Positions 1 through 45,430 of a stretch of DNA of 45,430 bases are shown here, in pieces. The notes under the pieces are model-generated. The model was not told the origin of the DNA. It was given only the letters and a program-made list of their open reading frames with translations, and searched no databases. This stretch comes from Candidatus Eisenbacteria bacterium (GTDB taxonomy: Bacteria > Eisenbacteria > RBG-16-71-46 > JASEGR01). The DNA lies in NCBI GenBank assembly GCA_030017955.1, contig JASEGR010000014.1:1-45430 (forward strand), given 5' to 3'. Positions within the stretch are counted from its first letter, which is position 1. Every line of letters starts with the position of its first letter. The position numbers were made by a program, and so were the translations under genes.

Positions 1-1
1 A

Positions 2-55
2 AGTGTCGTGTCCCGGGGCAAAGACATAGACAAGGAATTTCCGGGACACGACACT
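2..55. repeat. Long perfect palindrome (hairpin) upstream of tRNA genes
   Basis: Two 15-base arms, AGTGTCGTGTCCCGG at 2-16 and its exact complement at 41-55, flank a 24-base loop. No T-tract follows, so it does not look like an intrinsic terminator. It ends one base before the first tRNA gene. It could be a REP-like or MITE-like interspersed element, the edge of an insertion sequence, or a structured leader processed from the tRNA transcript. Only one copy is visible here, so its repetitive nature is inferred. Confidence 0.7.
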
Positions 56-56
56 G

Positions 57-128
57 GGGCCCATAGCTCAGCGGCAGAGCGACCGGCTCATAACCGGTTG
101 GTCCTTGGTTCGAATCCGAGTGGGCCCA
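57..128 (+). tRNA. tRNA with CAT anticodon (elongator Met or lysidine-type Ile2)
   Basis: A full cloverleaf can be drawn. The acceptor stem is GGGCCCA paired with TGGGCCC (121-127), the D-arm is GCTC/GAGC, the anticodon stem is ACCGG/CCGGT around loop CTCATAA, and the T-arm is CTTGG/CCGAG around TTCGAAT. The G1-C72 pair argues against an initiator tRNA, which normally has an unpaired first position. A CAT anticodon without initiator features can be elongator methionine or the isoleucine tRNA modified by TilS; the sequence alone does not settle this. CCA is not encoded. Confidence 0.96.
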
Positions 129-131
129 AAC

Positions 132-204
132 GGGCGGATAGCTCAGCTGGGAGAGCACTGGCGTCACAAGCCAGGGGCCACAGGTTCAATCCCTGTTCCG
201 CCCA
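132..204 (+). tRNA. tRNA-Val (CAC)
   Basis: The acceptor stem is GGGCGGA paired with TCCGCCC (197-203), followed by discriminator A. The anticodon stem CTGGC/GCCAG encloses loop GTCACAA, giving anticodon CAC, which reads valine GTG. The T-arm is ACAGG/CCTGT around TTCAATC. The first loop base is G instead of the usual pyrimidine at position 32. It lies three bases after the CAT tRNA and is probably cotranscribed with it. CCA is not encoded immediately after the discriminator. Confidence 0.95.
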
Positions 205-324
205 CACCACCTATGCAGAATATGAGGGAATCGATGCGAGGGAGAAGCAGATCACTTGAAGGGGACGTCTGTCCTCCAGGTCTCATCAAGCGCGGCCTGG
301 GACGAGGTCTTGGGGTCCTGACCA

Positions 325-355
325 AAAGGTGTGCCCCTTCGGGGTGCACCTTTTT
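325..355 (+). terminator. Intrinsic terminator after the tRNA genes
   Basis: A ten-pair stem, GGTGTGCCCC (328-337) with GGGGTGCACC (341-350), including two adjacent G-T pairs, closes on a three-base TTC loop and is followed by five T residues. Flanking A residues 325-327 can extend the stem into the T-tract. It lies between the tRNA pair and the next coding gene, so it most likely ends the tRNA transcript. Confidence 0.85.
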
Positions 356-426
356 ATGTTTTGTGGGCGATTCCTCCGGACCAAGGGCTGGCTTTCGTGC
401 TTCCGGCTTCCTGAGGGAGAGATAAC

Positions 427-1164
427 GTGCGAGAGCAACTCATAGTTCTTCCCAAACTCCAGGAGAAAGACACCGGGCTTCGGCAGTTGTCAGACACGAT
501 AAGAGGTATTCCCGAGAGAATCAAGGCAATCGAGGAGAGAATCAAGACACTCGACGGTGTCTGTGCTTCAAAAAAGAGTGAATTGGATATTGCCATGAAG
601 AAACGGAGGGAGAAGGAGAGAGACCTTGATTCCCTGTCCGAGGAGCAGAAAAAGTTCGAAAGGCAGCTATTTGACGTTAGGACCAACAAGGAATATCAGG
701 CTTTGCTGCACGAGATAGAGCAGGTCAAAACCAAGCGTTCTGACATTGAGACTGTGATTCTGGAACTGCTTGAAGCAGAGGAAAGGTTGACTGCCGAGCT
801 GACGACTTCCCTGTTTGAGCACAAGAGAGCACAGGAAAAAGGTGCCCGCGAGAAGGCCGAACTTGACAAAGAGCTTGCGGACGCCAAACAGAAAGTGGAA
901 AGCCTCAGGGCCGAACGGGAGGAGCTGGCCTCAAGCCTGAAGCCTGACCTGAAGGCGCGCTACGAGAGAATCCTGGAGAGCAAGGCCGGGCAAGCCGTGG
1001 CCGAGGTGAAAAGAGGCGGCTGTGGAGGATGCTTCGCCGTTCTGCCGCCGCAGACCGTGAATGAAGTAAGAAAACGGGAGAAGGTCATATCATGCGAAGC
1101 ATGCGGCAGGATTCTGATCTGGCTTGACCAAGATCCGGAAAAGCAGGGGGATGAAGGCGCCTGA
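427..1164 (+). CDS. C4-type zinc-ribbon, coiled-coil protein (DUF164/zf-RING_7 family)
   Basis: This 245-residue protein has a long charged helical region (about residues 10-180), rich in Lys, Glu and Arg and predicted to form an antiparallel coiled coil. A compact zinc ribbon follows: CGGC near residue 199 and CEAC near residue 220, giving four cysteines in two CxxC pairs. That order and length fit the family often annotated as a putative nucleic-acid-binding zinc-ribbon protein; its biochemical role is not established. The start is GTG, preceded by GGGAGAG. Its stop overlaps the probable start of the RNase H-like gene, and rnpB follows, so it heads a small nucleic-acid-related transcription unit. 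I am sure of the family, not of the function. Confidence 0.88.
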   Translation: MREQLIVLPKLQEKDTGLRQLSDTIRGIPERIKAIEERIKTLDGVCASKKSELDIAMKKRREKERDLDSLSEEQKKFERQLFDVRTNKEYQALLHEIEQVKTKRSDIETVILELLEAEERLTAELTTSLFEHKRAQEKGAREKAELDKELADAKQKVESLRAEREELASSLKPDLKARYERILESKAGQAVAEVKRGGCGGCFAVLPPQTVNEVRKREKVISCEACGRILIWLDQDPEKQGDEGA

Positions 1165-1670
1165 AAAGAGAAATCGTACTCTATTGTGATGGCTCTTCAC
1201 AAGGAAACCCCGGGCCGGCAGGCGCGGGGGTAATCATCGTTGATGGAGACGGGGGGAAGCTTGTCGAGGTCAGCCGGTACCTGGGAGGGCTGACGAACAA
1301 CGAAGCTGAATACAATGCGCTGATCCTCGGGTTGGACGAGGCTCGGCGCTTCAAACCCGATAAGCTTACTGTGTTTATGGACAGTGAGCTTGTGGTGAGA
1401 CAAATAAACGGACTTTACAGGGTGAAGGAGCCGGGTCTCAAGCCTCTCCACGCCGCCGCAAGAGCGAAGCTCCTTGAGTTCGGCGAGTTCAAGGTGTCCC
1501 ATATCAGAAGAGAGGGGATGACCGGCGCCGATAAGCTTGCAAAGCTCGCTGCAAGAACCTACGTTAAGAACGGGAGATGTCTCGCTTCTGAGAAGAGTCT
1601 GGGAGAAGGGAGTAAGCCAGACGATCGCGAGTTCCCTCCGGGGGACTCGAGGAAAGTCCGAGCTCCATAG
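1161..1670 (+). CDS. RNase HI-like protein, CTG start, tail overlapping rnpB
   Basis: The reading frame encodes about 169 residues of an RNase H fold. Catalytic acidic residues are visible: Asp in YCDGSSQGNPGP near the N-terminus, Glu in NNEAEY, Asp in FMDSELVV and a late Asp in GADKLA (about residue 124). The family cleaves RNA in RNA-DNA hybrids. No ATG, GTG or TTG lies upstream of the first catalytic Asp in this frame; the best start is CTG at 1161, which overlaps the preceding stop as CTGA and has AGGGGG upstream. An ATG at 1377 or 1332 would delete the active site. The last 21 codons (1608-1670) lie within the 5' part of rnpB and are Pro/Arg/Asp-rich without resemblance to RNase H, so they are probably dispensable. 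Confidence 0.82.
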   Translation: MKREIVLYCDGSSQGNPGPAGAGVIIVDGDGGKLVEVSRYLGGLTNNEAEYNALILGLDEARRFKPDKLTVFMDSELVVRQINGLYRVKEPGLKPLHAAARAKLLEFGEFKVSHIRREGMTGADKLAKLAARTYVKNGRCLASEKSLGEGSKPDDREFPPGDSRKVRAP

Positions 1671-1967
1671 GGCAGGATGCTCCGTAACGCGGAGTCCTGG
1701 CGACAGGAAGGAAAGTGCCACAGAAAAGACACCGCCTCTCCGTTCTGGAGAGGTAAGGGTGAAAAGGCGAGGTAAGAGCTCACCAGTGCAGGCGGTGACG
1801 CCTGCAGCTAGGCAAACCCCATCCGGAGCAAGACCAAATAGGAGAGGAGAGGTGGCCCGCCTCGATATGACTCTCGGGTAGGTCGCTCGAGCCCGGCGGC
1901 AACGCCGGGCCTAGAGAAATGATCGTCGCGGTTCAAACCGACAGAACTCGGCTTATGGCTTGCTCCC
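1608..1967 (+). ncRNA. rnpB: RNase P RNA, bacterial class A
   Basis: The catalytic RNA of RNase P, which removes tRNA 5' leaders. Conserved segments appear in order: GAGGAAAGTCCGAGCTCC near 1652, a CACAGAAA element near 1719, GTAAGAGCTCACCAG near 1774, GGCAAACCCCATCCGGAGC near 1812 and ACAGAACTCGGCTTA near 1941. GGGAGTAAGCC (1608-1618) pairs with GGCTTGCTCCC (1957-1967) to form the terminal P1 helix and defines the ends to within a few bases. Its promoter must lie inside the RNase H gene; TTGCAA at 1537 and TACGTT at 1560, 17 bases apart, are a weak candidate. No clear intrinsic terminator follows. Confidence 0.97.
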
Positions 1968-2026
1968 TTTGACGTTTATCCGGATCCCCGACTTTACGCC
2001 ACTCAATTCGCCATGAGGGTACTTGA

Positions 2027-3754
2027 ATGAGAAGGGATTTTTCTCATCTTCTTTCCCAGCCCGGATGGAAGAGAATCTCGCCCGGGCCGTCGGCTGAGGC
2101 AATAACGCTCTCGCAGCAGACAGGTATCTTTCCCCAAACTGCGCAGCTTTGCATCAACCGGGGTTTGGGTTCGGAAGAAGAGGTACGGCAATTCCTCTCG
2201 CCGAATCCCAGCTTACTTCACGATCCTTTTCTGATGAAGGACATGGACAAGGCAGTTGAACGACTGAGAGCCGCAGTCAAAAATGGAGAAAATATTCTTG
2301 TGTGCGGCGACTACGACGTTGACGGGATTACATCTACCTTTCTCCTGGGGAGAGTAATAGAGTCTCTGGATGGGCATGCGACCTATTTCATTCCGGACAG
2401 AATGAGGGATGGGTACGGTTTCTCACAGAGAGCGCTGGAGGTGGCGAGGGAAAAGGAAGTCTCCCTGATAGTGACCGTTGACTGCGGGGTGAGCTCGGCG
2501 AGTGAGATTCGCAGCGCAAGCTCAATGTCCATAGATGTAATAGTGACGGATCATCATGAAGTCCCCGGTGACATTCCCCCCGCTTGCGCCGTGGTGAACC
2601 CCAGAAGGCCTGACTGTCCTTATCCTTTCAAAGAACTTGCCGGAGTAGGAGTGGCCTACAAACTTGCCCTTGCACTTGTGCTGCCGGAAGTAAGTGAGAG
2701 AGAGATCCTTGACGAATATCTTGACGTTCTTGCGCTTGGTGCGATTGCCGACCTGGTTCCCCTTGTTGGAGAAAACCGTGTGTTTGCCAAACTTGGCATG
2801 GATTCGCTCAGACAAGGAAAAAGGAAAGGAATAACCGCTCTGAAAGAAGTGGCAGGCATAAAGAAAGGTGAACTTGATTGGGAAGACATTGCCTTTGTGC
2901 TGGGTCCCAGGATAAACGCTGCAGGAAGACTAGGAGACAGCGACAGCGGCTTGAGGCTCCTTCTTGAAGAGGACTATGAATCGGCTCTGATGCTGGCACA
3001 GCTTCTTGATGGAATGAACCAGACAAGAAGAAAGCTCGACGAAGAGATACTTGACGAAGCAAACGCCGAGCTCCAGGCAGATACGATTCCCCCGTGCATA
3101 GTTCTCTCGTCTGAGAGGTGGCACCCAGGTGTCATAGGGGTTGTTTCTTCGAAGCTCGTTGATACTTACTGGAGGCCCTCAATTCTGATTTCCTTGAGCG
3201 GGGGAATTGGAAGAGGGTCGGCGAGGAGCATACCCGGCTTCGACATTACAAAAGCCCTTGGTGCCAACCGCGACCTCCTGATCAGCTACGGCGGCCATCC
3301 CAGGGCGGCAGGGTTTAGCATACACAAATCTCAGATTCCATCGCTGAAAGCCAGGCTCGGTGACCTTGCCGCAGGGGTCCTTGAAAGCGCCGAGACAGTG
3401 CCATCGATTGAGACGGAAATGGAACTAATGCTCCCATCGTGCAGCAATGCTTTTGCCGAAGAGTTGATTCAGCTATCTCCATTCGGCCCGGGGAATCCCG
3501 AACCGGTTTTTGAGGTTCACGGATGTGACCTTGTCGGCCGGGCGGTGACCGGAAGAAGAAGCACATTGAGAATGGCGGTGCAGAGAGACGGGGTCGTTCG
3601 TGAGTGTTTTGGTTTCGGAATGGCGCCGTTTGCCAGCATGGTGAACACGAAGGGCGGGAGGATATCTCTGGCTTTTACGCCGGTCGTGAACCAGTGGAGA
3701 GGGGAGAAGAGAGTGCAGCTCAAATTGAAGGACCTGAAATTTGAAGATGACTGA
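2027..3754 (+). CDS. recJ: Single-stranded-DNA-specific 5'-3' exonuclease RecJ
   Basis: RecJ degrades single-stranded DNA 5' to 3' in recombinational and mismatch repair in the cytoplasm. The 575-residue length is normal. The DHH phosphoesterase core shows DYDVDG at residue 95, DCGVSS near 147, TDHHEVPG with Asp-His-His at 175 and the NPRRPDCPYP segment. The DHHA1 substrate-binding part has GGHPRAAGFS at about residue 422, followed by an OB-like C-terminal region. The ATG at 2027 follows GAGGGT at a reasonable distance. Its 3' end overlaps the next gene, so recJ and the stringent-response gene are translationally coupled. It is the first gene after rnpB. Confidence 0.96.
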   Translation: MRRDFSHLLSQPGWKRISPGPSAEAITLSQQTGIFPQTAQLCINRGLGSEEEVRQFLSPNPSLLHDPFLMKDMDKAVERLRAAVKNGENILVCGDYDVDGITSTFLLGRVIESLDGHATYFIPDRMRDGYGFSQRALEVAREKEVSLIVTVDCGVSSASEIRSASSMSIDVIVTDHHEVPGDIPPACAVVNPRRPDCPYPFKELAGVGVAYKLALALVLPEVSEREILDEYLDVLALGAIADLVPLVGENRVFAKLGMDSLRQGKRKGITALKEVAGIKKGELDWEDIAFVLGPRINAAGRLGDSDSGLRLLLEEDYESALMLAQLLDGMNQTRRKLDEEILDEANAELQADTIPPCIVLSSERWHPGVIGVVSSKLVDTYWRPSILISLSGGIGRGSARSIPGFDITKALGANRDLLISYGGHPRAAGFSIHKSQIPSLKARLGDLAAGVLESAETVPSIETEMELMLPSCSNAFAEELIQLSPFGPGNPEPVFEVHGCDLVGRAVTGRRSTLRMAVQRDGVVRECFGFGMAPFASMVNTKGGRISLAFTPVVNQWRGEKRVQLKLKDLKFEDD

Positions 3755-5927
3755 CGGGCCGAAAAAACTGTTTGACGATCTTGTGAGTGAGATCGCCGGC
3801 TACGGTTCCGGCGTTGACCTGGACCTTGTCACAAAGGCGTACGAATTCTCAAGGGAAGCGCACGGGGCCCAGAAGAGAAAGTCAGGAGAGCCGTTTGTAT
3901 GCCACTCCATCTCTGTGGCGAAGATAATAGCCGACCTCATTCAGGCGAGACTTGACACGATAATAGTCTCATCCGCCTTGCTCCACGATGTAATAGAAGA
4001 TACATCAAAGAGCATCAAAGACGTGGATGAATCGTTCGGAAGCGAAATTGCAAGCATCGTGGACGGAGTCACAAAGATCAGCCGGTACCACCTCATGAAC
4101 CCCGAGAAAGGGCAGGTCGAAAATTTCAGAAAGATGCTTTTCTCGATGGCCAGAGATCTTCGGGTCATCTTCCTGAAGCTTGCCGACAGACTTCACAACA
4201 TGAGAACACTCGAGTTTCTTGAGGCGGAAAAGATCAAGAGAATCTCCATGGAAACATTGGAGATCTACGCTCCACTCGCCCACATGCTCGGGATTGCAGA
4301 GATAAAGAGAGAGCTGGAAGACCTGTCCTTCAAGTTTCTCTACCAGTCCGAGTACAGAGAGCTTGCAGCCACGGTGGCAGAGAAAAGGGAGGAACGGGAG
4401 AAGTACCTGGATGAGGTCAAGGAGGAGATAGCGGGGTCGCTCGCAAGAGAGGGCGTGAAGGCCGAAATAGTAGCGAGGCCGAAACACTTCTACAGCATCT
4501 ACAGGAAGATGCACGATCAGGGAAGGAGACTGGAGGATATCTTTGACCTCCAAGCCGCGAGAGTCATCACGAACGACAAGGCCGACTGTTACAGAGTCCT
4601 TGGTATTATCCACGACCTTTTCACACCGGTTCAGGACAGATTCAAGGATTTCATTGCCGCCCAGAAGGGAAACCTCTACCAGTCACTTCACACGACGGTC
4701 GTGGGCCCAAGAGGAAGGCTCGTTGAAATCCAGATCAGGACGAAAGAGATGCATCTGGCCGCCGAGCGGGGCTTCGCCGCGCACTATGGCTACAAGGGCG
4801 GGAAGATTGACAAGGAGCTTCTGGAGAAGCTGGGCGGATTCGTTGTGGATATGCAGGAGCTTGGCGAGATCCCGGATGCAGAGCTCATGGAACTTCTTAA
4901 GGTTTCGCTCTATCAAGATGATGTATTTGTAGTTACTCCGAAGGGGGATTTGAAGAAACTGCCTCGCGGAGGAACGCCTATTGACTTTGCCTACCTTATT
5001 CACACCGAGGTGGGGAATCGCTGCGTCGGAGCAAAAGTGAACGGCAGCATAGTCCCTCTTCGTTTCGAGCTTAAGAGCGGTGACAGGGTCGAGATAATCA
5101 CTTCACCAACCGGGAGACCCCGTGAAGACTGGCTTCACCTGGCAAAAACGTCGAGCGCAAGGGGCAAGATAAGACACTGGCTGCGACTGGAAAGGCAGAA
5201 GGAGAGCATAGGACTCGGAAAAGAGATTCTTGAAAGAGAAATGAGAAAGCACAGGTTGAAGCTCGGCAGCGAGGATGAGCTTCTGGATGCGGCCCAGAGT
5301 CTGGACTGCAACGACATCCAAGGTCTCTACGCAAGGATCGGCCAGGGCGAAGTCTCGCCGAAGCAGGTTCTCCAAAGGCTCTTCCCGGAATGGAAAGAGA
5401 AGAAAACTCCCGGGCCGCTGGACAAGCTCAGGGAGCTTGTCCCCGGGAAAGCAAGAGGGGTAAGGATTCACGGTCTGGACAACCTGATGATAAGTTTTGC
5501 CAAATGCTGCCAGCCGGTGCCGGGCGACAAAGTGACAGGAATAATCACAAGAGGGAGGGGCGTCTCAATCCACAGGATTGACTGCCCTAATTCGTTCGAA
5601 GATAGAGTCGGACGCGAGAGAATGGTCAGTGTTGAGTGGGATGCTGAGAAGGAGGATTCATTTGTCGTGAGCCTTCTCGTTGTAGGGGGCGACCGGCAGA
5701 ATCTGCTTGCCGGCATCGCGAAGGCAATATCTTCATGCGGAAGTCACATAAGGACTGTATCTCTTGGCACGGTTGACGGAGTGGCCAAAGGAAGGTTTTT
5801 TGTGGAAGTGAAAAACCTGAGACACCTGAACGACGTGGCAAAAGAGGTAAGGAAAGTTGCGGGCGTGTCGTCCGTGGAGAGGGAGCAGTTCTTTCCTGCT
5901 CCAAGGAAGAAGGAGGCCCATGAATGA
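3741..5927 (+). CDS. Bifunctional (p)ppGpp synthetase/hydrolase (RelA/SpoT homologue)
   Basis: This enzyme makes and degrades the alarmone (p)ppGpp. The 728 residues contain an N-terminal HD hydrolase domain with His82-Asp83 in LLHDVIED intact, a synthetase domain with the RFKD motif at about residue 300 and YQSLHTTV just after, a TGS domain (about 390-450) and a C-terminal regulatory region with a zinc-finger-like AKCCQPVPGD segment and an ACT domain. RFKD, an RxKD motif, together with an intact HD site marks the bifunctional Rel/SpoT type; dedicated RelA carries ExDD. TTG at 3741 is chosen because AAGGA ends eight bases before it; ATG at 3747 is a close alternative. It overlaps recJ upstream and dtd downstream. 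Confidence 0.95.
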   Translation: MKMTDGPKKLFDDLVSEIAGYGSGVDLDLVTKAYEFSREAHGAQKRKSGEPFVCHSISVAKIIADLIQARLDTIIVSSALLHDVIEDTSKSIKDVDESFGSEIASIVDGVTKISRYHLMNPEKGQVENFRKMLFSMARDLRVIFLKLADRLHNMRTLEFLEAEKIKRISMETLEIYAPLAHMLGIAEIKRELEDLSFKFLYQSEYRELAATVAEKREEREKYLDEVKEEIAGSLAREGVKAEIVARPKHFYSIYRKMHDQGRRLEDIFDLQAARVITNDKADCYRVLGIIHDLFTPVQDRFKDFIAAQKGNLYQSLHTTVVGPRGRLVEIQIRTKEMHLAAERGFAAHYGYKGGKIDKELLEKLGGFVVDMQELGEIPDAELMELLKVSLYQDDVFVVTPKGDLKKLPRGGTPIDFAYLIHTEVGNRCVGAKVNGSIVPLRFELKSGDRVEIITSPTGRPREDWLHLAKTSSARGKIRHWLRLERQKESIGLGKEILEREMRKHRLKLGSEDELLDAAQSLDCNDIQGLYARIGQGEVSPKQVLQRLFPEWKEKKTPGPLDKLRELVPGKARGVRIHGLDNLMISFAKCCQPVPGDKVTGIITRGRGVSIHRIDCPNSFEDRVGRERMVSVEWDAEKEDSFVVSLLVVGGDRQNLLAGIAKAISSCGSHIRTVSLGTVDGVAKGRFFVEVKNLRHLNDVAKEVRKVAGVSSVEREQFFPAPRKKEAHE

Positions 5928-6391
5928 AGGCGGTCGTCCAGAGGGTGCGAAGAGGAAGCGTGCTCTGTGACGGCCGGCTGGTTTCTTCTATTGGCCCGGG
6001 GCTGGTCATTCTGGTTGGTGTCGCAAAGGGCGACTCTGAAAAAGATGCGGCATGGCTTGCCTCCAAGTGTGCGAACCTGAGGATCTTTGAAGATGGTGAA
6101 GGAAAGATGAATCTGTCGCTCAAGGAGATTCAGGGAGAGGCACTTGTCGTCTCTCAATTCACGCTTCTTGGTGATGCGCGGAAAGGACGAAGGCCGAGTT
6201 TTGATAACGCTTCCGAGCCGGCCCTGGCAGAGGCTCTTTACGGAGTTTTCATCGAGAGACTTGCCAAGGACGGAGTGACAGCGCGTGGCGGAAAGTTCAG
6301 GACGAAAATGATCGTTGAGATCGAAAACGAAGGTCCAGTCACGATTATCCTGGATTCACGCGAGAAGGAGGACGGCTCCGGTGTTTCCTGA
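5924..6391 (+). CDS. dtd: D-aminoacyl-tRNA deacylase
   Basis: Dtd hydrolyses D-amino acids (and glycine) mischarged on tRNAs. The 155-residue length is typical. The SQFTLLGD segment carrying the SQFTL motif near residue 77 and the NEGPVTI segment near residue 137 with the Gly-Pro signature form the cross-subunit active site of the dimer. The start overlaps the previous stop as ATGA, so it is translated by coupling within the recJ-rel-dtd-maf operon, an arrangement seen in many bacteria. Confidence 0.96.
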   Translation: MKAVVQRVRRGSVLCDGRLVSSIGPGLVILVGVAKGDSEKDAAWLASKCANLRIFEDGEGKMNLSLKEIQGEALVVSQFTLLGDARKGRRPSFDNASEPALAEALYGVFIERLAKDGVTARGGKFRTKMIVEIENEGPVTIILDSREKEDGSGVS

Positions 6392-6977
6392 TCTTGGCGG
6401 GAAATTCCTTCTCGCGTCGAAATCGCCGAGACGCGCCGAACTTCTCAAACTTGTCGGCGTTAAGTTTGAGACGGCGGTTTCTTTTGTCAATGAGGATAAT
6501 GAGAAGAATCTCTCCCCGGGGGAGCACGTTACTGAACTTGCAAGGAAGAAAGCCCTTTCTATCGCTGCTCAGGTCGAAGACGGTTCTGTTCTGGGAGCAG
6601 ACACAATAGTCCTGCTTGAAGGCGAGATCCTCGGCAAGCCGGAATCGAGGCAGCAGGCTACCCAAATGCTCCGTTCGCTCTCAGGCAAATGGCATGAGGT
6701 TTTCACCGGGATAGCGCTTGTGAGCATAGAGCGACGGACCATGCTGTCCTCGTACGAGAGGACCCGCGTCAAGGTGAAGAAGTTAACCTCTTCGGAGATT
6801 GAATCCTACGTTGACTCGGGAGAGCCGATGGACAAAGCGGGCTCATACGGCATACAGGGTCTTGGAGCAATCTTCATCGAAAAAGTTGACGGCTGTTACT
6901 TCAACGTGATGGGTCTTCCTGTTTCGAGGCTGTACTCCATGGCGCTCAAGATGAAAACGTGTTTGCCCGGAAGTTGA
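6381..6977 (+). CDS. maf: Maf-like nucleotide pyrophosphatase
   Basis: Maf/YhdE-type enzymes hydrolyse non-canonical or excess nucleoside triphosphates (dTTP/UTP or m7GTP subfamilies) to monophosphates. The 198-residue product starts with the family signature SKSPRRAELL, followed by GADTIV, GKPES, SGKWHEVFTG and DKAGSYGIQG, which are substrate and metal contacts. The dTTP/UTP (YhdE) subgroup is the most likely, but I do not separate subgroups firmly. The GTG at 6381 is preferred because GGAGG sits nine bases upstream and the protein then begins just before the conserved core; an upstream ATG at 6315 would lie deep in dtd. Confidence 0.93.
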   Translation: MFPDLGGKFLLASKSPRRAELLKLVGVKFETAVSFVNEDNEKNLSPGEHVTELARKKALSIAAQVEDGSVLGADTIVLLEGEILGKPESRQQATQMLRSLSGKWHEVFTGIALVSIERRTMLSSYERTRVKVKKLTSSEIESYVDSGEPMDKAGSYGIQGLGAIFIEKVDGCYFNVMGLPVSRLYSMALKMKTCLPGS

Positions 6978-7034
6978 GGGCAGGCACCTACAGGCAGAAG
7001 TAGTCCTTCCGGGAATCTCTGAGAGATAAAAGGA

Positions 7035-8129
7035 ATGGCGACTGGAAAGAAGAGCACGAAGCATTCGAGGAAGACGCGCGGGCTGTCTCCAGTAAAGAGC
7101 GTGGAGTGGGTTCGTGGGAAGGTGCGGGTCATCGACCAGACAAAACTCCCTCACTCTGTCTCTCATCTGGAGCTCTCGACTGCCAAAGGAGTGGCTGATG
7201 CGATAAGGCGGCTCGCAATAAGAGGTGCGCCCCTCATAGGAGTCGCGGCTGCACTCGGAGTGGCTGCCGAGGCGAAGAGGCTGTCAGGGGAGAAAAAGGA
7301 TGTTCTGAAAAAGAAGCTTGGTGAAGCCATTTCGATCCTTGGCGGCACAAGGCCGACCGCAGTAAATCTCAAGTGGGCTCTTTCGCGTATGAGCAGGGTA
7401 ATTGAAAAGGAAAACGAGAAGAGACTGGTGGACGCTCTCAGGGACGAAGCCCTTAGGATACTGAACGAAGACCTGGATGTTTCCAGAAGGATTGGCGAGC
7501 ATGGCGCCTCGCTCCTTCCAGATGCGGGAACGGTTTACACACACTGCAACGCAGGTGGTTTGGCCACATCAGGCCTCGGAACTGCTCTCAGCGCGCTCTA
7601 TGCCGCCAAGAGAAATGGGAAAAAACTCAAGGTGATTGCTTCGGAGACAAGGCCTCTCCTTCAAGGCGCGAGGCTTACCGCTTGGGAGCTTTCTCAGGCA
7701 GGAATCGACGTGACTGTCATATGCGACACTGCCTCCGGATGGGCTATGAGGGAACTCGGGGTGAGTTGTGTTCTGGTTGGGGCAGACAGGATTGCAAGGA
7801 ATGGAGATGCGGCTAACAAGATAGGAACATATGTCCTCTCCGTGCTGGCAAGAGAGAATGGGATACCGTTCTATGTTCTTGCACCCACGTCAACAATTGA
7901 CCCAATGTGTCCGTCAGGCGGAGAGATTCCGATAGAGGAGCGCTCGGGCGACGAGGTCTCCAGATTTATGGGCCGGCGAGTGACTCCCAGAGGCGTGAAG
8001 ACGAGAAATCCGGCATTTGACGTGACTCCTTCAAGGTACATCACTGCGATAGTGACCGAACACGGAGTCCTAAGGCCGCCCTTTTCCGAGGGGATTTCCA
8101 AGGTGCTGGAGCTGTCGAAATTCTCTTGA
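7035..8129 (+). CDS. mtnA: S-methyl-5-thioribose-1-phosphate isomerase
   Basis: MtnA converts methylthioribose-1-phosphate to methylthioribulose-1-phosphate in methionine salvage. The 364 residues include RGAPLIGVAAALGVA, the catalytic Cys in YTHCNAGGLATSG, ETRPLLQGARLTAWEL and the catalytic Asp in VGADRIARNGDAANKIGTY. These also occur in related ribose-1,5-bisphosphate isomerases, but the order and length fit MtnA best. There is an N-terminal extension of roughly 20 basic residues before the conserved region. No other methionine-salvage gene is nearby. Its stop codon lies inside the promoter of the next operon. Confidence 0.93.
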   Translation: MATGKKSTKHSRKTRGLSPVKSVEWVRGKVRVIDQTKLPHSVSHLELSTAKGVADAIRRLAIRGAPLIGVAAALGVAAEAKRLSGEKKDVLKKKLGEAISILGGTRPTAVNLKWALSRMSRVIEKENEKRLVDALRDEALRILNEDLDVSRRIGEHGASLLPDAGTVYTHCNAGGLATSGLGTALSALYAAKRNGKKLKVIASETRPLLQGARLTAWELSQAGIDVTVICDTASGWAMRELGVSCVLVGADRIARNGDAANKIGTYVLSVLARENGIPFYVLAPTSTIDPMCPSGGEIPIEERSGDEVSRFMGRRVTPRGVKTRNPAFDVTPSRYITAIVTEHGVLRPPFSEGISKVLELSKFS

Positions 8130-8154
8130 CCAAGCCGTCAAGAGCAAGTAATAT
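8126..8154 (+). promoter_or_regulatory. Sigma-70-type promoter for rplM-rpsI
   Basis: TTGACC (8126-8131) and TAATAT (8149-8154) are separated by exactly 17 bases, a near-consensus housekeeping promoter. The -35 box overlaps the mtnA stop codon. Transcription would begin near 8161 and leave a leader of about 30 bases before rplM. A perfect inverted repeat, CTCTTGAC (8123-8130) with GTCAAGAG (8137-8144), overlaps the -35 box and spacer and could be an operator or a weak mtnA stop hairpin. Confidence 0.7.
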
Positions 8155-8190
8155 GAAAAACTTTGGAAACCAATTGGCGGAGGAGAAGGA

Positions 8191-8625
8191 ATGAAGACGT
8201 TTACGCCCAGAAAAGAGGATATTAAGGAGAAGTGGTATTTGGTCGATGCCGAGGGGAAGACCCTGGGGAGAATGGCGACTGCGGTTGCCTCGTTATTGAG
8301 GGGGAAGACCTCTCCTGAATTTACCCCGCACCTCGGTCCCGGGAACCATGTGATCATCGTGAATGCCGAGAAGGTCAAGGTGACCGGAAGGAAACGGGAG
8401 CAGAAGACTTACTTCAGGCATTCGGGTTATCCTGGAGGGATGAAGGTCACGAGCTTCAAGAAACTCCAAGCTGCAAAGCCGGAGAAGATTGTCATGCTTG
8501 CAGTGAAAGGGATGATTCCCAAGACGAAGCTGGGGAGGGCTCTTCTCACAAATCTCAAAATCTACAGCGGGCCCAATCATCCTCATGTTGCGCAGCGCCC
8601 TGAGAATTTTGAGATAGTCCGCTGA
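8191..8625 (+). CDS. rplM: 50S ribosomal protein L13
   Basis: L13 is an early-assembly protein of the large subunit. The 144-residue product shows the family order [16 protein letters not shown] near the start, [16 protein letters not shown], then [10 protein letters not shown] and [11 protein letters not shown], ending in [14 protein letters not shown]. Length and start are typical; the ATG follows GGAGGAGAAGGA, a strong ribosome binding site. It pairs with rpsI downstream, the almost universal L13-S9 operon. Confidence 0.98.
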
Positions 8626-8670
8626 GCAAATCGGGAGAGCTTCACGTTTTCGGAGAAAGGAGCTAAATAG

Positions 8671-9060
8671 GTGGTTGAAGGAGCAAGTGCAACTGGAAGA
8701 AGAAAGGAAGCAGTGGCCAAGGTGAAGATCTTCCCGGGGAGCGGGAAAGTTCAGGTGAACGGCAAACCGCTGGGAGAATACTTCCCGAGAACGGTTGAGG
8801 AAGCCACCGTTGTCGAACCCTTCGTGATCGCAAATCTGGCTGGGAAATATGACGTGGCAGCCAGCGTGCGCGGTGGAGGACCACATGGGCAGGCCGGCGC
8901 AGTGAGATTGGGTGTAGCCAGGGCGCTGGCCAGGCTTGAACCTGATTCAAAAGGGATCCTCGGAAAAAGCGGCATGCTTACGAGAGATCCGAGGATGAAG
9001 GAACGGAAGAAGTACGGCCAGGCTGCGGCCAGGAAAAGATTCCAGTTCTCAAAGAGATGA
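8671..9060 (+). CDS. rpsI: 30S ribosomal protein S9
   Basis: S9 contacts P-site tRNA in the small-subunit head through its C-terminal tail. The 129 residues include ATGRRKEAVAKVKIFPG near the N-terminus, GGGPHGQAGAVRLGVARAL in the middle and the basic tail ending KRFQFSKR, whose terminal Lys-Arg is the conserved tRNA contact. The GTG start at 8671 follows AAGGAG by eight bases. It lies 45 bases after rplM, in the same transcript. Confidence 0.98.
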   Translation: MVEGASATGRRKEAVAKVKIFPGSGKVQVNGKPLGEYFPRTVEEATVVEPFVIANLAGKYDVAASVRGGGPHGQAGAVRLGVARALARLEPDSKGILGKSGMLTRDPRMKERKKYGQAAARKRFQFSKR

Positions 9061-9181
9061 TACGTGCCTAGTGAGAATCGAAGGCGCGAATCGTCCTCCG
9101 TGGTTTTCTCAAGCTTCGCTTTCCAGGTGCTGGCACAGTTGGTCGTTGTTCGGGCAGGTAAAACACACGCCGTCTCTTTCC

Positions 9182-9225
9182 GGTCGAACGGTGCCCTGAC
9201 ATGCTGATGGCAGGGTTTTTCGACC
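9182..9225 (+). terminator. Terminator or attenuator in the rpsB leader
   Basis: CCCTG (9194-9198) and CAT (9200-9202) pair with ATG (9207-9209) and CAGGG (9211-9215), with one A-G mismatch and a GCTG loop, followed by TTTTT (9216-9220). This has the form of an intrinsic terminator. A second pair of arms, GGTCGA (9182-9187) and TCGACC (9220-9225), encloses it and uses the last T of the T-tract, so a larger competing fold is possible. It may simply end the rplM-rpsI transcript or may attenuate rpsB-tsf. The 9061-9271 gap holds no gene that I can support. Confidence 0.6.
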
Positions 9226-9271
9226 AGCTTCAAAGACGGCGGAGGGACTAACCGGAAAAAGGAGGATTGTC

Positions 9272-10018
9272 GTGCGTGAGATTGGAATGAAGGATCTTCT
9301 CGAAGCAGGGGTTCATTTCGGGCATCAGACCAGGAGATGGAACCCAAAGATGAAGAAGTTCATCTTCATCGAGAGAAATGGAATCTACATCATCGATCTC
9401 CAGAAGACACAGAAATGCATCGAGGAGGCGAAGAAAGCAATAGCTGAATGCGTAAAAGCCGGTGGGGCCATTCTCTTTGTCGGGACCAAAAAGCAGGGAA
9501 AGGATTCTATCAGGGAAGAAGCTCAGAAATGCGGGATGTTTTACGTGAATGAGAGATGGCTCGGGGGGATGCTCACGAACTTCGAGACAATACGGTCCAA
9601 CATAAAACGTTTGCTTGAATTGGAACGGATAAGCTCCGACGGAACGTTCAACGCGTTCTCAAAGAAGGAGGCCGCCCGGCTGGACAAGGAGAAGCAGAAG
9701 CTGGAGCGTTCTTTCTCCGGGATAAAAGGTATGACAGTGCTTCCTTCCATGGTTTTTGTGGTGGATACAAAGAAAGAGAAGATTGCTGTCGCTGAGGCAA
9801 ATAGATTGAAGATACCGGTAGTCGGCACCGTCGATACGAACTGCGACCCAGATCCCATCGATTACCCGCTGCCCGGAAATGACGATGCCATAAGGGCAAT
9901 AAAACTCTTTTGCTCCATCGTAAGTGACACTGTCATTCAGGCCAGGGAGGAGGCAGCCGAGGGCGGAGCGAATGTGGAAGCGGTTGGTACAAACAATCTG
10001 GTTGACTCTCGTGAGTAA
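9272..10018 (+). CDS. rpsB: 30S ribosomal protein S2
   Basis: S2 is a late-assembling small-subunit protein. The 248 residues begin at the conserved segment [20 protein letters not shown] and include [36 protein letters not shown] and [22 protein letters not shown], all characteristic. The GTG at 9272 follows AAAAAGGAGG by seven bases. It begins the long rpsB-tsf-pyrH-frr-uppS-cdsA-dxr-rseP-Omp85 run and has its own leader with an attenuator-like hairpin. Confidence 0.98.
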
Positions 10019-10078
10019 AGAATAGGAGAGAATTCCGGCTACGTTTTCAAAGAAATCCAATTATAAAAGGAGCAGGTC

Positions 10079-10672
10079 ATGAATGTTTCTGTATCTCAGG
10101 TGAAGGAGCTCAGGGAAAGAACCGGTGCAGCGATGATTGAGTGTAAGAAAGCACTCGTTGAGACCGGCGGCGATCTCGAAGCTGCTGTAAGCCATTTGAA
10201 GAAGAAGGGACTTCTTGATGCCGAGAAGAAGTCCGGGAGGGAAGCAAGGGAAGGATTGATAGAGGCATACATCCATCCCGGGAGCAGGGTGGGAGTTCTT
10301 GTTGAAGTAAACTGCGAGACTGATTTCGTCGCCAGGACAGATGAGTTCAAGAATCTTGTAAGAAACATCGCGCTCCAGATTGCAGCGTTAAGCCCCGTGT
10401 CCGTGGGAAGAGACGCTATTCCGGCTGATATCCTGGAAAAAGAAAAAGCCAGGCACCGCGAGGAAGCCCTTGCCCTGGGAAAACCTGCAAATGTGGTTGA
10501 AAAGATAGTCGAAGGAAGAATGGAAAAGTTCTACACCGAAATCTGTCTGCTCGATCAGTTGTACATCAGAGATCCCGAGAAGAAAGTCTCAGACCTGATT
10601 AAGGAACACATTGCAACTCTCGGTGAGAACATCGTCGTAAGAAAATTCAGCAGATTCGCGCTTGGCGAATAA
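10079..10672 (+). CDS. tsf: Translation elongation factor Ts
   Basis: EF-Ts exchanges GDP for GTP on EF-Tu. The N-terminal UBA-like domain has KELRERTGAAMIECKKAL, followed by the TDFVAR motif (about residue 80), which inserts next to the EF-Tu nucleotide site. At 197 residues it is the short, Thermus-like form that lacks much of the C-terminal dimerisation region found in the roughly 283-residue Escherichia protein. The ATG at 10079 has AAAAGGAG about seven bases upstream. Confidence 0.97.
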   Translation: MNVSVSQVKELRERTGAAMIECKKALVETGGDLEAAVSHLKKKGLLDAEKKSGREAREGLIEAYIHPGSRVGVLVEVNCETDFVARTDEFKNLVRNIALQIAALSPVSVGRDAIPADILEKEKARHREEALALGKPANVVEKIVEGRMEKFYTEICLLDQLYIRDPEKKVSDLIKEHIATLGENIVVRKFSRFALGE

Positions 10673-10733
10673 TCAAACAACTCCATCAGCGCTGTCCTTC
10701 AATGAACGGCCTCATTCTCTTCGGGTGTAGCCT

Positions 10734-11468
10734 TTGACGAAAACTGAAAGAAAGAAGCTCCGGTACCGCCGCATTCTCCTCAAGCTTAGCGGAGAGAGCC
10801 TGGCGGGCAATCTGGCCGGCGGTATTGACCCCGAGAGATTGTCCTCAATATCCAAAGAAATCAAGGAAACGAAAGAGCTCGGAGTGGATGTCGGCATAGT
10901 AATCGGGGGAGGCAACATCTTCAGGGGAAGTGCGGCATCAGCGTTGGGAATCGAAAGGGTAAGCGCAGATTCCATGGGCATGCTCGGAACCGTGATAAAT
11001 GCCCTGGCGCTTCAGAGCATTCTGGAGAGAGTCGGCGTGGAGACCAGGGTCTTGACGGCGATAAGGATGGAGGCGCTGGCGGAGCCGTACATCAGAAGAC
11101 GCGCGGTGAGACATCTGGAGAAAGGCAGAGTCATCATCCTTGCGGGGGGGACTGGAAACCCCTACTTCACGACTGACACGGCCGCCGTTCTGCGGGCAGT
11201 CGAAGTTGAAGCCGACGTGATTCTCAAGGCGACAAGAGTCGAAGGCGTCTATGACGCAGACCCGGAGATTGATCCGAAGGCGACGCGTTTCGATTCTCTG
11301 AGCTATCTTGATGTTCTTACAAAAGGACTCAAGGTAATGGATGCAACTGCCATTTCTCTTTGCATGGACAACAAGCTTGCCCTCATAGTCTTCAATGTAA
11401 CAAAATATGGAAACCTGAAAAGAATAGTAAAGGGTGAGAGAATAGGGACCCTAGTCTCGGAGGGATAA
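10734..11468 (+). CDS. pyrH: UMP kinase (uridylate kinase)
   Basis: PyrH phosphorylates UMP to UDP in pyrimidine synthesis; the bacterial enzyme belongs to the amino-acid-kinase family. The 244 residues show [10 protein letters not shown] at the N-terminus, [12 protein letters not shown] with the glycine-rich anion hole, [26 protein letters not shown] and the [12 protein letters not shown] segment. The start is TTG at 10734 without a strong ribosome binding site; this start places the protein a normal distance before the kinase core. It lies between tsf and frr, the usual order. Confidence 0.96.
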
Positions 11469-11469
11469 A

Positions 11470-12027
11470 ATGGAAAAGAAGATCCTGGCTGAGGCAGAGG
11501 ATCGGATGAAAAAGGCAATCGTAAATGTCGGGCATGAGCTTGCCCAGATCAGAACCGGAAAAGCCAGTTCTACCCTGCTTGACATCGTCAAGGTCAATTA
11601 CCATGGAACAATGCTTCCTGTCAATCAGGTGGCGACAATCACCGTCCCGGAGCCGCGCCTCATCGTCATACAACCGTGGGAGAAAGGCGTTCTTCCGGAA
11701 GTCGTCAAGGCAATTCAGAAGTCTGATCTTGGATTGAATCCCATCGATGACGGTATCACGGTAAAACTCTCTATCCCCTCACTTACGGAGGAAAGAAGAA
11801 AGGACCTTGCAAAACTGGTGGCTAAGCTTGCAGAGGAGGGGCGGATTGCGATAAGGGCAGCCAGAAGAGACGCAAATGACCATCTGAAGAAGCTCGAGAA
11901 GGAAGAGCATCTCTCAGAGGACTTATCAAAGAGGTCTCAGGCCGAGACGCAAAAACTCACGGATAAATACATTTCTCAAATTGACGAACTGCTGGCAAAG
12001 AAACAGAAGGAAATAATGGAGGTGTAG
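11470..12027 (+). CDS. frr: Ribosome recycling factor
   Basis: RRF splits post-termination ribosomes together with EF-G. The 185 residues are typical, with RTGKASSTLLD, the LPVNQVATITVPEPRLIVIQPW segment (positions about 50-75) and PSLTEERRKDLAKLV. It begins one base after pyrH ends, next to GGAGG within the pyrH 3' end, and is clearly cotranscribed. Domain I helices with heptad patterns fill the C-terminal third. Confidence 0.98.
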   Translation: MEKKILAEAEDRMKKAIVNVGHELAQIRTGKASSTLLDIVKVNYHGTMLPVNQVATITVPEPRLIVIQPWEKGVLPEVVKAIQKSDLGLNPIDDGITVKLSIPSLTEERRKDLAKLVAKLAEEGRIAIRAARRDANDHLKKLEKEEHLSEDLSKRSQAETQKLTDKYISQIDELLAKKQKEIMEV

Positions 12028-12095
12028 AACCTCTATTCCCTCAGAAGCCTGTCTCCTTGTTGTTCCCGAGGAGCACTTCTCTTCCCGGTGATGGA

Positions 12096-12836
12096 ATGAA
12101 GACTTTTCCCGCAAAGAAACAGATACTGAAGGCCGGTAACCTTCCAAGGCACATCGCCGTAATAATGGATGGAAACGGAAGGTGGGCCAGGAAAAGAGCG
12201 CTCCCAAGAATTGCCGGACACAGGGCCGGCAGGAAAGCCGTCCGCGAAGTAGTGGAAGGGTGTGTCGAGCTGGGAATCGAATTCCTTACCCTTTACACAT
12301 TCTCCAGAGAGAACTGGTCAAGACCGGCGAATGAAGTGAATGCGCTGATGAGAATTCTTGAACGGGTATTGAGAGAAGAGAGGGAGGAACTCAAAGAGCA
12401 GAATGTCAGGCTTGCGGTTCTTGGAAGAATCGAGGACCTCCCCCCGGCATCGAGGAGAGTGGTACTCGAGACGGTAGAATATCTGTCAGGATGCACCGGA
12501 ATGATCTTGAATCTTGCGCTGAGCTACGGAGGCCGGAGGGAAATTGTTGACGCAGCCCGCAAGTTGAGCGAATCCGTTCTTGCCGGGAAGATGAGGCCCT
12601 CGAGGATCGATGAGGAGACGTTCAGGATGTTCCTCTACAACGGGGCGCTGCCGGATCCCGACCTCCTGATACGGACAAGCGGCGAGATGAGAATAAGCAA
12701 TTTCCTCCTGTGGCAGCTTGCATATTCCGAAATGTGGATAACTGACGTCCTCTGGCCCGACTTCAGGAAAAAGCACCTCTTCCAGGCCATAGCGGAATAT
12801 CAGAAAAGAGAGAGAAGATTCGGAAAGGTTGACTGA
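12096..12836 (+). CDS. uppS: Isoprenyl (undecaprenyl) diphosphate synthase
   Basis: A cis-prenyltransferase that builds the lipid carrier for peptidoglycan and other envelope polymers. The 246-residue product has MDGNGRWA with the catalytic Asp, GHRAGRKAV, LTLYTFSRENW, the IRTSGEMRISNFLLWQLAYSE region and WPDF near the end. ATG at 12096 is preferred; an in-frame TTG at 12057 would add 13 residues not expected in the family. It is followed by cdsA and dxr, and dxr supplies its precursor pathway. Confidence 0.95.
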   Translation: MKTFPAKKQILKAGNLPRHIAVIMDGNGRWARKRALPRIAGHRAGRKAVREVVEGCVELGIEFLTLYTFSRENWSRPANEVNALMRILERVLREEREELKEQNVRLAVLGRIEDLPPASRRVVLETVEYLSGCTGMILNLALSYGGRREIVDAARKLSESVLAGKMRPSRIDEETFRMFLYNGALPDPDLLIRTSGEMRISNFLLWQLAYSEMWITDVLWPDFRKKHLFQAIAEYQKRERRFGKVD

Positions 12837-12913
12837 GAAACATTGATAGCCCGCGACCCCGAAGTGGATAGAAGACGGCCTGCCGGACCTTCTTCAGGCG
12901 ATCAGGCCGCCAG

Positions 12914-13741
12914 ATGATCTCTTCAGAGAGCAAAAGATACCTGAGCGGAATCGTTTTCATTCCCATTCTCATCCTTCTTTCACGGCTTGGAGGATTCTTC
13001 TTCCTTTTCCTTGCCGACCTGGTCATCCTGCTCGGTTCAATCGAATTCTACAGAATGGTCCGCCGGAAAGGTGCAAACCCGCTCATGATCCCCGGAGTCG
13101 TCTCCGGACTTGCCCTTAGCTGGTTTGCCTTCTGGAGTGCGGGCCGGGATCTTGTCCCCGTGCTCACTTTGGTTCTCATCGCACTCATGATCATGGAGCT
13201 GATGAGGAAAGATCCGTCAAATGCGCTGTATCGTATTGCAGCAACCTGGCTGTGTGTGGTGTATGTAGGATTGATGGCGAGCCATCTTGTTCTTCTTAGA
13301 GAAATGCCGAGAGTCACTATGCAATCCTACGCCGGCGGGAGCAGGTATGTGCTCCTCGTTTTTCTTGTGACTTGGGGTTGCGATACTGCCGCCTATATTA
13401 TCGGACGCAGGTGGGGGAGGCATCCTCTGATAGAAAGGGTGAGTCCCAAGAAGTCCGTTGAGGGATCCCTAGGTGGGCTTGCATTTGCGGTGGGATTTTC
13501 TCTGCTTGCAAAGTTCTGGTTTGCCGATTTTCTCTCTCTCGGACAAAGCCTCATTTTCGGTTTCCTGATCGGAGCGTTCGGGCAGCTCGGTGATCTCGTC
13601 GAATCGCTGATAAAAAGGGACGTTAATACGAAGGACTCATCCGGAACAATACCAGGGCATGGCGGCGTCCTCGATAGATTCGACAGTCTTCTGTTCACGG
13701 CCCCGCTGGCGTACTACTACCTGAGGATATTGCTGCGATAA
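12914..13741 (+). CDS. cdsA: Phosphatidate cytidylyltransferase
   Basis: CdsA makes CDP-diacylglycerol from phosphatidate and CTP at the inner membrane. The 275-residue protein is strongly hydrophobic with about seven or eight membrane segments. The C-terminal signature is present: WGCDTAAYIIGRRWGRH, SPKKSVEGSLGG, and KRDVNTKDSSGTIPGHGG with the closing DRFDSL. The ATG at 12914 gives the usual N-terminus. The 77-base gap after uppS holds nothing obvious. Confidence 0.96.
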   Translation: MISSESKRYLSGIVFIPILILLSRLGGFFFLFLADLVILLGSIEFYRMVRRKGANPLMIPGVVSGLALSWFAFWSAGRDLVPVLTLVLIALMIMELMRKDPSNALYRIAATWLCVVYVGLMASHLVLLREMPRVTMQSYAGGSRYVLLVFLVTWGCDTAAYIIGRRWGRHPLIERVSPKKSVEGSLGGLAFAVGFSLLAKFWFADFLSLGQSLIFGFLIGAFGQLGDLVESLIKRDVNTKDSSGTIPGHGGVLDRFDSLLFTAPLAYYYLRILLR

Positions 13742-13764
13742 TCAATGCCCGGAAAGGATGTCTG

Positions 13765-14952
13765 TTGTCTCAGAAGAAGCCGACAAACATAGTAATCTTG
13801 GGTTCTACCGGTTCGGTGGGACGAGCCTCGCTCGATGTAGTGAAGAGGCTTGGTGGGAGATTTTCCGTGATGGGGCTTTCCACAAGATGCCGTGTCGAGC
13901 TTCTTTCCGAGCAGGTCGAAGAATTCAGCCCCCGATTCGTGGCCATCCAGGATGAGAAAGCAGCTAGTGCATTCAAGGAGAATGCCCGAATACAGGGTGT
14001 GGAGGTCCTGAGCGGCAGTCAGGGGGTCGCTGAGCTTGCCGCGTTGGAGGAAGCAGACACCGTTGTCAATTCAGTAGTTGGGGCGGCAGGTCTTGTTCCC
14101 ACGTTGAGGGCGCTGGAAGCAGGCAAGAGGGTGGCTCTTGCAAATAAGGAGAGCCTTGTGGTTGGGGGACACCTGGTGATGAAAGCTGCACGGGACTCGG
14201 GCGGTGAGATCATCCCTGTTGATTCCGAGCACAGTTCGCTGTTTCAGTGCCTGGAAGGTGTGGAGAGAGACGAGATAGGGAGGATTTTTCTGACTGCGTC
14301 TGGTGGGCCGCTGCTCTCGGCTGACAAAAGAGCGCTGAGAAATTCCACGCCGGACAAGGTTCTTGCTCATCCGACCTGGAAGATGGGAAAGAGGATTACA
14401 GTGGATTCCGCCACGCTCATAAACAAAGGGTTCGAGGTGGTCGAGGCAGGGTGGCTCTTCGACATTGAACTCCCGAGAATATCTATTTTGATTCACCCGC
14501 AGTCAATCGTGCACGGGCTTGTGGAATTGATTGACGGGAATGTCATCGCCGGTCTGACCACTCCGGACATGAGAATACCAATTCAGCGGGCCCTGTGTTA
14601 TCCTGAAAGAGTTGGCACAGGTCTCCCCATTCTAGCTCTCGCAGAAGTCGGCGAGCTCAGCTTCTCTGAGCCGGATCTCGAAAGGTTTCCATGCCTGGGC
14701 CTTGCATTGAATGCGGCAGAGCGAGGCGGAACGGCTCCCGCTGCCTTGAATGCGGCAGATGAAATTCTGGTGGATGCTTTTGTTGATAACCGGATCTCAT
14801 TTGGAGACATAGCGGAAGTTCTTGCCGCCGTTCTCAAAGATCACAAGGACGTGGAGAATCCGGACCTTGAGACAGTTCTGAAGGTTGATGGTGATGTGAA
14901 GAGGCAAACCAGAGACCTCGTTCTGGAAGTCGAAGGGAGAAGTCGGCGTTGA
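13765..14952 (+). CDS. dxr: 1-deoxy-D-xylulose-5-phosphate reductoisomerase
   Basis: Dxr forms 2-C-methyl-D-erythritol 4-phosphate from DXP using NADPH, the committed step of the MEP isoprenoid pathway. The 395 residues have the dinucleotide-binding ILGSTGSVGRASLDV, LANKESLVVGG, PVDSEHSSLFQCL, LTASGGPL and the HPTWKMGKRITVDSATLINKG region that builds the metal and substrate site. The TTG at 13765 follows GGAAAGGA by six bases. It overlaps rseP by four bases. Confidence 0.97.
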   Translation: MSQKKPTNIVILGSTGSVGRASLDVVKRLGGRFSVMGLSTRCRVELLSEQVEEFSPRFVAIQDEKAASAFKENARIQGVEVLSGSQGVAELAALEEADTVVNSVVGAAGLVPTLRALEAGKRVALANKESLVVGGHLVMKAARDSGGEIIPVDSEHSSLFQCLEGVERDEIGRIFLTASGGPLLSADKRALRNSTPDKVLAHPTWKMGKRITVDSATLINKGFEVVEAGWLFDIELPRISILIHPQSIVHGLVELIDGNVIAGLTTPDMRIPIQRALCYPERVGTGLPILALAEVGELSFSEPDLERFPCLGLALNAAERGGTAPAALNAADEILVDAFVDNRISFGDIAEVLAAVLKDHKDVENPDLETVLKVDGDVKRQTRDLVLEVEGRSRR

Positions 14953-16307
14953 TCTACACCATACTGCTTGGCGGAATAGCTCTCGGGATTCTTGTAATAG
15001 TCCATGAATTCGGCCACTTTGTCGCCAGCAAGTTGTTCAAGGTGAGAGTGGAGAAATTCTCCGTAGGTTTCGGCCCCCGGATTCTCGGGAAGAAGATTGG
15101 CGACACAGAATACAAGATCTCGATTGTGCCGCTCGGCGGATACGTAAAACTGTCGGGTCAGACTGTCGAGGAGCTTTCGAGGCCGCCCGAACCGTATGAT
15201 TTCATATCCAAGCCGTGGTGGAACCGGGCGCTTATTGCACTTGGCGGACCCTTGATGAATTTTGTTTTCGCCATAGTTCTCGGAGTCACCATCTTTCTGG
15301 TCGGCATGAAGTTTCAGGATTTCAGCGCAGTGGCAGGGAGGGTGCTGGAGAACTCACTCCCGTACACTCTGGGCATAAGGAGCGGAGACAGGATAAAATC
15401 CGTTAACGGAAGGAGCGTATCTACCTGGAAAGACTTCAACCAGGAACTTGATCTCAACGAAAAGAACAGGGTGGACCCCAGCATCATCGTCGAGAGAGAG
15501 GGAAACGAGATAGGTTTCTCCTGGAAGGCGGGTCTCATTGACTCATTCTTCAGCGGCATATCTCCTGCCATAGAGCCGGTTGTCGGTTCCATCGTTCCCG
15601 GTATGCCTGCCTACCTGGCGGGAATGAGGATCGGAGACAGAATCATTTCGGTGGACTCGCAGCCGATCAAGGACTGGTACGACATACAGCTGCATATTCA
15701 CTCCAAACCGGACACTACTATCAGTATCCGCGCTCTGAGAGATGGAAGGACCCTGTCATTTTCCGTTAAGACTGTGAGCCAGGACATTCCCGGCGCCGGA
15801 AGAATAGGGCTCATAGGAATTTCGCTTCCGGACAGCCTTACCTACGTCGTAAGGACCGGATTCCTGAAGTCTGTGAAGAGGGGAGCCGAGGCGGCGGTGG
15901 CGATGGTGGTGAGCACGTACAAGGCATTCTGGGTCGTTGTGACCCATCCCTATTCCTTCAGAGAGTCGGTTGCAGGTCCTATTGCAATTGTCCAAATTAC
16001 GGCCGACCAGGCAAAGAAGGGGATTGACAGTTACCTTGTCTTTGTGATGGCGGTGAGCATAGCTCTTATGGTCTTCAACCTGCTGCCTATCCCGGTCCTC
16101 GACGGCGGGCATATACTCTTTTCTTGTTATGAAGGCATTTCAGGCAGGCCTCTTTCTCCGGGTAAGCAAAACTTGCTGCAAAAGGCCGGCATCGCGTTCA
16201 TCATCGCGCTCATGGTGCTTGCTCTGGTCAACGATACTGCTAAGATCATACAGAGAAGGCATGCAGTTACACAGGAGGCGCAGGAGCATCCCGGAGCGGA
16301 CAGATGA
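14949..16307 (+). CDS. rseP: RIP metalloprotease RseP (site-2 protease)
   Basis: An inner-membrane zinc protease that cuts transmembrane segments of anti-sigma factors and other substrates in regulated intramembrane proteolysis. His19-Glu20-x-x-His23 in VHEFGHF lies in the first helix, two PDZ domains occupy about residues 115-285, and the second zinc-ligand motif PIPVLDGGH lies in a C-terminal membrane segment. The length of 452 fits the two-PDZ class. The TTG start overlaps the dxr stop as TTGA. No rseA-like anti-sigma gene is visible in the window. Confidence 0.96.
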   Translation: MIYTILLGGIALGILVIVHEFGHFVASKLFKVRVEKFSVGFGPRILGKKIGDTEYKISIVPLGGYVKLSGQTVEELSRPPEPYDFISKPWWNRALIALGGPLMNFVFAIVLGVTIFLVGMKFQDFSAVAGRVLENSLPYTLGIRSGDRIKSVNGRSVSTWKDFNQELDLNEKNRVDPSIIVEREGNEIGFSWKAGLIDSFFSGISPAIEPVVGSIVPGMPAYLAGMRIGDRIISVDSQPIKDWYDIQLHIHSKPDTTISIRALRDGRTLSFSVKTVSQDIPGAGRIGLIGISLPDSLTYVVRTGFLKSVKRGAEAAVAMVVSTYKAFWVVVTHPYSFRESVAGPIAIVQITADQAKKGIDSYLVFVMAVSIALMVFNLLPIPVLDGGHILFSCYEGISGRPLSPGKQNLLQKAGIAFIIALMVLALVNDTAKIIQRRHAVTQEAQEHPGADR

Positions 16308-16361
16308 GTTCCTTCCTGGTTGTCTTCTTCGCAGTCCTCCGCGCTTAGAGGTGACAAGGCA

Positions 16362-18254
16362 TTGGATGTCCGCAGTTTTCTCAGGGTCCTATTAGCCGCC
16401 GCTCTTCTTTCGTGCCCGGCCACACTTTACTCGCAGCTTGAGGAACTTGGCGAAGCAGTAAGGATTGAGAAGATTGAAATCAAAGGCAATTCCTCTTTTT
16501 CTTCGAAAAGACTCCGCTCGTTGATGAAAACGAAAGGGAAATCTCTCTTCAGACCGTTTGGAAAATCGTTCCTCAGGCGTGACTTCCTGAGGTCGGATGC
16601 GCAGTCGATCGTGTCCTTCTACAAGACCAACGGGTTTCTGGATGCCAAAGTGGTCAAGCAGGAAGTTATCTACAATGAGAAAGGAAATGGCGCAACGGTT
16701 GTGTTCGAGATAGATGAGGGTCAGAGATTCTTCGTCGGGTCTGTGGCCCTGAGCGGAGTCCAGGCCATTGAAGAGCGAAGGGTCTGGAAGCTTGTTGACC
16801 TCAAGGTCGGCCAGCCCCTGAACCTGTCCAAGATCGAGAACATAAGGAACAAGATTCTTTCTCTTTATGGGGACGAAGGATATATGAATGCGGCAGCAGG
16901 GGTCCTGTGGGAGAGGAGAGGAGAGCTGGCCGATATTGCTTTCGACGTGAAAGAAGGAAAGAGGGTCTTCGTCGGGGCAGTCTCGGTTGAGGGCAATACC
17001 TCAGTGTCAGAGAAGCATGTTCTCCGCGAGATGCTGCTGAAGAAGGGAGATATTCTATCGAGATCGCTTCTCTTTCGCAGCCAGCAGAGGATATATGATC
17101 TGGGATATTTCTCCGATGTTCAATTCATCACAGAAAGGAAAGACAGCCTGCGCAGCGAGATGGACCTTGTGATAAAGGTCAAAGAAAAGAAGATGAGATG
17201 GACAGCAGCGGCAGTGGGCTACGGGTCGACCGAGCTCATAAATTTGACAGCAGAGTGGGGAAACAACAGGGTTCTGGGGACCGGCGTGAGATTTGTCGGA
17301 ACATCCCGGGTCGCCTTTGATCTTGAACACGTGCTTCCTCGTCCCGAAGTCAGACTGGACTACACCAGGATGGATGCAGGCGGTGAGACCTCCTGGACGT
17401 TTGGAAGGCGGGTGGCTTCCAGGGCTGGAGTCTATTTTGAGGATATCGAGAGGCAGGATGTTGCCAGGAAGACCACAGGGTTCCTCCTCTCTGAACGGTA
17501 CGACTTTGCTAATAAGGTCAGGACCATTCTTGCCTATGATCAGAGATGGGTCAATGCCACAGACTCAACTGCTCTCAAGTCCTACGTGACGAACAGCTTG
17601 AACCTGTCGGTGGAGAGAGACATGCGGAATGACCTGTTCGATCCGGAGCGGGGCTCGTATCACCAGATTGTCGAAGAATTCGCAGGAGGTGTTTTTGGAG
17701 GAGACAACAGCTTCGAGAAGGTCACGGCCACCGGCTGCTGGTACAAGACAGTCTTTAAGAGAGTGGTGCTTGCAGGCAGAGTGAAAGCAGGGGTGGTTGT
17801 CCCGTTCGGCAAGAAGGGGCCAAGCACCGCCGCATATCCCGACCTCTACCGTGTGCCGTACGAAAACAGGTACACACTCGGCGGCGCAACCACGGTGAGA
17901 GGCTATAGGGAAAGAGAAATAGGAGCTGAGGGCACGCAGGCGGAGTCGGAAGGCGGACTTGCGCTTCTTATGGCAAACGCTGAAATAAGATTCCCGTTGA
18001 TTGGCAGGTTGGGCGGGGCACTGTTTCTTGACAGCGGAAATGTGTGGCCGGACTTGAAGCAGATTGGTTGGAGCGACTTCGTTCCTCTAAGGGAGAAAAG
18101 CGCCATTACGATAGCCGACTACAGATATTCCGCCGGCCTCGGCCTGAGACTGAGAACCCCGGTGGGGCCTATGAGGGTTGACTACGGCAGGAAGCTCAAG
18201 CCGATAGACGGGCACACATACCAGCTGCATGCTAGCCTCGGACAGGCGTTCTAG
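16362..18254 (+). CDS. Omp85-family outer membrane assembly protein (BamA/TamA-like)
   Basis: This protein inserts or exports proteins at the outer membrane. It has a signal peptide (FLRVLLAAALLSCPA), roughly three POTRA domains (about residues 30-270; units begin near RIEKIEIKGNSSF, RFFVGSVALSGV and RVFVGAVSVEGN) and a C-terminal barrel of about 350 residues with the VRGYRE signature and a terminal Phe. At 630 residues it is shorter than classic five-POTRA BamA, and three POTRAs plus a TamB-like neighbour resemble TamA. Its place after rseP, however, is where bamA usually sits. TTG at 16362 is chosen from AGAGGTGA seven bases upstream and the signal peptide; TTG at 16320 is possible. Confidence 0.9.
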   Translation: MDVRSFLRVLLAAALLSCPATLYSQLEELGEAVRIEKIEIKGNSSFSSKRLRSLMKTKGKSLFRPFGKSFLRRDFLRSDAQSIVSFYKTNGFLDAKVVKQEVIYNEKGNGATVVFEIDEGQRFFVGSVALSGVQAIEERRVWKLVDLKVGQPLNLSKIENIRNKILSLYGDEGYMNAAAGVLWERRGELADIAFDVKEGKRVFVGAVSVEGNTSVSEKHVLREMLLKKGDILSRSLLFRSQQRIYDLGYFSDVQFITERKDSLRSEMDLVIKVKEKKMRWTAAAVGYGSTELINLTAEWGNNRVLGTGVRFVGTSRVAFDLEHVLPRPEVRLDYTRMDAGGETSWTFGRRVASRAGVYFEDIERQDVARKTTGFLLSERYDFANKVRTILAYDQRWVNATDSTALKSYVTNSLNLSVERDMRNDLFDPERGSYHQIVEEFAGGVFGGDNSFEKVTATGCWYKTVFKRVVLAGRVKAGVVVPFGKKGPSTAAYPDLYRVPYENRYTLGGATTVRGYREREIGAEGTQAESEGGLALLMANAEIRFPLIGRLGGALFLDSGNVWPDLKQIGWSDFVPLREKSAITIADYRYSAGLGLRLRTPVGPMRVDYGRKLKPIDGHTYQLHASLGQAF

Positions 18255-18266
18255 CGGAAGGCCCGA

Positions 18267-21200
18267 ATGACTGAGAAACACATGGCAGATTCCAGAAACG
18301 AAAACGCTCCGGCGAAGAAAGGGTCAAGGAAGAAAATTCTTGGCGTCGTGCTTATCGCTGTGCTTGCCGTTTTCGTCTTTATCTCCGTGCTGGGCGCCAT
18401 ACTTGTGACGAGACCCGGGATCTTAACCCCAAGGCTTGTGGCGTTTCTAAATAGCAGCGTAATCGCGACCCCCGATGTCACTGTGGGCCTTTCAAACGTT
18501 TCCGTAAATGCGTTCAGCGGGTTATCCATCGAGAATTTCTCCCTTAAGTACAAAGTGGATGGCCGCTGGGTCGAGTTCATCAAAGCGCCGAGGGTGGTAG
18601 TGAAGTGCCAACTCTTCAGCCTTATCGGCAAGAATCCGAGGATAATCGGCGTTCTGGTTGAAGACCCGCAGGTTGTTTTCGGGAGAAACGGCAACGGGAA
18701 TATCGTTCTTCCGGTCCTCGGAAAGAAGAAAGGTGGAGACGGAAGCCTGAACGTAGCTACGATTGAACTCAAAGGAGCAAGAGTATTCATCGAGCCTGAG
18801 CTGCGAGATCCAATGCTTTCAAACCTGAGCGCGGTCGGATCCTACATTCAGAACGGAGACAAGAAAGGGGTTCTTGTAAAAAGCGGAAGTTTCGTCAGCA
18901 GAGGAAGGGCGGTGCATGGTGTCTCCGGGATTCTCGAGCAGGAAAGGGGCAGACTCGATCTTGGAAGGCTTTCTTTCGCAATAGGGAAATCACAGATTGC
19001 AATGAAGGGGAACTTGGCGAATGGAAAATTTGAAGCCCAGGCAGACTTGAAAGGACTTGAGCTTTCTGATGTGTGGGGCGCCTACTTCCGCAGCAAGTGC
19101 CCGGTTGAAGGAACGGTTGGCGGGGAGGTGAAAGCTTCCGGACAGGGAGGCGCAGCGACCATTCTTTTTTCCCTTTCTGGTGTCGTCCGGTCGACCGAGA
19201 TTCGGAAACTCGATGGCAAAGCCCTCTACGGAAAGGGGCTCCTCAGATTGGCGCATTTCTCTCTGCAGACAGGGGATGGAACCCTGATCGGCAATGGGAA
19301 TCTTGAACTGTCGAAGAGGCACGGTTTCTCAGGCGTCGTTGACCTGTTATCGGTGGGAGTTGGGACAGGCTTTCGTCTCGCAGGGCTGGGCGGAGCACCG
19401 ACAGGCGAAATCTCCGGCAGAGTTTCATTCAAGGGCGAGTTTCCTTCGGGAGGGAATCCGCGGTGTGCGGCACGTTTTGCACTCACGGAGGGATCGATCC
19501 AGGGAGTCCGGCTGGATTCAGGCCTTGCCAACGTGCGCTATGAAAATGAAAGAGCTGTTGTTGAGTCTCTGACAATCGGCGGGGAAGATGTTTCATTTGA
19601 TTGCTCAGGATCCGTCGGCAGAGGAGGAGAACTAAACTTTCCTTTTTCGGGAAAGATTGAGGGCCGGGCACTGGGCAAATTCTTCAAGAGGAAGGAGCAG
19701 GTAAACGGGCAGGTTGCGGTTTCGGGGAATCTTGCCGGGGACTTATCCTCGCCAAAATTGGAGATGGATGGAGAGTTTAAGGACTTGAGATGGGAGAAAG
19801 CAGAGGCAGAGAAAGGCCACTTCTCCGTGAGGGAGGCCTCCCTGGGTCGTGAACCGTCTTTTTGGTTGAAACTGGGACTCTCCGGATGCGGATTTCAGGG
19901 AAGAGACGTAGGCGACCTCCGGCTTGACTGTGCGTACAAAGAGAAACTGTTTCTGAGGGAGCTTGCGCTCATCCATGGAGACACTTCCTTAGCAGTATCA
20001 GGTGAGATCTCTATCCATGACGGCCTGGCCAAAGGTGTACTTACCGGAGGGTCGATCATAGTAGGAAAGAGCTCCTGGGCAGTGACTTCGCAGACGGAAT
20101 TCTCCGTCTCGAAACACGAATTTCATTCCGATGCTTTGGTCGCAGAATCAGAGGATGGGTCGATAACCGTATCATTCTCGGTAAACTTCGAGACGAAGGA
20201 GATGCTGGGTGATGTCGCCATAACAAACCTGAACCTGGCTCGACTCGTGCCCGAGAAGCTGGGGGCGAGTGCGGGCGTTCTGAATTCACGACTGTCCATC
20301 GCCGGAACGTATGATTTTCCGCAGGTGAACTGCCAGATAAGGCTTGACTCTGCGGAGATTGGAAAGCAGAGGTTCGAGCAGATCGCGGCCGACATTGCAT
20401 ATTCTTCCAAGGCAATTCAGTTCAAGAATTGCGAGTTCTATGGAGGCAGGAATAAGGCGGTGCTCTCTGGCTCGGTCTTCGTGCCGGTTTCATTTGGTGA
20501 CTTCTTCAGCAGCGTCGGGTGGAACAACATTCTCAAAGGAGACACGCGGTTTGATCTGAGTCTCTCTCTAGACGCGTTTGACCTGGAGGAGCTGGGCAAA
20601 GTCTCGGAGAAGCTCAAAGGTGCTCAGGGGCGTGGGGCTTTTTCACTTTCGATTCGCGGCACCCCCGGGAAACCCCAGTTTTCACTGAACACCGAGCTGA
20701 ATGACGTGATGGTGGCCGGTGTGATGTTTGGAAAGGTCTCTGCGAAAGCAGGTTATGAAGACGGGCTCTTGTCAATCGGTGAACTCACCATCACATCGGG
20801 TGGATCCGTGAGCAACCTGAACGGGGAGCTCCCCATAGAAATATCACTCACTGAGATGAAGACAAAATTCAGGGACAGGCCGATGGAGCTGGTTTTGAAG
20901 ATGCCGCAGAGCGATTTCAGAATGGCGTCACTGTTCCTGAGAGGCATCACTTCGACAAGTGGGAGGATGAGTGGGAATGTCGAGCTCAAAGGCACCCCTT
21001 ACTCGCCGGAAATATTCGGGGCCCTGGCCCTTGAATCTGGCACCATGAGGCTCAGGAATAGGGATGAGCTATTGAGAGACATAGAGGTTAGAGTGGTCTT
21101 CGAGAGAAAGTTGGTGAGAATCACTTCGTTTGTGGCAAAGGAAGGAAGACGGGGAATCTGTGAAGGATCTGGCGTCATCACGCTTGGCCACGGGTGGGCA

Positions 21201-22214
21201 GCCGACTATGACTTCAAAATCAAGATGACCAATTTCACCATAACCGACAATGAGAACTACGCTTCCAGGATTGATGCGGACCTGAAAATTGTCCCGGGCA
21301 AGTGGCCGGATGGCACAAAGAGCCCGCTTGTCACCGGTACTGCCACTCTCAGGCAGACCATAGTAAGAAAGGAGTTCAGCGGAATCGGCGAGGACAAGGG
21401 ACCGGATGAAGAGAGCTCCAAGGGGTGGCTTTACGATGTGACCTTCAATGTGCCTGGAAATTTCTGGATCAAGAATTCTGACGCCGACCTTGAGTTGAGC
21501 GGCGCCCTGAAAGCAAGGAACGGGACAAGAGGTCTTGTCTTACTTGGTTCCATGAAAATTGTGAGGGGTGAGTATCTCCTGATAGACAGCGAGTTCAAGA
21601 TTACCTCAGGGACGCTCGAGTTCACGGACGTTGAGAAAATCGACCCTGTGATGGACATAACTGCAGTTTCTAAGGTTGCAGGAGAAGACATCGCCCTGCA
21701 TGTCACCGGAAAGGCAAGCAAGCCTGTTCCTGAATTCTCCTCTGCCAAAGGCCGTTCGCAGTCGGAGATCATCGAGCTTCTTGCAGTGAGAAAATATTGG
21801 CTCGGCGAAGGGGCAAATTCCACGCCTGCAGAAAATGTCGATACTCTCAAAACGGTTGACGAGACGAACAGATTCTTTCTCGCGTATCCGGTGGGAAATT
21901 ATCTTCTTAAGAAACTGGAGAGACAGATAACGGGAAAGGTTGAATGGGTTGATGTTCTGGAGTTTTCGTCGAGCGGGGCTCGAGGTTTTCCGTCGGCCGG
22001 AGGCATGCAGGTTGGCGTTGGGAAGTATCTCACTCCAGAGCTTTACATGAAGTACAGCCAGGGACTCGCTGTCTTATCACAGCAGGACGTCCTTCTTGAG
22101 TATCGTGTGAGCAATCTTGTTTTTCTGAATGGAAGGGTTGCGAAGAAAAGGGTGTTGAAGGGTTCGGAAGAATATGAGTACAATCTGGATCTAAGGTTCA
22201 AGGTGGAGTATTGA
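18267..22214 (+). CDS. tamB: TamB-like AsmA/DUF490-type translocation and assembly protein
   Basis: A very long (1315 residues) envelope protein. Residues 1-23 are basic, a single membrane anchor follows (about 24-47), and the rest is repetitive beta-rich sequence with many short Gly-rich strands such as GNGNLELS, as expected of the hydrophobic-groove family that includes AsmA, TamB and YdbH. The C-terminal part (about residues 950-1315), with GSMKIVRGEYLLIDSEFKI and TSGTLEFT, matches the TamB/DUF490 region. The family bridges inner and outer membranes and is linked to lipid transport and barrel assembly. It starts 12 bases after the Omp85 gene with GGAAGG upstream, so the two form a TamA/TamB-type pair. 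Confidence 0.9.
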   Translation: MTEKHMADSRNENAPAKKGSRKKILGVVLIAVLAVFVFISVLGAILVTRPGILTPRLVAFLNSSVIATPDVTVGLSNVSVNAFSGLSIENFSLKYKVDGRWVEFIKAPRVVVKCQLFSLIGKNPRIIGVLVEDPQVVFGRNGNGNIVLPVLGKKKGGDGSLNVATIELKGARVFIEPELRDPMLSNLSAVGSYIQNGDKKGVLVKSGSFVSRGRAVHGVSGILEQERGRLDLGRLSFAIGKSQIAMKGNLANGKFEAQADLKGLELSDVWGAYFRSKCPVEGTVGGEVKASGQGGAATILFSLSGVVRSTEIRKLDGKALYGKGLLRLAHFSLQTGDGTLIGNGNLELSKRHGFSGVVDLLSVGVGTGFRLAGLGGAPTGEISGRVSFKGEFPSGGNPRCAARFALTEGSIQGVRLDSGLANVRYENERAVVESLTIGGEDVSFDCSGSVGRGGELNFPFSGKIEGRALGKFFKRKEQVNGQVAVSGNLAGDLSSPKLEMDGEFKDLRWEKAEAEKGHFSVREASLGREPSFWLKLGLSGCGFQGRDVGDLRLDCAYKEKLFLRELALIHGDTSLAVSGEISIHDGLAKGVLTGGSIIVGKSSWAVTSQTEFSVSKHEFHSDALVAESEDGSITVSFSVNFETKEMLGDVAITNLNLARLVPEKLGASAGVLNSRLSIAGTYDFPQVNCQIRLDSAEIGKQRFEQIAADIAYSSKAIQFKNCEFYGGRNKAVLSGSVFVPVSFGDFFSSVGWNNILKGDTRFDLSLSLDAFDLEELGKVSEKLKGAQGRGAFSLSIRGTPGKPQFSLNTELNDVMVAGVMFGKVSAKAGYEDGLLSIGELTITSGGSVSNLNGELPIEISLTEMKTKFRDRPMELVLKMPQSDFRMASLFLRGITSTSGRMSGNVELKGTPYSPEIFGALALESGTMRLRNRDELLRDIEVRVVFERKLVRITSFVAKEGRRGICEGSGVITLGHGWAADYDFKIKMTNFTITDNENYASRIDADLKIVPGKWPDGTKSPLVTGTATLRQTIVRKEFSGIGEDKGPDEESSKGWLYDVTFNVPGNFWIKNSDADLELSGALKARNGTRGLVLLGSMKIVRGEYLLIDSEFKITSGTLEFTDVEKIDPVMDITAVSKVAGEDIALHVTGKASKPVPEFSSAKGRSQSEIIELLAVRKYWLGEGANSTPAENVDTLKTVDETNRFFLAYPVGNYLLKKLERQITGKVEWVDVLEFSSSGARGFPSAGGMQVGVGKYLTPELYMKYSQGLAVLSQQDVLLEYRVSNLVFLNGRVAKKRVLKGSEEYEYNLDLRFKVEY

Positions 22215-22219
22215 TATCG

Positions 22220-22261
22220 CCTCACCTCAATCCTCTCCCCAAAGGGGAGAGGTTGGTGAGG
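22220..22261. repeat. Two-step palindromic hairpin, REP-like
   Basis: CCTCACC (22220-22226) pairs with GGTGAGG (22255-22261), and inside it CCTCTCCCC (22232-22240) pairs with GGGGAGAGG (22244-22252) around an AAA loop. The only unpaired bases between the two helices are a five-base bulge and a TT. There is no T-tract. It sits in the intergenic space between the tamB-like gene and the protease-barrel gene. Interspersed palindromes of this form are common, but no second copy is in the window. Confidence 0.75.
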
Positions 22262-22308
22262 GGGCATGTAATGCAGCGTGAGGTTTCAGAAAAGAGGAGC
22301 GTGAGCAG

Positions 22309-25290
22309 GTGAGATTAAGCAAGGTTTGCTTCTCTGTCCTTCTCATAAGTCTGTGTTATTCGAGTGCCTTTGCGCAGGGTTATGGGAAAAACAAGGTCCA
22401 GTACAGGCATTTTGACTGGTCATCTATCTCCTCAACACATTTTGACGTGTACTTCTATGAAGAAGCCGAATCCCTCGCATACTTTGCAGTGGAGGTCGCG
22501 GAGAGGGCCTCATCCAAACTCAGCCTCGACCTCGGGCACACGCTGACAAAGAAGGTCCCGATCATCGTGTACGCGTCCCACAATGATTTCGAACAGACGA
22601 ACGTGATTACCGAACTCATTGAGGAAGGTGTCGGAGGGTTCACAGAGATCTTCAAGAACAGGGTTGTGGTTCCTTTTACCGGTTCATACGAGGACTTCAG
22701 ACATGTCCTGGTGCACGAGCTCACGCACGCATATATGTTTGACGCACTCTACGGTGACGTTCTGGAATCCTGGCTCACCGGACAGTATTTCTTCCAGCTC
22801 CCATTGTGGTTCGCGGAGGGGCTGGCGGAGTACGAGTCCCTTGGGTGGGACAGTGAGTCCGACATGTTCATGAGGGACGCGACAATCTCCGGATATCTGG
22901 TTCCTCTCGATATGATAAGCGGAGGGTATCTTGCATACAAGGAGGGCCAGTCAGCCATACGGTATATCGTCGAGAGGCATGGCCGGGAGAAGCTTGCTGA
23001 AATGATCGCCTCTGCAAGGGGCATGAGGAGCATGGACAGAGTCTTCGACAGAGCGTTCGGCATGAGCCAGTCCAAGTTCAGCGACGAGTGGATAAAATAT
23101 CTCAAGAAGGAATACTGGCCCGAGGTGTCGAAGCGGGAAGATCCGGAGAAGTTCGCCAGGAGAGTGACGGATCACGAGAGGGACAACTCCTACATCAATG
23201 CCGACCCTGCGATTTCGCCTGACGGCGAGAGGATTGCAGTTCTCTCCGACAGGAGGCAATTCACCGATGTTTACCTGATTTCCGCAATAGACGGCAAGAT
23301 GCTGAAGAGACTAGTTCGTGGCGAAAGATCGTCACAATTCGAGAGTGTTCCGCTTTTCAAGCGTTCTCTTGCCTGGTCGGCAGACGGGAAGAAGCTTGCT
23401 GTCGTGGCGAAGAGCAAAGGAAAAGATGTTCTCCATCTGATAGACGGAGTCAGCGGGAGAGTCAAATCGACTCTGAAGCCGCCGCTTGAGGGAATCTCCT
23501 CTCCTTCGTGGTCGCCTGACGGGGAGAAGATTGTGATTTCCGGATTGAAGGATGGGAAGGCAGACCTCTATCTGTCAGACACCGGTTCGGGCAAGACCAG
23601 GCGTCTCACGAACGACGTGTACGACGATATAGACGCAGTCTGGACACGAGACGGGAACAAGATCTTTTTCGCATCAGATCGCGGCTCCCCTGTGGCTGCG
23701 AGTCAAATTATGAATGGAGTGGAGAAGGGCTTCCGGTATTCCGTTTTTTCAATCGATGTGGAGACGGAGGATATAAAGGAAGTCTTCTCTCACCCCGGAG
23801 GGGCTGTTTCGCTCGCTCTGTCTCCTGACGGATCGAAACTGGCTTTCATCTCCTCCGGCGGCGGGACGAGGAACGTCTTCTTGTACGACCTGGATAAGTC
23901 AACGGTCAGTCAGCTTACCAATGTTCTTGGCGGAGTCTTCTCGATTAGCTGGTCTCTGGAAAATGACAGGATGGCCTTTTCAATCTTCACCGGTGGGGGC
24001 TGGGACGTATTCGTTGCTCAGGAAGTTGCGTCAATGACTCCGGTCTCGGTTGCATCGTCCGGTGAGCCGAAGGCTGAGGAGAAGAAGAACGAAGAGGAAG
24101 TTTCACGTCCCAGGAACGTGGTGATACTTCCGCTGTCTGAAAAGATTGAAAAGGCGCTTGCGGAGGGGGTGCAAAGCAGTCTTCCCGAGAGTACCGAGAC
24201 CGACACGGCGTATGTCGAAGAGCCCAAGCCGTACAAGTTCAAGCTGACTGCGGACGGGATAAGCGGAGGGTTTCAATACAACTCTGCGGTCGGGTTCGGC
24301 GGCTCGACGGAACTCTCTCTAAGCGACATGTTTGGAAACCACAGGATCTACCTCGCCTCTGACTTGTTCTCATCAATCGATCAGACAGACATCATGTTTG
24401 TCTATTACTACCTTGCAAAGCGCCTTGATATGGGAATAGGCGCCTTCCACTATAAGAACTACTACTACTCCAGCATTACTCTTCTGGGAGAACAGTTTTC
24501 AAGAGCGAGGTTTTTCTCCGAGAGGACTTATGGTTATGTTCTTCTTGGGAGCTATCCTTTTGGAAAATTCTCCAGACTTGACCTTGACCTCACGCATCTG
24601 ACAATAGAAAGAGAGTTCCTTCCGGATTATCTGGTGTATCCCGTACCGCAGGATAATCCCAAGCAGGTAATACGCATACTGTCACCCAGCATAAGTCTTG
24701 TTAAAGACACGTCCCTTTGGGGACAACTTGGGCCGACGAACGGAGCGAGGTGGTGGGTGGCCTATTCACCATCAGTGCGTCTGACTGAGAACTACCGCTC
24801 GTTCAGGAAAGTGTCATTTGATCTCAGAAAGTATGTCGGCTTCAGTAGAGGCTACAGCCTTGCAATGCGTGTGGGAGGATCGATTGGAGGAGGCGCGCAG
24901 CCTGAGACTCTTCTTATGGGAGGCGTCTATACAATCAGAGGATACGGAGATTTCGAATTCAGGGGGACCAAGGCAACATTCGTGAATGCCGAGCTCAGGT
25001 ATCCGTTCATAAGTCATCTCGGCATTGTGTGGCCCATCCCAATCTCAATAAGAAATATCGGCGGGATCGTCTTTTTCGATGCGGGGGCTGCCTGGTACGA
25101 CAACAGAGAGTTCAAGGCCTTCACACATTCTCAAGGGGGCCACAGACTGGATTCCGTGAAAGCGGCATTCGGCACCGGTCTTCATACTTCCCTTTCATTC
25201 CTCATTCTCAAGGTCGATTTTGCCTGGCCCACAGATCTTGACCATGTCGGAAAGTCGCACATTCACTTCAGTCTTGGCGCAGAGTACTAA
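22309..25290 (+). CDS. Secreted zinc metalloprotease-TolB propeller-Omp85 barrel fusion
   Basis: A 993-residue secreted protein with three recognisable parts. A signal peptide ends near residue 22 (SSAFAQ). A gluzincin-type (peptidase MA-like) domain has His136-Glu137-x-x-His140 in VHELTHAY and a likely third ligand Glu170 in WFAEGLAEY. Residues about 295-580 contain at least six PD40/TolB-like units such as AISPDGERIAVLS, SWSPDGEKIVIS and LALSPDGSKLAF. After a charged linker (about 585-630), the last 350 residues look like an Omp85-type barrel with the IRGYGD signature and a terminal aromatic residue. The family role is unknown; it may be a surface protease or an envelope assembly factor, given its TamA/TamB-like neighbours. 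GTG at 22309 follows GAGGAG by nine bases. Confidence 0.88.
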   Translation: MRLSKVCFSVLLISLCYSSAFAQGYGKNKVQYRHFDWSSISSTHFDVYFYEEAESLAYFAVEVAERASSKLSLDLGHTLTKKVPIIVYASHNDFEQTNVITELIEEGVGGFTEIFKNRVVVPFTGSYEDFRHVLVHELTHAYMFDALYGDVLESWLTGQYFFQLPLWFAEGLAEYESLGWDSESDMFMRDATISGYLVPLDMISGGYLAYKEGQSAIRYIVERHGREKLAEMIASARGMRSMDRVFDRAFGMSQSKFSDEWIKYLKKEYWPEVSKREDPEKFARRVTDHERDNSYINADPAISPDGERIAVLSDRRQFTDVYLISAIDGKMLKRLVRGERSSQFESVPLFKRSLAWSADGKKLAVVAKSKGKDVLHLIDGVSGRVKSTLKPPLEGISSPSWSPDGEKIVISGLKDGKADLYLSDTGSGKTRRLTNDVYDDIDAVWTRDGNKIFFASDRGSPVAASQIMNGVEKGFRYSVFSIDVETEDIKEVFSHPGGAVSLALSPDGSKLAFISSGGGTRNVFLYDLDKSTVSQLTNVLGGVFSISWSLENDRMAFSIFTGGGWDVFVAQEVASMTPVSVASSGEPKAEEKKNEEEVSRPRNVVILPLSEKIEKALAEGVQSSLPESTETDTAYVEEPKPYKFKLTADGISGGFQYNSAVGFGGSTELSLSDMFGNHRIYLASDLFSSIDQTDIMFVYYYLAKRLDMGIGAFHYKNYYYSSITLLGEQFSRARFFSERTYGYVLLGSYPFGKFSRLDLDLTHLTIEREFLPDYLVYPVPQDNPKQVIRILSPSISLVKDTSLWGQLGPTNGARWWVAYSPSVRLTENYRSFRKVSFDLRKYVGFSRGYSLAMRVGGSIGGGAQPETLLMGGVYTIRGYGDFEFRGTKATFVNAELRYPFISHLGIVWPIPISIRNIGGIVFFDAGAAWYDNREFKAFTHSQGGHRLDSVKAAFGTGLHTSLSFLILKVDFAWPTDLDHVGKSHIHFSLGAEY

Positions 25291-25292
25291 GA

Positions 25293-27218
25293 ATGGAGTT
25301 CAGGTTAAGCCCCTCGCAGCTTGAGGCAGTGACGTACAATCAGGGGCCTCTTCTCGTGCTGGCGGGCGCCGGTTCGGGGAAAACGAGCGTACTTGCGGCA
25401 AGAGCAGCCCATCTCGTCCACCAACTCTCCGTTGCTCCATCTGAGATTCTTGCTTTCACGTTCACGAGAAAAGCAGCGCGTGAAATGTTGGAACGGATAT
25501 CCTCTTCTCTTGGAGAAAAGATGGGTGACATGTGGATCGGCACCTTTCACTCAATCTGCCTTCGAATCCTGAGGGCCCATGCATCAAGAATTGGCCTCAG
25601 ACCCAATTTTGTTGTCTATGACCGGAAGGATAGCTTTTCGGTTCTGGACGAGATCATCTCTAACCTCGGTCTCCCGTCAAAGGTGTACAGTCCTCAGGTC
25701 GTTGGGGACAGGATAAGCTCGGCAAAGAACGCCATTGTCTCTCATGAGGAATACCTGAGAATCGCATCTACCCAGTATGAGAAAGATATTGCAGCCATAT
25801 ACAGGGCATATGACAAAGCACTTCTTGCGAGAAATGCTCTCGATTTCGATGATATCCTGCTTGCGACCGTTTCACTTTTCGATCAGGTTCCAGCCGTAAA
25901 GGACGATTATGCGCAGCGCTTCAAGCATGTCCTCGTTGATGAATACCAGGATACGAACTGCATTCAGTTTGAGTTGATCCGGAAGCTTTCGCACATCCAC
26001 AGGAATGTCTGTGCGGTAGGTGATGACGACCAGTCCATTTTCGGATGGAGAGGTGCTGAGCTCGGAAATATTCTGTCTTTTGAAGAGAAGTTTCCCGGTG
26101 CGAAAGTGGTCAGACTCGAGGAGAATTTCCGGTCAAGCCGGAAGATAGTCCTGGCAGCGAAAGAAGTGATACGCAACAACAGCAAAAGAAAAGGCAAGTC
26201 CATGTGGACTAAGAATGAAGAAGGGGAGCCGGTTTCGCTCTTCATAGTGAATGATGGAGACCAGGAGGCAGAATGCATTGCTGGAAAGGTCCGGGACGAA
26301 TGGTCCAGGCACAGAAGCTTCGGCCAGATATCAATTCTCTACAGAACCAACGCCCAATCCAGGGCGATTGAGAATGCGCTCTTCAAGAGCAGGATACCCT
26401 ATGAAATAGTTGCCGGGCTCTCCTTCTACGAAAGAAAAGAAGTGAAGGACCTCATTTCATATCTGAGAATCATCGCCAACCCGCTTGATGACGTAAGCCT
26501 TCTAAGGGTATTGAATGTCCCGCAGAGAGGCATCGGAAAGACAACTATTCAGAAGCTGAAGGAGTTTTCCAAGGAGAAGAATATTCTGCTCTTTGAAGCC
26601 CTGAGGCAGGTTCGCTCTGTTGATGGCATTGGAGAGAAAGCCAAAAAGGCAATCGGGTCCTTCGTCGGTCTGGTTGACGGCCTCGCTGCACACGGCAACG
26701 AAGGTGTCTGCGGCCTCATGAAAGCCGTGGTCGAGAGTACCGGTTATCTTGAGTATGTTTCGAAAGAGGGGGAGGAGAGGCTTGAGAACGTCGAAGAGCT
26801 CTTAAGGGCGGCTGAGAAATGGGACCAAGATAGCGAGACGCGCGATCTGATCTTGTTTCTCCAGGAGCTTTCGATTATGTCTGATGTCGATACATGGGAG
26901 GAAAGTAGTGACAGAGTGAGCCTGATGACTGTACATTGTGCGAAAGGGCTTGAATTCTCGGTCGTTTTTATCGCCGGAGTCGAAGAGGGCATCTTCCCGC
27001 ATGCTTCCTCTCTTCTTGAAAAGCATGAACTCGAGGAGGAGAGAAGGCTTTTTCACGTTGCGCTGACGAGAGCAAAAGAGAAAGTGTACCTTTTCTCAGC
27101 AGTGGGAAGGAAATGGACTAAGTCGGATGGAGTGATATCAAGATTCGCCCGGGAAATTCCGAAAGAGGTTCTCGTCGTTGGCGACTTGGTCGGTTACGCT
27201 TACAGAGGGAGATTCTAG
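25293..27218 (+). CDS. UvrD/PcrA/Rep-type superfamily 1 DNA helicase
   Basis: A 3'-5' helicase of DNA repair and replication restart. Motifs in order: Walker A GAGSGKT with Lys30, FTFTRKAAREM (Ia), VDEYQDTN (II), GDDDQSIFGWRGAE (III), LEENFRSS (IV), VSLMTVHCAKGLEF (V) and EEERRLFHVALTRAKEKVY (VI). At 641 residues it is shorter than the usual 720 or more and lacks most of the extended C-terminal tail, so I do not choose between PcrA, UvrD and Rep. It starts two bases after the previous stop and ends directly at gatC. Confidence 0.95.
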   Translation: MEFRLSPSQLEAVTYNQGPLLVLAGAGSGKTSVLAARAAHLVHQLSVAPSEILAFTFTRKAAREMLERISSSLGEKMGDMWIGTFHSICLRILRAHASRIGLRPNFVVYDRKDSFSVLDEIISNLGLPSKVYSPQVVGDRISSAKNAIVSHEEYLRIASTQYEKDIAAIYRAYDKALLARNALDFDDILLATVSLFDQVPAVKDDYAQRFKHVLVDEYQDTNCIQFELIRKLSHIHRNVCAVGDDDQSIFGWRGAELGNILSFEEKFPGAKVVRLEENFRSSRKIVLAAKEVIRNNSKRKGKSMWTKNEEGEPVSLFIVNDGDQEAECIAGKVRDEWSRHRSFGQISILYRTNAQSRAIENALFKSRIPYEIVAGLSFYERKEVKDLISYLRIIANPLDDVSLLRVLNVPQRGIGKTTIQKLKEFSKEKNILLFEALRQVRSVDGIGEKAKKAIGSFVGLVDGLAAHGNEGVCGLMKAVVESTGYLEYVSKEGEERLENVEELLRAAEKWDQDSETRDLILFLQELSIMSDVDTWEESSDRVSLMTVHCAKGLEFSVVFIAGVEEGIFPHASSLLEKHELEEERRLFHVALTRAKEKVYLFSAVGRKWTKSDGVISRFAREIPKEVLVVGDLVGYAYRGRF

Positions 27219-27503
27219 ATGGCAGTCTCTACCAAAGATGTGATTCATGTCGCCCGGCTTGCAAAAATCTCCTTCACCGGCGAGGAAATTGAGCAACTTG
27301 TCAAGGAACTGAATTCTGTTCTTGAGTACATGGAGATGATTTCCAAGCTTGATGTTGGATCGATCCCGCCGACCTCTTACGTTCATAAGCCTGTCCCTCA
27401 CGTGCGAAGCGACGAGCCGAAACCCTCACTTCCGGAAGGCGAGGCGATACGGCTTGCTCCAGATTCCGGGAAAGGATGCTTTAAGGTCCCGAGGGTCGTG
27501 TAA
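27219..27503 (+). CDS. gatC: Asp/Glu-tRNA amidotransferase subunit C
   Basis: GatC is the small clamp subunit of the GatCAB amidotransferase, which converts Glu-tRNA(Gln) or Asp-tRNA(Asn) to the amidated forms. The 94 residues have the standard VIHVARLAKI N-terminus, a helix ending in LEYMEMISKLDV, and the RSDEP segment that wraps around GatA. The ATG directly follows the helicase stop. gatA and gatB follow, giving the complete enzyme. Confidence 0.96.
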   Translation: MAVSTKDVIHVARLAKISFTGEEIEQLVKELNSVLEYMEMISKLDVGSIPPTSYVHKPVPHVRSDEPKPSLPEGEAIRLAPDSGKGCFKVPRVV

Positions 27504-27519
27504 AGAGATCCATTCTGCC

Positions 27520-28998
27520 ATGAATGAAGATATTCATTATCTGCCGGCCCACAGCATCAGAGAGCTTCTCAAGAGCCGGAATATTGGAGCCGAGGACGTG
27601 GTAGGCGCATCCGCGCGCAGAATCGGGAAATTCGATTGCAGGGTCCGGGCATACCTGAGTGCCATTACGGAGCAGGCGATCAGCGCTGCAAGGGCAATCG
27701 ACAGAGGTTCTGTCAGCGCAAGTGACGGGCTTCTCTCTGGGGTGCCTGTCGCCGTAAAGAACAACATCTGCACGAAGGGAATCGAAACCAACTGCGCATC
27801 AAGAATCCTCGAGGGCTACATTCCTCCGTATGATTCAACGGCTGTCCAGAGACTCAAGGCGGCCGGAGCAATCCTGATTGGAAAGACCAACCTTGATGAG
27901 TTCGGAATGGGCTCATCGACCGAGAATTCGGCGTTCTTCCCGACCAGAAACCCTTGGAATCTCGACAAAGTCCCGGGAGGTTCATCCGGAGGCTCGGCGG
28001 CAGCGGTTTCCGCCGGAATGGCCACCGTCGCGCTTGGTTCGGACACAGGCGGTTCAGTCAGGCAGCCGGCAGGGTTCACAAACCTGTTTGGTCTTAAGCC
28101 AACTTATGGCGCTGTTTCGCGGTACGGACTTGTTGCATTTGCATCGTCACTCGACCAAATAGGAATCTTTTCGCGTGACATTGAGGACTGTGCGACTGTC
28201 TTCAACCTTATTTCCGGCTATGATCCCATGGATTCAACATCTTCGACTCTGACCAGGCCGGTTTCAATGGAGGAGATAAAGAAGGGGCTCGACGGCGTGA
28301 AGTTTGGAATCCCGGAGAGCTTCCTTGAAGAAGGGGTCAACGAGGAAGTGTCGAGCTGCTTTGAAAAAGCAGTCTCGGCTCTTGAGTCGTTGGGCGCCAG
28401 GGCTGAGCGGATTGAGCTTCCAAATCTCAAGTATTCAGTTGCAAGCTACTATCTTGTCGCGAACGCAGAAGCATCTTCGAATCTTGCCAGATATGACGGT
28501 ATCAGGTATGGAAAAAGGGCTGCGCACTACAGTGATATTTCCGACATGTACGACAAAACGAGAACAGAAGGCTTCGGGAGAGAAGTGAAAAGAAGGATCA
28601 TGCTTGGCACTTATGCTCTGAGCTCCGGCTATTACGACGAATACTATCTGAGGGCGCAGAAGGTTAGAACTCTGATAAAAGCTGATTTCGAGGCGGCTTT
28701 CAAGAAGGTCAATGCCGTTCTTATGCCCACGTCGCCGACACCTCCATTTGGGTTTGGAGAGAAGCTCGTCGATCCGCTTTCAATGTACCTCTCGGACATT
28801 TTCACTCTTGCGGTCAACCTGAGCGGCATACCTTCGATCTCTTTTCCTTCCGGGTTCTCAGCCGAAGGCCTTCCCGTAGGAACTCAGGCGATTGGGCCTT
28901 CATTTTCCGAAGAATTGATATTCAGGATTGCATATAATTTTTCCGAGAAGTGCGGATTTCACAACAAGAGGCCGGAGCTTGAAAAACAGTTCAAGTGA
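27520..28998 (+). CDS. gatA: Asp/Glu-tRNA amidotransferase subunit A
   Basis: GatA is the glutaminase subunit, an amidase-signature enzyme that releases ammonia from glutamine for GatB. The catalytic triad is visible as Lys80 (VAVKNN), the cis-Ser155 region (GGSSGGSAAAV) and nucleophile Ser179 (TGGSVRQPAG), within one residue of the numbering in the Staphylococcus enzyme as I recall it. The product from ATG at 27520 is 492 residues. An in-frame start at 27349 exists but lies inside gatC and would add 57 residues of no resemblance to the family. It overlaps gatB by 20 bases. Confidence 0.97.
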   Translation: MNEDIHYLPAHSIRELLKSRNIGAEDVVGASARRIGKFDCRVRAYLSAITEQAISAARAIDRGSVSASDGLLSGVPVAVKNNICTKGIETNCASRILEGYIPPYDSTAVQRLKAAGAILIGKTNLDEFGMGSSTENSAFFPTRNPWNLDKVPGGSSGGSAAAVSAGMATVALGSDTGGSVRQPAGFTNLFGLKPTYGAVSRYGLVAFASSLDQIGIFSRDIEDCATVFNLISGYDPMDSTSSTLTRPVSMEEIKKGLDGVKFGIPESFLEEGVNEEVSSCFEKAVSALESLGARAERIELPNLKYSVASYYLVANAEASSNLARYDGIRYGKRAAHYSDISDMYDKTRTEGFGREVKRRIMLGTYALSSGYYDEYYLRAQKVRTLIKADFEAAFKKVNAVLMPTSPTPPFGFGEKLVDPLSMYLSDIFTLAVNLSGIPSISFPSGFSAEGLPVGTQAIGPSFSEELIFRIAYNFSEKCGFHNKRPELEKQFK

Positions 28999-30436
28999 GT
29001 ACGAAGCAATAATCGGGCTCGAAATCCACGCGCAACTTCTGACACAGTCTAAGCTATTCTGCTCGTGCGGGACAAATTTCGGTGAGCCGCCAAACTCGCA
29101 GGTGTGCCCTATCTGTCTTGGTCATCCTGGAGTACTTCCGGTCCTGAACGAGAAAGCTGTCGAACTTGCGATCAGAGTGGCGCTTGCAGCTTCAACTACC
29201 ATCAGGAAAGAGAGCATCTTTGCAAGAAAGAACTATTTCTATCCCGACCTTCCCAAAAGCTATCAGATTTCACAGTATGAGAAACCGCTTGCTGAGAATG
29301 GAATCCTGGAGGCCGAGGTCGACGGAGAAGCGAGGACAATAGGTTTGAAGAGGATTCATTTGGAAGAAGATGCCGGCAAATCATTTCATCCGGAAAAAGA
29401 CGAAGATGAGCAGTTTACATTTGTCGACCTTAATAGGTGTGGAGTTCCCCTCATTGAGATAGTGACTGAGCCTGACATCCGCTCGCCGAAAGAGGCACAT
29501 TCATATCTTTTGTCTCTGAAGCAGCTCCTTGAGTTCCTCGAAGTCTGCGATGGAAACATGGAGAAGGGGAGTCTGAGGTGTGACGCGAATGTCTCCGTCA
29601 GACTCAAAGGTGAGCGGGAAATGGGCACAAAATCAGAGATAAAGAACATAAACTCCTTCAAAGGAGTTGAGAAAGGCCTGAGTTTCGAAATCGAGAGGCA
29701 GATAGAGCTTCTGAAACGGGGAGAAAGGGTGAAGCAGGAAACACTTCTCTGGGACCCGGTGAAAGAGGTATGCCTCCCGATGCGCAGCAAGGAGGAGGCG
29801 CACGATTACAGATATTTCCCCGAGCCGGATCTGCTTCCACTCGTCATAAGCGGTGAAATGGTTGAAGAGATCAGGAAGGGCCTCCCGGAGCTTCCGAATG
29901 AAAGACGGAAGAGATTCATCAGGCAGTACGGACTGCCGCAGCACGATGCCTGGCTCCTCACGTCCGTGAGATCGCTTGCTGATTATTATGAAGCGGTAGT
30001 CTCAGAGTGCGGTGATGCAAAGACCGCAAGCAACTGGATAATGACCGAAGTCTTGAGAATAGTCTCCGAGAAAGCCGGTGATATCAGCTCCTGCCCAATC
30101 TCGAGTCACTCTCTTTCCGAGCTAATCCTCCTTCTCAAGGACGGGACCATAAGCGGAAAGATTGCCAAGACTGTCTTTGAAGAGATGGCAAAGACCGGAA
30201 AAGGACCGAGGTCGATAGTAGAAGAGAAAGGTTTTGTCCAGGTGACCGATGAAGAACAAATCAGAGAATTCATATTGTGCGTCTTGAAGGAGAATCAGGA
30301 GATTGTCACGGAATACCTTGGAGGAAAGTCGAAATCATTCACATTTCTTGTAGGGCAAACAATGAAACTCTCGAAGGGCATGGCAAACCCCGAGCTTGTG
30401 AACAGGATTCTCAGAGAGGAGCTTTCAAAACCTTGA
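28979..30436 (+). CDS. gatB: Asp/Glu-tRNA amidotransferase subunit B
   Basis: GatB activates the misacylated tRNA with ATP and transfers ammonia. The 485-residue product has IGLEIHAQL, a four-cysteine zinc site (CSCG and CPICLGHPG), and RKNYFYPDLPKSYQISQYE in the cradle domain, plus the helical and YqeY-like C-terminal tail. TTG at 28979 is chosen because upstream sequence is gatA coding and the conserved region begins at once. The ORF is open upstream, but a longer start would add unlikely residues. Confidence 0.96.
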   Translation: MKNSSSEYEAIIGLEIHAQLLTQSKLFCSCGTNFGEPPNSQVCPICLGHPGVLPVLNEKAVELAIRVALAASTTIRKESIFARKNYFYPDLPKSYQISQYEKPLAENGILEAEVDGEARTIGLKRIHLEEDAGKSFHPEKDEDEQFTFVDLNRCGVPLIEIVTEPDIRSPKEAHSYLLSLKQLLEFLEVCDGNMEKGSLRCDANVSVRLKGEREMGTKSEIKNINSFKGVEKGLSFEIERQIELLKRGERVKQETLLWDPVKEVCLPMRSKEEAHDYRYFPEPDLLPLVISGEMVEEIRKGLPELPNERRKRFIRQYGLPQHDAWLLTSVRSLADYYEAVVSECGDAKTASNWIMTEVLRIVSEKAGDISSCPISSHSLSELILLLKDGTISGKIAKTVFEEMAKTGKGPRSIVEEKGFVQVTDEEQIREFILCVLKENQEIVTEYLGGKSKSFTFLVGQTMKLSKGMANPELVNRILREELSKP

Positions 30437-30452
30437 GGAAAAGGAGAGACTC

Positions 30453-31722
30453 ATGAAGTTCAAGTACGGCAAAGGAGTCAGAAATCTTGAGCTTCCGCCG
30501 GATGCGAAAATTGAGAAAATCGAACCAAGGCCGCTTGAGCCAATCCTTGACCTCGAGGAAGCACTCACTGCCTCACTTGATTCGCCAATAGGCAGCGCGC
30601 CTCTAAAGGATTTTGCTGCAGGCAAGAAGAAGCTCGCCATTATTGTCCCTGACAAGACCCGGTCTGCGGGAACAACCGAATTCATTCCGCTTCTCGTGAA
30701 GTATCTGAAAACGTGGGCAAAGAGCAAGATTGATATTTCTCTTCTTGTCGCAAACGGAATGCACGTGAAGGCAACCGATGATGAACTCGGCAGGCTCCTG
30801 ACCCCTGAGGTGAGAAAAGAATACAAGGTGGTTCAACATGACGCTGGCGACCTATCATCCATGGTTACGCTGGGGATGACGTCGCGCGGAACCCCCCGTC
30901 ACGGTGAGCAAAATAGCGGCGGACGCGGACGGACTCATACTCACCGGTTCAATAACCTTCCACTACTTTGCCGGATTCACTGGCGGAAGGAAGACCTTTC
31001 TTCCAGGCATTGCTTCGAAGGAGAGCATTGTCGCAAACCACAAACTAACCGTGAGCGGCGAGAAGGGAAGGGGCGGCACCTCGATGACCGGTATTTTGGA
31101 TGGGAATCCCGTGCACGAAGACATGATAGAAGCGGTAAGATTCGCGAAGCCGGCGTTTCTTGTAAACACAATAACGAACGCAGAAGGGCGCATTGCGCGG
31201 TTCTTCTGCGGCAACGTTGAGACGGCGCACAGAGATGGAAGCAAGAAGGTCATGGAGGTTTTCTCAACGAAGCTGAAAAGAAAAGCAGACATGGTGGTTG
31301 CAAGCTGCGGAGGATTTCCAAAAGACATGAACTTTATCCAGGCTCACAAGGCATTGCACCATGCGTTTCAGTCTGTCAAAGAGGGGGGCACGCTCGTCTT
31401 GGTGGCTGAATGCAGTGAAGGAATCGGTTCAGAGGCATTCCTCCCGTACTTTCAACTTGCGAACTCAGGTCAGATCAGGGAGTCGTTGATGCAGGAATAT
31501 ACTCTGAACGGCCACACTGCACTGGCAACTCTTGACAAAGCCGAAAGATGCAGCATTGTGCTTCTCTCGGAACTTGACAGCGATGTTGTCGCGTTAATGC
31601 GAATGGAATCTGCAAAAAGTCCTGAAGAAGTCATAGAGAAAGCGACTGCTTCACTCCCCGAAAAATCTCTGGTATATGTCATGCCAGAAGCAGCATTGAC
31701 GTTTGTTTCAAACGAGTCCTGA
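30453..31722 (+). pseudogene. larA: LarA-family (nickel-dependent lactate racemase-like) gene with a frameshift
   Basis: Two overlapping frames together encode a full-length LarA/DUF2088 protein of about 420 residues. Frame one (30453 to about 30897) covers the N-terminal half with PDKTRS and GMHVKATDDEL (His104), ending LGMTSRGTP. Frame two then continues VTVSKIAADADG and HYFAGFTGGRKTFLPG, where the family has its nickel-pincer His and Lys, and ends at 31722. Removing one C from the six-C run at 30892-30897 restores G-T-P-V-T-V-S. It is either a disabled gene or a sequencing error in a homopolymer. No larB, larC or larE cofactor genes are nearby; the true substrate may not be lactate. Confidence 0.88.
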
Positions 31723-33026
31723 TGAAAAAGAAAAAACTTCTCGTTGTCGGCGGTGGTGGACGGGAACATGCTGTCTCGTGGCTGCTATCGAAGAGCGCGC
31801 TTGTTGAGAAGCTCTACTTTGCGCCGGGAAATGCCGGCATGGCAAAGCTGGGAGAATGTGTGAAAATCGCGGCTAACGATACCGGTTCTCTTGTTCAATT
31901 CGCGAGAGAGAGGGAGATTGACTTAACCTTCATCGGCCCGGAAGAACCTCTTGTAATGGGAATTGTTGACAGATTCACCGAAGCAGGGCTCAGGGCTTTT
32001 GGGCCCACCAAAGAGGCATCGCGCCTTGAAGGAAGCAAAGTGTACGCGAAGGAATTCATGAAAAGGCACGGCATACCGACTGCCCAGTTTCAGGTCTTCG
32101 ATTCGTACGAAGAAGCTCTGGGGGCCCTGGCGGGGAATCGCGGCAGGACTGTGGTCAAGGCAGATGGTCTTGCTTACGGCAAGGGAGTAGTCGTCGCGGA
32201 ATCTCCGGACGAAGCCAGAGATGCGATCCGTCACATGATGGTGGAGAAGAAATTCATGACCTCTGGAAATAGAATCGTGATTGAGGAATTCCTTGAAGGG
32301 GAAGAAGTTTCGATAATTGCTCTCACTGATGGAGAGATATTCCTTCCTCTTGTCCCTTCTCAAGATCACAAAAGGGCGTTTGATGGCGACAGAGGGCCGA
32401 ACACCGGCGGCATGGGCGCCTACGCGCCTTTTCACTTTGCCGAGTCAGGTGAGCTTGAAAAGGAAGTCTATGAGATTCTCTCAAGAACCGTGGCGGGACT
32501 AAGGGAAGATGGAGTCTGCTACAAGGGCGTCATATACTGTGGGCTTATTCTCACCAAGTCCGGTCCTCGGGTACTTGAATACAATTGCAGACTCGGAGAT
32601 CCGGAGGCACAGGCGATCCTCCCTCTCCTTAAGGATGACTTGCTTCACGTTCTGGATGCCGTCGTTGAGGGAAAGGGGCTGCCGCAATCCCTGACATGGG
32701 AAGATGGATTCTGTGTGGCAGTTATGATTGCATCAGGTGGCTACCCTGGGAGCTATTCCACGGGATTTCCCATCGATGGGATTGAGGAAGCAGAACGAGG
32801 GGGTGCGCTTGTCCTGCACGCCGGAACGGGACTTGAAAAAGGAAAAACCGTGACGAAAGGCGGAAGAGTTCTTTCCGTTTGCGCAAAAGGGAAGACCCTG
32901 TTTGAAGCTCAGAAGAATGCCTATGAAGCCTGCTCAAAGATCAGTTTCAAAGGAGCGTTTTGCAGGACCGACATTGCCGGAAGAGGGATTGACAGAGAAG
33001 CGCAGCTCAATCTGAGGAAGGGGTGA
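31722..33026 (+). CDS. purD: Phosphoribosylamine-glycine ligase
   Basis: PurD forms GAR from phosphoribosylamine, glycine and ATP in purine synthesis. The 434 residues begin with LLVVGGGGREHAVSWLL, have FIGPEEPL, KADGLAYGKGV, EEFLEGEEVS and DHKRAFDGDRGPNTGGMGAYAP in the ATP-grasp core, and EYNCRLGDPEAQ, the metal-binding segment. The ATG overlaps the last base of the upstream stop. purE follows with a four-base overlap, a small purine operon. Confidence 0.97.
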   Translation: MKKKKLLVVGGGGREHAVSWLLSKSALVEKLYFAPGNAGMAKLGECVKIAANDTGSLVQFAREREIDLTFIGPEEPLVMGIVDRFTEAGLRAFGPTKEASRLEGSKVYAKEFMKRHGIPTAQFQVFDSYEEALGALAGNRGRTVVKADGLAYGKGVVVAESPDEARDAIRHMMVEKKFMTSGNRIVIEEFLEGEEVSIIALTDGEIFLPLVPSQDHKRAFDGDRGPNTGGMGAYAPFHFAESGELEKEVYEILSRTVAGLREDGVCYKGVIYCGLILTKSGPRVLEYNCRLGDPEAQAILPLLKDDLLHVLDAVVEGKGLPQSLTWEDGFCVAVMIASGGYPGSYSTGFPIDGIEEAERGGALVLHAGTGLEKGKTVTKGGRVLSVCAKGKTLFEAQKNAYEACSKISFKGAFCRTDIAGRGIDREAQLNLRKG

Positions 33027-33514
33027 GGCAAATGGCTCGGCCTCCAATTGGAATTGTCTACGGCAGCAAGTCTGACCGGACCGTTATGAAAGAGTGCAGG
33101 AGGGTTCTGACGCATTTTGGGGTGAGGGCTGAGGAGATGGTTGCCTCGGCCCACAGGTCGCCCGGAAAAGTAAGAGAATATGCCATCTCGGCCAGAGAGA
33201 GGGGAATAAAGGTAATCATTGCAGGCGCGGGGATGGCTGCGCACCTTGCAGGGACGATCGCATCTGAAACCACGCTTCCTGTCATCGGTGTTCCTCTCGA
33301 TGCATCACTCGGCGGACTTGATTCACTTCTCTCGACGGTTCAAATGCCGTCCGGTATTCCGGTTGCGGCAGTCTCGGTTGGAAAAGCAGGAGCACGAAAT
33401 GCTGCATTGCTCGCGATCGAAATAATCTCGCTCGAAGATGAGAAGCTGGAGAAGAAGCTTGTACGATTCAGGGAGAAGTTGAAGAACTCTTCGTGGGATG
33501 AAATGGGATTCTAG
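33023..33514 (+). CDS. purE: N5-carboxyaminoimidazole ribonucleotide mutase
   Basis: Class I PurE rearranges N5-CAIR to CAIR in purine synthesis. The 163 residues show GIVYGSKSD, SAHRSPGKV with the catalytic His, IIAGAGMAAHLAGTIA and VPLDASLGGLDSLLS, which fit the microbial mutase. GTG at 33023 overlaps the purD stop as GTGA; ATG at 33032 is three codons later and equally credible. PurK, which supplies the substrate, is not in the window. Confidence 0.96.
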   Translation: MRQMARPPIGIVYGSKSDRTVMKECRRVLTHFGVRAEEMVASAHRSPGKVREYAISARERGIKVIIAGAGMAAHLAGTIASETTLPVIGVPLDASLGGLDSLLSTVQMPSGIPVAAVSVGKAGARNAALLAIEIISLEDEKLEKKLVRFREKLKNSSWDEMGF

Positions 33515-33544
33515 TCTTTCTATCGCCGATTGCGGTCTCCAGAC

Positions 33545-34213
33545 ATGACTCGCGCTCAGACACCACAGACAAGAGTAATCAAGGCCGACCCCGAAGCACC
33601 GGAAGCAGAGGCAATAGAGAGAGCTGTCTCTGTTCTTAGGACCGGCGGAGTTCTCGCGCTTCCGACGGACACCCTCTACGGTCTAAGCGCATCTCTCTCG
33701 ATGACAGACGCGATCCGGAGAATCATCGCGCTCAAGAAAAGGGATGCAAAAAAGCCGTTTATTCTGCTCGTGGGAGAACGAGACTGGGTATCGCGATACG
33801 TGAAAGCCGTGACTCCGGAAGCAGAAGCCCTTATGAAAGGTTTCTGGCCCGGGCCTCTGAGTCTCATTCTCTCTCCGCAGGATGACCTTCCCTCCGAGGT
33901 AAGAGAAAGAGACGGGATAGCGCTCCGGCAGCCATCAAGCAAGCTCTGCCTCTCGATTCTCGAATTGCTTGGTGAAGGAATGGTCTCGACCAGCGCTAAT
34001 GTGTCCGGCTCTACTCCCCCGCGTACATGCAAGGAGGTTCTCAGGAATTTCGAGACCGGAATCGACCTTGTGATTGACGGAGGAATATCCCCGCAGGCTC
34101 TCGCCTCGACAGTTGTGGACGTCAGAATCTCGCCTCCATCAATCATCAGAGAAGGAGCGATTCCCGCGCAGAGGATTACGGCGCTCCTCAAGCAGTCAAG
34201 GCACTCTGCATAG
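33545..34213 (+). CDS. L-threonylcarbamoyladenylate synthase (TsaC/Sua5 family)
   Basis: The enzyme makes threonylcarbamoyl-AMP for the t6A modification at position 37 of ANN-decoding tRNAs. The YrdC fold shows LALPTDTLYGLSA, KKRDAKKPFILLV, FWPGPLSLIL, GIALRQPSS and STSANVSG in order. At 222 residues it has no C-terminal Sua5 domain, so it is the short TsaC/YwlC form. ATG at 33545 is preferred to an in-frame TTG at 33530. It follows purE by 30 bases. Confidence 0.93.
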   Translation: MTRAQTPQTRVIKADPEAPEAEAIERAVSVLRTGGVLALPTDTLYGLSASLSMTDAIRRIIALKKRDAKKPFILLVGERDWVSRYVKAVTPEAEALMKGFWPGPLSLILSPQDDLPSEVRERDGIALRQPSSKLCLSILELLGEGMVSTSANVSGSTPPRTCKEVLRNFETGIDLVIDGGISPQALASTVVDVRISPPSIIREGAIPAQRITALLKQSRHSA

Positions 34214-34288
34214 TCATTGACGCAAGGGGATTTGCCTGCTTTCTCCTTGACAGCAGGCATACAGGGACTTAGGATAACTGCCGGAAAA

Positions 34289-34819
34289 ATGCGAACGTTG
34301 AAAGTCCTTTTTGTCTGTACTGGGAATACATGCAGAAGTCCGATTGCCGAAGGTATTCTTAGGAAGCTCTGTTCCGAGCGCAGGATCAAGGAAGTTGAAG
34401 TCAGGTCTTGCGGAACGATAGCTGCTCTTGGAAGTACGGTCCCTCCAATTGCCTTAGAGGTCGCGAAGAGAAGACAAATCGACCTTTCCGGGCACAGATC
34501 AGCTCCGCTTACGAAGGAGCTTATCGAAGGCTCTGATGTGATTCTGGGGATGGACGAGTCACATGTTGAGAGGGTAATTGAACTGGTTCCCGGGGCAAAG
34601 ACAAGAGCATTCCTTCTGAGCGAATTCTGCGGTGGCTGTGTGCCCTCTCGACGGGATATTGTTGATCCGGCAGGAGGGCAAGAGAGAGCTTATGAGGAAT
34701 CGTTAACAATGATTGAGAGTCTTGTGAATAAGTCTCTCGAGCTTCTGACCAGAATGGTTCGGGAAAAGGATGGGAAAGGAGAGAAGGGAGCATGGAAAAA
34801 GCAAGCAAAATCTGGATGA
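34289..34819 (+). CDS. Low-molecular-weight protein-tyrosine/arginine phosphatase
   Basis: A cytosolic phosphatase of the LMW-PTP/arsenate-reductase fold. The P-loop CTGNTCRS at residues 10-17 has catalytic Cys10 and Arg16 in the Cx5R pattern, and the late general-acid Asp is in VDPAGG. The Thr in place of the usual second-position residue and the Sua5 neighbour recall YwlE-type arginine phosphatases, which often sit next to ywlC, but specificity is not proven. ATG at 34289 gives 176 residues; the open frame extends to 34217 without a good start. The C-terminus overlaps ilvE by 28 bases. Confidence 0.9.
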
Positions 34820-35736
34820 ACGGCACGCTGGTTGACTGGGACAATGCAAAGATCCATATTCTCTCCCACGTTGTCCACTACGGCTCGAGCATTTTCGAAG
34901 GCATAAGATGCTACAAAACACCGAAAGGCCCCGCGGTCTTCAGACTTGATGCTCACACAGACAGGATGTTCGACTCGTGCAAAATCTACAGAATGGAAAT
35001 TCCTTACTCGAAAGACGAAATTGAAGAGGCTGTCAAGGCAACGATCAAGGCGAATGGATTTGAAGAGTGTTACATAAGACCGCTCGTTTACAGGGGATTC
35101 GGAGAGCTTGGCGTGAACCCGGTGAATTGCCCGGTCGATGTTGCAATTGCCGTCTGGCCGTGGGGAAAATACCTGGGACAAGACGCCACTGAAAAGGGCG
35201 TGGACGTGCGCGTCTCTTCGTGGGACAGAATGGCACCGAACACTTTCCCGGCCCTAGCGAAAACCGGCGGGAACTACATGAACTCGCAGCTCATAAAGAT
35301 GGACGCATTGGTTGACGGCTACAGTGAGGGGATCGCACTTGACCCGGCAGGACATGTGAGTGAAGGTTCCGGCGAGAACATATTCGTTGTGAGGAAGGGT
35401 GAGATATTCACTCCTCCGATGGGGGCGTCGATTCTTCTGGGAATAACGAGAGATTCCGTCATGGTGCTCGCGAAGGAAATGGGATATGTAGTCCGCGAGG
35501 AACCCATTCCGAGGGAATTTCTCTATATTGCGGACGAGGTCTTCTTCACAGGGAGCGCGGCAGAAGTGACCCCCATAAATTCCATTGACAAGATCGTAAT
35601 CGGCAAGGGCGGAAGGGGGCCTGTAACCAAGAGGATTCAGGAAGCCTTCTTCGGCATAATAGATGGAAAAGTCGAAGACAAGCATGGATGGCTTGCTTAC
35701 GTTCAGTCGCCAAGCTATGCGAAGGCTTCGAGATAA
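34792..35736 (+). CDS. ilvE: Branched-chain amino acid aminotransferase
   Basis: A class IV PLP enzyme interconverting Leu, Ile and Val with their keto acids. The 314 residues include [15 protein letters not shown] with the conserved arginine region, the PLP Lys157 in [12 protein letters not shown], the cofactor loop [12 protein letters not shown] and [12 protein letters not shown]. These point to IlvE over D-amino-acid transaminase or PabC. ATG at 34792 lies inside the phosphatase gene after GGGAG and suggests coupled translation. Confidence 0.95.
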
Positions 35737-35737
35737 G

Positions 35738-36214
35738 ATGAAGATAGCAATAGCAGCAGACCATCAGGGGATCAAGCTTAAGGAAGCCCTCAGAGTTTTC
35801 CTTCTCTCGCTTTCGCACGAGGTGTCCGACCTCGGACCCGAAGGAGAGCAGTCGGTTGATTATACTGACTACGGATTTCCTGTTGCCGAAGGAGTGGCCT
35901 CGGGGAAGTGGGAAAGGGGCATTCTCATCTGCAAAACCGGAATAGGAATGTCAATCGTCGCAAACAAAGTTCCGGGAGTGAGAGCGGCGCTGTGCATGGA
36001 TGAAGAAATCGCGAAACTTTCAAGAGAACATAACGATTCGAATGTCCTGGTTCTGGCAGCAATGAGGACCGACGCCGAGAAAGCGAAACGCATCTTGAAA
36101 GTGTGGCTCGAAGCTGGTTTCTTGGGCGAGCGCCATGGGAGAAGAATCGGAAAGATCAAGTCCTATGAGAGAGAAAGAAGCTGTGCCAACAACAAACAAG
36201 ATGGCCAATCTTGA
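35738..36214 (+). CDS. rpiB: Ribose-5-phosphate isomerase B
   Basis: RpiB interconverts ribose-5-phosphate and ribulose-5-phosphate. The 158 residues start with [14 protein letters not shown] and contain the signature [22 protein letters not shown] and [13 protein letters not shown] Lys replaces the usual Gly just after the conserved Cys, which is a mild departure. ATG at 35738 begins one base after the ilvE stop; an in-frame extension to 35663 would lie within ilvE. The 3' end overlaps glyA. Galactose-6-phosphate isomerase (LacA/B) is a less likely alternative. Confidence 0.94.
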
Positions 36215-37445
36215 GCGAACGGATCCGGAAATAGCGAGTGCAATCCTGGGTGAAGTCGGACGGCAGAGGGGAACGCTCGAGCTCATAGCTTCAGAGAATT
36301 TTGTGAGCGAAGCCGTGCTTGAAGCGCTCGGCTCGCCCTTGACAAACAAGTATGCCGAGGGTTATCCGAAAAAGAGATACTACGGCGGGTGCGAGTTCGT
36401 AGACGTTGCCGAGACTCTCGCCATCGAACGCGTGAAGAGACTCTTCTCGGCCGAGCACGCCAACGTTCAACCTCACTCTGGCTCCCAGGCGAACATGTCC
36501 ACGTATTTTGCGTTCCTCAACATGGGTGACACCATTCTGGGAATGAATCTTTCGCACGGAGGGCACCTCACTCACGGGCACCCGGTCAACTTCTCCGGGA
36601 GATTCTTCAAGGTAGTCCACTATGGAGTTTCGAAGGAGACCGAAAGAATAGATTATGACGAGCTGAGAAAAATTGCCCTCGAACACAAGCCGAAACTTAT
36701 CATAGCAGGAGCAAGCGCCTATCCCAGGATCATAGATTTTCCGAAGTTCAGAGAAATCGCTGATGAAGTTGGAGCATATCTGGTCGTTGACATGGCGCAC
36801 ATAGCCGGCCTCATCTCTGCAGGAATTCACCCAAGCCCGGTTCCGTATGCCGATGCTGTCACGAGCACCACGCATAAAACACTGCGCGGCCCAAGAGGAG
36901 GATTCATTCTCTGTAAAGAGAAGCATGCAAAAGCAATCGACAAGAGCAACTTTCCGGGCATGCAGGGCGGACCGCTAATGCACGTGGTTGCTGCCAAGGC
37001 GGTTTGTTTCAAGGAGGCGATGGCAGACTCGTTCAAGGCCTATCAGAAGCAGATTGTCTCGAATGCCTCAGCCCTTTGCGAGACAATAAAGAAGAGAGGA
37101 TTCCACATCGTTTCCGGAGGGACTGACAATCATCTGATGCTTGTGAATCTGAAAGCAAATGGCGTGACGGGGAAAGATGCGGAAAGAGTGCTTGAGGCTG
37201 TTGGCATAACCGTGAACAAGAACACTGTGCCTTTTGACGAGCAGCCCCCGACGGTGGCAAGTGGAATACGCATAGGCACGCCTGCCGTGACCACCAGGGG
37301 AATGAAAGAAGCGGAGATGGAGAGGATCGGCACATTTATTTGCGATACTCTCGCAAACGTGGGTGATCCGGTTGTCCTTGAAGAAGTGAAAAAGGATATC
37401 CAGAGTTTCTCCAAGAAGTTTCCTCTCTATGAAGAAAGGACTTGA
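36165..37445 (+). CDS. glyA: Serine hydroxymethyltransferase
   Basis: GlyA moves a one-carbon unit between serine and tetrahydrofolate, giving glycine. The protein has [16 protein letters not shown], the [15 protein letters not shown] region, VDMAHIAGL, and the PLP lysine in [16 protein letters not shown] at 36165 has GGAAAG ten bases upstream and gives 426 residues; ATG at 36201, near the usual N-terminus of homologues, gives 414 but lacks a clear ribosome site. Either way it overlaps rpiB, often its neighbour in bacteria. Confidence 0.96.
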
Positions 37446-37446
37446 G

Positions 37447-38139
37447 GTGAGCTCTCGCAGAAGCATGGCCAGGAATCTGTGGTGTGTGATTCTGTTTGCA
37501 CTGTTGCCGCTCCTACAGGGATGCTTCTTCGGAACTTTTCAAAGCACAAGGACCGTCGGCAGGGGAAAGACATCGGGTACAGTTTTCCTGAATCTCCCAA
37601 CCTATGTTTCCGAGAAGGACAGAAAGAGTGCAAAAAGCGACGATTACACGCCTCCGCTTACTGCAGGCGCACTCTATCAGGTTGGAGTGAGTGACAACGC
37701 CGACTTTGGTGTTCAGGTCATCCAGTACGGCGTGGGAGTAAACGGAAAGGTCAGATTCGCTCTCAGAGGAATGCCAGTCGATTTCGCAGTTGCCCCGTCG
37801 GTCACCTATCTTGTCGGAAGGGCGCAGCTTTCTCCGATGGTCGCGGGCATGGTCGGCAAGACATGGGGTGATTTGGACATTTACGGCGGCATCAATGGCG
37901 CGTATGGTCCTGATTGGCGAGACAGGAGAAAGGGAGTCTCGTTCAGCGACCTTCCCACAAGAGTCACCTGGGCTCTATTTGCCGGTACTAAGGTCTCGAC
38001 CTCCGGCGAAGCTCAACTAAATCCGTGGTTCCCCAAGTCCCTTGTTTTTGAGCTCGGCGTCCCGCTCGACATAAAATACAATCTCATTTACTTCGGAGTC
38101 GGTGTCGGAGGATTCTCCGGTTTGAAACTCCCATTCTGA
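37447..38139 (+). CDS. Predicted outer-membrane lipoprotein, family unknown
   Basis: About 230 residues. A short basic N-terminus, a hydrophobic stretch (NLWCVILFALLPLLQ) and the lipobox LLQGC put the lipidated Cys at residue 26. The rest is rich in alternating hydrophobic and Gly/aromatic residues, ending in LKLPF, which suggests beta strands or a small barrel; I do not recognise a family. GTG at 37447 follows AAAGGA by six bases; ATG at 37429 and ATG at 37465 are alternatives. It directly follows glyA and is probably cotranscribed with it. Confidence 0.72.
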   Translation: MSSRRSMARNLWCVILFALLPLLQGCFFGTFQSTRTVGRGKTSGTVFLNLPTYVSEKDRKSAKSDDYTPPLTAGALYQVGVSDNADFGVQVIQYGVGVNGKVRFALRGMPVDFAVAPSVTYLVGRAQLSPMVAGMVGKTWGDLDIYGGINGAYGPDWRDRRKGVSFSDLPTRVTWALFAGTKVSTSGEAQLNPWFPKSLVFELGVPLDIKYNLIYFGVGVGGFSGLKLPF

Positions 38140-38432
38140 TTCTGCCTCAAGGAACCTGGCACTGGCCGGACGATTCTACTGCGGCTCTGCGCCCCACGGT
38201 CACCGCCTAGTCGTCATCTTTCTTCGCCAACCTGCACCAGGAATCCGAAAAAACTCTCCTGTTTTCCTTCAATTGAACGAAATATCTGAATAGAGAATGT
38301 AGGCCAGGTTTCATTCACAGACATTCTTGTAACGCAGGGAGTAGTACGCGCGGACCGCCTGGGTTTGAACGCGCCCACCAGAGCCAGGTCCATCGCATTC
38401 TCTGATTTCGCACAGTGCAAGATGGAGGTCGG

Positions 38433-38834
38433 ATGGCGGATAGGTCAGATTTTTTCTCCAGGCCAATCCATGTAACGAAGACGTCAAAAAAGGGGGACGA
38501 CTACTACGAGGCAGCCCTCCATGCTGTGTGGCAGGAAGACTATGACGATGCCAAAGCTCTATTCAAGGAGGCGGTGTCCTGCTACAGAGCCGACGGTATG
38601 GTTTACGCCCTCGCGCGACTCAGAGTAAACGAGCTTATCGCCAACTACCTTGGTGAGCCGTCGGAAAAAGAGAAAGAACAGCTGGCCGAAGAAATCCTCG
38701 AAAAGGCAACCCGGATCAGTGTCATTGAATCGCTTGAGCCGCCATTTGCGCAGTTGCCGGTTGACAAAGCACTCGCCCAAATCGGATTGAAGATCCCAAA
38801 GGCCGCGCACCAGCGGGCGTGCCAACCTCAGTAG
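38433..38834 (+). CDS. Small helical protein of unknown function
   Basis: 133 residues, hydrophilic and helix-rich, with no signal peptide or membrane segment. One stretch (about residues 20-50), with YYEAALHAVWQEDYDDAKALF, resembles a single TPR-like helix pair, which may be coincidental. GGAGG lies four bases before ATG at 38433, and an in-frame ATG at 38415 is possible. The gene converges on the aquaporin gene with 15 bases between stops. The 293-base gap upstream (38140-38432) shows no gene, RNA or clear promoter that I can support. No function is assigned. Confidence 0.6.
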   Translation: MADRSDFFSRPIHVTKTSKKGDDYYEAALHAVWQEDYDDAKALFKEAVSCYRADGMVYALARLRVNELIANYLGEPSEKEKEQLAEEILEKATRISVIESLEPPFAQLPVDKALAQIGLKIPKAAHQRACQPQ

Positions 38835-38849
38835 TGCAGGCTTCGTCAA

Positions 38850-39538
38850 TCAGTTCTCCTTGCCGCCGATCAGCCGATAGATCGTTGCACCTATGATACC
38901 ACCCACGATCGGGGCTACCCAGAAAAGCCACAATTGCCCCAAAGCCCACCCTCCGGCAAACACGGCTACGCCAGTACTGCGTGCAGGATTGACCGAAGTA
39001 TTAGTGACAGGAATACTGATCAGGTGAATCAAGGTGAGACACAGGCCAATTGCAATTGGGGCGAAGCCTTGTGGCGCACGTTTATCAGTTGCGCCCATAA
39101 TGACGAGCAGGAACATCATGGTCATTACAACTTCAGTCACAAGAGCCGCAAGCAGCGAATACCCACCTGGCGAGTGAACACCGTAGCCGTTCGAAGCGAA
39201 ACCGGCGGTCATATCAAAGGCTGCATTCCCGGCGGCAATAATGAAAAGGATGCCCCCGCGACAATCGCTCCCAGGACCTGGGAAACAACGTAGGGAATTA
39301 CTTCCTTCCCAGGAAACCGGCCGCCGGCCCATAGCCCTATGGAGATCGCCGGATTCAGATGGCAGCCCGATATATGCCCGATAGCATAAGCCATCGTCAG
39401 TACCGTCAAGCCGAAGGCTAGCGCAACTCCAAGAAAGCCGATACCCAAATCCGGAAATGCAGCTGCCAGTACTGCGCTCCCGCATCCGCCAAGGACAAGC
39501 CAGAATGTTCCGAAGAACTCTGCACCGTACTTCTTCAT
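38850..39538 (-). pseudogene. aqpZ: Aquaporin Z gene with a frameshift
   Basis: A water-channel gene in two frames. The start at 39538 (ATG, with AAGGAGG upstream) gives residues 1 to about 95, with [15 protein letters not shown] (first NPA). After VLGAIVAG the frame is lost; the other frame continues [14 protein letters not shown] through the filter segment [17 protein letters not shown] (second NPA) to the stop at 38850. Adding one G to the five-G run (C at 39253-39257 on the plus strand) restores a continuous protein of about 229 residues that aligns with Escherichia AqpZ at the junction without a gap. Similarity to proteobacterial AqpZ is very high, hinting at horizontal transfer. Homopolymer error is as likely as a real mutation. 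Confidence 0.9.
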
Positions 39539-40215
39539 GATTTCCTCCTTTCCGCAATTGAATCTCTTACACCGGAAAGCATCCAACCGCCGCTTGTACA
39601 ATTTCCCGGATATTATCCTCCAGCTGTCAATTTGTCCACGCAGTTTGTCAGTCGGGTAATTCTCAAAGTCCCACAATTTTTCCTGGTCGGGTGTGTACGA
39701 TATTCACGCTCAAGCTGGCGCGGGATGTCATATTGTTTACATATAGCAAGCCAGCTTTGGTTCTCACGACGCACCGATCGAACTGGGGGCTACTGCCAGG
39801 CGATTCAAGAAATGTTTGCGGGATCGATTTGACGCGGTCGCGATACTGGTCGAAGATTTCCAGCGGTGAGTTTCTCAATGCTCGGCTATCCGCTGAATGA
39901 GTGGTTCGCTCGCCGCGATGAGTGACTGCCTCTTCAGCTCTAAGAAGAGACTTCTGGCACTGGGCACGTCTCAGTATCGTTGATGAAAATATCACCCGAG
40001 CAGTCGCGCCCTAAGCTACCAGAAGACTTCCTCACAACAGGAGATTCAACTCGTTAAGAACCTACTCCTGGGGATGACGTTGGGGTTAAGTTACCGATGC
40101 GTGAGCGACGACCATGTGAAACCAGTTGTTGAGTCACCGACGTTCTATTCAGACCGTTACCGTAATAATCTGATACCCGGGCAGACGTCAGGTCAAAGTG
40201 AATCTCAGAACCCGG
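39539..40215. other. 677-base stretch without a supported gene
   Basis: This is the longest gap in the window, between the divergent 5' end of aqpZ and the 3' end of the HNH gene. It contains a minus-strand open frame (39663-39995) with no ribosome site and no recognisable motif, which I do not accept as a gene. An AT-rich patch (CATATTGTTTACATATAG, about 39730-39747) stands out. No tRNA, integrase or perfect repeat was seen. It could be decayed DNA at the edge of a transferred segment. Confidence 0.5.
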
Positions 40216-41214
40216 TTACCTACAAATACGTCGGTACTTGTTAGCCTTTCGGATCATGTTGATGTCAGGCCATTGCCTCCTGTCTGGGGGCAGGTGAATT
40301 CGCTTGTCAAGGTAGTGCCTAAAGTCATCGACTCCACCGCTAAGATCAAGTGTCACAAGCTGCAATTCCCGTTCCGAATTGATTCTCATAACATACTGGT
40401 CATCGAGGTATATGAGGCCGCCATCAAACGCCCGATGGTAGGTCGGTGATAGAGCAATACCGTTGCGCACCTCGTCCGCTGTCCCTTCTACCTCAACCGG
40501 CATGATGTGGGCAGCATCGACAAGACGCAGCTGCATCCGCGTAACTGAGCATCTGTTGCCGTAGGCAGAGAGAACCTGCTGGCGAAAGCACGCTGATCGT
40601 GCCCATCGGTTCACAGTGGCGAGGATTCTCCGACGTTTTGGCGTAAGTTTCTTGATCTCTTCGGTTGTGATTCTCTCAAGCGCCGACGCCCTAGACAACA
40701 GGCTGTACATTGCAGCGTTCTTGCCCAAGCGGTGAAGGTCTTCGGCATTAGCCATGTAGTTAAGCATCTGATCTGGACGGATCGCGACAGCAATCTCTTG
40801 GTTGCTCTTTCTATCAAACGCGAGACCGTCCTCGAGAGCCCTGTAAATGGATTTGATGCTGATCTGAACAGACGGTGAACCGGCAGTGAATGTACGGTGA
40901 CGGGTCAGATCAAAACCCGTGAACATTTTCAAGTTCGGTTCATATCCGAGAAGCAAGGTAGGACCTCTGGGATTCAATGGCAGGGGCGAGGAGACGGTCG
41001 TCATCTGGATTCGGTATTCATCGGGAAGACTGGGCCTGCCGCCGTGAGTGAGTGTCCAGACATAGATCCACACTTCTATTCCACAAGTTTCAGTTTCCAC
41101 GACAAATCTACGAGGATGCTCACGTAGTGATGACACAAAGATACCGGATGCCCCCGAGTCCTGAAAGGCGTCGAGGATAGCATTGACAAGTCGTGGGGGA
41201 TCAATTGCTGGCAC
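40216..41214 (-). CDS. HNH endonuclease, probable restriction enzyme
   Basis: A 332-residue protein. The C-terminal half has an HNH_2-like nuclease: GNRCSVTRMQL, then VDAAHIMPVE with His236, RNGIALSP with Asn251 and YHRAFDGG with His260. The N-terminal half (about residues 20-150), with GIEVWIYVWTLTHGG, LLLGYEPN and a GFD segment, is a domain I associate with HNH-type restriction enzymes, possibly for target or modified-base recognition. GTG at 41214 lies three bases after the methyltransferase stop, so the two are translationally coupled, which supports a type II restriction-modification pair. The recognition site cannot be read from sequence. Confidence 0.83.
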   Translation of the reverse strand: MPAIDPPRLVNAILDAFQDSGASGIFVSSLREHPRRFVVETETCGIEVWIYVWTLTHGGRPSLPDEYRIQMTTVSSPLPLNPRGPTLLLGYEPNLKMFTGFDLTRHRTFTAGSPSVQISIKSIYRALEDGLAFDRKSNQEIAVAIRPDQMLNYMANAEDLHRLGKNAAMYSLLSRASALERITTEEIKKLTPKRRRILATVNRWARSACFRQQVLSAYGNRCSVTRMQLRLVDAAHIMPVEVEGTADEVRNGIALSPTYHRAFDGGLIYLDDQYVMRINSERELQLVTLDLSGGVDDFRHYLDKRIHLPPDRRQWPDINMIRKANKYRRICR

Positions 41215-41217
41215 GGC

Positions 41218-42402
41218 TCAGGCTCTCTTTCTTGTACTTCGCTTCTTGAATTTGGTTGATGATTTCGTTCCGGCATTCGCCCTCGAATGAGCTTTCCCCC
41301 TAGGCTTCGCAACCCGCTCTCGGACAAACGTGGGTTTGCTCTTGCTCTCCGAGTCGGGGTGTCTGACTTTCGACCCGAGCTTTCGCGTCCGCCCACCGTG
41401 TACCGGCAGTGGATCATATTCCAGCCGGTCCCACATGGCTGAAGGATGGAATATTTTATAGCAAATCTCTCTGACGTGTCTGTTCTGAGGCATCTCAGGA
41501 AAAAGGGTCGGGTCCCCGTTTTCGAAACGGGCTAATGCTCCGGCGAGGTATTCTTCGACACTGTCGCAACAGATCCATTTCCGCTTCAGCCGTTCGGCTA
41601 CTTCGCCAGTAACGCAACTCCCTGCAAAGGGATCGAAGACTATCTCTCCGGGATCGGTGAGCATGCGGATGAAGAACTCCGGCACGTCGCCCGGAAAACG
41701 GGCCGGATGCTGAGGAAGTCCCTTCTCCTTGCAATACCGCAGGTAATGGGAGTTGCTTTCCGTGTTCGGGACGGCCAGGAGATTGGGTGGGATTGATGCC
41801 TTGTTATTGATATTGAACTTGGTACTGATGTCGTGGCCGCTCGGTCGTTTCTTCGCCTTGTATCCATTCTTGAGTAGGTTCTTCATTGAGTCGCTGTAGG
41901 GAAGGAGCACACGGCGATTGCTTGCTTTCGGCCAAGGCGTTTTCGACAGCCACCAGACGCAGTTCACAGCATCCTTCACGCGGACTCTGCGAACCGTAAC
42001 CCACTCGGCAGGAGTTGGAAGCTTTGAGGGGTTCCACCAGAAAATTTCCTGCGCCAAATGGAAGCCCAGGTCTTTGCACAGCATGATCAGCAGTTCGAAG
42101 TGGTAGAGACTCCGCGTGGGTTGCCCTTTATTCCAAGCGCCTCCGATGTCTATCACAAGTGAGCCATTAGGCTTCAGGATACGGTGGAATTCGAGTCCAA
42201 AAGGGTGGAACCAAGTCCCATAGCTCTCGGCGTCCACATTGCCGTAGGCCTTTTTGCGCACGAGCCCAAACGGGGGACTCGTCATGATGAGATCGACCGA
42301 GGCATCGCCAATTTCTGTGCGCATGAACTCCAGAGAATCGACGCAGTAAATTCGACCAAGTCTGGTTTCAAAGTAAGCTTCGTTTCTCTTGGTTATCGCC
42401 AT
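41218..42402 (-). CDS. N4-cytosine DNA methyltransferase, M.PvuII-like
   Basis: This 394-residue enzyme has catalytic motif IV TSPPFGL at residues 41-47, and the AdoMet-binding motif I DPFAGS (257-262) comes later, the circularly permuted beta-class order. TSPP marks N4-cytosine enzymes. Long segments such as ARFPGDVPEFFIRMLTDPGE and VKDAVNCVWWLSKT match my memory of M.PvuII (CAGCTG), so a related target is plausible but not shown. The last 60 residues form an Arg/Lys-rich tail beyond the normal fold, an unusual extension. The ATG at 42402 has GGA about nine bases upstream. The HNH gene follows immediately. No PvuII-like controller gene is seen. Confidence 0.9.
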   Translation of the reverse strand: MAITKRNEAYFETRLGRIYCVDSLEFMRTEIGDASVDLIMTSPPFGLVRKKAYGNVDAESYGTWFHPFGLEFHRILKPNGSLVIDIGGAWNKGQPTRSLYHFELLIMLCKDLGFHLAQEIFWWNPSKLPTPAEWVTVRRVRVKDAVNCVWWLSKTPWPKASNRRVLLPYSDSMKNLLKNGYKAKKRPSGHDISTKFNINNKASIPPNLLAVPNTESNSHYLRYCKEKGLPQHPARFPGDVPEFFIRMLTDPGEIVFDPFAGSCVTGEVAERLKRKWICCDSVEEYLAGALARFENGDPTLFPEMPQNRHVREICYKIFHPSAMWDRLEYDPLPVHGGRTRKLGSKVRHPDSESKSKPTFVRERVAKPRGKAHSRANAGTKSSTKFKKRSTRKRA

Positions 42403-42646
42403 GCTAATATCCTGCCACGTTCGGTCAGGGAAGGCAAGGTGAACATCATCCGATCAACAAGTTCTCTGTGTGATAGAACACCGCGGAGTTGCATGGGCCA
42501 GACACCCTGGCTTCCGTTGAGGAGAGGTCAGACGCCGAGGCAGGGCATCTCACATCAGGGGTGAACGTTAGACCAGCAAATGTCCTCGCCCCAACTCTGC
42601 GGCGGCTATCGACCATCCATACGAGCGATCGATTGTGGTACGGCCG
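42403..42646. other. Intergenic space upstream of the methyltransferase
   Basis: 244 bases separate the methyltransferase start from the stop of the upstream minus-strand gene. I see no open frame, controller-protein gene, perfect palindrome or strong promoter. GTTAGAC at 42567-42573 resembles one half of an integron attC core, but the partner half was not found. Confidence 0.45.
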
Positions 42647-44092
42647 TCATCCACTCCCGCTGACTTCCTTAATCGTCGGTTTGGCCATGGCGAGCTGTGG
42701 CGGTGGAGGAAACCGTGCGATATGACCGGAAGATTCCAACATAGCTTTCCGGCATTCTTGGGCATAAGCCCGATCTGCCTCTCCTGAAAGGTACTGAGCA
42801 ACCTTGAACAAATCCGGTGTCTCTACAAGGACCGTACCACTGCGCTTCACTGCCTTTAGGCACTTCTCGGTGAAGAATGTCTTTCTGTCGTCTAGTGCCA
42901 ATATGCGATACGCGTTGCCGAAAAGAACGCCCCTAGCGGGCTCAGCTACTTCTTCGCGTTCTAGATCCTCATGAATATTCATCTCAAGCTGACGAAGCTT
43001 GTCTATTCCAATCGCGTTGTTGTCTTTGCCCTCTGCCTCACCCAAGAAACGCCCTTCAGGACTTTCGAAGACTGCGTCGAATTCAGATTCGGTGTCTCTA
43101 TATCTATTGGCAGAGAATCCCAGCAGCTTCAAGGCACGAAGAATTGCATCTTCCAGCGGCGCCCCTTTTTCGAAAAGCAACCGCCGGAGAACTCCCTCAT
43201 CAACGAGTTGCCCTCGTATCGTCTGTCTTTGTCGTTGGAGTCTCTCGAGGCGATCATCTGTCTTCAACAACTCCTGCCTCAACCTCGCTTCTTTGGGCAA
43301 GTCGAAGTCTGTGGTCATCGCCCACTCGGGAGTCGGAGTGATGGCCTCCGACTGCTTCAGGGATTTGTCAATTTCGATGATTGCTCCGAGGAGTCGGCGG
43401 CCAAATTGCTGACCCAGTGTTGTCCATTTCCACCCTCCGCCTTTTGTCTTCTTGTAGAAATCTTCCGACTCCATATCAAGATGTGGAAGTAACAGGAGTG
43501 CCCCAGTCGAGTCCTTGACCTTCATCAGCGCGCCGACAGTCTTGTCTCCAGTCCTTGTCATCAGGAGCGGCTTTGAGATATGTCCTTCTATGCGTAACGT
43601 GTAGCAAGAGCAACCTCCGAACTCGGACCAGTAACTCGAAAGAATGTCACTTTCTTTCGCAAGTCGCATGGCGGAACCCTTGGAGCTGATCGGATTCAGA
43701 TCGAAGGGCAAACACCTATAATTACTGTATAACTCAACGACGCTGGTCGTCTGCCGATTACGACCAGTGCCAGAGTGCTCACGCTCCCCCGTATCTACAT
43801 ACACCTCATGAAGCTCCGTCAGGAGGACAATGACCGTCTTACCGGAGTGGATCGCGTCGAGTATCTCACGCCGCCAGTGTTCTGCGCGCTCGCGCAGTAG
43901 GAAAGACCGGGCATCTGATAAACACGGTTTGCCCTTATAGAAGTCATTGTGGGATCCAACCAAATTGCGTATGTGCGGACGAAAGAGAACTATGTCCCAA
44001 TCCAGTAGAGACGTATCTGAATCAATGCTCACAAATTCAGAGAGTCCTCCTGGTATCTGACATTCGATGGAAGCTATTTTTCTCTCGGACAT
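42647..44092 (-). CDS. Unknown protein with C-terminal PD-(D/E)XK-type nuclease motif
   Basis: 481 residues, family not recognised. The N-terminal part (about 1-225) is alpha/beta with LLDWDIVLFRPHI, the segment GKTVIVLLTELHEVYVDTGE and GALLLLPHLD; this pattern is reminiscent of ThuA-like or glutamine-amidotransferase-like folds, without visible catalytic residues. Residues about 270-300 are a charged coiled coil (RLERLQRQRQ). The C-terminal part has Asp339 in EFDAVFESPEG and Glu354-Gly-Lys356 in GEAEGK, a D-x14-ExK arrangement typical of PD-(D/E)XK nucleases. It lies upstream of the restriction-modification genes on the same strand, so a defence role is a reasonable inference. ATG at 44092 has GGAAG about seven bases upstream. 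Confidence 0.7.
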   Translation of the reverse strand: MSERKIASIECQIPGGLSEFVSIDSDTSLLDWDIVLFRPHIRNLVGSHNDFYKGKPCLSDARSFLLRERAEHWRREILDAIHSGKTVIVLLTELHEVYVDTGEREHSGTGRNRQTTSVVELYSNYRCLPFDLNPISSKGSAMRLAKESDILSSYWSEFGGCSCYTLRIEGHISKPLLMTRTGDKTVGALMKVKDSTGALLLLPHLDMESEDFYKKTKGGGWKWTTLGQQFGRRLLGAIIEIDKSLKQSEAITPTPEWAMTTDFDLPKEARLRQELLKTDDRLERLQRQRQTIRGQLVDEGVLRRLLFEKGAPLEDAILRALKLLGFSANRYRDTESEFDAVFESPEGRFLGEAEGKDNNAIGIDKLRQLEMNIHEDLEREEVAEPARGVLFGNAYRILALDDRKTFFTEKCLKAVKRSGTVLVETPDLFKVAQYLSGEADRAYAQECRKAMLESSGHIARFPPPPQLAMAKPTIKEVSGSG

Positions 44093-44341
44093 TCCTTGTC
44101 TTCCTTATGCATACTCGCAGCGCAAAGTTCACCCGGTGCGGCCAAATCCAATCTGTTCAAGTAAACCAAGAAAGCTCTGCCAGAGGATGCCCAGCGCTAC
44201 TGGCTCCGTATTCTGCCAATCGACATGGCTCATCCGTCGCCGTGAACTGCCGCCGAAAGGCGGTCGGCCTTCCAGTGCCAAGTCGTACCAGTTGCATCTA
44301 CAAGTTACATATGAGCAGAGTTGGTCCGAACTGACAGGAGT
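44093..44341. other. Intergenic space with a GNRA-type hairpin
   Basis: GCCGCC (44249-44254) and GGCGGT (44259-44264) pair around a GAAA loop. Neither side carries a T-tract, so it is not a canonical terminator. Plus-strand open frames here lack ribosome sites and are rejected. The space separates the nuclease-like gene from the membrane-protein gene. Confidence 0.45.
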
Positions 44342-44911
44342 CTAGTCCCCACTGGAAGTGTCCCAATTTTCCCCCGAGCCGTAGTTTGTTGCCACGAGCC
44401 TCCTCATGTTGCCCAGCCGCTCTTTCAAACCGGCGAACTGTGAGCTATCGCGGAGCTTTATCCTCCACATCTGTGCGGTTTCGGGAGCACGACGGATTTC
44501 GTCTTCGGTAGTATCTAGGCGTCGATCGAAATCCTTGATCCTTTCGTACAAATCCGTTGCGGCTTCGAAAAACTCCCGATCGTCTTCCAGAAGAAACAGC
44601 CCACTTGCCAGAACCCCAGAAAGCGCATCAGCCCTGAAACGCTGGTAGACAGTGAAATGTATTAACTTAGCATCGTCCAGCTCAGTGAACCTGGGATCTG
44701 CAGATGTCTTTTCGTTGTGACCGACCTCGGCAACGACAGCGGAAAGGAGGGCCTGACGACGTGTCTTGATTTCCGCGATCCTCGCTTCAGCTAGCATCTT
44801 CCTGGTGTTTTGAGTGGACCTGAGGTTCCACCCGAGTGTTGCCACGATTCCACCGATGGCGATGACAACAGTGCCAAGTACGATGTACGCAGTTGAAGGA
44901 TTCATACGCAC
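44342..44911 (-). CDS. Single-pass membrane protein of unknown function
   Basis: About 189 residues. A hydrophobic helix near the N-terminus (AYIVLGTVVIAIGGIVATLG, residues about 8-27) is followed by a long, charged, helical cytoplasmic or periplasmic domain rich in Arg, Glu and Asp, with the appearance of a coiled coil. I recognise no family. GTG at 44911 has GAGGG seven bases upstream; ATG at 44905 and TTG at 44932 are alternatives. It is on the same strand as, and first in order before, the nuclease-like and restriction-modification genes, though the gap of 249 bases argues against tight coupling. Confidence 0.6.
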   Translation of the reverse strand: MRMNPSTAYIVLGTVVIAIGGIVATLGWNLRSTQNTRKMLAEARIAEIKTRRQALLSAVVAEVGHNEKTSADPRFTELDDAKLIHFTVYQRFRADALSGVLASGLFLLEDDREFFEAATDLYERIKDFDRRLDTTEDEIRRAPETAQMWRIKLRDSSQFAGLKERLGNMRRLVATNYGSGENWDTSSGD

Positions 44912-45096
44912 AGTCTGACCCTCATCAGCCAAAATCTCCCGGGCGATCTACTTGACGCATAGGCAACATTTCCTCCTCAATCATCCGCAACTCACGGGTA
45001 TCTTTCCAACTCAATCATAATTTTGAAACTCTCTTGGAGATCTGTCAAGAGGCACGTTTGTTGGATGCGCTGCTTTGCATCTCAGGCCTATCATCC

Positions 45097-45126
45097 TTGA
45101 CAGGTGATGGAGTCTGAAACTAGTAT
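45097..45126 (+). promoter_or_regulatory. Sigma-70-type promoter for the terminal peptidase gene
   Basis: TTGACA (45097-45102) is a perfect -35 box; TAGTAT (45121-45126) follows after 18 bases and matches four of six consensus -10 bases. The predicted start near 45133 leaves a leader of about 40 bases with AAAAGGAG before the GTG start. A short inverted repeat, CTCTTG (45031-45036) with CAAGAG (45046-45051), lies about 45 bases upstream of the -35 box and may or may not be functional. Confidence 0.65.
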
Positions 45127-45172
45127 TTTTGGAATGTCCCAGTGAAAGGGGATGTGAGAAAAGGAGAATATT

Positions 45173-45430
45173 GTGAAGAGAAGCGCTTTTCTGGGTGTTA
45201 TCGCACTCTGCCTTCTTCTTGTGACCGGGAGCGCGGGAGCGTGGCAGCAGGCTGTTCACTACACAATCGACGCTACTTTGAATGTCGGTGACGGGACGAT
45301 TCTGGCGACGGAGTCGTTGAGCTATACGAACAATTCGCCAGAGAATCTCTCGGAGGTCTTCTTCCATCTGTATCTCAATGCCGTGAGGCCCGGCAGCAGG
45401 ATGGATGAACGGGCCAGATCCTTCAAAATG
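45173..45430 (+). CDS. Secreted M1-like metallopeptidase, N-terminal fragment
   Basis: The gene runs off the window after 86 codons. GTG at 45173 follows AAAAGGAG by six bases. The product begins with a signal peptide (FLGVIALCLLLVTGSAGAW) and continues with a beta-sandwich segment, LSYTNNSPENLSEVFFHLYL, followed by NAVRPGS, typical of the N-terminal domain of M1-family (aminopeptidase N-like) secreted peptidases. The zinc motif would lie outside the window, so catalytic competence is not assessed. It is divergent from the accessory gene cluster and probably belongs to the core genome again. Confidence 0.65.
   Translation, partial: MKRSAFLGVIALCLLLVTGSAGAWQQAVHYTIDATLNVGDGTILATESLSYTNNSPENLSEVFFHLYLNAVRPGSRMDERARSFKM

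Follow-up and report, generated by a model that had tools for sequence, protein, structure and literature searches.

A predicted zinc protease joined to a TolB-like propeller and an Omp85-type barrel in Candidatus Eisenbacteria and related bacteria

In the genome of Candidatus Eisenbacteria bacterium (GCA_030017955.1), the gene directly downstream of tamB was predicted to encode a zinc protease, a TolB-like propeller and an Omp85-type barrel in one secreted protein of 993 residues, which raises the question of whether such a fusion is genuine and what a protease would do in the place normally taken by POTRA domains. We analyzed the gene within a stretch of 45,430 nucleotides, positions 1 to 45,430 of contig JASEGR010000014.1 (hereafter the window), and compared it with homologous loci from other genomes (Table 1). 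The coordinates of the reading frame, the signal peptide, the HELTH, WFAEGLAEY and IRGY motifs and the terminal aromatic residue (a Tyr) were all correct in the original prediction, and relatives of the gene also encode these domains as one ORF.

Table 1. Positions in the window of the gene under study, its domains and motifs, and its nearest neighbours
Feature	Position	Strand	Basis
rseP	14949..16307	+	TIGR00054 over cut-off; conserved order
BamA-family Omp85 with POTRA domains, second copy, TamA-like by position	16320..18254	+	Profile matches
tamB	18267..22214	+	PF04357, E 8e-40
993-aa protease-propeller-Omp85 gene	22309..25290	+	Single uninterrupted frame; GTG start at 22309, stop ends at 25290
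Signal peptide, residues 1-22, signal peptidase I type site AFA/Q	22309..22374	+	Sequence, homologues
Mature N-terminal motif GYGKNKVQY, residues 24-32	22378..22404	+	Consensus in homologues FG[KQ]NKVQY
Peptidase MA (gluzincin) domain, residues 38-282	22420..23154	+	PF13485, structure, Foldseek
HELTH zinc site (H136, E137, H140), residues 136-140	22714..22728	+	Invariant in 67/67 homologues
WFAEGLAEY, residues 167-175, probable third zinc ligand E170	22807..22833	+	E170 invariant in 67/67
Six-bladed TolB-like beta-propeller, residues 297-571	23197..24021	+	PD40, phmmer, AlphaFold2, Foldseek
Variable, mostly disordered linker, residues 572-636	24022..24216	+	pLDDT, identity
16-stranded Omp85-type barrel, residues 637-993	24217..25287	+	PF01103, 16 strands, PDB profile match
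IRGY, the RGY/F loop signature of Omp85 barrels, residues 876-879	24934..24945	+	Conserved motif
UvrD/PcrA-type helicase, conserved downstream neighbour	25293..27218	+	Pfam, synteny

Three Pfam families match the protein, each above its curated cut-off: Peptidase_MA_2 at residues 64-266 (E 1e-11, 45.3 bits against a cut-off of 32.4), PD40 with four significant repeats (E 2e-25), and Omp85 (PF01103) at residues 806-991 (E 2e-11, 44.4 bits against a cut-off of 24). The Pfam matches include no POTRA family, and neither PF00149 nor PF01435 (M48/BepA) is among them. The NCBIfam models gave TolB-propeller and Omp85 similarity, both under the equivalog level; in particular, the TolB equivalog TIGR02800 was not reached (133 bits against a cut-off of 343), and this score, although phmmer aligned the propeller with TolB at E 3e-16, reflects propeller resemblance only, so that by its sequence the protein is not TolB. 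The PF13485 match above cut-off, the HExxH motif and the distal Glu together place the protease domain among the gluzincins.

The structural predictions agree with these assignments. A full-length AlphaFold2 model built from a 67-row alignment (mean pLDDT 85.9, pTM 0.86) contains a mostly helical protease domain at residues 38-282, propeller strands at 297-571 that we counted as six blades, a disordered segment with pLDDT below 50 at 585-633, and 16 long strands between 647 and 990; protease and propeller together make up its N-terminal part, and the high pTM suggests that the model places head and barrel relative to each other with some confidence, which stops short of a claimed interface. 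In Foldseek searches with this model TolB ranked first (E 2e-11), followed by BamA (9ccg, E 2e-10; 8qn4 and 4k3b), and a profile of the barrel matched BamA chains in the PDB at E 2e-7. The protease domain matched no PDB chain by sequence up to E 0.1, and its fold was therefore compared by structure: modelled alone (pLDDT 83.7), it was closest to the peptidase domains of M9 collagenases (7z5u, E 5e-5) and to M1 aminopeptidases, which are gluzincins. Thus, Pfam, AlphaFold2 and Foldseek agree on the predicted three-part fusion, in which the last 350 residues form a barrel and protease and propeller stand in for the POTRA domains. The RG[FY] loop motif is present in the barrel, with R877 nearly invariant and G878 invariant among homologues.

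The conservation of the putative active site was assessed in 67 homologues. H136, E137, H140, W167, E170 and G171 are invariant in all of them, and E174 is Glu in 66. The homologue scan was queried with a peptide from the W167-E174 region or with one from the FGxNKVQY region; since 44 of the 67 rows do not match the former and yet keep both HExxH and WxxEG, the conservation is not only an effect of recruitment. Mean identity to the window protein is 47% in the protease, the highest among the folded domains, 35% in the propeller and 33% in the barrel, and falls to 9% in the linker (residues 571-636). An invariant zinc site in the most conserved folded domain suggests that catalysis by the protease domain is under selection, in line with the original expectation of a zinc protease that is probably active. 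In flagellinolysin FliA(H), the third ligand is E262 and the basement residue Ala265 (PMC5595980); from the same spacing and from conservation, E170 would be expected to be the third ligand here and A173 the basement residue. Flagellinolysin and the M9 collagenase peptidase domains thus share with our protein the gluzincin fold, the HExxH motif, the distal Glu and an Ala three residues on, but they are secreted or flagellar, and the profile match is weak (NF033876, 23 bits against a cut-off of 205).

At the N-terminus, residues 24-37 have the minimum mean entropy of the whole protein, G26 and N28 being the same in all 67 homologues, and in the stretch 22375-22404, directly 3' of the signal peptidase site, the motif FG[KQ]NKVQY is near-invariant. 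An AxA/Q-like site stands just ahead of this motif in 70 of the 77 scorable homologues, which makes Gln their probable first mature residue; this resembles the Bacteroidetes 'Q-rule' for a first mature Gln, at least as outlined in PMC5837995, and most of the homologues are non-Bacteroidetes. Lipoprotein anchoring via C16 was ruled out by eye, as there is no lipobox (Leu precedes the Cys).

The fusion is neither an artefact nor a local event. When protease and barrel were searched separately, 85 of the 96 strong protease-domain genes carried the barrel in the same open frame, and most of the others either had a frameshift (G006, G031) or were short frames, as expected at contig ends, whose genomes held a barrel fragment at another site. 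The two domains are thus not routinely separate genes, and this one-frame fusion, together with the conserved loci, rules out an assembly chimera. Similarity to the protein was found in 58 of the 59 related genomes searched, being only weak in a few distant ones, and a scan of GTDB genomes yielded at least 558 confirmed relatives, the best matches listed coming from Zixibacteria, Eisenbacteria, KSB1, Marinimicrobia, Ignavibacteria, Calditrichota, Latescibacterota, Krumholzibacteria, Bacteroidota and WOR-3. The protease-propeller-barrel family is therefore old and widespread in FCB-group bacteria rather than a one-off fusion. A quick FastTree of 88 rows, which has long branches and was used for its broad pattern only, clustered by phylum far better than chance, with 14 changes where shuffling gave a mean of 29.5, and split at least two old copies in the class of the window genome, both of which this genome contains (G000:C14 and G000:C8). 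The second, diverged three-domain copy (G000:C8:42657-45400; L054 9043-11826) lies between dapB and a prolyl-tRNA-synthetase-like gene, and its closest company in the tree is copies that belong to other families of this class. Most genomes of the class have one to four protease-domain matches, often divergent copies.

The original prediction also noted that the gene follows a TamA/TamB-like pair. The order in the window is an AA_kinase gene (pyrH by position), frr, uppS, cdsA, dxr, rseP, a BamA-family Omp85 gene, tamB, the 993-aa gene, the UvrD/PcrA helicase gene, gatA and gatB. The upstream Omp85 scores as BamA (TIGR03303); as a separate five-POTRA BamA occurs at G000:C13, together with OmpH/Skp, LpxD, LpxC-FabZ and an LpxA-like gene, the Omp85 beside tamB represents a second, TamA-like copy. 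The order RseP, Omp85, TamB and the gene itself is kept in all eight fetched loci of families f6 and f8, and the helicase follows in these loci, apart from L043, whose fetched sequence goes no further than the gene. Directly upstream tamB genes were also found in L063, L065 and L112, the last being a Krumholzibacteria locus of similar order, and in another Eisenbacteria locus (L064) the gene follows rseP after a 640-base gap that holds neither bamA nor tamB. The neighbours rseP, bamA2 and tamB are absent from the loci that were fetched for four other families of this class (f3, f4, f7 and f9) and from those labelled Zixibacteria, KSB1, Ignavibacteria and Marinimicrobia; genes recurring near loci without tamB are RNase R-like, RadA-like, TGT, EPSP synthase and DsbD-like genes. 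As the commonest neighbours outside Eisenbacteria and Krumholzibacteria are unrelated housekeeping genes, the BAM/TAM link is not family-wide. The TamA/TamB-like pair upstream thus holds for the window and for the f6 and f8 loci, while tamB as a constant partner is ruled out; the link is real yet specific to an Eisenbacteria-like clade and Krumholzibacteria.

Between tamB and the gene, a strong hairpin was observed at 22220-22262 (CCTCACC..CTCTCCCC AAA GGGGAGAG..GGTGAGG; -35.3 kcal/mol over a 64-nt stretch, z -6.2), which also occurs in L035, L036, L148 and L149. Since its core recurs on several further contigs of this genome, the hairpin resembles a REP-type repeat more than an element specific to the locus.

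Comparison with known systems shows what is new here. In their classification of the Omp85/TpsB superfamily into ten subfamilies, Heinz and Lithgow (2014; PMC4104836) described in the main text a 'WD40-Omp85' kind, with a TolB-like propeller and no POTRA domain, which they likened to a BamA-BamB fusion, and a 'Metallo' kind, defined by PF00149, for which periplasmic proteolytic quality control was proposed. By its predicted domains, the 993-aa protein fits WD40-Omp85 as defined in that main text: both have a POTRA-less barrel and an N-terminal propeller structurally closest to TolB, although the main text names only WD40 repeats, whereas here a conserved gluzincin domain precedes the propeller. 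With the 'Metallo' kind the protein shares an enzyme-type metal domain ahead of the barrel and a proposed quality-control role in the periplasm, but that kind is defined by PF00149, by its Pfam name a calcineurin-like phosphoesterase, and not by an HExxH protease. As far as these texts go, the label 'metalloprotease-Omp85' for PF00149, which is repeated in PMC11116518, thus looks mistaken, and the present family appears to be the genuine metalloprotease-Omp85 and to have been filed under its propeller. The original prediction knew of no description of such a role, but the architecture itself is not undescribed: the definition of WD40-Omp85 dates from 2014, and its authors also put forward quality control in the periplasm as a task of protease-Omp85 fusions. 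The finding is therefore partly new: the WD40-Omp85 kind is known and uncharacterized, and the reading of a protease domain is absent from the 2014 main text. In the open-access literature we found no dedicated study of a protease-propeller-Omp85 protein.

Domains, folds, conservation of the catalytic site, near-universal fusion and gene neighbourhood together support, with a probability of about 0.5, the reading that the protein, a member of the Omp85 superfamily, is a zinc endopeptidase which is anchored in the outer membrane, faces the periplasm and acts on envelope proteins in transit; that the gene adjoins rseP even in the locus without bamA and tamB is counted in its favour. The signal peptide would export the protein, the 16-stranded barrel would be inserted in the outer membrane, and the variable linker would connect it to a head of protease and TolB-like propeller, which probably faces the periplasm in the position of the POTRA domains of BamA. 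The propeller would most likely dock a client or partner, and the protease would most likely cut unfolded or unprocessed envelope proteins that cross or stall at the outer membrane, comparable to the cutting of LptD and BamA by BepA in Escherichia coli; the protein would then work like BepA plus BamB, and the barrel may have some foldase activity of its own. We infer, as did the original prediction, a role in trimming, gating or quality control at the outer membrane.

BepA is a zinc peptidase that contacts LptD assembling on the BAM complex and degrades stalled LptD and impaired BamA (PMC8423444), and the propeller protein BamB binds to BamA (PMC13067283). Our protein would share with these two a zinc peptidase for proteins assembling at the outer membrane and a docking propeller, but BepA and BamB are separate proteins without a barrel, BepA is a non-homologous M48 peptidase with TPR, and the BamB propeller is of another family. 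Of the 59 genomes searched, 56 have M48 peptidases and 43 have PQQ_2, and a complementary distribution with BepA and BamB, or their replacement, was dropped on these counts; the protein is thus not a simple stand-in for BepA. The window genome (97% complete assembly) gave no M48 or PQQ_2 match, possibly through loss or an assembly gap, and it does contain BamD-like and DegP-like families. A more far-reaching version of the endopeptidase reading, which we consider rather unlikely, is that one polypeptide combines a zinc protease with a barrel of BamA type and a client-binding propeller like that of BamB; as a self-contained machine, this true metalloprotease-Omp85 would decide between insertion and destruction of outer-membrane proteins across FCB phyla.

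Among the other explanations, a secretion-coupled convertase, whose barrel would translocate dedicated substrates for trimming by the periplasmic protease in the manner of FhaC plus a processing protease, would suit a superfamily whose barrels include translocases, the putative place of the protease at the periplasmic mouth of the barrel, and copy numbers that would fit several clients. We regard it as improbable, as FhaC-type translocases dock their substrates through POTRA domains, of which the protein has none, and no conserved adjacent secreted partner is evident among the annotated neighbour clusters of around 80 homologues. An equally doubtful possibility is a TolB/Pal-like tether, in which the propeller would bind a Pal- or peptidoglycan-linked partner and the protease would process lipoproteins or wall proteins, coordinating outer membrane and wall: TolB is the nearest relative of the propeller in both sequence and structure, but this resemblance lies far under the equivalog cut-off and no Tol-Pal genes were recognized among the annotated neighbours.

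The probable side of the membrane on which the head lies argues against a third explanation. The N-terminal parts of Omp85 proteins are periplasmic. PlpD, a patatin-Omp85 protein, offers the closest parallel as a hydrolase fused to a 16-stranded barrel, although it is a dimer and carries a patatin-like lipase and one POTRA domain instead of a protease and a propeller; its enzyme head was shown to stay in the periplasm, which overturned the type Vd model of passage to the surface (PMC11116518), and by analogy supports the predicted periplasmic side of protease and propeller. That the head would be passed through the barrel to act as a surface or secreted digestive protease is thus very improbable, even though the best structural matches are to collagenases and aminopeptidases, among which are several secreted enzymes: like POTRA domains, the head lies N-terminal to the barrel, and cross-phylum conservation and the housekeeping-operon site in the Eisenbacteria-like clade disfavour a niche digestive enzyme. 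Just as little is to be said for a catalytically silent or non-peptidase zinc domain, structural or of other hydrolase type, serving as a chaperone in place of the POTRA domains, because, while HExxH enzymes of other chemistries exist and protease activity of this family is as yet a prediction, the general-base glutamate E137, needless in a silent domain, is invariant and the structural matches are peptidases.

The protein occurs in nearly every genome of the class and in hundreds of FCB-group genomes, and on the endopeptidase reading its strictly conserved active site would lie at the outer membrane. The corrected label provides a clear enzyme to test, which could reveal outer-membrane quality control outside proteobacteria.

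Elsewhere in the window, a larA-like lactate racemase gene (30453-31722) is divided into two overlapping frames (Lar_N at 1-144; the next ORF with 148-198 plus LarA_C), and it is one longer ORF in relatives; either a frameshift or a sequencing error would explain this. Other Omp85 genes were noted in the same genome: a 511-aa protein with a short PF01103 match, POTRA-less by eye, is encoded beside a sigma-54-type regulator (G000:C12; L149 5009-6544), and a 555-aa Omp85 protein (PF01103) directly follows a 1030-aa protein with a signal-peptide-like start (G000:C22; L148 6596-11355), the two being a possible partner pair.
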